From Chlorella sorokiniana (Eukaryota; Chlorophyta; Trebouxiophyceae; Chlorellales; Chlorellaceae), in the NCBI GenBank assembly GCA_025917655.1, contig CP084620.1, positions 2,480,001-2,544,000 on the forward strand: a stretch of 64,000 bases of DNA. The letters run 5' to 3'. Position numbers and translations under genes: made by a program. How positions within the stretch are numbered: position 1 is the stretch's first letter; every line of letters starts with the position of its first letter. The notes beneath the pieces were generated by a model. It had not been told where the DNA came from and ran no database searches. It was given only the letters and a program-made list of their open reading frames with translations. Shown in pieces: positions 1 to 64,000 of this stretch.

Positions 1-1110
1 GCCGACCTCGCCGCCGCCGCCGCCGCGCTGCGCCGGCTGGACGCGCTCAGCGCGCCGGCGCCCTCCATCCTTCACCTGGCCGTCGCCTCCGGCGAAGCCG
101 ACAGCGTGGCCGCGCTGCGCGCCTGGGCGGACCAATCCGGCGCAGCCCTGCACGACGGCGGCGACGAGGGGGAGGCCGGCGGCGGCGGCGGGAGCCGCCG
201 CTGGGCCTGCTGCTGCTGGCGGCCGCCATGGGCCCCTCCCTGGATGCCGGCATGGCTGGGCAGCTGGCCGGTGAGGCGCGGCTTTGTTTCCGCTTTCATT
301 CGTGCTGTGCTGCGGCGGCAAGAGGGGCCTGACCCGGCCCTCTGCTGCCCTCAGCCCCCTCGCATCCTGCCGCAAGCACATGGGTCACCCAACCGTCGCG
401 GCACCACCCTTTCCAAGTCCCCCCCCCCCTCCCCCTACCGCCGCCGCTGCAGGGCTGCTTGGCTCCGAAGGACTTGCCCGCGCCGCCGACGCCCCAGGGC
501 CCAGCGGCTGGTCGCCACGCCGCGTGGCCGCCGCCACGGGCGCCGACGCGCTGCTTGCGGCGATGCCGCCGCAGCCAGAGCCCTCGCCTGCCGCAAGCCC
601 GCCTGAGCCGCCAGAAAGCGCTTCAGGTTCTGGGGACTGCAGCAGCGCTGCAGAGGAGGAGGAGGAGGCGGAGGGGGAGGAGGGGCAGGGCGCCATGGGC
701 AAGCTGCCGTGCAGCGAGCGGCTGCAGCAGAAGCTGCGTGCGCTGGAGGAGGACTGGGCCGGCAGCTGCACGCAGCCTCCCGGCAAGCCTGCTGCAGCCT
801 GCGGCGTGGATGTGCATGCGGCGCACGCCAAGGCGCGCGGCCCAAAGGCGGCACGCCGCGAGCCGCGCCCACCCTCCCACGACGCCTCGCTGCTGGCCGA
901 CCTGATGAGGGAGATGCACGTGCCGCGGGAAGCGGGGCGGCGCCACCTGGCAGCCCCACCCCGCTCGGCTCCGGCGCCTGCATCAACGGCGCGGCGGGCG
1001 GCGCTGGCCACGGCCTTGCCGCCTCCCACCCCCTGGCGGCGAGCGCGGCGGGTGCCGCCGCTGCGGTCGTGGCAGCCCTGGTCTCCGTGGCGGTTCGCTG
1101 GGCGTGGTGA
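1..1110 (+). CDS. 3' part of an ankyrin-like, possibly tail-anchored protein (partial at window edge)
   Basis: The frame is open from base 1, so the 5' part lies outside the window. Exon 1 (1 to about 270) encodes ILHLAVASGEADSVAALRAW, which looks like the start of an ankyrin repeat, and ends at a GGTGAGG donor. Exon 2 begins after a CTGCAG acceptor near 453. It encodes an acidic, glutamate-rich stretch, then a helical segment with ERLQQKLRALEEDW and SLLADLMREMHV. The best C-terminus lies in another frame: an Ala/Val-rich segment of about 20 residues (AAGAAAAVVAALVSVAV) ending RWAW and a stop at 1108-1110. That is the shape of a C-terminal tail anchor. Joining the two frames needs a one-base shift around 920-960, like those in other genes here. 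Function is unknown; the ankyrin and tail-anchor readings are inferences. Confidence 0.45.
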
Positions 1111-2189
1111 AGGGCGGCGCTCCGCTCACACACACTGCCCTCCCTCTCCCTGCCCTTGCTTGATGCTCAGAACACAAACAGATGCAGTAGGGATGCCGCT
1201 TCAAAGCCAAAGCCATTCCCTGCCTGCCTTGCAGTGCCTGCCTTTGTGATGCCAACCCCGCATGCAACCTTTGAAAGTTTCCTTCCTGGTCTGTTCATTA
1301 TCTAAACCTTCTGGCAGCGCCGTCCCCTGGCCTTCCCCCGCCCGTCCTTGCGTTCTTCACCCCGCCCAACAACCAGAACCACAGAGAGATGGCGCTCGCC
1401 GAGCCTCAAAGCAGGCTGAGTTGCCTGGCGGCCGAAAGCTATTTCCCTTAATATATGCAGTGAAGACAAATTGCTCTTGCCTCTTCAAGTTTTCATGCGT
1501 GTTGCTTTCCTTCACCTATGCAATGAAGGCATGTTTTGCCTGTTTTGCTCCTGCCGGCCGTTTTACTAGCGTTTGATTTTATTTGCACTGTATGAGCTAC
1601 GCAGAGGCGCAGCTGTTTGTTTGCCTGCTCCTGCCCTTGCAGTTCTCCTGATGGAGTGGTGGGCAGTTGTGTAACATGGTATTATTGGCGGGGCGGTTCT
1701 TGCAGCACGGTGTGACTGTGGAGAAGCTGCCACGGCGGTGACTGCTGCAGCAAAGGTCATCCAGGCCACCACTGCATGCTGTGCCCACCGCAGGTCTTCT
1801 TGAGTGTTGTGAAAGGGAGGGAGCAAGATGCGCAGGGCAGCCATAGAGGTCGCCGCACGGGTAGCACCTCCCAACAGGCGCCGCCACCTGGGCCGCGCCC
1901 TCTGGCCGCACCTGCAGCAAGCAGCGCTGACCCGCCGCCCACAATGTCCCACATCACCCACTAGCGGCCTTGAATTATTAATTTTCACAGCCAGGATCCG
2001 GCACCACAACACTGCAGGAGAGGGGCAGGTGGCAGTGCTGCCAAGGCGGCGGCATGGAGCAGCCCCATCCTGCAGGCTCGGCCACCACTAGTGCAGGGCG
2101 CTTCCCGCTGGTTGGAAGGGGTCCATGCTGGAGTTGGGGGCACGCTAGCCTGCCCTCTCATCCGCGTCGATGGATGCTAGCACGTTGCT
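1111..2189. other. Convergent intergenic region
   Basis: This stretch lies between the ends of the left-edge gene and the bZIP gene. It holds presumed 3' untranslated regions of both. The open frames on both strands show no recognisable protein features. GC content falls between about 1440 and 1700. A TGTAA motif, the usual green-algal polyadenylation signal, occurs on the plus strand near 1670. Confidence 0.5.
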
Positions 2190-4824
2190 TCAGGAGGGGG
2201 CAGGCGCGGGCGGTGAGCCCTGGGCGCTGAGCAGCCGGCAGCAGCCCGCTCGATCTGCGGGCACAGGCAGCCGCCCCCTCCCCCGCCTCAACCCTCCACC
2301 CCCGGCCACGGCAGGCTGCTGCCGCATCGCGTGGGTGCGCTGTCGCTGCAGCCCTGGCTGCCGCCGCCGCGAGTGCCCAGGACTCACCACATGGCTAGCG
2401 CATCGCAATGGAATGGGAAGGCCTCGCACACATACAGCGCCGCCTGCACCGGCGCCAGCAAGCGGCACAGAGTGCACGAGTTGATTTCCATCGCTGCCCG
2501 CTGCTCCCGCCGCAGGTTCTCCTTGATCAAGCGCAGCACCGCTTCTAGCTGTTGGGCGGCCTTGGGGCCCACACAAGTCCCCGCTGCGCACTCAGTGCCC
2601 GGCGCCCGGCCGGCGGCAACGGCAGCGGCGCTGCTGCCGCGGGCTCCCAGCAGCAGCAAGGCGACTGCCTGCATGTTGAGCTGCTGGCGCTGCTGGTAGA
2701 TGCGGCGCATGAGGGCGAGGTGGGCGGTGCGCTGCAGCAACAGCTGCTGCCGCTGCTGCTGGGTCAGGCAGAGCTCCTGGGGGCGGGGTGTGGGGGTGGG
2801 GGGAGGGTGCGGGGGGGGGGGCGAGCGAGCGACAAGCCAAGACACCAGTTGGTTGAAGCATGTTTTGCCATGGCTGGGTCATGCTGCCAGCCAGGCAGCA
2901 GGGCCCCCTTTCCCCGCGGCTCCACCTGGATGACGTGGAGCCACTTGGCACGTGCATGGGTGCCAGGCGGCGCTGCCCCCGCCATCGCCTCCTCGTCCCT
3001 CCGCTGCAGGAGCGACAGCACGTCCACGCCTTCTGCAGGGGGGCAGGGCTGTGTGCTCGTTGGCCCGGATACGTGCATGGCGCGTGGGGACGTACACAAG
3101 TTGGGTGGGAGAGGGGTAGGGGCCTGAGCGCCGAGCTATGCAAGGAGGGTGAGTAGCGAGCAGCGACTGCACTGGCCCAGCCAGGGGTGCGCCATCGGCC
3201 TCACCCGCCCGCAGCAGCTCCCTGCAGGTCCCCAAGATCTCCTGGATCAAGCCCAGCAGCTGGGCTCTGGTGGATGTGGAGAGCAGCAGATCTGCAGTCA
3301 ACCAGGGGGTAGGGGAGGTGTGCGTGTTTTGCTCCTGTTCCTCCTGGTGCATGGAGGGGCCCAGGCGGGTTTCAGCTCATAGCTGGCGGCCTGACGCTGC
3401 TTTACAAGAGATCCGGCCAAGGCCGCCAGCGCTTGAGCAGCTGCCTGCAGGGGAGGAACCCACCGGCGGGTCTGTGCTGGCGCAGGCCCCTCTCTTGCAG
3501 GAAGCTCCTCAGCTTGGACACCTGCGTGGGTGGGTGGGTGCCGGGGTGTGGGGGGCTGTTCAACCTGGCCCGAACCGAAGTTGGCGCTTTGCCGGGCTCA
3601 TTCCGGCCATCCCCTGTGGCAAACCAGCAGGGGATGGATTTTGAAGCAGGGCCCGTGTACAGGAACAGCGCCCCCTACCTGCTCCTGGAAGCGCGAGAGC
3701 AGGACGTCAAACGACTCTAGAGGCGGCGGCACGCCGTGAGGACCCAGCGACAGGCCCGTGCCGGCTGCCACGAGGGCTGCTTCCGCGCTGGCGGCCAGCG
3801 GATTGAGCGCAGTGCCACCCTGGCCAGCCCCCGCTCGACTGCCAGCCGCTGCCGGTCCCCGGGCAGGGCTGCTGCCGGCGTCGGCGCTGGCTGCCGGCCG
3901 GGTGCCAGGCCCGTCGTGCGGGCTCGCTGCCGCCGGCAAGCCTGGTGCTGACCCACCTCCTGGCAGCGTAGATGCCTCCACGGTTGCCTCAGCAGCGCCG
4001 TCCGCCTGCCCCTGCTCCTTTCCAGAGCAGCTCGGCCCACCGCAGGCGTCATGCAGCGGCTCGGCGCACAAGCAGCGCAGCTGCGCCCGCCCCGCTCTGC
4101 CTGCTGCCGCTGCCATTGCAGCGACTCGGCCTGGCTCTCCACGCGGGCCAGCTGCACCTGCAGCCTGTAGTGCTCGTCCTGCGGCGAAGGGGGCCAGAGG
4201 CGCATGCAATGCCTCAGGGGCTCCGTCGGCGGCTGGGACTGGAACCAGCACGGAGGCAGGCAGGACGCCTGCTGAGCGGCTGCCCTCCGCCTGGGCGGGC
4301 AGGATGGGCACAGGTCCCCGGTTCCAGCCCCAAAGCCAAACAACACCGCCGCCCCCAGGCCTCGCACCTCCAGCTCCCGGTTGCGGCTCTGCATGCCGTG
4401 CAGCGCTCCAGCCGGCGCCGCAGCGAGTCCAGGGCCACCTGCATGTCCAGCAGCCGCGCCTTCTGCCGCTCGCGGTACCGCTTCTGCGCCTGCCGGTTGG
4501 TGGCCTTCCGTTGGCTGTCTGCCGCTGCGCGCGCTGAGGCAGCCGCCAGCGAGGTCTTGCCAGAGACGGTGCTGATGGCTGGCGGCAGCGGCATACAGGG
4601 CAGCATCAGAACTGGGCCGGCCTGGCCGGCCTTAAGCATGGCTGGGTCAAGCGGTGGCGGCCATGCCACGCTGTCCGGTGCGGGTGCAGCGAGCGGCAGC
4701 TGGCCCTGCTGCGCGATGGGTGGAGTGCTGACGGCCCCTGCCGCTGCGCCACCGCTGCTGCCACCGGAGAGGGGTGGGGTGTAGGAGTGCGACAGGCACG
4801 GGCTGTGAGAGGGGCCAGTCTTGG
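2190..4824 (-). CDS. bZIP transcription factor
   Basis: A DNA-binding regulator expected in the nucleus. Near 4430-4530 (minus strand) the basic region reads ATNRQAQKRYRERQ, with the bZIP Asn-x7-Arg signature, followed by leucine heptads (ARLLDMQVALDSLRRRLERL). The N-terminal part is Pro/Ser/Ala-rich and low-complexity. Downstream exons give EHYRLQVQLARVESQAESLQ, a leucine-rich helix near 3150-3300 (LLGLIQEILGTCRELL), and a long helical C-terminal exon (2400-2790) with Gln-rich segments, ending FPFHCDALAM. That C-terminal style is familiar from other green-algal bZIP proteins. A small last exon ends at 2190. One frame change is needed just after the zipper. The 5' end is uncertain: the exon with the basic region starts at a CTGCAG acceptor at 4824, and the first exon was not identified. 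Target genes cannot be inferred. Confidence 0.75.
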
Positions 4825-6155
4825 CTGCAGCCAAAGGGGCCGGTGGAAGGTGGCGAGAGTCAAGTGCACAAGTTGGAATGTGCAAACTGTACTGTCGCAG
4901 GCAACGCACCTGACGCTCCTCTCTGTACTGCCAATGCTGACAAGCCCTGCAGGTATTCTGGCCAGCAGTCGTCGACGGGCACGCGCCTGCAGGCGGGAGT
5001 ATCGTTCCAATCCCCCATTATCAGGTGACAAAAGATGCGATGCCGCTGCACCACATCATCCCGTGTCTTCCACCAGCATTGACTTCATGTGGCGACTGAG
5101 ACGGGACCTCCTGAAGCACGGACAAGCGCCCAGGATGCTCGAGCGCCAGCCCGCTCCAACGGCGCCGTGTGCCAATGGTTGAGTAAGCCTCTGCCCCACT
5201 GTCCCCCCCTGTATGCACGCATTCCACTGGCACTGGCAGTTGCTGCAATCTCACTCATGAGGCACGCCGTCTGGAGTGGAGAGCAAAGCCTCGAGCTCTG
5301 TGAAAACTTCAGCCATCTCGCTTCCCCAGCGTTCTCACTGTTTATAGGTGCTATCTGCGCTTTTATTGATTCTATCGAGAGCATGAAACGATCTGCCGTT
5401 CGGTCGGCAGTCTTTGGTGTGCAGAGACCTCTGGTGGCATACGTCCTCGCGGCGCTGACGACTCGATGGGCCACTGAAACCGAATGGAGCGAGTTCTCTT
5501 TGCAAGTTCGTTTGGAATGAAGCTTGACTTGATTCGCGCCAGCTCGGCGGCCTCGTGTACTCTCTCGTCAGCGTGCGCTCGACCCCACGAGCCCTCACCC
5601 TTCCGGACACCAGCACAGCATGTTGCTTTGACGATGCAAACTTCCGGCATGTCCAAGACGCCGGGCGGCCTCCTGCTGCAGGTAGCAGTGCCAAGCAGCC
5701 CAGGCACAGCCAACGCTGCGAGCGCCGCCGCTGACCTGGCGTGCTGCCCGAAATCGGGAGGCGTGCAGTGTGTCACATTATGAGGAAACCTGGAAAGGGA
5801 CCATCCATTGAGGGCAGGGTGGATCAGGCCCTGCTAGCAGAAGAAAGATGAGCAATCATCCATGGCAAAGGTGGGAGGGCAAGGATGAGCGTGCATGAAG
5901 CGTGGGAGCTGGCGACATCTACAGAGCTGGGCGTCGAGCGTACAGAGGGGTTAGGAAGCGATATATTTTTATAGGGGGCAGGAAAGGAAGCTGCACACAG
6001 GTCCCTTGCAATGGGGGCTGAGCAGGTGCACGGTGCAAGGATCACAGGCGATGCATCTGACACGACGCTGCTCTGGGCGCTGAATGGGCTCGAAACTGGG
6101 GTCTGCCTGGTGTACGGGGTCAAGCGGCAGCAGAGCGCAGCGCACGAGAAAACGG
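4825..6155. other. bZIP 5' region and Fab1 3' region, no recognised gene
   Basis: About 1.3 kb between two genes transcribed in the same (minus) direction. It should contain the missing first exon and promoter of the bZIP gene and the 3' untranslated region of Fab1. GC content is lower than in the coding regions, especially 5200-6000. Open frames of 100-140 codons occur on both strands near 5090-5780 but show no domain, signal or conserved motif. Confidence 0.5.
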
Positions 6156-8121
6156 CTAGACAGCGTCGGGGTCCAGCGGCGGCTCGGGGGCCTCCCAGGC
6201 GGGCACCACTGTGAGGTAGGAGGAGATGGCGATCCTGCAAGCAGCGCGGGAAGCACGGCGGTACAGCACCAGCTGAGGGCGGCGACAGCGACGACAGACC
6301 CCAGGATGCGACCCCAGAGTCTTCAGCAACAGAACGCCATGAGACCTTCTGTTGGGCTGCTGCGGAAGCAAGCGAGGGGAGCTGCCCAGCGCGCCGTTGC
6401 AGCGGCAGGCAGAGGCTGCAGCGAGGGAGGGGCCGGGGCCACGCAGGCCGCCGCCATGTGGGCACCTGAATCGACGGCTGTACTGCTTGGGCGAGATGAC
6501 GGTCGGGTCCTTGCCCGCCCCCAGGATGCCGCTCTTCTTCACCCACGTCTCCACCTGCTTGTCCCAGGTGTACTGCAGCAGGCAGGCGGTACGGCGCGAC
6601 ACTGGATGGCGGCCACGCTCGGCACACCAACAGCGAGATGCTCCCCCGCCTCACCCGTGCCGTTGTTGCGTTGCCAGCAAGCCAGCATGCGCTTCCCCAG
6701 GCACTGCGCAAAGGGGCCCAGCGGCGGCGCCAGCAAGGCTTCCACCGGGCCTCCACACTCACGAGGCTGCACGAAAACAACCCCCACCTGGCGTATGTAA
6801 TCGATGACACCCACCACCAGCTCCTGGCTGTGCCGGTCCACCCCCACCAGCAGCGAGTAGTCCATCACGCCCAGCGACGACAGGAAGCTCGTGTCTGGTG
6901 AGGGAGGGCGGTGGTGCGGTGTGTGGGTGCGCGCATGGGAGTGCAGGAGTGTGTGGGTTGGGCAGGGGACAAGGGGGAGGAGGGCTGGGGCCAGGCGGCC
7001 AGGGCGCTTCCGCTACCAAGGCGCAGGGCCCGCAGCAGCAATCGTAACAGCAGCGATAGCACATACGACAATCGTAAAGCGGCGTCGAGCCAGCGGAGCG
7101 AAGAACAGCGTTGTCGAGGGCCGAAGAGCGAGCAGCAGCAGGTTTTCCCCCATCCACCCCACCCCCACCGACACGCACACACCTGACCACAGCGCGCGCT
7201 GCAGACGTGCGTAGGCACGCGGGCCCACCAACGTGGGCGCACTCAGGTTCAGCTCCTTCAGGTTTTCGTCCAGCAGCACCGCGCCTGCATGTGCGACACC
7301 ATTGCAGGGGGCGGGGGGGGTCAGGAGGCCTGCCCGAGCAGCAGCGGGCAGCGGGCACACGTTTGCAGCGCACGCGAGTATCAAACAAGGCGGCCTGCCA
7401 GGAGGGAGAGCCTGAGCTGTCTGGCAGGTGAGGCCCCGCTTTGAAGCCGCCAAGGTAGGCCACACGCCCTCAACATTCCTCCCCCACCCCACACCACACC
7501 ACACACACCTGCCACGGCAGGGTTATCGGCGGCGTACCGGTCCCGCTGGCTGCCCTTCAGGTCGTAGATGCGGGACACCTGCGGTACCGCAATGGTACAA
7601 TAGGTGACGCCACGCACGGCACGCGTTGCGCATGCCCGGCTAGCCGCACCCCAAGCCAGTCGCTGCCGCTGTCCTCTCATGCCTGCCCGGCAGCAGAGCT
7701 CTGCCTCGCCGACCCCGCTGGCGGCGCTCCCATGTGCAAGCAGCAGCACCCGGACGCCCGCACGCACCTGCGCGTCCCGCCCGTAGAACACGTTTTCGGT
7801 GACCAGCAGGTCCATCACTCCCTCCTTGCCGCCAAACGGGGGCGCCGCCGGGCGCCTCGTCCGCCTGTGTACTGCACCGACACCTGCAGTACACGCAGGG
7901 AGAGGGAGGGCGCAGTGAGGTGCAGGCTGGGCGGTGCGGCCGCTGAGGCAAGGTTCCAGCGGCTGCAAGCGCTTGCGGCATGGCCAGCTCCTCTGTTCCT
8001 GATGAGAATGCGGTTGAGCAAGGAGGCGAAGAGCCATACCCTATCCCCCCCCGCTTCCCGTCAGCTCATAGCCCCCCCCCCCCCCACCCCCACCCACACC
8101 CACACACACACACCACCAACA

Positions 8122-8183
<62 letters not shown>

Positions 8184-11100
8184 CCCCCCACCCCCACCCA
8201 CCTGGTACACCCCCAGTATCTTGGCCAGGCACGTGTCCTGGCCGCGGTGCAGCATGGTGCCCACGTAGCGGAAGTAGTCGGGCCCAAACTCGAGGAAGGA
8301 CTGGCGCTCGCTGCGCGACAGCTGCTTGATGATGTACCTGCGGGAGGGGGCACAGTGTGCGTGTGTGTGTGCAGGGCGCACATGGCAGTGCTTCGGTGTT
8401 CGAGCGCTGTGGAGGCATGGGCGGCCCTGAACTCCGGCCAAGCCTCCCACGCAGCCCCCCACCCCCAGGGCGAGGCCCACGGACGCTCCCACACAAAGCT
8501 GTCCAGGGAAGCTCTTGCATAAGCAATTCAGAAAAGCTTGTCTCTACATAAACGGCCCCACGTACGGGCAGCTGCGGGCCACACGCCACCCACCGCTTGT
8601 CGCAGGTGCGCGCAAAGTAGGCTGAGGACTTGCCGCCGCGGGAGGCCCACTTGCGGCAGCGGCACACCGAGGCCAGGTAGGCCTCCTCGCCGCCCTCCAC
8701 GCACCGCCGCCGCAGCTCCGCAAACTGGGGGCGTAGTAGGCGGTGACCTGGGGGAGGGGGAGGGGAGGGGGCACGCGGCGGGGCAGCGCCTCAACAGGAA
8801 GCGTGTGCAGGCTGAGCAGCTGGACGCGACGGCGGCGGGAGGCAGCCACAGGCTGCGGCAACACCGCTTCTGATGGCTCTGTCAGCGCACAGCACACTGA
8901 CTGCTGGTGTGCAGGCTGCAGCCGCGGCCCGCCAAACAACGGCGGCTGCTTGCCTGGAAGCGGGCGCGGCCCCAGGGCATGCCGGGCGAGGGGTCCTCCA
9001 GCGACAGCTGGCAGTCCAGCTGGCCCTCGTGGAAGAGCACCCGCCAGTCGCCGCTCGCCTCCGCCGCCAGCTCAGCCTGGCTCACCTCCCGGCTGCCAGC
9101 CGCAGGCTGCTGCCGCTGCTGCTGCTGCTGCTGGGGCGGCGAGGCGGCTGGCAGACCTGCTGCAGGGCCGCTCTCCGCAGCAGCCCCCTACATCCTGCGC
9201 AGGCTGCCCCTCTGCTGCGGCATCTGCGCTGGGTGCGGCAGCCGCCGCTCCCCGCTCTGCTGCTGCTGCTGCGGCTGCAGGTCGGGCACCAGGTTGCTGT
9301 GCCGCAAGCCGCTGTGCCCGCTGCGCGGCGACGCCTGCCACGAGCTGGGCACCGCCGCCGCGCTGGGCTCGGCGTCGCCGCCCGGCAGCCGCAGCGCTGC
9401 CGCCATCGCCCTCGCCGCCGCCGCGCTGCCCCTGCTCCCCAAACAGGATGTCGCCCACCGCGTCGTGCAGGTACTGCTGGTACTCCCTGCGGTACGACAG
9501 CGGTACAGCGGCAGCGCAGGGAGCCTGTTGGGCCGGCAACAAACAGGCAGCTGACCCCAGCTGCGCACGACGGCGCAGCTCTCGCCTCCCCCTGCCGCAA
9601 CGCCCGCACGGACAGCCCGGCCAGCCCATCACAGGCAGCGGCCTCCCCGCCTCCCCGCCCAGTGAGGCAGCATCTGCTGCCTCCCCGCCAGCCCAAGTTT
9701 TGCAGCGCCCCCCCCGCTGCGCTGCATGGCCCCCAACACCCCATCAAGGAGCACAGCCAGTGCGGAGCAGTGCGCGGCCGGCCAGCGCACCGCGTGGCCA
9801 GGAAGTAGGCGACTATGGAGGTGGGCTCGTCGTCAAACACGGCCACCCGCCGCCCGCCCGCCCCCGGCAGCAGCGCCCGCCCGCTGAGCTCCACCCTGCC
9901 GGCGGTGAGCGGCATGTGCCCGGGCACTTGCTCCGTGCGCATGCGGCCCAGCAGCGACAGCAGCTTGCTGGGGGGTTTGTCGGGGGCGGCGACGGCGGCG
10001 CGCCGGGCAGGCTGCGGGCGCTGCTGTTTAAGGAGAGGGGGCGGGACAGGGGCGGCACGTGCGCGGCAGCTGGCGCCGTGGATGCCGCGGCTGCCGCCGC
10101 TGCCGCCGCCTCGGACGCGACGCCGGCCGCAGCCGCGTCTGCTGCAAAGTCCTGGCTGCCGCCGGGGGCCAGGTCGGGAGGCATGGGGGCTTCCTGCAGC
10201 CTGGCGATGGCCCGCAGCCGGGAGGCGTCGGTGGATGCCGCGGAGCGCGGCGGGGATGGCAGCCCGCCGCTGCCAAACGCGGGCGGCGCGAGGCGCCCCC
10301 GCCGCCGCCGCCGTCGTTCGGCTCGCCGCTGCTGGGCGCGGCGTCGAGCACCCGCCCCCATTCGTCCCAGTGGCTCACGCTGACCCGGCTGGAGGCTTCC
10401 GCAATCAAGTGGCCCTCGGATCCCGCCGCCGAGTCCTCCTCAGCCAGCGCGGGGCCCTGCTGCATGCCGGGCGCCCCTCCAACGCTCTGCTGCTCCTCCG
10501 CCCCCTCCTCGCCGCTCGCAGGCGGTGCAGTCGTCGGCGGCGCCGCCCTTCCCCGCCCCGCTCGACCGGCGGCTGCAGCTGACCCACCAGGCTGGGCTGG
10601 TCCCCGATTGCGAGCGCTGCAGCGCGGCGCCGCCGCTGCGCCGCCGCTCCGTGAAGCTGCGCGTCAGCGACATGCGACCGAGGCGGGCCGACAGCTGCTC
10701 CAGGCGCGCGCCGACGCCGACGGGCGGCGCCTCCGCCTCCGCCTCCGCCTCCCTGCACAGCGGAAGGAAGCGGAGAGTCAGCTCAACCGGTGCGCCACTC
10801 CCGCAGCATGCAGCCTTCAAAAGGAAGGAGAAGATGCAGTTGAAAAGGCAGAGCCCACCCAGCAAAACAGCCTGCCAGCGACACAGCAAGCGTGAGGCGC
10901 ACACAGGGAAGGCCCCCGAGGCTGGCGCCTGCGCTGTTAAGCCCCCGCCACACGCTCTACAAATCCCTTGCCCCGCGCCTTACTGTTCATCAATCTCTTC
11001 ACTTAGCACTGCGCCAAACCCTCTACCAAACACTTGACCAAACCCTTGCGGCCCCCCCCCTGCCCCCCCCGCTCAAACACGATAGCGCACGAAGCGTCCC

Positions 11101-11295
11101 GTTGCCCCTACCTGATGTGCTGAGGCGCTTGGGCGTCAGCGCCTGCACCAGCTCGGGGTTGGGGTTGGTCAGGTCCAGACGGAAGGAGGGCGCCCCGCCA
11201 GCCCGCCACGCACCCGACTGCTGCTGCGCTGCTGACTGGGCTGATTGCTGCTGCTGCTGCTGCTGCTGCTGTTGCTGCTGCGCTGACTGCACTGA

Positions 11296-11329
<34 letters not shown>

Positions 11330-14300
11330 GTTGGCCCCTGCTGCTCGGCTTGCTGGCTGCGAGCGGGCGGGGCTGCCTCGCTGTCGTCGCCGGAAGCCGG
11401 GCAGGCACCCGCCGCCGCCTGCGCCTCTCCCCCGCCGCCGCGCTGGCCTGCACCCAGTCGCGCGTGCGCTGCGACCGCGCCGCCAGGCCACTGGGGCTGG
11501 CGCCGCCGCTGCCGCTGCTGCCGCCGCCGCGGCTCTGGTCAAACAGGGCCACGTAGCGGGCGACGAGGCCGGTGGGTATGAGGGCCGGCACCGAGGGCGC
11601 GGCGCCGCCGTGCGGGCTGACCGCCAGGCTGGCGCCGCCGCCGTCGTCGTCGCCCTGCAGCGAGGGCGCGCCGTAGCCGGGCTCGGCGGCGGCGCCAGCC
11701 TGCTGCGCGGCCGCCGCCTCCGCGGTTTCCAGGAACTGCCGGCCCAGGCTGGCGGTGCTGTCCTTGCGCTGCAGCGGCACCTGCAGCGGCCGCAGAGCCG
11801 GCGCCGCGGGCTCTTCCAGCTGGCGGGGCTGCTGCACAGCATGCACCCGAGGCGCGGCCGGCGCCTGCGCACCACCGCCGTCGGACGGGGCAGCCGCCTG
11901 GTTGAACGGCGAGGCCGGCAGCTGCGCCTCGTGGGCGCCGCCGACGCCGCCTCTGCGCTGACGCTGCGGCTGTGCGCCGCCGCGCGCCGGCTCTGCAGCG
12001 CGGTGGCGATGGCGGCGGCGCCGCTGGGGGCGCCGCGTGGCTGCTGGGGCTGCCCTCGTGCAGGCAGGTGGCCCACTGCAGCACCACCGCCGCCAGCAGG
12101 GAGCGCAGGCGGCTGAGCTCCCACACCAGGCCCAGCATGGCCGCCGCCCGCCGCCCCTGGCCGCCGCCGCTGGCCAAGTCGGCCGCGCGTGGGCTGCCGT
12201 CCAGCTGCGTCACAGTGTCCTGGACCTGCAGGGAAGAAAGTGTGGGGGTGGGGGGGGTGAAGGGGGGGCAGGGGGTGAAGGGCCTACCCCAGCACAGGGA
12301 GCCAGAGCAGCAGCCATGCCTGTCGGAGCGGCGCTGCCCCCAACACACTGCGGCTCACTACGGCCTGCCGCGAGGATCCCCCCCATCCATCATTTGTCTT
12401 GCTCCTACATCCGCTCACAACCACACACATGTGCGCAGCACACACTCGCACGCACAGCCCACAGCAAGGCAGCGCGGCGCACCGAATCGAGGAAGGCGGA
12501 GCGCGTGTCGGCCAGCGTGTCCAGCCACATGCGCGCAAAGTCGGGCCCGGCGCCCTCCGGCCCCGCCTCCAGCGCGCGCAGCTGCTCCCCCCCAGAGCGT
12601 ACTCGATGGCGCCAAAGGCTTCGTCGGCCTCCTGCGGCAGGCAGTGCAGGGCGGCAGTACAAGGGGGGCACAGAGCAGACGAGGGTGAAGGCGACGAGTG
12701 GTGCATGCCGGCTGTCACCCGGACCCACCACGACCCGGGCGGATGTGTCCAGGCCCGAGGCAGATGGTGCTTGCTGTGCATGCACGCCCAGGAGAGGAAG
12801 CGGCGCGGGCGAGAGAGGGGGCGGGCGCGGCGGCCCGCCCCTTCGTGCGCAGCGGCACACATCAGCCCACACCAAGCGCCCAAGCGCCCACGCAAGCGCC
12901 TCTCCTCAACCTGCCCGCCCCCACCTCCGTCAGCTGCTTCACTTCCTCCTGCAGCCACTCCTCCTCCATCTCCGGCAGCAGCCCCACGCGCCGCGGCGGC
13001 AGCCGCACCGCGAAGGGCGCGGTGGGGCAGTAGTGCAGGCAGAGCAGCGTGGGGCCGGCCCCCAGGTAGCGAACGAAGCCGCGCTGCAGCGACAGCCCCC
13101 CAGCGCCAGGTGGCGCGCGTCCAGCAGCAGGCTGAGCAGGTGGGCAAAGGAGAGGCAGGCGGCCTCGGGGGACAGCGGCACGCGGCGGGCCGGGCAGGCG
13201 TCGCCGCCGCCGGCCTGGCCCGCGGGCGCAGCCACAGCCACACGCGGCCGTCTGGCAGCTCCCGCCCGGGTGGCAGGCGCAGGCTGGACAGCGTGACCAG
13301 GCCGTCGCCGTGCATGAAGGAGCGGAGGTGCAGCGGGCGCCGTCGCCGCACTGCGGGTGCGGGCACTTGCGGTTGGGGGCGCGGCGGCGCTGAGGAACGC
13401 CGCCAGCGGCAGGTCTGCAGGGGAGGGGGTGGGTGGGGCAGGTAAGCAGCCGGGAATCGGCGCTTGGCCTGGCGGGCAGCCGCGGATGCAACCGCCACAC
13501 TTGCGATCCCAGCTTCTACCCCGCCTACCCTTTCTCAACAAACAACACACGACCCCAGCCCCCCTCCAACACACACACCAAAGGACACAGCTGCCCCTGC
13601 AGGTGGCAGCTCAGCAGGGCCCCACCCGTGTCGGCGTAGTAGTCCATGCGGTGGGCGTGGGGCGGCTCACACAGGATGCCCTTGGCCGGGTTCTTGCAGG
13701 AGATGGACAGCCACAGCTGCTGCGAGGCGTAGGCGCGCGCCCGGGCGCCTCCCGCACGCCGCCGCTCGCCTCGGCCTCCGGCGGCGGCGGCGCGCCTCGG
13801 CGGCCGGCAGTTGGGAGGAGACGCCAGAGGCGCCGCGAGACAGCTGCGTCGCCAGAGCCTCCCCCTCTCCATCACTCGGCTGCTGCTGCTGCTGCTGCTG
13901 CTGCCCGCGGGGCAAGGCCTGCGTGGGCTCGCCGGGCTGCGCAGGGTCGGCAGCGGCGGCCGCAGCAGGGCTGGGTGGCTCGCTGCCGGTCAGCTGCAGC
14001 CGGCGCAGCGCCACCTCCTTGGCGGCCTGGTGCAGCGGATCCTGCGGCGACCCTGGAGTCGGCACGGGGGCTGCACGGCGGCGACGTGGCCGCGCCAGAC
14101 CTGCTCCCAACCTCAAAGACTGCCGCGCCTGCGCCGCCGTTCTCGCCCACCTCGCCTCGCCCAGGCTCTGGCTGCCAGACACGGTGAAGGTGGCGGCGGC
14201 TGCCTCCGCGGGCAGCACCCACAGGTTGGTGCTGTCGCTGGAAGCCGGGCTGTCGGGGCTGTCGTCCCGCCATGCACCGCCGACGTCGTCCGCCCCCGAC

Positions 14301-16654
14301 TCCTCCGCAGCCCCCGATCCGTCAAGTCCAGCTCTGCCCCGCTGACCCCCGCTCCATCACAACGGTGACATGGGCGGAGGGGGAGAGGATGGCCTGCCGC
14401 CCGCGCGCCTCGGCGGCGGCGAGGTAGGAGGAGGAGGCGACTGCGTCGGCCAGCCCCGCCACCGCGTCGGGCGCCGCCGCCGGGCAGCACCGCCGAGGCC
14501 GCGGCCGCCAGCTGGTCCGCCAGCAGCGCGCCCTCCAGGCGGCCCCAGTAGGCGGCGTAGGCTGCAAAGGCGGCCACGCGCTTGGCGCGGCGCAGCTGCC
14601 CCGCGTCGCTGCCGCGCAGCAGGACGGTGGAGCCCAGCTGGCGGGGGCAGCCGCGGAAGAGCATGAGCGCGCGGGGGCCGCCCGCAGCGCCAACCCCGCC
14701 CGACACCTTGCGCAGCGACGCGCTCGCCAGAGCGGCGGCGTCCGCCACCAAATGGCCCTGCATACCACGGCAAGGACACGCATGTGGGGGAGCCAGGCGT
14801 GGGCCGAGGAGGGCGGCACGACGCGGGTGGGAGGCTTGCAGCAGCAGGCAGCCAGCCGGGCGACGACCGCTGGGATCAGCCAGCGCACGCAAGCAACCGG
14901 CAGGGCCACCCCCGCTGCTGGTCAGGCGGGCACGCCCCCACCCTCAGCAGCGGCAGCAGCTCAGCTAAAGAAAAGGACCGACGGGGAAGGTGGGGCGCAT
15001 GGTTCAAGCAGCAGTACAGCCACGGCAGCAGCACAGCCGCTGGTACGAAACAGCACAGCGGCGCACCTCTGGCAGGTCGGAGCGCGGGCTGGCCTCAGTG
15101 CTGACCGCCGCAGTGCCGGCCGCCGAGTGCGCGCCGCTGGCGGGGCTGGCGCCGCCGCGGGGCTCTCCACCTCAAAGGACTTGCAGAAGCCGATGCAGTG
15201 GCTGGTCAGCTGGTCCAAGGAGGGGGCCACCTGCGGCGGGAAGGGGCCACGCGCAGAGCAGGAGCTCACTGCAGGTGCGTGCCGTTGACTGCTCGCCTCA
15301 CCGCTGCCCGTCTGCAGGAGCAGGCTGTATACTGGCCTCCATTTCATACCCTTTAACCCATCCAAACCTGCTTGCCAACCACAGGCACCACTGAGCCCCC
15401 CACACACACACCGCCCCCGCCACCACGACCACCCCCACACCGAGTCACCGCACCTGCGCCCCCGTGCAGCGCGCCAGTCGCTCCAGCAGCTCCCGCTTCA
15501 CGTTGAGCACCAGGGACACGTCCTTGGCCAGCAGCAGCTCCTGGGCATACCTGCGGGGGCAACAGCGGGGGTGGTTGGTTGGGAGGGACCAGGGGCTGAG
15601 GCGGAGGCCTGCTGCCGACGAGGCGGGCAGCTCCTGCCGCTTGCTGGCGTGTCTGCGTGGGAATGCCGCGCACGAGCAGTGCCTACAAGTGCCCCAGCCT
15701 GGCAGGCGGGCGCACGTGGGAGCCGCAGGCCGGGGGCAGGGCAGCGTGCGAGGAAAGGGGCACGTCAGCAGCAAGCACGGCTGGCGGGGCAGCGGCGGCG
15801 GCGGGCCGCACCTCGCCACAGATCTTTCCACCAGCAGGACGTCTGGTGAGAAGGAGGCGATACGCTCCACCGCAGCCGCCAGCCACTGCTGCTCCTGGTC
15901 CAACAGAGCGCCGAAGCTGGACAGCTTGCTGGCGGCGGCGGCGCCTGCAGCCGCGGCCGGTGCCGCAGCCTCCACCCCCCGCCAACAGCATGACGCGCGG
16001 CTGCGGGATGCTGCCGCGCATGCGCTTGTGCGCCAGGCTTTTACGGCACGCCACGCCCTGGACCCAGCTGCTGTCGGCTGGGGAGAGGCCGGCACCGACC
16101 AACCGCTTGACCTGCAGAAGAGCCGGGGGCGGACAGGACGGGAGGGTGTTACCGGGCGGCATAGCACAGTATGGACAGCAGCGGGTCTGGGGCGCTGGGA
16201 TACGGATGCAGCCATGCGCGCACAGCACGGCACGAGATAAACCACGCATTAAAAAGGACCATCCGCCAGGCCAGCCACGTGGCTGCCGCCGCCCCCAGCG
16301 TCCTCATTCCTGCAGCCCCTCGCTTCCATCCAGCGCCTCTCTGCCGCCGGCACCCACCTTTATGTAGTAGCGAGGGTCCAGCTTGCCGTGGGCCGCGGTG
16401 GCCGTGGGCGATAGGGCCTCCGCCGCCTGCTGCGCCAGCTGGCACAGCACGGGCGCCCAGGCGGCGACATCCAGCCCCTCAGCCTCCAGCAGCTGCGCCA
16501 CCAGGGCCTCCAGGTGGCGCCCCGCCACCGCGGCAAAGGCGGCGCGACCCGCGGGGCCCGCCTTCTCGGCGTGCTCCAGCGGCGGCGGGACGTCCCAGGT
16601 CAGCGCCGCGTCCCGCCCCCGCTTGCCATTCTGCCCCTCTTGCCCGCCCGGCAT
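6156..16654 (-). CDS. FAB1: 1-phosphatidylinositol-3-phosphate 5-kinase (Fab1/PIKfyve type), no FYVE finger seen
   Basis: Phosphorylates PI3P to PI(3,5)P2 on vacuolar and late endosomal membranes. The start chosen is ATG 16654 (MPGGQEGQ). A CCT/chaperonin-like domain follows: [19 protein letters not shown] with [13 protein letters not shown] (about 16000-16380), [20 protein letters not shown] (about 15470-15550), and [19 protein letters not shown] (about 14600-14680). The Fab1-specific Cys/His region is near 13200-13700 ([14 protein letters not shown]). A long Gln/Ala/Ser-rich linker spans about 9.8-13 kb. The PIP-kinase domain starts with [14 protein letters not shown] (about 9800) and continues with [29 protein letters not shown] (about 7520-7580) and [18 protein letters not shown] (6790-6870), ending [11 protein letters not shown] and [10 protein letters not shown]. 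The last exon is 6156-6234. No FYVE-type cysteine cluster is visible upstream, as in the plant FAB1C/D class. Several exon joins need single-base frame corrections. Confidence 0.9.
8095..8182. repeat. (CA)n / (GT)n microsatellite in a Fab1 intron
   Basis: A nearly pure CA dinucleotide run with two short interruptions, preceded by a C-rich run at 8071-8100. On the Fab1 coding strand it reads G-rich then (GT)n. It begins right after the splice donor of the exon encoding [10 protein letters not shown], so the intron opens with a G-run and a long GT tract. Confidence 0.95.
11218..11333 (-). repeat. CAG/CTG trinucleotide tract encoding polyglutamine in the Fab1 linker
   Basis: Two runs of CTG (plus strand) separated by a short imperfect spacer. 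In the minus-strand frame that continues into [20 protein letters not shown] they encode two glutamine tracts of about 10-12 residues. The alternative frames would give serine or alanine runs. The tract lies between the chaperonin-like and kinase domains. Confidence 0.85.
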
Positions 16655-17452
16655 GCCGCCGCTCAACAACCCGCGGCCTGAACAGGTGTTGCTTCGGCTG
16701 CACCAACGGCAGCAGCTGCAAGGCGGTCCATGCAGACCAGGGGGTGCTACTGATGTCGCCCAGCACACAAGGCGACCGTTGGTAGCGGCGGGCACCTCAG
16801 TCGGTGCGAATCGGCGCGGCCATTCTGCGTGATGGACGGCAGCAATAGGGCTTGAGATTGGGAAGACGCATCGTTCACGCGGAAACCTGGACAGGCGGCC
16901 AGCAGCGGGAGTGCTAGCGCCGGGCGATAGGACTGGGGATCCTGGGTGTCCCTTCTGTCACTTGCCGTGTCTCTGATGTAGGAGCTCGTCGCCGAAGCGG
17001 CCTCCCAGGCAGGACCTCTTGTCCAGAGCGCTTGAGGAGGTCCTCACTACAGCCCTGGGGAGTCCTGTAAATGGATCGCTATGCACGAATGAAGTGATCG
17101 AAACGCGGGTGGTGAGCACAGAGGGCCGCCACCGCGCGCAGGCACAATTGGAAACCCAGTAAGCGCCAGCGCCATAATGGCGACTGCTCCTCGCTCTCCC
17201 TCTCTTTGCATACACGATGCAGGCGACGCTGGCCGCTCGGGGGACCCGTCTGGTGCTTGTCAGCGCCTGCAGGGGGCGGCGGCCAGGCTCACGCCTCGGG
17301 ACATCACGTTGCAGCGGTCTGGCGAGCAGGCCTTTGTTGGCAACACACAGTCGCTGAAGTGAGCGCGATTGCATATTGTATTTTATTGGCATCGTGCAGT
17401 CAGTGATGGCGGCCTGCATGGGCGCGACCCAAGCCTGCGAGCTTTCTGAGTG
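16655..17452. promoter_or_regulatory. Divergent Fab1/ATIC promoter region
   Basis: About 800 bp separating the start codons of Fab1 (minus) and ATIC (plus), so it must carry both promoters and 5' untranslated regions. I searched the minus strand for a FYVE zinc-finger exon and saw no Cys/His pattern of that type. No clear TATA box could be assigned to either gene. Confidence 0.5.
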
Positions 17453-20400
17453 ATGGCCAGGGATTGTATTGAGCTGGCCAGTCGCGATGTTGCGTGCAGG
17501 CAGCAGCAGGCGGTGCGGGGCAGCAGCACCCGGTTGGCGGCGGGGGCTGCGCACGTCATGGCGGCGGCTGGCGGCAAGGGCAAGGCCCTCATATCTGTCT
17601 CGGACAAGACTGGCCTGGACACTCTGGCCAAGGTGCAGCTCCCTGGGGCCGCCAGACCATCATGATGCAGCCTTGTCGCACCAGCGGTGCCTCTCTTAAC
17701 CAGCTGTGCAGACCAGGCATCCTCCCCCTGCCTGCCTTGCTGTGCTGCCCCACTCCATCCACTTCGTTGCCGCCCTTCTGCATTGCTGTCGCAGGGCCTG
17801 GCTGACCTGGGCTACGAGATCGTGTCCACCGGCGGCTCTGCCACCGCCATTGAGAAGGCGGGGGTGCCGGTGAAGAGGGTGGAGGAGCTGACGGGCTTCC
17901 CGAGATGCTGGACGGTGCGTGGCAGCGGCGGCAACAGCCTGGTTGTTCCTTTGCTTGGTTGTGGTGGAGAGGAAGAAGCAGCCATGCAGCTGCGAGCGCT
18001 CGGTTCCGTACTCACGGCTCAGCCCCCAGTAATGCTCGACTCCTTGCCCGACAGCCTGACGTGCCGCCACCTGCCCGCCGCCCCTGCGCCCTGCAGGCCG
18101 CGTCAAGACGCTGCACCCGGGCGTGCACGGCGGCATCCTGGCGCGCCGTGACCTGCCCGACCACATGGCCGCCATCGAGCAGCACAGCATCACCCCCATC
18201 GACGTCGTGGTTGTAAACCTGTACCCCTTCCGTCAGACCGTCACCGCCGCCGACAAGCCGTCGTACGAGGTGCGGTGCAGGGGCCTGGTATGTGCGGGTG
18301 TGTGTGCGGGTGGGGTGGGGCGTAGCCAACCCTCCTTGCTGGCAGCAGCAGGTTCCATGGTAGTAGCAGTGAGTTTCCGCTCGGTGGAGGTTAGTTGGCG
18401 GTGCTGGGGTGCCCGGGAGCACACCTGGGACCACACCCGCGCTTTAAGCAACTAGCGGCCACGCCTCCAGGCATGGGGGACCAGTGCGCGTCGAGAGGAG
18501 ATGGCACGCCGCCGCCAGCTCATCGCACGGCGCCCCCACCCCTCCACCTCCCACCCCCGCCCCACCACGCACCTGCTGACAGGTGGCGGTGGAGAACATC
18601 GACATCGGCGGGCCCGCCATGATCCGTGCCGCCGCCAAGAACCATGCCGACGTGACCGTGGTGGTGGACCCTGCCGACTACGACCAGCTGCTGGGCCAGC
18701 TGGGCGGCGGCGCCGACGCGCGGCGGAGGCTGCGGCCTTCCGCAAGCGCTGCGCGTGGAAGGCCTTCCAGCACTGCGCCACCTACGACAGGTGGGGGCAG
18801 CAATGTTGGGGTGGTGTGGAGGGAGGTGGCGGCACGGGGGCGTGGGGAGGAGCAGCACTGGCGCGTGCTGGGAAGCCGCCAGGAATGGAGCCCCGCTGCC
18901 GGTACAACCTCCGCGCTGGCTGGTGGCGGTGTTCCAGCCAGGCGTGGGAAGCAGCAGGGAGCCTTTGCCTCTCCGCCAGCTCCTCGCTAGCCACGGCCCC
19001 CTGCCGCCGCCCACCCCGCGAGCCGCCCGCCCCCCCCGCTCTCGCGCCGCAGCACCGTCGCGGAGTGGCTGTGGGGCGCGGTGGGCGAGGGCCCCGCCCC
19101 CGAGATGAGCGTGCCCATGAAGCTGGCCCAGGGCCTGCGCTACGGCGAGAACCCGCACCAGGCCGCCGCATTCTACACTGACGCGTCGCTGGCGGGTGGG
19201 TGACTGGGGGGGGCGGTGTGCGTGGGAGGTGCGTGCGGCTCAAGCTAGGTGGGGCTTCTGTGTGTGCACGGGCGCTTGCCCTGCCACCAGCATCTCTCAA
19301 GCTTCCCGGCACACATATCCTTTCACCGTTACCAACACACACACCTAACCTCGCATCAACAGCACACACACACACATTACCTCCCATCACCAACAAGGCA
19401 ACACACACACACACGCGCGCACCTCACCTCTGCTCGCCCGCAGAGCACGGCCTGGGCGGCGTGGCCACAGCGTTGCAGCACCACGGCAAGGAGATGAGCT
19501 ACAACAACTACCTTGACGCCGACGCCGCCTACTCCGCTGTCTGCGACTTTGCCGAGCCCAGCTGCGTGATCGTGAAGCACACCAACCCGTGTGGCGTGGC
19601 GTCCCGCGGCGACCTGCTGGAGGCGTACCGCCTGGCCGTCGTCGCCGACCCCATCTCCGCCTTTGGCGGCATCGTGGCCTTCAACCGGTGGGCGGGCGGG
19701 CGGGGTGTCTGCTGGGAGGGGTTGCCTTTTGTGGTGGTGGGGGGTGGGGTGGAGGTGCCCCAGTATCAAGGGCAAGGAGGTGCAGCGGGGGTGCCCAAGC
19801 CGGGGCTGGATGCTGGGCCCGCACCAGTCCGCAGAAGGGCGGCGGCAGAGCAGTGGAGGCGTCAATAGGCGGCCGCAGAGCGGCAGCCCGCCCTCCACAC
19901 CACACCCAGGCTCTGCCGCCCTCCCCGTCCTCCCCCCCCGCCGCCGCCGCAGCCCCGTGGACGCCGCCCTGGCCCGCGAGCTGCGCGAGTTCCGCTCCCC
20001 CACCGACGGCGAGACGCGCATGTTTTACGAGATCGTCATCGCGCCGGGCTACACCCCCGAGGGCCTGGAGGTGCTCAAGGGCAAGAGCAAGACGGTGAGC
20101 GGGGGAAGGGACATGTGTGGGTGGGTGATGGGGGCGGACCGGACAAGGTGGAGTAAGAAGAAGCGATATGACATAAATCACACAGGGGTGCCTGGTGTTG
20201 CGCATGAGCGAGCGCAGGCTCTGCGCCTTTGCGGGCCTGGCCAGGCTTGGGTGCTGGGCCGCCGTTGGGCGGGACTCGGAGCGAGGCGGGGGGCGGGCCA
20301 GACCGGCCACCAAAGCACGCTCAGCAGCGGGCAGAACAGCCCTCTAGCAACCCCTCATCTGCGCCCTCCGCCCCGCCTCCGGCCCCCCTTGTAGCTACGC

Positions 20401-21305
20401 ATCCTGGAGGCGGCCCCGCGCGCCCCCTCTGGCCGTTCGCTGCGCCAGGTGGCGGCCGGCTGGCTGCTGCAGGGCGCCGACACGCTGCGCCCGACGCCAT
20501 TGAGTTCACCTGCGTCAGCGAGAAGCAGCCCACCCCGCAGCAGCTGGAGGACCTGAAGTTCGCGTGGTGCGCGCTGTGCCGCGCTGAGCCTGCTGCGCTG
20601 TGCCTGCTGTGCTGGGCCTGCCAAGCGGTCCTGCAAACGTGTAGGAGCGACCCTTGCCCCCTTCTTTCCTCGCTGCTGTACCTGCCCCGACAACTGCTTT
20701 GTCCAGTCCGCTTTGGGGGAAACTACTCGTTCTGGGCCAGTCGCAACGGCCCCCACCAACCCACCCAACGCTTATGCCGCCGCAGGCTATGTGTGAAGCA
20801 CGTCAAGAGCAACGCCATCACTGTTGCCAAGGACTCCAAGCTGCTGGGCATGGGCAGCGGGCAGCCCAACCGCGTCAAGAGCGTGCAGATTGCGCTGGAG
20901 AAGGCGGGGGAGGAGGTGAAGGTGAGTGTGGCGCGGTCTGAGCGGCACGCCTCAAGGCAGGGACGGCGTGGGGTTTGACAACAGGCGGCACAGTCGCTAC
21001 AGGCGCGATGCCTGGAGCGGCGTGGGCACCGCTGATGGTGTGCGCACACGCCTGGCTGCTTTGCTGACCCTATTTTCTCACCACCTTGCCCTGCTGCCCC
21101 CGTGGCCTTGCTGCAGGGCTCCGTGCTCGCCTCCGACGCTTTCTTCCCCTTCTCCTGGAACGACAGCGTGGAGATTGCGTGCCAGGCGGGCGTCGCCGCC
21201 ATCGTGCACCCCGGCGGCTCGGTGCGCGACGCCGACGCGGTCGAGTGCTGCAACAAGTACGGCGTGGTGCTCATGACCACCGGCGTCCGCCACTTCAAGC
21301 ACTGA
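17453..21305 (+). CDS. ATIC: Bifunctional AICAR formyltransferase / IMP cyclohydrolase
   Basis: Catalyses the last two steps of de novo purine synthesis, forming IMP from AICAR with 10-formyl-THF; plastid in plants. The N-terminal cyclohydrolase domain shows [37 protein letters not shown] and [17 protein letters not shown]. The formyltransferase domain shows [16 protein letters not shown], the catalytic Lys-His motif [35 protein letters not shown] and [15 protein letters not shown]. Ten exons are visible, ending FKH-stop at 21303-21305. ATG 17558 starts the conserved core; ATG 17453 in the same frame adds 35 Ser/Arg/Ala-rich residues that could be a transit peptide. Three conserved stretches (near 17899, 18725 and 20490) each need one extra base in a C or G run to stay in frame. 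Since motifs are intact on both sides, I read these as sequence errors. Confidence 0.93.
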
Positions 21306-22151
21306 GCCGGGGTGGGGGTGCAAGCCCGCCGCAGCGGTGCACAGGGCCCTAGGTGACTACCCCTGCTGCGCTGTCGGGGCACCGCTCCGCTTGACTTGCC
21401 CAGCATCCTCGAGCAGTTTTCCCATCGCCCCACCTCGTGTTCTTTCTGCTCCCATGCCAGAGTGTCTGTGTGTGACCTTGATCCGCTTGCCATCACCAGC
21501 ACTGCTTCCTGTTACTTCAGCCTCTCCAAGGCTACAGCGTTTCCTGCAGAACATCCAGGGCGGATGCATTGCTGGCAATCAGTAGCATGCACCCTGCATG
21601 GGCCTTGATCCCTGCGCTGTGTTGGGGCTTGCGGCCAGCGCTGCGGTTGCACAGCCGATGGTGCACTGGAATGGCATTAACTGTCGTGCAGACTGCTGCG
21701 ATTGGTTGAGCAGCAAGTTTTGCAGAGGGGTTCTTTTGCTGGGACTGGCGCGCGCTTTGGCATGCTGTGGCGGGAATCTGCACAGCGGCAGCCGAGCTTA
21801 ACCCCAAATATGATGTTTAAGCGAACCATGACTCTCCTCTTGTGCACTGTGGGTGCTAATCATGCTGTGTGGGTTACCGTGTAGTAATCAACCTCAACAA
21901 GACAATAAGCGCAGGTCACGACATGCATGGCTGACTCAGAGTACTAGAAAGGCAATCTGCATACGACGCACAAGCTGATAGTGAATGTGCGGATTAATGA
22001 TCTGTTGTGGGAGGGGGCTTGATCTTAAATGCCAGACGATGCAAGAGAGCGCAGGAATAGGTGCATCACGAGTTGATGTCCAGAATGCGGCAAACGCCCA
22101 GCACAGGTGCCGGGCCTGCTACGGCGCCAGGGGTTTAAATGGCTGCCAGCC
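21306..22151. other. Convergent intergenic region
   Basis: The 3' flanks of ATIC (plus) and the first trypsin-like gene (minus). It is relatively AT-rich from 21,780 to 22,100. No coding frame with recognisable features and no clear TGTAA motif for ATIC was seen. Confidence 0.5.
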
Positions 22152-24372
22152 TTACACGCGCAGCGTTCTGACCTGGAGGTCGATCCAGCTCCTCATCTTC
22201 ATGACGCTGGTGAAGCCCGACAGGCTGGGCTGTTTGCCACACAGCCCCGAGATCTTGAAGCTCGTGATGCCCACCAGGATGTCCCCGGTGCTGGTGGCCC
22301 TGACCAGCGGCCCTCCCGAGTCGCCCGGGCACGTGTCCTGCCGCCCGTTGCCCAAGGCTGCAGGGAGTGGAGGGGGGGGCAGCATTTCAAGGCCGCGCAG
22401 GGGTGCAAGCATCACAAAAGCACAGCGTTCACGGGCATGAAGCCGCTGGCGGCGCTGCCAGGGAGGGCTCGCCAGGCTGAGAGGGCTCACCGGAGCAGAT
22501 GTTGCGTGGGTCGGAGGGGCTCAGGGCAGCGCGCTTGCGGACCACACCGCCGCAGCCAGCACACAGATGGGAGGTGGGGAAGGTGAAGCCGATGATGGAG
22601 CGGTACATGGAGGTACAGGTGGCGTGGGACACGAAGGGTAAGTAGGCAAACCTGGGCGGCGGGGGAAATGTTGGGGAGGTGGGAGCGGGTCATGGTGGGC
22701 AGCTCAGGAGCGGTGTGCAGAGGGGTGCAAGGGGTGCGCGCGGTCATGCAGCAGCCGGATGCAGCAAGGTGCAGCAAGGTGCAGCAGGATGCAGCAAGCA
22801 GCGTTCCCTCTGCTGAACACGCGCACATCAGGTGGGTGGCGGATTTGTTGGCCTCCGTCGTGCCCCAGCCTGCAGCGTAGAGCCAGTCCCCGGTGCTGGG
22901 CTGCGTGTCCACAGGCTTCAAGGCAAGGGTGGAGGCGGCCAGCTGAGCGGGCTTGGTCCTGGCCGCCCTCTCCAGCACCAGCACCGCGATGTCATTGGCG
23001 ATGGAGCTTGCGTTGTAGGAGGCATGACGCACAATTTTCTGCGACGGGGGGCGTGGCAAAAGGTCCCATCAGCATGCGGCGGTGGTGGGCTGGCGTGTGC
23101 CCCCTCCCCAAAACGAAGGGTTCATGCCGCTGAGGAGAACAACAGCAGCGCGCCCTCCTCACCGTGACTTTGATCCACTCGTAGTCTGTCGTCTTGTCGG
23201 TCTGGAAGCTGAGCAGGCCCACCGCCACATACTTGACGTCCTTGGGGGCCAGCCTGTCGTCCACCACGCAGTGGGCTGCAGGCATGCCAGGGCAGCTGCT
23301 CCCTCAGGCTTTCGATCGGTCAGGGAAGGCAGCGCCCCCAGGCGGCCTGCTGTCCGGTGCAGGCAGCACCAAGGAAAGCAGCAAGGCGAGGCGCCGACCT
23401 GCGGTGACAACGAGGCGTGGCCTGATGAGCGTTCCGCCGCAGCCGGCCCGGAAGCCCATGGAGTTGAACCTGCGCATGAGGGTGTTAAGGCCTGGAATCT
23501 GTTGGAGAGCATGTGATCGCATGTGCAGGCAAGGTGCTGCCTCTTGACGGAGCAAGCAAGATATGCTGGGTGGCAGATAACAGGGGCTAGCCAGCGCTGG
23601 TGCCCTTCGCATGCGCCACATGAGCTCAGGCCGGCCTGAACTTCGTTGCTCACAGCGCGGCAATGTAGGGGAAGTCCGAGTTCAGGGCGTACTGCCCCCA
23701 CGCGATGGAAGAGCCAGCGTTGCCGGCGCCGCCGCCAGCGCCGCGGCCGCCGCCCTTTGCCAGGGGGCCTGCCTGCCTGCCTTGGAGCTTGCGCCCGAGG
23801 TGCGCTTTGTTGTGGGCGCCAGAAGCGAAGCCCTCTGCAATAGGGGCGTGCAGGATCGGGCGTGCAGGGGCGTACAGATCATCCCACCGGGCACCAAAGA
23901 GGACGTTGAAGCAGAGGCACCTCTGGTGGGACTCAGAGCTGACTCGGGCAGGGCGGCACAGGGGCATGGCGGTGCCACTGAAAGGTGTTCGCGCCCATGG
24001 CAGGCGGCGCTGGCAACTCACTTGGGGCTGTGAGTGGCTTTCCATCGGTTGGAACGTCCCAGGAGATGGCATCATGCCCCGACACGAGGCTGTCCACGGC
24101 GGAGTCGCTGGGATGTGCCAGAGTCCTGGGGACAGCGGTGGCGGCGGTAAGTGCCTGCAGAAGTATGGGAAGAGTAAGCGGCCGGTAAGCTGTGCACTTA
24201 TGGTCCTGGGGCTTAAGTTTCTTCTCTGGGAACACAGGCGCCCTGTTCTGCTCTGGGGAGCGTGAACAGGACGAATGCACATGTGGCGTGTCGGCATCTC
24301 GACTCCTACGGGACTCCAGCTCGTGTTCGCGCTCACCAGCAGAGCCAGAAGGAAATGAGCACGATGCGGCAT
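22152..24372 (-). CDS. Secreted trypsin-like serine protease (S1 family)
   Basis: A likely extracellular or vacuolar protease. ATG 24372 opens with a signal-peptide-like segment (MPHRAHFLLALLVSA). A second exon encodes a non-catalytic stretch (DAISWDVPTDGKPLTAP) and a third a Gly-rich region ending WGQYALNSDFPYIAAL. The S1 domain follows with CGGTLIRPRLVVTA, then across an intron AHCVVDDRL (catalytic His, about 23275), NDIAVLVLERAA (catalytic Asp, about 22990), WLYAAGWGTTE, and TCPGDSGGPLV (catalytic Ser, about 22320). It ends FTSVMKMRSWIDLQ and a TAA at 22152. All three catalytic residues are present. The stop overlaps a TGTAA motif. It lies head-to-tail with a second S1 protease, suggesting local duplication, although the sequences have diverged and the second has an extra C-terminal module. 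Confidence 0.85.
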
Positions 24373-24908
24373 GCTGAGGACTGTTCGAGGCTCCGGCTGC
24401 AGTAGGGGTCACGAAGTCGAACAGCGAGTCCCTGTCCAGAGTTTGTGCGTAGCGCAGCGTCGTTGGACCTCTAATCTTGCAGCAGAGGGCAGGCGGATGA
24501 ACAATACGCCGAGAACAATGTAACGTGGGTTCTGCCAGGTGAGGCAGCAACAGGCCCTTTTCAGCACGTGGGATGGCAGTACTGTGTACAGCAACATGAA
24601 GGACTTTGGAGTCCCACTAAGATGCAGTCCCCATGCCTGGCGAGTCCCTGGCCTGAACACTCGCCTGCTGCCACACTTCACATGCAGGCAGAGCTGCAGC
24701 TGCCTGTTCATTGGTGCAGCAAAAGATTCCATGGCGGGCATCCTGAGCCTCCCGCTGGGCGGCAGCTTCCAGCCGCGCGCACCCGCCGCTCACGTGAGGC
24801 GCCTTCCTTGCAACGGCTGGCAGCATCAATGAAACACAAGGCAGGAACCACACAGCAGGCGCTGAGCGGGGTGGGGCGCCGCGGCCCAACCCAGCGCCGA
24901 GGGGGCCC
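24373..24908. other. Intergenic spacer between the two protease genes
   Basis: About 540 bp upstream of the first protease and downstream of the second. It presumably carries the promoter of the 22152-24372 gene. No coding signal was recognised in either strand. Confidence 0.45.
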
Positions 24909-27798
24909 TCAGCCGGCGGACTGCGGCTGCCACTCGCCAGACACTGAGCCAGGCGCCGCCTCCGCTTTGTACCCGCCCAGCTGCTTGAGGAAGCAGCAGC
25001 TGGCCCCCTCCGCACAGCGGGCTGCCGCCCATCCAGGTCCTGAGGGAGGGGGCGCGCGCGTGTGTGTGTCTTTGAAAATGCCCTCCGGGGGGGGGGGCGG
25101 GGGGGGGGGAGAGGAGGGCACACCTCCGAGCCAGTTGGAACCACATCCCCACAAAGCGGCAAACCCTGCAGCATCCCCTGCAGCAGCAGCTGTCGTTCAC
25201 AGGCCAGGGTCCCCCCCGTAGCCTTGCTCGGCGCCGCTCAGGGTCCCCCCTCCGGTGGCCTTGGCCCGGCGTCGCTCAGGGTCCCCCCTCCGGTGGCCTT
25301 GGCCCGGCGGCGCTCACCAGGCCCAGCATTCGTCCACGCTGTAGCACAGGCGGCAGCAGTCTTCGGGGCTGCCCGCCGCCGCAAAGCCGCCCGCGAGGTC
25401 GCCCCCACCAGCGCCACGCCCTCCCCGTACCGCGACAGGCTGCCGAGGCACGTGTCACTGCCGCCGCCGCCGCCGTCGCCGCTTCCTGTGGATGCAGGCG
25501 GTCCCGCCGCCAAGTCAGACGCGGGCTCCGCCCGGCGGCCCCATCGAGCTGGCCCAGGCCGGTGCCGTTGGCCAGGGCCTCGATTTCTTCGCGGTACAGC
25601 CGTACATCGGTGTAGTACCCAAACTCGGGGCCGGTGGAGGGACAGTCGGGGCCGTGGCTGGTCACCCCGACTTGCACGGCGGCGCCGCTGACCGAGTCCC
25701 GCAGGAGCAGGGGGCCGCCTGGAGAGGGGAGGGAGGGTGGGGAGGAGGGCCCAGCAGGTGGGGGTCAGGCTCATCAGGCGCGGGAAGGGAGGGAAACGGT
25801 CCGGGCGGCAGCAACAAGCAAGCGTGTGCGCATGTTGCCGCCGTCCCGGGCAGGTGCAGCAGGGTCGCAGGGTCGCCTCGGTTGGCCAGCTACCAAGGCG
25901 CGCCCCCCCGCCTCCCCCGCCTCCCCCACGCTCCCTCGCTGGCCCACCTGAGTCGCCGCTGCAGGTGTTGGTCTTGCCGCCCCCGCACACAGCACGTCGC
26001 TGTAACCGCGCGGGCAGCTGCCCGGGGGCAGGTACATGAGGTTGGCGTAGCTGGCGGCGCAAACAAGCACAAAAGGGGCGGGGCGGGGAGGGGGTGGGTG
26101 GGTGGGGTTTGCTCTGGATGAAGGTCGGCGCTGCGGCGCAAGAATTGCGGTGCGCAGGGGAGCAAGGCAGCTCTGCCACTCGAGCCTCTTTGCGCGGCGC
26201 AAGGCAGCGGCCTTGTTGCAGGTGGTGGGCGCGTGCGGCCCCTAGGCACACGGCTGCGCGGCCAGCCGCTGCTGCCAGACCCTGCAAGCGCTCGTGCCGT
26301 TCCCCTTCCCTGCTGCCTCCCCGCCCAGACCTGCTGCAGCACCCCTGCAGCGTCGCTGCCGCCGCCCCCCCTCCCGCCCCCGCCCCGCCTCACTGGAGCA
26401 CGTCGGTGGGCCGCCCATCCTCGGTGATGCCCCACCCCGCAGCCTGAACGTCCTGGCCGGGGTCCAGGACCGTGCTCGGGTCTGCCAGCGTCACTGTGGT
26501 GGCGTTGGGCACCGCACGGGACAGCTTCAGTATCGCCACATCGTGCAGCGGGCCGGTGAAGGTGCCGTCCTCGTTGTCCGCTGGGATTGTGTCGGCAGAG
26601 TAGCCTGGAGGGGTGGACGACATGGGGCGTGAAGTGGGCGAGGAGGGCCTCGCACGCGGCTCACCAACACCTTCCTGCCGGCTTCCTCATGGCTCATGCG
26701 CGGTGGCAGCAGCGCAGAGGGGGTGGGCAGCACGTGTGCGTGTGGCAGGTGCTGAGAGGCGCTGTGGCTGGGGTGGGTGTGGGTGCCTCGCGGGGCGGCA
26801 GCGCATCCGTTTGGCGCCAGCAGGGCGCAGCGCCAGCCCACCCACCGGGGTGTGGCAGCGCGATCGCCACGGGTGTGCGGGATCCGTCGGCGGTGACGGC
26901 AGTGATAAGGTCGGGCGGGCAACCAGACCGATGTCTACTATGCAGTGGGCGGCTGCAGGAGTGCACAGGCGCGCTCGGTTGCGAGGTTGATTTGCGTGGG
27001 GAGCTTTGGGGTGGTGCGCGTGCAGGGGTTGACCATCCATTAGGGACAGCGGCTGGGCGAGTAGCAGCGAGCCGCTGCCGCCCCTGCCCTGCAACCCCCC
27101 TCTCCCCCACAAGGGTAGACAAGGCCTCGCAGCGAGCAGCGCGTGCCTGTGAGCACCGTGGTTTCGTCCAGCAGCGTGCCGCCGCAAAACTGCTGGCCCT
27201 GCAGCAGCAGCGCCACCATGAAGGCAAAGTCGGCGGCGACTGCCACCTGGCCGTTGATGATGCGCGGCTCAACAGGCACGCGCTGCTGCGCAGGCGGCGA
27301 GGAGCGCCGCCGGCACCGCTGTCGGCCGTGCCGCCGCTGTTGCCTTGCCGAGCTGGCGTGGGCGCGGCGGAGGCATCGCCACCCAGCAAGCGGCGGCGGA
27401 TGGCTCTGGCTTCCGCGGCGTCAGGAGCCACTTGCCTGCATGGTGCATGGAAATTGAGTGGGTGATGGACCCTGTGCGGGTGGAACGCCATTGCCTGCGG
27501 GTGCAGAGGACCCTTGCATCCCCAAATGAACGCTCGTGCTCACCCTTGTGCAGAGCCGCGCAGACCGCTTCGCCGCCGACTGCCCCATTGCGCAGACTCA
27601 ACCTGCAGCAGGCCCAGCTGCGTGAGTTACATCAGCCGTAACGGAAAGCGTCGCTTGCAATTTTAAAAGGACAGGGAGCGACATGGCACCCCGCGGCCCC
27701 CGCCATGGACGGAAGCGCACCCTTGTGGCGCTCGCCAGAAGCACTAGAAGCGCTGCTGAAAGCAACGTTGCGGCCGCCCGCTGCGAAGGGATTTCCAT
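24909..27798 (-). CDS. Secreted trypsin-like serine protease with C-terminal PAN/apple-like module
   Basis: ATG 27798 starts a clear signal peptide (MEIPSQRAAATLLSAALLVLLASA). After a propeptide-like exon the S1 domain begins with PRIINGQVAVAADFAFMVAL and FCGGTLLDETTVLT, then AAHCIVDIG (catalytic His, about 26940) across a probable GC-AG intron. It continues LHDVAILKLSRAVPNATT (Asp, about 26540), VQAAGWGITEDGRPTDV, CSGDSGGP (Ser, about 25955) and GVTSHGPDCPSTGPEFGYYT. The C-terminus holds a Cys-rich module, GGFAAAGSPEDCCRLCYSVD then CWAW, and in the last exon CAEGASCCFLKQLGGYK, ending at 24909. The CCRLC and CCFLK pattern fits PAN/apple domains, which bind protein or carbohydrate. Several exons need single-base frame corrections. 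Substrate unknown. Confidence 0.8.
25205..25317. repeat. Minisatellite, about 38 bp unit, nearly three copies
   Basis: A direct repeat with the shared core GCTCAGGGTCCCCCC followed by a variable part with CCTTGGCCCGGCG. It lies in the last intron of the protease gene and begins directly at that intron's donor on the minus strand. Only the first unit carries a real GTGAGC donor; the other units carry CTGAGC at the matching place. Confidence 0.8.
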
Positions 27799-28214
27799 GT
27801 TCGGACAGAGCGTGTCGGTCTCAAGAGCTGCCGAAGCTCTCCGCCATTGATGCCTTCCTTGCTCTTGAAAGCAGTGAGTTAAATGCTAAGAACACAAAGC
27901 GGGAGCGACACCGGGCGAGATGTGCTGCATGCCGCAGCGTCGCAGCGCCCGTCGCTTAACGCATGGAGCATCGCAACAGAATCACACGCCAGCACAGAGT
28001 TTGATGATAACGGTGGCAATTTTACGAGTGAAATGTTTAGGGTTCAGACAGTTGCTGCAAGCAAAGCAAATCGTGTCGGCTGCCGTGTGCTGCTTGCAGC
28101 CGCTGCGCGAGCCTTCGTGACCTGCTTTGTCCCAAGTCTGTGCTACTTTAGTACACCTCTCCACTTCGCTAGACCAAGTTGGCTGCGAATTCCAGCCCTG
28201 TGCAGCTCCTCCAC
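27799..28214. promoter_or_regulatory. Upstream region of the PAN-domain protease
   Basis: About 400 bp between the protease start and the end of the GH1 relic, both on the minus strand. It is clearly less GC-rich than its surroundings (27,840-28,150). It presumably includes the protease promoter. No specific site could be assigned. Confidence 0.4.
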
Positions 28215-28690
28215 TCAGCTCGACACCCTCACCCTGCAGTCCCCAGTGTAGCTCTGCATGGCTGGGTGCGCCGCCACCAGCTGCGCTCGGAGGGCCCTCG
28301 GCGGCCGCCACTGCGTCGGCGGCGGTCGAGCGTTGGAGCTGCCAAACTGGTTGGCCAGCCAGAGCGAAAAGGCCTTGTAGCAGCGGCGCAGGGTGTCAAG
28401 GCCCACGTGAACAAGGCCGAAGCGGATGTGAAAAGCCGTCTGTGGGCGGGGTGGCGGTAGCATCGGCAAGGTTGGGGGCTACCCTGGGTGGGGGGAGACC
28501 ACTGTGAATGCGGTGAAGGTGGCGTAGGGGACAGGAGTGGAGCATGCGCACTAAGGCAGCAGGCACTGCCAACCAGCAGGCCACCCTGTGCTGCCACTTG
28601 TTCGTGCCGCCCACTGCAGCCTTCTGCCCCCGCCCGCTGTTGCCCAGTCACCTGCCCAGTCAAAGTTGTCCAGGAGGCTGCTGCTTTGAT
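28215..28690 (-). pseudogene. C-terminal relic of a glycosyl hydrolase family 1 gene
   Basis: Two exon-like pieces match the end of GH1 beta-glycosidases. The first reads SLLDNFDWA and ends at a CAG-GTGACT donor near 28655. The second starts at a CCACAG acceptor near 28437 and reads FHIRFGLVHVGLDTLRRCYK then AFSLWLANQFG, the usual last strand and helix of the GH1 barrel. Joining them gives the expected DGFHIRFG only if one T in a TTTT run is ignored. The rest of the barrel, including the TENG nucleophile motif about 60 residues upstream, is not found between here and the end of RAPTOR. I therefore call a truncated, non-functional copy, although a mis-assembled neighbouring gene is possible. 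Confidence 0.65.
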
Positions 28691-28828
28691 TGGACATCGA
28701 GCGAGAGGGGCCAGGAGGGCGTCAAGAAGCCATCCGTGTACCGCCACCAGATGGGAGATGCCTGCAGATCCGTACCCACGCTAGACAGGCGCGTTTGCCA
28801 ACGGCAGCGCAGCTTCTCATCTCTCAAC

Positions 28829-28833
28829 TTACA
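28829..28833 (-). terminator. Candidate TGTAA polyadenylation signal for RAPTOR
   Basis: The motif TTACA on the plus strand reads TGTAA on the minus strand, about 215 bases past the RAPTOR stop codon. TGTAA is the usual polyadenylation signal in green algae. The assignment is by position only. Confidence 0.4.
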
Positions 28834-29045
28834 CGTCGTCTGGGCGCGACAACCTGGCATGTTGCTCAGAGGTTGGGTTTCTCAGGAGGGTGGTTCAACA
28901 GTCACGAGCTCACAGGATGGACGCCCGAGCAGTCACAGCATCGCCCAGGCGCAGGCATGCCACAGCTCAACAGCTTATCCAGCGGGGAGGCAGAGCGGGA
29001 GATGGGGGAGCGCAGCAAAGCCAAGGCCAAGAGCATCAGAGGGAG

Positions 29046-32000
29046 TCAAAAGATGTTGGCTGGACAGGAAGAAAGGGCGGGGCCCAGGCTGACAGCGGCA
29101 GCTGGGCGAGATGGGTGCGTGCGCAGGCACGCGGGAATACTAGTGAGGAGGGAGGAGATGCATGCGTTGGGTGCAGCAGGTCTCGAGAGGCGCAGGAGCG
29201 AGCTTGCCAGACCCACCGGCCCGTCAGCCTGCCAGGCCGGGTGCGGGGGCGACGGCACCGACGACGAGTTGGACAGGCGGACCGGCGAGGGCGGCAGCGG
29301 GGCGGTGTCGAGGCTGTACACCGCCACCACGGGGTCGGCGCTTCCTGCAGGTGGCAAGCGGGGCTGGCCGGTGAGAATCGGTCGTGGCACGCGTGCTGTG
29401 GCCACAGCACGGCCGGGCTGTGAACTCCTGCATTGCCCAGGTGCGAGCACGAGCCGCGCGACCAACTGCCCCAGCCCAAGCTCCCGGCAAGCAGCGACGG
29501 TGCCTCCTTCCAGCTTCCAACGCTGCCGGCAGGTGAAGCATCGGTGGAGGCGGTGCGGGCTGAGGCGCTGCAGGCTGCGGCGGCGCTCACCCGAGGCAAG
29601 GAGCAGCTCAAAGGGGGAGAAGGCGAGGCAGGTGACGGGGCCTATGCGGTGGGTGGCCAGGAAGGAGGAGTGGGCGCGCACCACGCCCAGCTGCTCCCGC
29701 TGGCGCTCCACACCTTGACCACCTGCGGTGCGGCAGCGGGCCGCGGGCCGGGGTGGGTGGGTGGGCGCGAGTGGGAGGGCTGCTGGCTGTGAGCACGAGC
29801 GCGAGCACCCTGGGTGCGGGTTTACGCGTGTGGGGTGCAGGGCCGGTAGATGCACGAAACACAAGCAGGGCTGGCGGGGAGGGTAGTCAGGTGACGGCTG
29901 GTTTCGAACAGGGTTCAGGCTGCCTGGCAGGCGGGGCAATGCATCGCCACGGGCCAGAAAGCGGCTGCTTGCTGCGCAGCTGCCCCGCGGCTGCCCCCCG
30001 CTCGGCTATGCTGGAGGGACCCGTGGTAGCCCCGCTGTCCGTCGCCTCAGTCGAGTTTTACGAAAACGGGCAAAGCAGCGTCCCAGCCCAGCCCCCACCT
30101 GGCTGTTGGTGGCGGTGGCCAGCAGCGGCGCGTTGGGGTGTGCCGCCAGCGCCGTCATCTGCCCCTTGCTGTGCGCCTCCACAGTCTTCCACACGCCCAC
30201 CTCCAGCCGCCGCTGCGGCGTGGCGGTGGCGGCAGCGACACCCGCATCGCTGCTGCAGGGGTGGGGCGCAGGCAGGGGAGGCGTGGGTCGGGTGCGGCTA
30301 CGGCCACAAGTTGTGGTGGCAGCGGTGGGGGCTGCGCGTGTGTGGCAAGCCAACTTTCTGGCCAGGCTAGCCAGCGCCGGCCCCAGCCAGTGGGCATGCA
30401 ACCATCCGCGTTGTTCCCCCTCCTCTACCCCCCCAAACAAACGCACCCAACCACACACACCAGCCTGTCACAGCGTGCGCAGCAAGGGGCCACCCACCTG
30501 ACCATGCGGCAGTCCAGGAAGGCCAGCTGCGCCCCCGGGTAGCCCAGCACCAGGTGGTGGGGGTGCCGCCAGGCTCCACCGCCAGGCCTGCAGAGGGTGT
30601 GGTGGCAGTGTGTCGCTCACTGGCTCCAAGGCGTCAAGGCCGCATCACGCCTGTCAGCACGCTTGGCAGCAGCTGCGGCGAGCCTGCTAACGCCGCCTGC
30701 TGCCCCGGGCACTTGCACACCCGACACTGACTGCACGGCCAGGCCACCCGGGTGGCAGAGCCCAGGGCACCTCTTACGTGGTACACTCACCCTCCCCCAT
30801 ACAAACGCAACCTTCCGCCCCCGCTTGCCCTGCTTGACCCCCCAAGAAAGGTGCCCCTTCCCCTTGTCTTGCATCACCCGCCCCCCACTCTCCGCCTTCT
30901 TCAAGACGCCCGCCCCACCTCCCACATGCCCTCCTGGCCGCCCCCTTGCGCCCACCTGCCAGCCTGCTGCGCAGGTGCTGCACGCTGCCCACCAGCTCCG
31001 AGGAGCGCAGGTCGAAGATGCGCACGGTACCGCCAGCATCCGCCACGTGCAGCAGCGGGAGGCGGCGGAGGCGGCCAGGTGCTCCACCGCGGGGCGTCGC
31101 CGCCCTCGCCGCCGCCGCCGGGCAGGGTGAGCTGGGCGATGCAGTTCTCGCGCTCCAGGTCCCACATGTACACGCGGCCTGCAGGCGGTACAGGCGGGCA
31201 GCGCAGAGCAGTACAAAACAGCAATCAGCACCTGGGGGCGCAGTGGTGATCCCAGGCATTGTTGTTTATATGGGGGAAGGTATGGGGGCGGGAGGGCCCT
31301 GGCGTCAAACGTGTTGCGGCAGGCGCATCAGCCCCCACCCTCCCATGCATACGCGAGGATTGGCCGCCCCCAGCCGCCATGCCGCAGCTGGCTGAGCGGC
31401 GCCCCACGGGGTGGCCCCTGGCCACCCCCAACACCAGACACCACCATAATGCCCCCCTTCCCTGCCCACCTGCACTGCGTCCGCCCGCCGCAAACAGCGC
31501 CGAGTAGCCTGGGCTCCAGTGGTAGGCGGCGGGGCGGGCGGGGCTGCCAGCCCCCGCCACCAGCACCGACTGCCAGGCGGTGGCCAGGCGCTGGGCGCCG
31601 CGCGTGCCGTAGTTGCGCCACACGCGGACGGCGCCGTCGGCGGCACACGCCATCAGCAGCCCGTCGTGCAGGTCGTTGAGCTGCGGGGTTGGGGTTGGAG
31701 GGCGGAACAAGTGCAAGCGTATTGGTACTGCGTAAGGGCGTGTGAGCGTGCAATCAGGGGTGAAGGGGTGGATGGCTTGCGAGGAGGGGGATCGCGGAGA
31801 GAAGGTGCGCGGCTGTCCGTGCGTGTGTGTGTGCGGAGAGGGCCGGCAACCAGCTGAGCTGGCAGCACCTACACTCATCCAATGCCCCTCCTCCCCCCCT
31901 CTTCCCCCACACACACACGAACCTGGAAGAGAGCGCACAGCGACTGGGGGCTGCCCGGCGGCGGCGGCGGCGCGCGCGCCGCCGCCGCCACGGGCGCGCC

Positions 32001-32964
32001 GCTAGCCGCATGGAAGCGGTTGGCGCAGGCGCCGCTGCGCAGGTCTGTCACGCGCAGCACGCCGCCGCCGCCGTCGGCGCTGATGAGCAGCGGACGCAGC
32101 GGGTCCAGCAGCACAGCGCTGCTCTGCTCCGTCTCTGCGCGGCGACGCATGGGCAGCAGGAGGGAGGGTGGGCGTGGTGTGGTGTGGTGTGGGGGCAAGG
32201 GGGCACACAGGGCGGATCAGAAAGTCCCAATGTGGCCGGGCGCAGCTGGAACAGATCACAGATGTGCAGGGGGGCAAATGCACCTATGCCGGCGGGCCGG
32301 TGCTGAAGCCGGCCCCCTTCCCCGCAACCCCTCCCCGAGGCTCCCTGGTGCCTTGCGCCGCGCGCGCCCGCGCGCGCCCCCCCGCGCCCCCGAATCAGGG
32401 AGCGCGCCATGCAGAAAAGGGGCAGAGCAGCCATGCAGTGCTCATCCTTAAGACCCCCACCACCAGCCCGCCCACCCGTGTTGACGGTGATGACGTGATC
32501 CCTCAGCCGGCAGCGGCTGGCCTGGCCCACCGTCCGGCAGCGAGCCAGCTCAGCTTGCCGCTGCGAGCGCCAGGAGGTAGGGGATGGGACAGCGGGGAGT
32601 GAGCAAGGCAGCGGTGAGGCACCCAGGGCTGGGTCGTCACGGGCTCACAACGCTGCCAAGCGGCGGCAACAGCAAGGCCAGGCTACGGGCAAGCCTGCCC
32701 AACTCCTTCTTGTTGCCACCTTTTGAGGGGTGGCTGCGCCAGACGGCCCCTGCCCCGTCCACCCCACCCCCTTCATACACACACACACTCTTGCCTGCCC
32801 CCCATCCCCTCCCACCTTCTGCCTCCGCGCCTCCACCTGCGCCTTGTCAAACGGCAGCAGCCAGGTGGCGTGCGGCGGCCCGGCTCCTCCTGGCTCTGCG
32901 GCGCCAGCAGCGGCCAGGTGAAGGCGCGGCAGGAGGCGGCGTAGGTGCTGCTGGGCGGCAGCGC

Positions 32965-32995
<31 letters not shown>

Positions 32996-35900
32996 GGCAA
33001 AGGCGGAGGCGGGGAGCGAGGCGTCGAGCAGCGAGGCGGTGCTGCCCTGGGCGGAGAGAGTGAAGGCGGCGGAGTCCCGGGAGGGGGAGCGCTGCAGCTG
33101 GGGCGCGTCGCCGGCATCGGGGGCCTGCACAAAGCAGACGAGGCGAGGGAGGACAAGCGGGGAGGTGAGTGAGCACCAGGCGGCCTGTGCTCGGTTGGGC
33201 TGGACTTGGCCGCTGCCCGGCCCCGCGCTGGGAGCGGCATCCGTTCAGCAAGCGCACCGCTGGCGTTTCCCACGCGGCGGATGCCGGGTGCCCCTGCACT
33301 TCTCCCCCTTGTCCCCTCGGGGCTGCAGCGCAGAGGCTCCTCACCCTCCGCAGGATGAAGGGCATGCGGGTGTACTTGCCGCCGCTGCCGGGCGACGGGT
33401 TGGGGCTGCCGGAGGCGCTGGCCCGCCCCTCCCCCGCGCCCAGGGCGCCGCTGGCGGCAGGCGCCAGCGAGGACGCCGAGCTCGCCAGCTGGCGGCCGTT
33501 GCCGGTCGCGGCGGCGGCGGCGCTGCCCTCGCTGATCCTACCGCTGGTGCGCCAGCCCTTGGGCTGCCACGACTTGGGCAGCATGCTGGACATGCCGCCG
33601 CCGCTGCTGCGGGAAGAAAAGGGGGCGAGATCGGGGCCAGGGGGCCGGGGCCAGGCGGGGCACATATCAGACGGTGTGTGCGTGTGGAGGTGAGGAAGTC
33701 AGCTGGGTGGGACCAGGGTGTAATCCAGCACATCACGCAAACCCAACAGGCCATCAACCCTCCTCCAACCACCCAGCCTGTACAACAGAACGGCCCAAGC
33801 ACGCGCCGCTCTGCCGCACGCCCGGCCTGCCGCAAAGCCCCGCCACGCACCTGACGGGGGCCACACCCGCGCTGATGCTAGCCGGCGACCCCGCCGGCAA
33901 CGCCCGCGCTGCCGGCGGCGGTGAGGGATGAGGCTCTGCTGGGGGCGGGGGAGGTGCCGCGGCTGCCGCCCGCCGCCGCCGCCGCCGCCGGGGCACCGGC
34001 ACCAGCTCCACGTTTGCGGCCCGCAGGGCGGCCACGCCCGCCGCCGCCACCTTGGGGGAGGGGTCTGTGGCCAGCGTGCACAGCGCCTCCACCACAGCCT
34101 GGTACAGCCCGCCGCCCACCCGCGCCGCGTCCGCCGACGCGTACACGCCGCCTGCTTGCACGGGGGCAGAGCAACCAGGGTGGGGGCTTGGTGATCAACC
34201 GAGCGGGCGGCAGGAGTGGGCGGGCGGAGGCGCAGAGGCGCAGACAGAGAGCGGCTGGGAAGCAGCGAGGCATTGGCTCGTGCGCCGTGCGCCGCCCAGA
34301 GCGCGGTTGGCGGTCGGCAGGGCGTGTGCCACAGCGTGGACCACAGCGCGGCGCAGCGCACCCAGCGAGCCGTGGTCCAGCCCCACGTGCAGCCAGGGCT
34401 CGTAGGAGAGGTCGCCGCGCAGGCGGACGCCCGGGAGGCGGCGGAGCCGGGGGAGGAGGATGTGGCCATGCCGCGCCGCTCCTGCAGTTTGTTTTTGGGG
34501 GGGGAGGCAGGGGGTAGGGCCAATGCTTGGGTGGGGGAGCGAGTGTGAACGTGCTTGGGGTGGGGGAGCGAGTGTGAACGTGCTTGGGCTGGGGGAACGA
34601 GGTTTGGAGAAGGAGAAGGGCTCCGGGCGGAGCCGCCGCAGGGCCAGAACCAGAAGGAGGGGGTGTGCGAGGCTCGAAGCAATCGCTGCCTGGGGACAGC
34701 ATGCAGCAAGGCAGGCAAGGCGGGAGGTGCCAGCAAGCGCGGGGAGGAGCGGGGGCGGGGGGCGGCGTATCTCACCGCCGCTCCGGCTGGGGCCGTGCCG
34801 GCAGGCTGCTGCTGCTGCTGGGGCGCAGAGGTGCCCGCCACCGAAGGCACCTGCCCGACGTCGCTATCGACGGGGGGCGGGCCATGCTGCCCGCGCCGTC
34901 TGCGCCACCCCCCACACCACTACGGCCCACGCTGCCTGCTGCGGCCCCCACGGGGGCCGAGCGCGCGATGCCGGCGCCAGCGGGCGCCGTGGCGGCCGCC
35001 CCGCCGCGCTGCTGCGCCTGCTGCTGCCCCGCCGCCGCGGAGCGCTGCTGCTCTCGCAGGATGCGCGCCGAGGTGCGCTGGTGGGCGTGCACCGCGTCTT
35101 GGAACAGCAGGGAGTGGCCCACAGCCACGCGGGCCAGCGACGTGGCAACCTCCGCCCTGCGCCGGTGGGGAGGACAAGAGCAGCGATGAACAGCCGGCCG
35201 GCCCTTGCCCTGCCACCCCCACTGCCGCACTCCATGGCAGCGAGCCGAGGCGGCCGCAATTGCACAGACCCTGTCCATTGCTGCCAACAAACAAACATCA
35301 ACCGCAGCCTGCGGGCGGCGGCGCGCGCGCGGCGGCGCTCTTCTCCCCACTTGCGCCCCACCCCCACCCCATCCGCACCTGACCAGCGGGCTGGCATCAT
35401 ACACAACCTCCAGCAGGGCGCAGGCAATGGCCCGCTCCAAAGCGAGCCTCTCCCCCTCCGGCAGAGGCCCCTCGCCGCGCGGCGCCGCCGCGCCGACGCT
35501 GCTCCCTGCAGCGCCTGCGGCGGACCCCCGCCGAGCCGGCGGCAGCGGCCGGGGTGGCGGGCGGGGGCGAGGGCGGCGCCAGGCTGGTGCTGCTGCCGCT
35601 GGCGCCCCCTCAGCGGCCTGCACCAGCGTCCCCAGCGTGAAGACGGCGGCGGCCCGCACATCCGGGCTGTCAGCTCCCAGCAGCTTGGCCAGCATCTCAT
35701 GCACCTGCAAACGAGTTGTGTTGTTTGTCAGCAAGGGAACGGAGAGCAGTGGGACGAGCAGCGCTGGGTGGCGGCGGCGTGAGCGCCGGGCTGTGGCGGA
35801 AGCATGGCGAAACGCAAGGCACCGCCGCACTAGTCCCTGCCCTCACTAGAAATGCGCAGCAGACAATCAACAGGCCAGCACACAGGCAGCGCACAGACCG

Positions 35901-38900
35901 CCTCCCTTCCTGGCTGTTCCCTCTCTCAATCCCCACCCTGCCCCTGTTTGCAACACTGCTCGCAGCCACACCATTAGCAGCCACATGCACACAACACACA
36001 CCTGCTCCCGCAGCGCCATGGCCGTCACGTCTGGCGCATTCTCGCACAGCTTGCCCACGCACAGCAGCAGCCAGTGCACCAGCAGCGACATGCTGCAGGC
36101 AGACGCAAGGCAGGGAGCACAGAGGGGGAGGGCGTCGGCGGCATGGTGACGGGCGGCTGGGGGCTGGGCAGAGGTGCCAGGGCTGAGGCTAGGGACGAGC
36201 TGGGTCGAGCCGAGGCGGCACCAGCAGCACAAGGACCGCAGCAGCGGCGGCGGCAGAGGGGGCAGGCCAACCGATGCCTCCTTCCTTGCCCCTCAACCCC
36301 GCTCGCTGCAACCGTCAGCATTGCAAGGCGACCAGCCGAGGCTGCATTCCGAGCCCGCACTCCACCAGTGCGCCGCACCTCTTCACGCTGGCTCCCACGC
36401 CGCCGCCCGCCGCAAACTCGGCGTCCGCCGCCGACGCCAGCGCGGCCAGCGCCGCGGGCAGCTGCCCGGTGCACACCTGCATCAGCCCCGCCTGGGCGCA
36501 CAGCAGCTGCGCGCGCGGGTTTCCGGAGCAGATGGCTGCCAGCACAAAGGCGGCCTGTGCGCGGGACTCAGGCGGTACCGAAGGGTCCCGCGACTCCAGG
36601 TGCTTGATGAAGTACAGGTGCCCGCCGTCCTTCACCAGGTCACTCTGTACCTGTGTGTGTGGGGGGGGCCACAGGGATGTGGTGTGTCTGCGTGCACGCG
36701 TGTCGCTGCGCGCAGTTGTGCTGGTGTTGGGGCAGCCGCTTAGGACAAGGTGGCAGGCGAGGGGGAACACGCCGCCTCCCGGAGGAGCATGCATCGGGCG
36801 ATGCAGCATGCAGCGAGCCAACGACAGCTCCTTCTGTCTTCCGTGCACCGAAGCCTGGATTGCTTCCCGCCCCGCCCCTGCCTCTCCCCCTCCCTCCACA
36901 AGCCCGCCCCACCTGGCTGTTGGTGTCCCAGGCCATGATCTTGGCCCAGATGAGGACTAGGGTCTGGCGCAGGTCGGCGGCAGTGGTCTGCAGCAGCTTC
37001 AGCACGTACGGGAAGATGCCGACTGCAGGGGGCAACACGTATGCGTGTGTGTGTGTGTGTGTTGGGAGGGTATGATTGCTGGGTGGACGGTGCACCGGGC
37101 AGCCTGTGATCCCGCAGCGGAACCAAAGTCGCCGCTTGTTCCCTGCTGCCTTGCACCAACGCGCTCCCCTACGATCGGGTCAAATTGCTGCCGCGCTTGC
37201 TTGCTTCAAAAACACCACAAACCGGACCCTTGACAGAGATTGCTCCGCGCTTTTCCGTTCCTCACAGCAGCCGCAGGATTGCCGCCCCACAAAGCCCCAC
37301 CCACCGGACAGAGCCAGATTCAACCCCACCCACCCACGCAGTGTCCCAGCCATGCCACCAACCCTCCCACCAGCCAGCGGCAGCCTGCCCCTGCCTGGGC
37401 CCACCCACCCGACAGTGCCAGATCCACCGCCCATGCGCCCATGTCCAAGAACCGCCCCAGCAGCACCAGCGCGCGCAGACGGTGCACCTGGCTCAGCAGC
37501 ACCTGCGGGAGTGGTGTGGGGCGTCGGGGCGTGTGGTTGGGCAACAAGCAACGAGCTTAGCAACTCAGCGACTCCAGCATCAATCCAGGCGTACAGCGTG
37601 TGCCAAGCCAGCTGTCCGCTGCTCGGCAGGCTGCAACAGGCCTTGCCAATTAGCCAGCAAGAGGCAGCAGGCAAGGGAAGAAAGAAAGAGGACTTGGGCA
37701 GCCCTTGCCTGCAACACGATGGGCAGCTGCTCAGGCGGCTTCTTGTCGGGGCCGCCGTGCTCCAGCCACAGCTCAAACGCGGTGAGCTGCTCGCTGCAGG
37801 GCGGGAGGGGGTGGCAGCGGGGTGGTTAAGATGAGGTCTAAACCCCGGGTGCTGGGCCAGCAGCCGCAGCACCGGGCCCTGTGTGGCCTTCAGCAGAGCT
37901 GCTTGATGCCCTCGCAATAGAATGGCAGCCGCAGCTAAAAGGGAGAAGGATGCCCCGCCCGCTCCCCTCCACACACACGACACACACACCGCACAGTCAC
38001 ACCAAAATAGACACTACCGCGCGCAACGAAGCCCACACAGCCCCCGCTGGCCTGAAGAAAGGGGAGGGCTGGTACTCCTTGGCCCCGTCGCCCGCCAGCA
38101 GGTCGGGCAGCTGCAGCAGGCACATCTCCGCCGCCATGTCCCACGCCTGCCACATGGGGTGCTGGTGCGTGGGGGCAGCCGCGGGTAGCTGCGGGGAAGG
38201 AGGGGGCACGCAGGGACGAGCTCGCATGAACATTGTGTTTCCTTCAAGCTCTCTTCAAACAGCCTTCAACAAGACCACATGCATGCAAGCTGCAGGGGCT
38301 TCAAAGCCTCTGCATGCTGGCGCGGGCGCCCACCTGACAGGGGTGCAGTTGGCGGCACGCATGATGCGCTCCGCCAGCAAGAAGTTGCGGAAGAGGGAGG
38401 CCACCAGCAAGTCCTGCGCCAGCCAAGCACAGGTGGGCGTGTGGCGAGGTGTGGGGGCAGGTGTGGCGTGCACGCAGCGAGGGAGCGGCAGGCAGGCGGG
38501 CGACGCACGCCAGGGCTCCGTCCACGTGGCTGCACGTCTAAATGTGCGCCGCGGATTCCAACCGCACGCCGGGCAGGCAAGCGCACTGGCCCGAGCAGCG
38601 AAACGCCCGCCGCTAATGAGCAAGGGCCTCCTGCTGCCTGTCCCACCCACCTGTCTGAACAGCTTCTGGAAGAGCGCGCGGGGCAGCACGTTCCAGGCGA
38701 TTGTGTCGGTGATCGCGGTGAACACCCAGTTGAGCTCGCCTGGGGGGGAGCGGAGGGAACAGTTGGGCAGCGTCACACGCAGGACAGCCAGCATTGTTGG
38801 CCACATAGAGAGCGCCGGCCCGCACCACGAGCGGCCTCGATGCAATAAGGGAGAGATCGCCTGACCCTTGGGTGCGCAGAGGCTCCCCCCTTGGCAGCAG

Positions 38901-40455
38901 GAGCAAGGCAGGGACACCAGGTGGGTGCCATGCACCGCAGCCACCCCCTCCGCCGCCCGCCCGCTGGCCCGCACTCCCTCCCAGCGAGTCTCACCCAGCG
39001 GCGTCTTGCGGTCCGTCTGCTTGCCGGGTATCCTGTCGATCAGCTCCTTTGTGATCCCCTCGTGACGTAGCAGGGAGCGGGAGCAGAACCAGCGCAGGGC
39101 AACCTGCGGCAGCACGAAAGAACGAGGGGAAGAAAGCAGGGCGCCATGATGTGTCAGCACGCCTTACGCCGTTGCTGGAGCCACCCCGCTCCCACGGCTC
39201 TGTGAAAGAGCGGGCGTCGGCTCAGGACGCAACGACCAGGGCTGCTGCTGCGACGAAAAGCATGGCGCATCATCATGCGGCAACAAGCAGCGCAGGCAAG
39301 CCGCCGGGCGGCCGCCGCCGCCGCCGCCGCGCGTGCGTGCCTTGATTGGGGTGGTGAGGCAGGAGGTGAAGGTGTCGGCCGGCAGGTCGGGGTTCTGCGG
39401 CAGCAGCTCCGACTCGGCGCAGGCGCACAGCATGATGCAGTCGCGCATGGGGTCGGGGCGGTCTGCGTAAGACGTGCAGCAGAGCGCGGGCGGCAGCGGT
39501 GACCGGGGACGGGCACGTGAGGCTGTGGCAGCAGGGCCAAGGCACAGGGGCACAGGGCACACTCAGGGTGAGCGCCAGCCAGGGCAGGGCAGCGGCGCGC
39601 ACCAAAGCCGGGGCCCAGCGGCGGCGGGGGCGGCAGGCCGCCCGCTGCTGCCGCCGCCGCCGCCTGGTGCTGAAGGTATCCGCCCTCCAGCTCCTGCTGC
39701 CGCTGGAACATGAATTGCTGCAGCACCACGGGCGGGAAGCGCACGGCAGCGAGAACGCCAAGTGGGCTTTGCTGTTGATGGTGGTTCTACGGCCGAGCGG
39801 GTGCGAATCCACTGAGTGTGAATGGGAACCAGCAGCAAGCAGTGCGTTGCAAGGAACCCACCCGGAAGCTGAACAGGATCTGCCCTGCCGCCGAGCAGTC
39901 GAACACGTAGATGGCGGGAGAGCCCACCCAGGTCTGCAGAGGAGCGGGGGAGGGCAGTCCGCAGCTGATGGCGCTTAGCAAAGGACGGTTCCTTCTCCAA
40001 AGATGGATTGGTTTCTTGGTGTTAACAGTACAGGTAGCGGTTTACTCAGAGCACAACCATCGTAAGCCCTCGCGCCACCCCACGTGGACACGCTCAACCG
40101 CAACCACAGCCATGTAGACACACTCAACTGCAGCTCACAGGCCTCATCTCCCCCCAACCCCCCACCCCCACCCCCACCCACCCACCTACAAAGAGCAGCA
40201 CACGCCGCGCCGCCACAAATGAGTTGTCATCAGCAGCACACGTTAAACCCCCCCCACCCCCCCCACCCCACCCCGCCCCCCCCCCCTCCCCCGAGAGAAA
40301 TCACAGGAACCCGCCTGCAGGTCGTAGAGGGAGAGCGGGATGTACTGCGTGTAGCTCTTGTTGAACACCCAGACCTCGCCGTTGGCGGTGGGGCGCGGCA
40401 CGCCGTGGCCGTTGTAGTGGAACAGCACGCGCTCTCCCTGCGTTTGGCGTGCGTG

Positions 40456-40495
<40 letters not shown>

Positions 40496-41893
40496 ATGCA
40501 AATGCACGCGTGGACGCCATCTCTCGCCACCACCCCTCCTGTGAGCAACCCAAGGGCACCCAACCGAAGCCCACCTTGGCGGTGCGCCTGCAAGAGATGG
40601 CCAGCTTCTTCACGTCCTCAGTGGTGGGGTCCAGGTGCATCTTGTACTTGGCCCGCGGCTGCCACCGCTCGTACTGCGCCTGCAGGTTCTTGCCTGCAGA
40701 GCAGCAGTTGGCAGTGGGTGGGAAGGGATGATCAAGTGCGCAACGAAAAGCCTCGTAGTGAGCGGTCGGTACGGTTTGCGACCAGCGCAGGTTCCAAACG
40801 ACGGGCTGGAGAGGCCGGTCAAGCGCAGGTGCAGGGCAGAGCAGCGCGGCGTGCCAGGCGGCCAGGGCCGCGGCCGCCTGTGGGGTAGCGCCGCCCCGCG
40901 TCGGCGGGCGCCCAGCCGGCGGCCGCCTGCTGGGCCCAGGAGGGGCCACCCACCTATGGTGTCCAGGGCCTTGGGCGCCTGCATGGACAGAGGGTCCACC
41001 CAGCACTCCAGGCGAGCGCAGGGCGAGATCTTGATCACGTCTGGAGGGTCCACCCCTGGCCAGGAGCAGAGGGGCAGACGCAACACACACGGGTGGGGGA
41101 CCAAGGCAGCAAACCCCGCCGAAGCAACATGCGCACGCAGACTGTCGCGCTGCAGCAAAATTTGTGGGCGCTTGCTTGCCGCCGGTCGCAGCTGCCATCC
41201 CCGCAGCCGGTGAGGCGATTTCGCACACCTATGTTGAGGCACATGACGAGCGCCACAGCCGTCGTTTTCAACCGCTCCTTCTGCCGCCACTTGCTGACCA
41301 AGCCCTCCCCTGCGCCCTGCCCCGCAGCAACCAGCTGCCCGCCCGCCTGCTGGCTGGCCGCGCCCGCCGCGCTCTGCTGCCCGGTGCCCGGCTGCTGCTG
41401 CTGCTGCTGCTCTGCTACGCCAGGCGGCGGCGCCTCGTCATGCCGCGGCTCGCAAAAGAAGGTGAATTCGTGCGGCGGCGGCGGCAGCGACTGGATGTTG
41501 CTGGTGGAAAGTGCCAGCGCCGCCTGCATGGGCGCAGCATCCAACAACAGGGCTGTGCAGCGGGCGAAAGCGATGCGGGTGCTTGTCGCTGGGTGGGTTG
41601 CTTGGCGTTGAGCACTGCAACTGGCTGTCAAGGCAGCTGGACAGGATAATCACTTGCCAATGAACGCTGCCAAAGGCATGACCCCCTTCACTGCTGGCAA
41701 GCATCAAAGGGCTCACCTGCGGCTGCGACGGGTTGCTGTCGACGACAGCCAGGCGGCGGGCGAGCTCCTCGCTGAGCTTGGAGGGGGACCCCGGCGCGGT
41801 GTAGCCGTTGGTGTCCACCTGCGCTTCGCTCTGCGACCGCCCTATGCCGGACATAAAGCTGCCAGAGGACTCAGGCCTTCCAAAACCCGCCAT
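29046..41893 (-). CDS. RAPTOR: RAPTOR, scaffold subunit of TOR complex 1
   Basis: RAPTOR recruits substrates to TOR kinase. The start chosen is ATG 41893 ([13 protein letters not shown]), before a Ser/Pro-rich N-terminus and [11 protein letters not shown]. The caspase-like RNC domain is unmistakable: [74 protein letters not shown] then [17 protein letters not shown], and [19 protein letters not shown] (about 39900). Helical HEAT-like exons follow, including [16 protein letters not shown] with [14 protein letters not shown] (39350-39450) and [18 protein letters not shown] (about 35620). The C-terminal WD40 part shows [72 protein letters not shown] and a last exon with [12 protein letters not shown], stop at 29046. 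It is split into many short exons; some need one-base corrections. Confidence 0.95.
40457..40494. repeat. (TG)n microsatellite in a RAPTOR intron
   Basis: A pure TG run of about 19 units on the plus strand, in the intron immediately upstream of the RAPTOR exon that encodes [10 protein letters not shown]. It gives (CA)n on the RAPTOR coding strand, next to the acceptor side. Confidence 0.95.
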
Positions 41894-42464
41894 GGTTCCC
41901 GTGTCCCCCTCTGACGCCCCCACTGGCGCCAGGGAATCGCTTGATCCCTCCACTCTGTCAAATCTACCCCTGAACGCAAAAACGTGCTGTGCCAGGCCCA
42001 AGGCAAGGGCTTTCAGCAAGCCGGGGCTGCCCAACGAGTTAAACGGAGTTCACTTCATATGAGCATGAAATTACAAGCTGCCGGAATAGCGATCTAGCCC
42101 ATCGGAGCCGCCATTCCGGTGGGGTTGTCCTCACGCACTGCCAGCTCACCCATGTCTTGATGAGCTGTCTTGATGCACTGTCTTGATGTCTCGGAGGCCT
42201 TTGGCACCCCCAGCCATATGCACATCATTATCAATTGGCGAGAATATTTATCAGAGCTCCAGGTGCAGCTGCACGCCACCAAGCGGTGTCTGAACCCCTG
42301 TTTGCGGGTACCTGGTGCTCCGCAACCAAACTGCGACGTGAACCATTTCAGCCGTCGTTTTCGTCAAAGTTTGTCCGTCAGTAGGCCCGCTAACTGGCAG
42401 TGGCACGAGTGGCAGGCAGCGCCGCTCTGGCCGCCACACGTCAGTGGCTGGCTGACCGGCTGCA
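41894..42464. promoter_or_regulatory. Divergent RAPTOR / J-domain gene promoter region
   Basis: About 570 bp between the two start codons. It carries both promoters. A longer in-frame RAPTOR start near 42034 is possible and would extend the protein by about 47 residues. The middle (42,160-42,260) is relatively AT-rich. No specific box can be assigned. Confidence 0.45.
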
Positions 42465-43872
42465 ATGGCGGACCCGTATGTGCTTTTGGGCGTGTCGCCC
42501 AGCGCCAGCAAGGCAGAGATCAAGGCGGCCTTCCGCAAGAAGGCACTGGCACATCACCCTGACATGTGAGCGGCGGGCCCTGGCTGTGCGCTGGCGGTAC
42601 AGCTGCAGCATCCCACTACTGCTGCCCACGCCCCCGGTGATGCAGGCACAGCAGCGCCCGGAGAACATCCAAAAGGCGCACGACGCCGCTTTCAAAGCTT
42701 TGAACGAGGCATACCAGGCGCTGATGGACGGTGATCATGGCGCCGGGTTGTGTGTGCGCCGCTTTCCGCGGCCTGCTCAGGCCTCCAGTGCTGCTTGAGC
42801 TGGTGCCGCCGCAGGCTCAACACCAACTGCCCAGTAAGCGATGCCGCGTCACTGCCAATGCAGGCAGCCACCGCCACCGCCAGCGCACGGGCTACGGCGG
42901 CGGCTTTGCACGCGGGCAGCACTACGGCGCAGCGAGCGGCTCAGCGGGCGCAGATTACAACCCCTTTGGCACATACTACCGCGGGGGCACGGGCAGCAGC
43001 TACTGGGGTTGGCGTCAGTACCAGCGGCGGCGCGGCGTGGGTGCGCTGCAGTGGCCTGTCCATCCTCCTGCCTGCGTGTGTGCTTCTTCTCCTGCTTGCC
43101 TGGCTTGCTGTTGCTGAGGTGAGAGGAGCCCGTCCCCGCTGCCCGCAGACCTGCGAGGCCTCTACCGCTCGCTCGCTGCCGTCAGCAAGGCGGCGGCGGC
43201 GGCCAGCGTGGGGCTGGGTGCGCTGGTGGTGGGCGGAGCCTTGCTGCTGGACCCTGCGGCGGCGTCCCTGTGGGAAGAAAACAACAAAGGGGTGGGTGAA
43301 ACAGCTGCTGTGGTCTTGGCTGTTGTCCGCGTTCCTTCACCGGGGAATGCCCACAGAAGCACTGCTCTTCCTTTCACCGAGAAATGCTGACAGGAGCACT
43401 GCGCGTCCTGCAGAAGCTCTTCAGCAGCATAGAGGAAGACGTAAAGCGGCGGCGGCAGCAGCAGCAGCAGCAGCAGACGCAGCAGCAACCGCAGCAGCGG
43501 CAGGCGTGGACGGGTGGCTCGGCGGCAGCGGCGGCAGCAGGCTCGCCGACACACTCGCCCGTCAGGCAGGGCGCGCAGGTAGTGCAAGGTGACGCATCGA
43601 CAGGCGCAGCGTTTGGACCATTGCAGGCCACCGCCCGCCAGCAGGTGGAGCTGAGTGAGGCCGGGCAGCAGCAGCCACAGCAGCCGCCAAGAGCGCAACC
43701 TCGCGCGCCCAGCAGCCACCACAGCAGCCAGCCAGGCCCCTCAGCACAGGCGCTCCCCACTCCATCCTCTGCGGACAGCGGTGCCGAGCAGGCCGCGGCA
43801 CAGTCGGCACCACCCATACAGCCATCGGCAGTAGCTTCTGCAGCCTCGCCGCGCGACGAGGCACCCTTGTAG
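42465..43872 (+). CDS. J-domain (DnaJ-like) membrane protein with Gln-rich tail
   Basis: ATG 42465 opens directly with a J domain: MADPYVLLGVSPSASKAEIK, then FRKKALAHHPD with the HPD motif that stimulates Hsp70 ATPase. The next exon completes it (PENIQKAHDAAFKALNEAYQ). A Gly/Tyr/Arg-rich exon follows (GYGGGFARGQHYG, YYRGGTGSSYWGWRQYQRRR). The next exon contains one hydrophobic segment, VGLGALVVGGALLL, probably a membrane anchor. The last exon (KLFSSIEEDVKRRRQ) runs into a Gln-rich, Ser/Pro/Ala-rich tail to the stop at 43870-43872. This layout suggests a membrane-anchored Hsp70 co-chaperone; the membrane and topology are unknown. The exon 1 to exon 2 join is one base out of phase, as seen in other genes here. 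Confidence 0.8.
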
Positions 43873-44347
43873 GCTGCGCTCCAACAGCCTATATATATTA
43901 CGTCTGTAAGTCCATGTTACTTTCATGTAATGCTCCCCATGTTCAATTCGCACACGACACACCATGCCTCTGGAAGCAGATGTTTTTGGAACCAACGGTA
44001 ACGAGGACCCGCTACCAGCTACAAAGTGTTCCCTTTCAAGCTGGGATATATGGCCTGTCAAGTATTCGCGTTCACCCAAGCACCGTTGAGCCCTGACCCT
44101 CAACTACAGGCACTACAGGGTATGAACTTACAGCTTCCGTTGCCTGGCAAGGAAAAGGTGCACCGTGCGCCAGTGTGGCAGTAGCACGGGAGGGTGCCAG
44201 CCCAAAATTTGCAAGGCTCAGAAGCAGCGGACGCGAGTCTAAAGAGTGTATGTAAAGAGAGGCCAGCTATGCCACTCTGCGCGCTGCACTCAGCAGGCGG
44301 AGCGTCGAGTTGGGGTGGCGACTGCAGCCAGAGACGAGCAGCCCGCC
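43873..44347. other. Convergent intergenic region
   Basis: The 3' flanks of the J-domain gene (plus) and the unrecognised membrane protein gene (minus). It is AT-rich relative to the coding regions. Apart from the TGTAA motifs listed separately, nothing was recognised. Confidence 0.5.
43905..43930 (+). terminator. Two TGTAA polyadenylation signals after the J-domain gene
   Basis: TGTAA occurs at 43905-43909 and again at 43926-43930, 33-58 bases after the stop codon of the J-domain gene, in an AT-rich stretch. This is the expected signal and distance for green-algal 3' end formation. Confidence 0.65.
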
Positions 44348-45926
44348 TCACTTCACCACGGTTGGCACCAGCGTCCACGCAATGGCCGACTGCGCTGCGC
44401 TGAGGCACTGCCGGCAGCTGGCCTCCAGCGAGGGACCCAAGCCGTCGACGGTGAGCAGCGCAGCTCCAGAGCCTGCCAGGCGAGCCGGCCGCAACTGGCT
44501 GGCCTGCTGCCGCAGCCTAGCGCGCTCCACGCGCGCCCCAACGTTCTGCCCCGCGACTGCGGCAACCCAGCAGGCAACACCGCCACGTCAGCAGCAGCAC
44601 ACAAAGGCAGGCAGCGCGGCAACGATCAGGAAGGAACAGAGGAGGGGCAGAGGCCACGGCAGGCCACAGCCACGGCCCGGCAGGCAGCGCTGGCAGCGAC
44701 ACAGGGCGGCGACTCACTTGCGCCCGCTACGGTCAGCAGGATGGCCCACTTAGGCATGAGCACCGCCTTGCGCAGCATGGCCACAAAGGGTATGGTGGCA
44801 TGCACGGCAAGGAACCACTCCGGAGAGAACTTGCGGGTGTGCTCGCGCCACGCGCCGCATGGCAGGTTGGCTGCTATCGCCGTCCCGCCCATTGCCAGCG
44901 CGCGGATGGGCAGGGCCTGCGGCCGCAGCTCGCGCACGGGGCGCAGGGCCGCCACCGCAGCGCGCATCTTGACGATGGGCGCGGGGCAGGACATGTGGCC
45001 GCCGGCCGCCAGCGGAATGAGGCCCCCCAGGACGTGTCCCCAGCCGCGGCCGCCCTGCGGCGAGGCGCCCAAGCCACGGACGCTTCTCATGCTGCCACCG
45101 GAGGAGCGCCACGGGCTGCGGCCGCTGGTGGCGCCGCTGCGCTGGGCGGCGCCGCCGCTGCGCGGGCCGCCGCCCGGCTCGCCGCCCCTGACTGGCTCGC
45201 CTGGCTTGCGCTGCTGCTGCTGCTTGCCGCGCTGCTGCTGTTTCTTGGCACGTGGCGTGCGTTTGAAGAAGTTACCTGCATCGGGCTGCAGAAAGGGAGG
45301 GAAAGGAGCGTGCAAGTCAACACTCGCGCTAGGTGGCCAGGCTGTTAGGTAGGCGTTCCACAAGGTATCAAGTGCAGCTTGGAAGTGGCGAGCTGGAAAC
45401 GGATAGTGCACAGAAACCACGGCAAGGAGAGCTCACCGTGAACCCAAAGCCGGAGAGGCTCATTGACGCGAAGGGCGCGCGTGCGAGGGCAGGCGGCGCG
45501 GGTGGCAGAAGGGTGGCGATGTACGGGCATTTGGTCGCGGCCTGTGCTGGGACGGATGGCGACGACCTGCTACTGCTGCTGCTGTCTGTCGCGCTTCCTG
45601 ATGCAGCAGACTGGGCAGTGGCAGCAGTGACCTGTGTTGCAGCTGCATGAAAAGGGCAGCTTCGCGAGGGCGTGGCTGTAACAGCGTCGCCAGAAGTTGC
45701 CCCCATGAAAACGGCGCAGGGGCACAACGCCGCCGGGGCCGTGAAAAACGCGCAGCGTGGCTGCAAAGCTGCTCATGCCGTCCTCCTCCAGCAGCACTGG
45801 CCCCGCCGAGGCGCGGGCGAAGGGATTGGCGGCCAAGTTGCGTGCATATGCCTCGCCCTCCCTTGCCCCGACCAGGGCCAGAAAAGGGCACCTCCTGACA
45901 GCAGATGAAAGCGGGTCGCCTGCCAT
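44348..45926 (-). CDS. Unrecognised protein with CPFL motif and C-terminal membrane segments
   Basis: I do not recognise the family. ATG 45926 starts MAGDPLSSAVRRCPFLALVG, then EGEAYARNLAANPFARA and a segment ending FHGPGGVVPLRRF. After an uncertain junction, exon 2 (44718-45285) begins at a CTGCAG acceptor with a Lys/Gln/Arg-rich stretch. It continues with a Gly/Pro/Ser-rich region and a conserved-looking part: GHMSCPAPIVKMRAAVAALR, FSPEWFLAVHATIPFVAMLR and MPKWAILLTVAGA. Its donor is AA-GTGAGT. Exon 3 (44348-44556) joins in phase to give IAGQNVGARVERARLRQQAS and ends AIAWTLVPTVVK. Two hydrophobic segments around WFLAVHATIPFVAML and WAILLTVAGAIAG suggest a membrane protein or amphipathic hairpin. 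The exon 2-3 junction in phase supports a real, expressed gene. Confidence 0.65.
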
Positions 45927-46258
45927 GGCTGCAGCAGGCCCCGTAGAGCTGGGGTTGAAGGCAAGATATGAGGTGAGCCCGACGGCGGGCTTGTGAGCGG
46001 GCAGATGATATCCAGGTCTACGCAACAGCGCGAGTTTGCAGGAAAGAGGGGCTGGAGCTACTCGTCACAGCGCGTGCTGAGAGCGCTCATTGGGGGCCTT
46101 TTCTGCATGAGGCTGTGGGTTCACTGAACTTCTTTGATATTCATTGCAGGCCATTCTGATCAGTTTTCATTGCACATATCACCAACAGGGCGGCTCAGGG
46201 TTTAATTGGCCAACCCCTGCTCGGGGCCAAGTATCGAAAGGTTGACGGGCCTTTTGCG
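45927..46258. promoter_or_regulatory. Divergent promoter region
   Basis: About 330 bp between the start codons of the CPFL-motif gene (minus) and the ACT-domain gene (plus). It should hold both promoters. It has an AT-rich part around 46,100-46,200; no specific element could be assigned. Confidence 0.45.
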
Positions 46259-48482
46259 ATGTCGGCTGCAGTCAAGCCCTGTGTGTGCCGTCCCGGGCGC
46301 CCAATCGCCACCTGCAAGCCGGCAGCTGTTGCACGGCAGCAGCGGCGGCAGCCGTGGCACGCGGCACAACGCCGTCGCACCGCGGCCTCAGCGCAAGAAG
46401 AAGTTGAGGGCGCGTACTGCATGCCCGCCTTTGTGACGGCAGGTGCGGCTGGGGGGCACACCGCCGCTCAACCTGCGTGCAAGCTGGCGGCTGGCCGCTG
46501 CACGTGCCGACCCCCGCCCCGCTCCCGCTCGCAAATGCAGACAACGAGCGCAGCAAGTGCTTCACGGTACTGGACGTGGAGGTCGGCGACTACCCGGGTG
46601 CGCCGCTGCCTGCGGAATGTGCTGGCCAGAGGAATCGCGGCACAGCGGGGCCCGCCGGGCTCCCAGCCGCCCGCCCGCCACGCCAGCTGCGGCTACGGGC
46701 CCCCGCCACATTGAGCCTGCCCCCTTCTTTCTTTACCCCCAGGCCTGCTGCGCGTGCTGTCCTGGTGCCTCAACGGCCTCGACGTGGTGGCACAGAACGC
46801 CGTCATGCGCACCTCAGACGACGGCAACGCCCACAACACCTTCTGGCTGACTTCGCGGTCGGGCAGCAAGCTGTCAGACGCGGCGGCCGACCTGCTGGCG
46901 GAGCGCGTGCGCGACTTTGTCATGTGAGGGGGAGGGGCAGCCCGGCTGCCGGGGCACAGGCGGCGGGCTGGGGCGGACGCGCTCGCGGTGTCTGCTCTCC
47001 TTCAATGCATGCGCTCTGGGCTTGCAGACCCCTTTCCACCTTGTGTCGTAAGGAAACAGCTTGCTGCACCTTCGAAAGGGGAGGGGCGCGGGGGGCCCGG
47101 CCGATCCCTGCTGGCAGCTGCCGGCGGCAGTTCGTCATCTCCTCGCCCGCCAATTGGCCCGTGACCTCTCATCCTGTATCGCCTGTCCCGCCTGTTTCCG
47201 CAGGTACTGCTCCCCGACGAGAGCGCAGCCCGGAAGACCGAGTTCTGCGCGGGACCCATCCACATCTCCAACAGCGAAAACGAGCGGTACACAGTGGTGG
47301 GTTGCTGGCGGTACATGCGCTGCCCCCGCGGCGGCCACGGGTGCAGCCCTGGAGAGGCGACGACCCCGCTCCTCCCCACACCAGTCACCCACGCAAGCGG
47401 CCTGAGTCACCCTCGGGCTATCCTGAACGGTTGACTGCAAGCGCCAGGCTGCTGCGCCCTTGCACCCATGCACGCCTGCTGCGCGTCCCCTGGCCCCGCT
47501 GCTGCTGCAGCTCACTGTGCAGGAGCCACGCCCCACCCCCGGCTTCCTGCTTGAGGTTGTTTCGGCGCTCAGGCAAGCACGCCGCCGCCCCTCGATGTCC
47601 CACTGCTGCCGACCAACCCTTGCTGGCTCCTGTCTGAGACGTGCTGGCTGCGTGCCTGGACCCCCTCTGGCTTGCCCCGGGGGTGGATAGCCACATCTAT
47701 GGCACACCCGGCGTGGATGTGCCCGCTTGTTTTGTCCTGCAGCTTGCCCCTGCAACTCTCTGCCTCTTCTGGCCGGCCGCGGAGGCAAGGCCGTGCTGCG
47801 GCTGCTGACTGCTGCGCCCTCCCTGCGTGCTGCCGCTGCAGCGGCTTGAACGTGTGCATCCAGCAGGGCGTTGTGCAGGGGGCCGGCTGCGACGACAAGC
47901 CGCCGCTGGGCGGGCAGGTGCGTGTGGCGCGGCAGCGGGACCACCAGCAGCGCCTCTCCCCACAGCATCCTTGCTGCCCAACCCCCAAACCTGGTTGGGC
48001 ATCGTGGGCGCTCTGAGCATGTTGTTCCAGGCCAGGCCAGACATGCGCCTCCCACTGGGCCCCCCCAAACTCCGCCTTGTGCCCGCGGCTGCAGCTGGAC
48101 GAGCAGCAGCTGGACAACAGCCCCTGCCTGCAGGCGCAGCAGGCGCTGGAGGGACGCACCTTCAAGTTCTGGCTGAGGGGCAGGTGCGACGCCGCCCGTC
48201 GCTGCCTCTGCTGCTGAGACGCCGCTCAATTCGCATCCTCTCGCCGCCGCCAGCTGCCTGCCGTGACGGTGCGGGCTTCCCGTGCTGCTGCCGCAGCTTT
48301 CGCCGGGAAGCCTAGCCCACACTTCAAACCTGCATCACCCTGCCTCGCCTCTTCCGCAGCTCCGGCGGCAAGCTGGACTACAGCGGCATGACGGCGCTGG
48401 TGTACACGCTGAGCAGCGTGCTGGGCTACCGCAGCCACCCCACGGTGCCCCCGATCAGGAGATGCTGCTCAGCGCGCGGTGA
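46259..48482 (+). CDS. Plastid double-ACT-domain protein (ACR11/ACR12-like)
   Basis: ACT domains bind amino acids. Plant ACR11 is a plastid regulator linked to glutamine metabolism; this is the nearest match I recognise. ATG 46259 starts an Arg/Ala/Gln-rich transit-like segment. The first ACT domain reads KCFTVLDVEVGDYPG, then LLRVLSWCLNGLDVVAQNAV and HNTFWLTSRSGSKLSDAAAD. The second follows HISNSENERYTV, reading LTVQEPRPTPGFLLEVVSAL, SGLNVCIQQGVVQ, FKFWLRG and LDYSGMTALVYTLSSVLGYR, ending DQEMLLSAR with stop at 48480-48482. The VSAL-SGLN junction uses a GC-AG intron whose phase fits exactly. Two short C-runs (47212-47215 and 48448-48452) each lack one base relative to the conserved frame. 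Confidence 0.82.
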
Positions 48483-48695
48483 GCGCGGCGGCGAGCGGAG
48501 CTGCAGCCAGCCGCCGACAACTCTACGTTGGTGGGAAGCGAAGGGAACCCCGGCTGAGGGCGTGCTCCCCAATGTTCCAATCTTTTCCCTGCACCCTGAT
48601 CCAGACCCCTTGTTTTCAAGAATGCCTGCCCCTGTACCACTATAACGTCGCTCACGCTTGCTCATACTTAGATCAACATGCACACCTTCCTTGCG

Positions 48696-49904
48696 TCACT
48701 GCTGCCTGTGGTTAGTTATTGCAATACTCGTTGATACATGGTGCCCGTCTTCCGAGATCAAATGGTGTGGGTTGGCATGGGCAGGCCGCCCGCTGGCGGG
48801 CAACAGCGGCGCCCTACAGCCGGGCGCCAGCTGTGGCGCGGGCGTGAGCCCCTCGGCAAAGGTGGGGATGGAGGCGGGTGCGGGCTCGGCGCGCGCCCAC
48901 GGCTCTGTGGCCTGCAGCACCTCCCAGTAGGGGTCGTCCAGCACCAGCTTCCCGCTGGCTTCCTCCCGTCGCAGCTTGCCCAGCTTGCCCAGGAAGCCGG
49001 CGTGCACTCGCATCGTGTTTTTATCGATCCAGTCCGCCAGCTCCTCGCCCTCCAGCTGCGTGTCGAGCAGCGGGGGCGCAGGATGCGGCGCACGTTGTAG
49101 TACCAGCCCGCCTCCCGTTCCCCCACATCTCGGAAGGGTCTGCCGCCACCTGGGGCTCGTTGCGCAGCCAGTCCCAGTTCAGCAGCTGCGGGGAGGAAGG
49201 GGGTGGGGGGGGGGGGGGGTATGCATTGTTTGTTATCTGGGGGGCTTTATGCTGACGACAACGCAAATGCTGGCAAGCCCGCCGGGCGGGTGCCAGGCAG
49301 CGCGCGCGGCCCACAGCGCTGGGCCGCAGCGGTGCCTGCAGCCCACCAGGAAGAAGCCGCCGTCCTTGTCGTCCCACATGATGCACCGCTTGTCGTACTC
49401 AAGGCAGAAGCGATCCATCTGCGGCGGGGAGGCGGGAGGCAGCGGCGCGGCAGCCGGGCAGCGGCGGCAGGGTCGGCGGCACACCAGCATTTGCGGCCTG
49501 AGGATGCAAGGGGTGCTTTAACTTGAGACGCTCCCTTCCGCTTCTGTAATTTCAGGGCTGCACTGCAGGAGCGGCCCCGGCCCCTGCCACTTCTGCCAAC
49601 CCCCACAGCAGACGGCGCCTCGCCTGCTTGATGCGCTCCTCGGGCCAGTCTGGCACGGTGCCCTTCATGCGCGTCAGCATAGCGGACATCTGGGCATCCA
49701 ACTCAGCCTTGTGAGCCTCCCTCTTCTTGAGAACCTCTGGGTCATTTGCCCTGCAGAGGCACGTGGGCTGCGGCTGGGCCAGGCTGACCACCTGCAGCCC
49801 TGGCCAGAGGGGCGGCGCTGCGTGCCCCGATTCCGCTGCGCAACTTACGCCTTTGCATAGAAGTTTTTGAAGTCCTTGGCCTTTGGCGCCTCTGGTTCCG
49901 ACAT
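48696..49904 (-). CDS. Conserved protein of unknown function
   Basis: I cannot name the family. ATG 49904 starts MSEPEAPKAKDFKNFYAKA with a clean GTAAG donor. Later exons give DPEVLKKREAHKAELDAQMS, MKGTVPDWPEERIKQ, MDRFCLEYDKRCIMWDDKDG then FFLV, LLNWDWLRNEPQVAADPS, AGWYYNVRRIL, LDTQLEGEELADWIDKN and LVLDDPYWEVLQATEP. The protein is soluble-looking, charged and rich in Trp/Asp/Tyr, with no membrane segment or transit peptide. Its last exon has a Pro/Ala-rich tail to the stop at 48696. Two G/C runs (49120-49124 and 49072-49076) each need one more base to join the obvious frames. Compact exons with strong splice sites argue for a real gene. Confidence 0.65.
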
Positions 49905-50787
49905 GCCGCCCGCTGTTGCTCGATGGGGCGCCTCAGAAGACGAAGGGTGCCTTGGCCGGCGGGGGCTTAGTGCTCGGCGCACGCCAACCAAAGCGATACG
50001 CACACTGGTACAGACCAATGTGCAGTCTGTTCTTGACTAAAGTATTTTCTCTATGCGGCAATCGTGTACTGCTGGCGGCACCCTCCCGTACTCTGCGAGC
50101 AAGGCTGGGGTCAGCTTCAAAGAGCCTCAGACACCTGGAAATGTCTGCCACGCACCTCACCTACATGCACTTAGGTTTGCAGAAGAAGCCGGCAGCGCAG
50201 CATTTCCAAGCAAGAGGAGCAACGCCATGCCATGCAGGCGCTCCCCCCCCCCAGTGCGCTGCCCCGGGCGCCGTCCCTTCGTATCTCTTTCTTGCTTAGG
50301 CCCATATATGTGGCTGTTCAGCCTCCTCCCAGTGCATTGCGTGCTTTCAGGGCTTGAAAAGCATTGCAGCAGGCGTGGCTGCAGGCGTGGCCAGAGGGCC
50401 TTGCCACGTGGGCGCCGCCCTCTGGGCGCTGCCACGCGATAGCAGATGGCGTAGGGGGTGGCTCTGTGAGTCGCTTGTTCTGCCACTGTGCCGATAGCTA
50501 TGCGTGTCAGTTGTTTGCAAGGAAGGCGTGATCTTGTGCCAAGGCAGGGGCCAAGAGCAGGCATCTTGCTGGCCCGCTTGCTAGACTAGCGGGCGTCACA
50601 AGAGCATGGGTTGAACCGTTGCATATATGATGACATGGACTTATCGGCAGGGGTGCAGGAGGCAAGCCAGCTCAGTAAGGGGCGGTTGCGGCTGCCGCCA
50701 CTTCGGCTTCAAAATGCAGGACATGCTGATCAATCAGCCTTCGGTTTGCCTGGGCCTGCTTAACTGAGGACTGCATTCATCATAAGT
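49905..50787. other. Intergenic region
   Basis: About 880 bp upstream of the conserved unknown gene, leading into the repeat block. It contains the promoter of that gene. No coding signal or RNA gene was recognised on either strand. Confidence 0.45.
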
Positions 50788-51199
50788 GTGTTCAGGGAAG
50801 TGCAAGGCATGCGCAGCAGGCCCCATTCATGCAACCGCCCTGCCGCCAGGTGCGAGGGCATTTCGTGGGGGAGAGCATTTCGTGGGGCGAGGGCGTTTCG
50901 CCCGGCCTGCTGGGACCGTCCCAGGCATTCTTCCGTGACTGATACCATCTTGTGTGTGTTCAGGTAGGTGCAGGGCAGCGCGGCAGCATGCGCAGCAGGC
51001 CCCATTCATCCAACCGCCCTGCCACCAGGTGCGAGGGCATTTCGTGAGGGGAAGGGCGTTTCGTGGGTGAGGCGAGGGCGTTTTGTTGCCCGGCATGCTG
51101 GGGCCCTGCAAGGCTGTTTGAATGTGACTGATATCCTGTGCTGTGTGTTCAGAATGGTGCAGGGCAGCGCGGCAGCAGGCGCAGCAGGCCCTGTCCATC
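50788..51199. repeat. Tandem repeat, units of about 170-190 bp
   Basis: Each unit starts GTGTTCAG, then a GCGCAGCAGGCC block, a CATCCAACCGCCCTGCC block, CAGGTGCGAGGGC(A/G)TTTCG with one or two more TTTCG steps, and a GC(C/A)TGCTGGG block ending in GTGACTGATA. Units begin at 50788, 50956 and 51145; the third is cut short where it meets the duplicated coiled-coil gene segment at about 51200. A fourth, dispersed copy lies at 56676-56775. Confidence 0.85.
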
Positions 51200-51328
51200 C
51201 AGTCTGTGCATCCCCGGTAATGCGCCTGCCCCTCCTGTGCCTGCCAAGCTCGCTGCAAAGTTGCAAGCTCACCGTAACTCCACAGCAATGTAAAGCGCGG
51301 TGCCTCTAACGACCAGCAAGCAGAGGTG

Positions 51329-52041
51329 TTACAGGCCGTCGTCGGGCTTGTGCATGAGAATGATCTGATCCACCTTTGCTTGCAGCGTGTCTAATCGCCC
51401 ATTAAGCTTCGTGTCCTTCTTCTTCATGCTGGCCTTGACCTCCCCCAGGCTCGTCTGCACACCAGCGATGTTGAGATCCAGGCTCGCCTGCACACCGGTG
51501 ATTTTCAGACCCAGGTTTGTTTCCACGGCTTTGAGCTTGGTATCCAAACTCGCATCCAAAGTTTTGATGCTGCACCCAAGCTCCACCAACTTCATCAACA
51601 CGTTGAAGGCGCCAATCACCCCCGCCACAAGGAGCGATGCCACCAGGGGAACGCTCACTTCCCGCCAGAAGCCCTGCACAATGGCAGTGGGTGCAGTTGA
51701 GGCAGGTCACTCGGGCATGCCAGCAAACACACAGAACCAAGAGGTCAGCTTAGGCCACTCAAATGTGTGACCAACATGCAACAGGAACCAAAACTCGCCG
51801 GAAACTCCCAGAATGGGCGGCCACCATCGCCGCTGCTGCCGCCGCCACTGCCGTCGCCGCTGCCTCCTCGTCCACCGTTGCCGCCGCCTCGCATGCTGCC
51901 TCCCTCCGTCTGGGGGCGGCCAAGGCAGCTGTGGGGGAGCGGGACGCGCCCGCCCTGAGCCACCGCGCCCGACGACATCGCCGGGCGCCTGTGGCTCGCT
52001 GACAGCGGTGAAACCGGCGCTATACGGGGCAAGGCATGCAT
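51329..52041 (-). CDS. Coiled-coil membrane protein, copy 1 (lineage-specific family)
   Basis: Not a family I recognise. ATG 52041 starts MHALPRIAPVSPLSASHRRP, leading to a Gly/Ser/Asp-rich low-complexity part and GRPFWEFPASFG. An intron then ends at a strong TTGTGCAG acceptor near 51671. Exon 2 reads GFWREVSVPLVASLLVAGVI (hydrophobic, probably one membrane span), followed by a regular coiled coil of repeated segments (KLKAVETNLGLKI, VQASLDLNIAGVQTSLGEVK, LNGRLDTLQAKVDQI). The stop TAA lies within CTGTAAC and overlaps a polyadenylation-type motif. A near copy is at 55342-56061. The intron donor is uncertain, so the exon 1 frame may be wrong; exon 2 is the better supported part. Confidence 0.5.
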
Positions 52042-52717
52042 GATGAACAAGTGTACAACCTAAGACGCGTCACAGACATATATGAGGGCAGGACGCGTCG
52101 TCATGACGACGAGACGCGCAGCAGGGCGTTGGTGCAGGGCGCCAGAACTCCTTCCTCCCGGAAGTTCCCTCCTTGATGATTGAACGATTGCCGTCCGAGG
52201 CCAGAACCCCAAGAATGCGTTGTGGCGGGGTACCCAAAGACTGAGGGCGAGCTCACGACCGTCAATGCAGATTTAAACCGTGCCGTATGAAGGTGAACGT
52301 TTTCGAGGCCAATGCAGCCCAACAGCTCCATCTCTTCTAAACCTGGCCTGCCTCCCTGCTTGCTGTCCCAGGTGCTTGTTAACGCATCAGGAAAGCGTGT
52401 GAAACGGTGGAGCTGCCCAACAGCCTGATGGGCTCCTGGCAGCGCAGGATGGCGTGGCCGGTGATGCCGCCGACAGGCGCTGCAGGCTCTGTGCACCTCC
52501 TGGCACCACTACCTAGTTGACCTGCCTCAGGCTTTTGTTGGGGCTGGTCGCACGTTCATTGATTGTTTATGCGATGGATTGATGCGCTTGTGCACCGAGC
52601 TATGCTCAAGCCGTGGAGCAAGGTCTGCATCCGTCTTGCCTCACCACTGCGTCTCGCTGCTGCTGCTGGGGCCTATGTCAGGTGAGCGCAGGACGTATCG
52701 CGCTGCTTTATAACATC
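52042..52717. other. Region between coiled-coil copy 1 and the dehydrogenase
   Basis: Upstream flanks of both divergent genes. The first 60 bases (to about 52,100) still belong to the segment duplicated at 56,040-56,120. The remainder is single copy. No separate gene was recognised. Confidence 0.45.
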
Positions 52718-54280
52718 ATGCAGCAGGAACAGTCGACGTGGGCAAGCCACCTTTTGGCGCTGCCGCGCTCTTTGCCCGACTTGCCTTGCCCTGGCTCGGG
52801 CGTGGCCCCTATCCCTGCCCCCGTCTACGTCCTGTTTGGTGCCCGTGGCGGTATTAGCAGCTCCCTTGCCGAGCTGCTGGTTGCCCAGCCCGGCGTGCGG
52901 CTGCTATTGTCCGGGCGAAACGCTGAGAAGCCGGCGGCGCTGCAGTCTGACGCGGCGGCGGGGGCCACCGAGGTGGCCACGGCCGCGGCCGACCCCTTGG
53001 ATGTGCATGCGGTGGATTAGGTCATTTCGGAGGCGGTGCAGCGATACGGGCGGGTGGAGGGCATCGCCAACTGCGTGGGCAGCGTGCTTTTCAAGCCAGG
53101 TGCGGCTTGGGGAGCCAAGCCCGCTCGTCGCCGGCTCTCACCAACAGCTGGCTTTGCATGCCGCCACCCTAGACTGGGTCGCACCTCCCATCACTACACT
53201 TCCTGGCCCGTGCAAGCATATGCTCCTGAACAGCGGCCCCCGCAGCCTCGCTGCCTCATCATGCCCTCCCCACCTAGACCCAACATCTGCTCCTGCCCTG
53301 CCGCAGCCCACAGCACCAGCCTCGCCGAGTTTGAATTCGTGCTGCGCACCAACCTGCTCTCCTCCTTTGGCATGCTGCGGGCGGCGGCCAAGGCCATGTC
53401 CCGGCCCGCCAACGGCGGCGGCTCCATCGCACTCTGCTCCTCGGCGGTGGCCTGCCACGGCATCGCAAACCACGAGGCAATTGCTGCGGCCAAGGTGGCT
53501 GGGCAGGGGTGGTGGCGTGCGCTGTGGAAGGTCATGTGCAGCGCTTGGGAGCAGGGTGGCGGGCTCTACAGCAGAGGTCCGGCTGGTGGGGTGGCAGAGC
53601 TCAGCAGAGTTTGCGTACCACCGGAAGCGGGGGCAGGCCGAACAGGAGCCACACAAGAGGGCAGCAAGCTGGTCCTGTGAGGCTTATTCTGTGCAAACGG
53701 AACGCTCCCATGTTCGCCTTGCAGGGCGGCGGCGCGGCCATGGGGCTGCCAGCGGCGGCCACCTACGCCCTGCGCAACGTGCGGGTCAACTGTGTCGCGC
53801 CAGGGCTGACCCTCACGCCGATGACCCACACAGTCACAGGTGGGGCTTCTGCCGCCTTGCTGCTGCAGCTGTCGATGGCCTCTCGTCCTGATGTGTTGCT
53901 CCCTGCGTGCCTGCTTCACGTGCGCTGCGGTTGGCAGCCCCGCTGCCTAACCCGTGCACCTAGCTCGTGCGCTAGGCGATGGTCTGGGCCCCTCTTGCCA
54001 TCGCCGCCATCGCCGCTGTCAACCTTCTCCACACACAAACACACACGTATATGCACGCATACTTGCCACTCCAACAACTCTCCGTCCCCCCACCCACCCA
54101 CCCATATGCAGGCAGTGAGGCGGCCCTTATGGCCAGCACAGCACTGCAGGCGCTGCGCCGCATCGGCGAGCCCCAAGAGGTGGGCCCGCCCTCGCCTTCC
54201 TGCTGGACCCCCGCAACTCGTTTGTGACGGGGCAGGTGCTGGGGGTGGACGGCGGCCTGGGCTGCCTGCGGCCAGCGTGA
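52718..54280 (+). pseudogene. Short-chain dehydrogenase/reductase (SDR) gene with an in-frame stop
   Basis: The first exon shows the SDR Rossmann start, PVYVLFGARGGISSSLAELL, and LLLSGRNAEK, then RYGRVEGIANCVGSVLF. A TAG at 53018-53020 interrupts the frame (DVHAVD-stop-VISEAV). Later exons give FEFVLRTNLLSSFGMLRAAA, the NNA-region equivalent GSIALCSSAVACHG, NHEAIAAAK at the catalytic-loop position (no YxxxK tyrosine), VRVNCVAPGLTLTPMT, and a last exon [18 protein letters not shown], which then loses frame by one base compared with the copy at 56458-56628, ending at 54278-54280. Either this is a decayed gene or two sequence errors are present. The missing tyrosine is shared by some SDR proteins in phototrophs, as far as I recall. 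TGTAA occurs at 54389-54393. Confidence 0.7.
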
Positions 54281-55217
54281 GCTGCGGCGGCTGCGCATCG
54301 CCACACAGCGGCCTGGCCGTTCGCCCTCACGGTCAGGACTCGTGCCTGGACTGAGCATGGCTTGTACACCTGTTTCCTTCCTTCACAATGTAATCCAAGT
54401 GCGCTTCATGTGCAATGAGACCTGGAAGGGGCAGGCCTGGTGGACGTGGTGGATGCTGAGCTGGCGTCCAGGTGGACAGTGGGCAGTACCTGCGGCATTG
54501 CACGTCGCGGTGCTGCCGGGCTGGCCAGGCTCTTGCCTGCAGCCTCTGCGGGATGCACGCATGTTCATTGCATGGATGCTCATGCAGGACTGCTCTCTCC
54601 CTGCCTCGCCTGCCCTACAGAATCAGCAGCCTGCCGCCGTGGCGCCCCGCGCCGTCAACGGCCACGTGTCGCTGCTGCTGCAGGCGCCCCGATGAGCTTG
54701 ACGACGGCAATGATGCGGCAGCAGCGAAACCGAAAGCAGCGAGCGCCCTGTGATCGCGCAGGGATGCTTCACGTGGAACTTGCACCTCGCCGCCCGCCGC
54801 CCGGTCTGGGCCGACGAACGGCTGGAGCTGGTGGTTGCTGGCAGGGAGCAGGTGCTGCGCCCTCTCTGCGGGGCGCAACTGACTTCATTGCATTGACTGT
54901 TGGGCAGCTGCGAGTTCAGGGGGCTGCCTCATGCTGGCAAAGGCTCGGTTGCATACGCAGTTGCCTCAGTTAAGTCTCCGCTGCACATTCTGCCGCCTCT
55001 CAGGCTGGTGCGCATATATGCCTCTAACAGACGCACAGGGCTGGGACAGGAGAACAGGGTGCTTGGGACCACCACTGAGGACGAGGAGTTGAGATGGCAG
55101 CAGCAGCAGCAACTGATCAATGCCATTGAATTCAGTGGTTCCCCGCGGGCGCTGCCACCATCCCACAGAGCGGTGTTAGAATCAGAACAGAGACTGCATG
55201 ATCTGCCGTTGTCGCCC
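54281..55217. other. Spacer after the dehydrogenase, possible unassigned coding fragment
   Basis: Contains the 3' flank of the SDR gene. Around 54650-54895 two short plus-strand frames (NGHVSLLLQAP and CFTWNLHLAARRPVWADERL) look slightly protein-like but are in different frames and have no matching start or splice pattern that I can support. I do not call a gene. Confidence 0.4.
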
Positions 55218-55341
55218 CAGTCTGTGCATCCCCGGTAACGCGTCTGCCCCTCCTGTGCCTGCCAAGCTCGCTGCAAAGTTGCAAGCTCACCGTGACTTTG
55301 CAGCAAAGCGCGGTGCCTCCAACGACCAGCAAGCAGAAGTG

Positions 55342-56061
55342 TTACAGGCTGTCGTCGCGCTTGCGCATGAGAATGATCTCATCCAGCTTTGCTTGCAGCG
55401 TGTCTATTTGCCCATTAAGCTTCGTGTCCATCTCATCCATGCTGGCCTTGACCTCCCCCAGGCTCGTCTGCACACCAGCGATGTTGAGATCCAGGCTCGC
55501 CTGCACGTTGATGATTTTGAGATCCAGGCTCGTTTCCACGGCTTTGAGCTTGGGATCCAGGTTCGCATCCAAACCCTTGATGCTGCACCCAAGCTCCTCC
55601 AACTTCATCCAGACCCACACGCTGCAGCCGCCAATCACCCCCGCCGCAAGGTGCGGTGCCCCCACGGGAACGCTCACTTCCCGCCAGAAGCCCTGCACAA
55701 TGGCAGTGGGTGCAGTTGAGGCAGGTCGCTCGGGCATGCCAGCAAACACACAGAACCAAGAGGTCAGCTTAGGCCACTCAAATGTGTGACCAACATGCAA
55801 CAGGAACCAAAACTCGCCGGAAACTCCCAGAATGGGCGGCCACCATCGCCGCTGCTGCCGCCGCCACTGCCGTCGCCGCTGCCTCCTCGTCCACCGTTGC
55901 CGCCGCCTCGCATGCTGCCTCCCTCCGTCTGGGGGCGGCCAAGGCAGCTGTGGGGGAGCGCGACGCCCCGGCCCCCGAGCCATCACGCCCGAAGACACTG
56001 CCGGGCGCCTGTGGCTCGCTGATGGTGGTGAGATCGGTGCTATACGGGGCAAGGCATGCAT
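55342..56061 (-). CDS. Coiled-coil membrane protein, copy 2
   Basis: The counterpart of the gene at 51329-52041, offset by about 4.02 kb. ATG 56061 starts MHALPRIAPISPPSASHRRP. The second exon reads GFWREVSVPVGAPHLAAGVI, then the coiled coil (KLKAVETSLDLKI, VQASLDLNIAGVQTSLGEVK, LNGQIDTLQAKLDEI) to a stop at 55342. The coiled-coil frame is kept, but the membrane-segment region differs strongly and is less hydrophobic than in copy 1. Unlike copy 1, one frame happens to be open from the start through the presumed intron, so an unspliced reading is also possible. The intron and exon 1 are almost identical to copy 1 over about 290 bases, whereas exon 2 is not. Confidence 0.5.
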   Translation of the reverse strand: MHALPRIAPISPPSASHRRPAVSSGVMARGPGRRAPPQLPWPPPDGGRQHARRRQRWTRRQRRRQWRRQQRRWWPPILGVSGEFWFLLHVGHTFEWPKLTSWFCVFAGMPERPASTAPTAIVQGFWREVSVPVGAPHLAAGVIGGCSVWVWMKLEELGCSIKGLDANLDPKLKAVETSLDLKIINVQASLDLNIAGVQTSLGEVKASMDEMDTKLNGQIDTLQAKLDEIILMRKRDDSL

Positions 56062-56150
56062 GATGAACAAGTGTACAACCTAGGACGCGTCACAGACATA
56101 TGTGAGGACATGACGATGAGACACTCGCAGCGTGCCCAGCACCCGACAAG

Positions 56151-56628
<478 letters not shown>

Positions 56629-56675
56629 GCTGCGGCGGCTGCGCATCGCCACACAGCGGCCTGGCCGTTCGCCCT

Positions 56676-56775
56676 CATTCAACCGCCCTGCCGCCAGGTG
56701 CGAGGGCGTTTCGATTACCCGTCCTGCTGGGGCCCTCCCACGCTCCTCCATTGACTGTCCGCGTGTTCAGGGTGT
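56676..56775. repeat. Dispersed copy of the 50.8-51.2 kb tandem repeat unit
   Basis: Starts TTCAACCGCCCTGCCGCCAG and continues with GTGCGAGGGCGTTTCG, a CCTGCTGGGGCCC block and a GTGTTCAGGG end, in the same order as the tandem units left of coiled-coil copy 1. It lies just outside the truncated SDR copy, so this repeat family brackets the duplicated block on both sides. Confidence 0.8.
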
Positions 56776-57298
56776 GTGAGCTACCGATGCATCAATGACA
56801 TGTAAGGTAGGCGCTGCAAACTTGCCTTCATGCTAGAACCTATGCTTTGAAGGCTTACAGATGGCACAGCGTGGCACCGCATGGCTTTTGCTTCTGCGAG
56901 CACTGTGCATGTTTAGGTGTGGCAGTGCGGGCACGTGGAGGAGTACGCTGCATTAGGACAGCTAGCGGAAAGCGGGGTGCATTCAGCAGGGGGAAAACAC
57001 TGATGGCTGACAGTCATGCATTGCGGGGGTCATTGGGCGACAAGGGGGAAAGGGGTTGGGGCTGTGATGATGGCCGCCAAACAGTTCACCAGGTCGCCGG
57101 CCGTTAAACGGCTGGACGCTGCTCGCTGGTTCACTCAACAGGCGCATACCGGCCACGGTGGTGGTGTGTGTGTGTTGGGGGCGGGGCGCGCGTGCGCCAG
57201 CGGCGGCACACCATGCCCTCAGCTAGGTGAGCAGCTCCGCGATGATGCAGCGGCTGCGTGCGGCGCCGCTGCTGCCAGGCACGCAGTCAGCTTGCCGC
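56776..57298. other. Spacer downstream of sulfite reductase
   Basis: About 520 bp holding the presumed 3' untranslated region of the sulfite reductase gene. The open frames on the plus strand have no recognisable features. A short GT run occurs near 57,165. Confidence 0.45.
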
Positions 57299-60200
57299 TC
57301 AGAGGCCGAGATGCTTGCGGATGGCCTCCGTGGCCAGCGCTGCCGGGCTGACCCCCGCTTCTGCGCCGCCGCCGCCAGCTCAGCGTACACATCCTCCGCC
57401 ACCCCCACCTGCACCGCCGCCTAAGCGAGGGCGGCCGCGGGGCCGGGGACGCGGCCTCAGCACCAGAAAGCCGGCAAACCGCCCAAGCTTTGGCTGGCAG
57501 TCAAACTTGGATCCTCTGGCTGGACCGCTCTTCCGCCCCTTTCAAATAGGCTGTCAGCCCGCCCATTCCCCACCGCAGCCCCACCTTCACCAGCCCTCAC
57601 CTTGGGCAGCTTCTCCGCCTCAGCAGGCGAGATGTAGGCGGCCTGGAACTCGCGCAGCGCGTCGAAGCCCACCCGCGCCGCAAAGTCGCCCAGCGACTCC
57701 TCGGGCCCCCGCCGCTGCGCCTTGAACATGGCAAAGATGGGCTCCAGGAAGGTCTCAAAGTCCTGCGGGCAAGAGACGACGGAATGTCAAGTCAACAGGT
57801 AAACATGTGACTCCAGCTTGCACAACGCCCGCACGTCCGGGCGACGTGCAAGTTACTAGCCAGTGCCAAGTATCGCAGCGACGCATCAACCGCTGCGTGC
57901 AAAACGGAATCCCTTTATTCCCACTCCAAAAGCCAAAGTGCACACAAACACAGCCACCCACCTTTGCCTTGACGCGCTCCGCAAACGGCTCTGCCAGGCG
58001 GGTGGCGTTGAGGGAGCCGCCCAGCCAGACCTGGTAGGAGTTGGGTCCGTCGCCCACCAGGCCCAGCTCAGCCATGTAGGGCCGCGCGCAGCCGTTGGGG
58101 CAGCCTGGGGAGGGAGGGGCGAGAGAAAGAACGATCGAGCGAGGAGGGATAAGCGGCGAGGGGCGGGCACGCGGGCAGGCAGCACCACGCAGCGCTGCTG
58201 CACACAGACGCCAGGGCCTGCGCTTCCCAGCCAGCAGCGCGGCAGGCGGGGCGCAGACCAGACTCGCGCGCTGCTATGGGGCAGCGCGGCAGGCGGGGCG
58301 CGGCCCAGACTCACCGGTTGCGCGCACCACAAACTTCTCGCTCTTCTCGAAGCCCAGTCGGTCGAGCAGGGCGCGGATGCGGGCGTTGAAGTCGGGCAGC
58401 GCGCGCTCCGCCTCGCCGATGGCCAGGCCGCAGAGGGGCAGGGCGGGGCAGGCCATGGACAGCGACTCGATGCGGTCCCACTCCACAAGGTCCTTGACGC
58501 CGCCGGCCTGCGGTGGAGGAGAGGCGAAGCGGTGGAGGAGGCGTTGAAGGGAGGGAGGGATGGTGGGTAGAGTGACGAGCGTCATGCAAGCGGTGCAGGA
58601 TGGCAGCGCAACACAGGTTGCAGCAGGGCGGGAGCACGTGTAAGCAGGGCGGGAGCACGTGTAAAGGACGGAATGCAGGTGTTGCCCGAGACGGGTGCAA
58701 CATGAGGTGCAGGGAGCGAGCCCGGGGCCTGGCCTCAGGCTAACGAGATTCCAAGCTTTTCGATCGTCAGAGTGTGGTCGGATGGTACGGACAAAAGCGG
58801 TGGTCATCACCAGCCAGGCCCCCACGGCATGCGGCAGCACATGAGGCAGCTGCCGCCCGCTGCAACCGCCAGCGCAGCCAGCACTCAAGCAGCGGCAATC
58901 GATGCAGGCAACTCGAAAGCGCATTCTGCCCCCGTCCCTCCTTACGCCCTGCAACCTCTTTGCTCTCACCTTGAGCGTGGAAAGGATGTCGTCCTTCCAG
59001 GATGGGTTGATGTCGCGCAGGATGAGGTTCTGGTTGGGGGTGATGATCACCGGCAGCTCATACCGCTCAATCACGTTGCGTAGCGCCTTCTTCGCCTCGC
59101 CCTTCACCCGCCCGTTCTGCGGTGGCGGAGGCAGGCAGTGCAGGTGTCGGGGCTTCATGGCGTGCAGCTTAGGCTGGGAGAATCTCCCGCTGCTTGTCAA
59201 CCTGCCGTGGACACAGAGTCTCCTCTGCCCCGGGTGCTGGCTCCCCGCATTGCTGCAGCATCCCACGAGCCTCCCTCCCCCGCCCCTCCTCCTCCTTTCC
59301 GCGCGCGCGAGCACACACACCACAAAGACAAGCACGCACCTGCACGTAGATGCCGTAGGCCAGCTTGCCGTCGCCCTGCTCCATCCAGCCCAGGTAGTCC
59401 TTGAACTCCCAGGGGGCAGGGGGCGGAAGGGCTGCAGCTTCTTGCCGTAGTACTGCTCCACCACCGAGCGGAACTTGTCCACACCCCACTCGTGGATCAG
59501 GTACTTCAGGCGGGCCTGGCGGTACAGGAGGGCGGGGGGGGGCGAGTCAGACAGCATGTCAGCAACAAGCCCGGGCAACAGCCTGTAAGCGCTGCAGCAG
59601 CCAGGGCACCCTGGCGAAGGCCGCACCACACCCAGGGAGCCAGCCGCCGACAGCACAGATCCCTGCGCTGGCGGCGCCGGTGCGCAGGCGTGGTGCCCAC
59701 CTGCTTGCGGTCGTCGCGGCGGCCGTAGTCGCGCTGCACCGCCACCACCGCCTTCACCGCGTGGAACACGTCCTCAGCAGGCACAAAGCCCAGGGGATCG
59801 GCCAGGCGGGGGAAGGTGGTGGCCTTGCCGTGGGACCGGCCTGCAGGGGGCAGGGGCGGCGCAGGTGCACAGGGGGTGAGCGGCTGGTTCCACATTCTGG
59901 GGAAGCAGTTTGAGAGCGGAGCCAGCGGCCTGCGGGAGGAGAGATGGCTGCGGATGGGAGGCCGCAGCAGCCGTGCCGGTGTGCGCCGCGGCAAGCGTCC
60001 GCCGCGGCAAGCGTCCCGTGCTCTCTCCCCCTGGCAACACATCCCCTCACCCATGCCGCCGCCTGCCACCAGGTTGAAGCCCTGCAGCTGCCCAGCATCG
60101 TCGGTGATCACCACCAGGCCCAGGTCGTTGGTGAACAGGTCCACAGAGTTGTCGCCAGGCACTGCGGGGCGGTCGGCGGTACAGGAACAATGCCAGCTCC

Positions 60201-62239
60201 TTAACACGGAGCCGCAGACAGGGGAGGCGGCGGGTCCCATGCCAGGAAAGGGAGGAGGCAAGGCAAGGGCGGCAGGGGGCGCCAGCAGCGCGCGAGGTGC
60301 AGCCGGCGGCAGCGCGATGCAAGGGGTGCAGGGAGGCCTCAGCGGTGTTTGTTGTCCACAGTGCGGCGGCGCGAACGCCGGGCTGGCGGAAAGATAACGC
60401 AGTTTACCAAGGCATCCGCGGCCGTCGCTGGCGTGCAGGCATGAGCATGCAGCTGGGCGTGCGAGGGGGCGAGAGGGGCCGTCTACCAACCATCGCATAG
60501 CGTCCAGCGAACGCACCCGTGACAGCGACCTTGAACTTGCGGGGCAGGAAAAGGGGGCCGTAGATGGGCTCGGGGCTGCCCTCAAAGTTGGTGCCAAAGC
60601 CGTTGAAGGAGCGGTCCTCAATGACCTTGGGGTTCTGCACCAGGGGCGAGGTGTGGGGGACAGACCAAAGCAGTGGCTTCAAGTGTGGTGCCCCCTGTGC
60701 CGGCAGCAGGTAGCTCTGGGTGCTGCTGGCCAGCGGCAGCTGCACAAGCCTCCTGCAGCATCTGTACGAGGCTTCCGCGGCAGCTGCACGCACCTCCATC
60801 GTGTGCGCGAAGAACTTCTCGCCGTCCAGCCACACGTCGTAGTAGGCGCCCGACTGGGGGCCAGCAGATCGGCGATGTCGTTGGCGTACTGATCGGCGTA
60901 CCTGCAAGCCGAAGCGGACAGGGGGACATGGGGCAGCGTTGAGAGGCCGCGGACGGGTGCAAAGCGCAGAGCCACAACGCAGCTTGCGAATTTTCTTACG
61001 GGGCAGGGCAGACCGTTTGCAGCAATCGCCCCAGCAGCAAGGCTACTGTGACCTGGTGCAGGGAGAAGACAAGAATCCATGGGGGTGCGGCAGCAGGGGC
61101 GCACCGGTACTCTGGGCGGTCCTTGTAGGGCGCCGGGGGCGCCATGACGTTGCGGTTGGCGTCGCCGCACGCGCCCAGCGTTGAGCCCATGTTCTTGATG
61201 ACGGTGCTGAACACCGTCTTCAGGTTCTGCTTCAGCACGCCGTGCAGCTGGAACGTCTGGCGCGTGGTCAGGCGCAGCGAGCCGTTGCCGTACTGCGGAC
61301 GGGGCAGGACAAGGGCGGCCGGCTGAGCGCGGCTGGGGCCGCAGCAAGCACCGTGGCCGCGGCAGCACGACCTGCCCATGCAACCTTCTCAAGAAGTTTG
61401 GCAGCAGGGGACATGAAGCAGCAAGCTACAGAAGAGCCCGCTGCAAGCGCCGCGCAGCGGCCTGGTCCGCTGCGGGCATCACAGGCGCCCCAGGCGTTCC
61501 CGCGGCCCTGCCCCGCGTGCGCTGGTGGCTGCGCTGCCCCCTGCCGCTGTCCGTCGGCTCACCAGGTCTGCCAGCTCATCCATGACCAGGTAGAGCTGGT
61601 TGGTGACGCAGCCCGAGGGCTGCCGCGTGCGCATCATGAACTGGTACGACTTGCCCGCGCCAAACGTGCGCTGCTCGCGGTTGTCCTGCATGTAGCTGCC
61701 GTGGAACTTCATCAGCTGCACCGCGTCCTCGGCGATGGAGGGGGCCTCCGTCACCAGCTCCTGCAGCGCGGGGCGCGGCAAGGATGAGCAGAGGCGCGGG
61801 AGGGCTTAGGTGAGCCGGGCGGCAGCGGCGACGAGACGCCGCGTGCTGGGAGGCAACTGCTGGCCAACACCCTGGCCTCAGCCGCGTTGGTGCAGTCCCC
61901 GCGCAGCACATGGCCACTCATGGCAGAACAGCCAGGCACAAACTGGCAGCAGGGTGGCAGCGTGGCGTCGCTGCTGCCGCTGCCAACGGCTGCATGCGGC
62001 GCCACAGCCAACCACCCACACCAGGCGCCCACCTGCATGAGAGGGTGCCTCAGGAAGTCGCTCTTCTCCTTGATGATCTCCACCTTGGAGCGCTTTGCCT
62101 TGTTGGAGGTAGGCGGCCGGCTGGGAGTGGCGACGCAGGTCACCGTGAGCGCGCCCCGCGCGCTGCTGCTGCCCTGGGAGGGCTGGCGGGTGGCAAGCCC
62201 GCTAGCGCCGCCCGCAAAGGCGCTGCTGGACGCCTGCAT
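57299..62239 (-). CDS. SIR: Ferredoxin-dependent sulfite reductase with C-terminal ribbon-helix-helix extension
   Basis: Reduces sulfite to sulfide in the plastid using siroheme and a 4Fe-4S cluster. ATG 62239 starts a transit-like peptide ([14 protein letters not shown]). Family hallmarks: [14 protein letters not shown] and [20 protein letters not shown] (61560-61740), [96 protein letters not shown] and the cluster ligands CPALPLC and CPNGC. The usual end, [11 protein letters not shown], is followed by one more exon (57299-57420) after a TTAG acceptor. With one G restored in the run at 57352-57356 this exon encodes strand VQVGV, helix [13 protein letters not shown], turn KRGVS and helix [15 protein letters not shown], a ribbon-helix-helix shape. 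Two other G/C runs (59412-59416, 60856-60860) each lack one base. Confidence 0.93.
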
Positions 62240-62785
62240 GAGTGCTGCCTGTGCTCGCGACAGCGGGGCTCGCTGATGCACAGGCCTTTAACGAAAATGA
62301 CACGAACAACCACGTGCAGCCAGGACGAAGCCAACGGATTCGGGTTTGAGTGGAGGTTCTTTGCTAGCACCTGCTTCCGTGGCCATGCATGGTGGCACGA
62401 GAGAAGCGATTGGGCAGCATTGTATCATGCAAGCTAGCGATCAACAATTTGATCGCAAGGAGAAGACTTCGCTCCAAAGCGTGCGGTCAGCGGGACGGTC
62501 AAGGGCTTCGAAAGCGTTTCGCAAGCGGGCATGCTGCGGCGTATGAGCTACCTGGGATGCTTCAAGTCTGATGCAGTCGTTGAGGTGGGTTTGCAGGCTT
62601 GCCCGTATCCAACACATGCTGAAAAGCGCTGTTCGGGCTGGCAGTGCGGTGATTATCATCTCTGCGCTGCGATTTAGGGCGATTTGAATGCGTGCAAGCG
62701 GGACCTGCGGATCGCAGCCAGGCAATCCCTCCCACCTTCTCCGCCACCGCCGTCGCCCAGCGGGCTGCCTCTGGCCCAAGGCAGC
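62240..62785. promoter_or_regulatory. Divergent promoter region, sulfite reductase / right-edge gene
   Basis: About 545 bp between the two start codons, clearly AT-richer than its flanks from 62,280 to 62,680. It should contain both promoters. No sulfur-response or other element could be identified by eye. Confidence 0.45.
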
Positions 62786-64000
62786 ATGCACTGTTTCCAG
62801 CAGCCGCACAGCCTCGAGGAAGCGCTGGATGCTCTGGAGGCGGAATCAGCAGCAGGATCTTTGTATGACAATGAGTTCAGCTCCAGTGGCGGCAGTGCTC
62901 ATGCCCAGGTGTGTGCAGCATTTGCTGCAGGCCAGCTCAGGCGCAGGCTCTCACCCTTGCAGCAGAGCCGCGAGCAGGAGCGGCTGGTTCGCGAGCAGCG
63001 GGATCACATGCAGACAGTTGCGGTCCTGAAGGATGAGCTTCACAGGCGCAGCCTCCCTGCCGCCCGACTGGGTGCTGCTGATGGCTGCTCACGAGTGCAC
63101 GTGCGGGTTGCTCCGGCGCCGCAACCAGCACTTGCCGTGCCGCAAGTGCAGGCGCAGCCATTCAAGCTTGCCCCCATGTTCCAGACTTGCGATGGCAGCG
63201 ACGGCGTCGCCGCAAAGCTGGTGCCACTGCACAGCCTGCAGCAGGGTGCCCACACGACGGGCCAGAGCAGTCTGCCTTCAACGTCTGGCCAGCCAGACAT
63301 CCAGCCAGCAGACGCAACCCCCTGCTGCGGCTGCTTTCGCAGCAACCTCCGCCTGCTCGGTCATCCACAGCGTGGGGAGCCAGCTGGTGCCGCTTGATGA
63401 GGAGGGCAACGGCGGCAGCGCCAGCAGCATGAGGCCCCTGTGGACCGCATCAAGCTGCAGTAATTGGCAGGCTGCGTCTCCACCCGCGGCATTTGCATGC
63501 TTGCCAGGGCGTGCATACGACGGCAAGCATGCGCAGGTCATTGACTTGGCAGCGGTTTCTGCAGCAGCTGCCGGGCGCTCGCTGCAGCCGGCCTCCTCCA
63601 CTGTGTCTGCTGAGGTTTTGGCCCAGCCTACAGCCAGCTTCCTTGACTTTGTTTGGCGTGTGCAGCACTCAGAAGGTGCAGACTGCGCTACGGGAGCAGG
63701 GGACTTAGCGCCGCACGCTGGGCTGGTGCAGCATGCATCGCCACGCCCTCTGCAGGGCGCTTCCTCAGTCACCATCACCGTCAGCCTGGCGGCCGCTTCA
63801 TCTGCACAAACAGTCGGCTCGCAAGAAGTGCTGCTGCAGCAAAGCTCCGCAGATTACAGCATACCTGTGGGACGAAGCAGCGCTGCCAGCATCCACGGCA
63901 GCAGGCGCCGCAGCTGGCGGGCACAGGGCCGGCCCCTGCTGACTGCATGGCGGCACGCGCTCCAGAACCACCTGCCCTCCCGCAGCACCACGCCGCGTGC
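62786..64000 (+). CDS. Low-complexity protein of unknown function (partial, runs off the right edge)
   Basis: ATG 62786 starts MHCFQQPHSLEEALDALEAE, followed by SLYDNEFSSSGGSAHAQ and a helical, charged segment (LQQSREQERLVREQRDHMQ). It continues with a Gln/Pro/Ala-rich part (QPALAVPQVQAQPFKLAPMF). Near 63320 (a CCCCC run) the protein-like frame moves by one base and then stays open to the window end, with VIDLAAVSAAAAGRSLQPAS, TASFLDFVWRVQHSEGAD and SSVTITVSLAAASSAQTV. The 3' end lies outside. No domain is recognisable; most of it looks intrinsically disordered. It could be a regulatory or scaffold protein, but nothing in the sequence shows that. Confidence 0.5.

Follow-up and report, generated by a model that had tools for sequence, protein, structure and literature searches.

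The last exon of the ferredoxin sulfite reductase (SiR) gene of Chlorella sorokiniana, which lies on the minus strand of the 64,000-nucleotide stretch analysed here (the window), appears to encode a C-terminal tail of the ribbon-helix-helix (RHH) type homologous to the tails of bacterial SiRs. It is quite probable that this exon is the inherited C-terminal RHH tail of the cyanobacterial and plastid enzyme, with subunit pairing as the likelier surviving role and tethering to DNA weakened or lost.

The SiR locus sits in a genome of 38.8 Mb and 15 contigs, in a window with a G+C content of 60-75% measured in 2-kb steps. The minus-strand exons match TIGR02042 (ferredoxin sulfite reductase) serially, from profile position 3 to 581, between approximately 62122 and 57601, the match of the first exon being weak in the exon-by-exon profile search (E 0.028). 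The exons cover the profile jointly, with no single one reaching the 731.5-bit cut-off, and the closest solved relative of the central exons is the maize chloroplast SiR, 5h8v. One SiR gene was reported when the genome was searched with the TIGR02042 profile, the sole match elsewhere being a short and partial one on contig 6 (profile positions 306-343). The features of the locus are the following:

56855..56859, minus strand: TGTAA, about 440 bases downstream of the SiR stop, which we take to be a possible algal polyadenylation signal
57299..57420, minus strand: last SiR exon, RHH tail split between neighbouring frames by the lack of one base at a G5 run (profile match, mend control, sequence reading)
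57352..57356, minus strand: the G5 run (C5 on the plus strand), site of the frame break, one base short
57421..57600, minus strand: last intron, 180 bp, donor AAG/GTGAGG, acceptor CGCTTAG/GCG, phase 0, splicing inferred from the sequence
57601..57762, minus strand: exon in which the SiR catalytic domain ends (TIGR02042 up to 57634)
57601..62122, minus strand: whole span of the ferredoxin sulfite reductase catalytic exons (TIGR02042; 5h8v for the central exons)
59340..59521, minus strand: catalytic exon whose reading changes frame close to two C5 runs, one base lacking
60785..60924, minus strand: stretch holding a catalytic exon that changes frame close to a C5 run, one base lacking (first half weak, 6.7 bits)

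Outside the gene, the segments 53840-54280 and 56170-56630 are very similar and, on visual inspection, would each code for the final part of a short-chain dehydrogenase-like protein, and pieces near 51750-52080 and 55770-56090 are likewise repeated; these repeats suggest a local duplication.

The acceptor ...CTCGCTTAG ends at 57421, both ends of the last intron agree with the consensus, and the last exon runs from 57420 to 57299 and terminates in TGA; if the intron were retained, the protein would receive a different tail of 47 residues. As sequenced, a single base is lacking between the first 23 codons of the exon and the remaining 17, which puts the two parts in adjacent frames.

A profile was built from 46 SiR tails, all bacterial and none algal, and the 1,535 six-frame open reading frames (ORFs) of the window were searched with it. 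Its best match was the unmended first half of the exon (E 8e-4, profile positions 6-24) and its next best the unmended second half (E 0.21, positions 22-39), the two taking up consecutive positions of the profile. The joined algal tail reached 31.7 bits (E 8e-9) with the same profile, which places it in the family of cyanobacterial SiR tails. A 57-tail profile found the first half at E 0.0024 and, within E 1, listed no second half among the window ORFs; with a full-length SiR profile the first half scored just 0.1 bits (E 0.66). In the genome search with the tail peptide (38.8 Mb, best candidates scored) just the two halves of the last exon were returned at E 0.001. The top Pfam family of the algal tail is RHH_5 (E 7e-4, 19.7 bits, under the gathering score of 26), followed by PHBC_N as a second weak match; in NCBIfam a RelB-type antitoxin was matched at E 0.0012 with 19 bits versus a cut-off of 50, and solved structures were matched by the algal tail alone at E 0.2 or worse. 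Algal and plant relatives were also sought in viral contigs, and none of the 82, 6 and 35 candidate stretches from three scans was confirmed.

It is extremely improbable that a GC-rich 3′ region came to resemble an RHH domain by chance once a frame had been chosen, even though the sequence is alanine-rich and Pfam offers just the sub-threshold RHH_5 match and the weak one to PHBC_N. With a third profile, A1, built from 46 tails, the joined 40-aa algal tail scored 28.6 bits, a value reached by none of 2,000 shuffles, the best of which had 11.6 bits (1,938 of the 2,000 reported). When the G/C runs of at least five in the window were lengthened by one base, giving 2,089 frames of which A1 reported 1,495, the last exon came first, the same exon mended via another run came second with 15.3 bits, and the best frame outside the exon had 5.8 bits. 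Chance is rejected on these shuffles and mendings, and the tail is moreover placed directly after the catalytic end, as the bacterial tails are. A genuine frame break, by which the strain would be losing its tail and the protein would end in other sequence after KRG, agrees with the assembly as given, which does contain the break, but is very improbable. Both halves of the tail still resemble the profile, and breaks of the same sign occur in two catalytic exons (59521-59340 and 60924-60785), both near C5 runs, of the sole reported SiR gene. G/C runs of four, five and six bases number 540, 287 and 36 in the window, the fives being in excess and the sixes depleted: the ratio of counts from one length to the next is 0.31, 0.27 and 0.31 up to length four, then 0.53 for five over four and 0.13 for six over five. 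Such a pattern would be expected if longer runs had collapsed to five, so the frame break in the last exon is likely to be a sequencing or assembly error. The reading of the locus as a pseudogene is disfavoured because it would require three breaks, all of one kind, in the sole reported SiR gene.

The tail that the earlier note had proposed is found at exactly the coordinates given there, and it does lie beyond the enzyme's own C-terminus, TIGR02042 having come to its last position (581 of 581) at 57634 in the upstream exon. The assumption that one G is missing from a G-run is borne out by the two frames one base apart at the G5 run, and the excess of G/C fives together with the two same-sign breaks in the catalytic exons agrees with the claim that this type of error is found across the window.

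The fold was modelled for a cyanobacterial relative of the algal tail, namely the SiR tail of locus L022, as a single chain with AlphaFold2 and 46 sequences, resulting in a mean pLDDT of 92.7 and helices at 11-24 and 28-41; no strand is seen in this monomer model. Among solved structures the leading Foldseek matches of the L022 tail are ParG, CopG, StnY, MazE antitoxin, MatP, CopASO antitoxin, Arc and PutA, with TM values to the query of about 0.8 for the leading matches and 0.60-0.86 over the 50 rows shown, so that the structural likeness to solved RHH domains is present in the cyanobacterial tail; the model is short and every E-value is above 0.05, with none at 0.001, and the list also includes a designed protein, McdB and a Cas7-AcrIF25 complex. 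The A1 profile compared with solved chains matched AvtR (E 1.4e-5) and E73 (E 0.0088) and, more weakly, Mnt, PutA, ParG and other RHH chains mixed with designed or unrelated ones, and did not list the maize SiR 5h8v at E 1. The RHH families are the commonest Pfam families among the 46 A1 tails at E 0.01, with RHH_5 found in 19, RHH_3 in 13 and RHH_1 in 12.

With 48 residues of SiR as the query, bacterial and archaeal genomes gave at least 592 matched stretches, 568 of them confirmed, and the SiR ORFs of the best 80 loci (L013-L092) were read through to the stop. All but one of these loci have cyanobacterial titles, the exception being L072, which is titled Tatlockia and is perhaps a misplaced contig. 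A tail with the RHH pattern follows the catalytic domain in 59 of the best 80 loci, including L072 (57 were caught by the search pattern, and L049 and L070 were added by hand after reading), 20 lack it, and L031 runs into N. Eleven of the 20 tailless loci are titled Prochlorococcus (L025, L059, L065, L066, L074, L076-L079, L081 and L085), and these are all the loci so titled in the set. Between SiR and the RHH tail, L047, L050, L058 and L067 (Trichodesmium, Okeania and relatives) have a repetitive linker of about 150-250 residues, and in L091 (Prochloron) acidic repeats of the DENEDKIEIVNM kind come after the tail.

The breadth of the tail was also sampled in 98 genomes from the phylum of the L022 genome, with thresholds of E 1e-6 for the tail and E 1e-150 for TIGR02042. 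The tail was matched in 34 genomes, one match apiece, and TIGR02042 in 37, with 36 of the matches above the cut-off; the remaining one (G100), below it, had no tail match, and the other 61 genomes had no SiR at E 1e-150. In 34 of the 36 SiRs above the cut-off the tail is part of the same ORF, as judged from the same contig and strand, coordinates that adjoin and ORFs of equal length, and the two tailless ones are ORFs of 596 (G095) and 598 aa (G089). Outside SiR, the tail profile gave a second, weak match in one of four cyanobacterial genomes (G002, E 1e-3).

For the comparison of the single algal sequence with the 59 bacterial tails, positions were numbered from the Y/F of helix 1, taken as 0. 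The algal residues V−7, V−5, V−1, Y0, L+3, A+7, G+11, L+17, A+21, I+22 and L+26 agree with the common bacterial ones, and the fold core is not wholly kept because +25 is H in the alga (Y in 56 of 59 bacterial tails). The alternating pattern and the structures of Arc and CopG suggest that −10, −8, −6 and −4 are the strand positions facing DNA; in the alga they are A, Q, G and A, none of them basic, and among the bacterial tails one, two or three of the four are basic in 12, 17 and 30 cases, respectively. Hence the basic strand of an RHH DNA-binding domain, as it is found in bacterial SiR tails, is lacking in the alga, where Q is a polar residue. The invariant R−8 (59/59) is replaced by Q, the R at −10 (46/59) and the R or K at −4 (30/59) by A, the K at +4 (53/59) by A, and the K or R at +12 (51/59) by V. 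Basic residues of the algal tail include R+10 (R in 3/59), R+23 (K in 11/59), K+24 (K in 3/59) and, provided that the exon is spliced as modelled, K at −12; its net charge is +1, versus a bacterial range of −1 to +5 with a mean of 1.66. In Arc a Gln touches DNA, and the algal Q at −8 could be in contact with DNA as well.

It is rather unlikely, though to be weighed seriously, that the inherited algal tail is still a working DNA-binding module, holding SiR at the plastid nucleoid in the way put forward in the earlier note and reported from some land plants. The family shared with cyanobacteria and the remaining Q at −8 and, given the splice, K at −12 are in favour of such a role. According to a review, SiR (DCP68) binds and compacts plastid DNA, this binding is regulated by phosphorylation, and the enzyme is abundant in the nucleoids of some plants but was undetected in the maize nucleoid proteome (PMC4154389). 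The conserved C-terminally encoded peptides (CEP) of land plant SiRs are important for chloroplast nucleoid localisation, as stated in a paper on maize SiR (PMC6249382, citing Kobayashi et al. 2016, doi 10.1093/gbe/evw093). Against a working module stand the four non-basic strand positions, the loss of the arginine found at −8 in all bacterial tails and the uncharged residues at +4 and +12. The tail had been put forward in the earlier note as a direct structural reason for DNA binding by SiR: its RHH type is supported, and the algal copy is weakened as an explanation because the strand positions that probably face DNA have no basic residues. Two further claims made there are not supported. A module spliced onto the algal enzyme does not agree with the presence of the tail in most of the cyanobacterial SiRs sampled, and the claim that it is undescribed does not hold as worded, a conserved C-terminal SiR peptide having been reported for land plants (cited in PMC6249382).

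We prefer to regard the exon as the tail that cyanobacterial and plastid ferredoxin sulfite reductases have inherited, with pairing as its more likely remaining role. RHH domains fold as intertwined dimers, so the tail would most likely pair SiR subunits, and in relatives with a basic strand the paired tail could also dock SiR on DNA, which would fit the nucleoid-type plant enzymes. Read from one algal sequence, the tail appears to have retained most of its dimer core and to have lost the charge of its DNA face, and with the core kept and the strand neutral pairing would be likelier to survive than DNA tethering. DNA binding by the algal tail may be weakened, and its affinity for DNA may have been lost. 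More tentatively, the RHH tail may be ancestral to cyanobacterial and plastid SiRs, a docking or pairing tail that would predate plastids and that the alga, having neutralised the strand, might now use for pairing alone; we hold this to be possible and somewhat short of probable. Given the occurrence of the tail in most cyanobacterial SiRs sampled, docking at the nucleoid, or pairing of subunits, would be a trait handed down by descent, which lineages keep, retune or lose.

What is new here is that the algal tail keeps most of the fold core but with a neutral strand, and the cyanobacterial breadth is worth following. An RHH motif was reportedly proposed for the plant SiR CEP by Kobayashi et al. 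2016, and if a cyanobacterial tail is described there, this breadth is not new. Searches of open-licence PubMed Central (without bioRxiv) for sulfite reductase together with ribbon-helix-helix and for ribbon helix helix together with chloroplast nucleoid found no paper, one for the enzyme with CopG in cyanobacteria led to a single paper, on copper homeostasis, and the cyanobacterial tail may still be described.

The land plant nucleoid-type SiR has, like the algal enzyme, a conserved peptide past the catalytic domain, and from its description we infer that the CEP is the same thing as the algal tail; in comparison with the plant peptide as described, the green-algal tail is encoded on its own exon and has a neutral strand. 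The cyanobacterial SiR tail occupies the same place and has the same hydrophobic pattern (AERGVSITSL in L022, QKRGVSPAAL in the alga), whereas the bacterial strands are basic and many of the tails are preceded by a linker, the algal strand being neutral and the linker short. PutA, found among both the profile and the Foldseek matches, is likewise a metabolic enzyme with an RHH domain, which in PutA is N-terminal and belongs to a sequence-specific repressor. CopG, Arc and ParG, all of them Foldseek matches of the L022 tail, share with it the strand-helix-helix arrangement of about 43 residues but are small free proteins, whereas the SiR tail is a domain fused to an enzyme.
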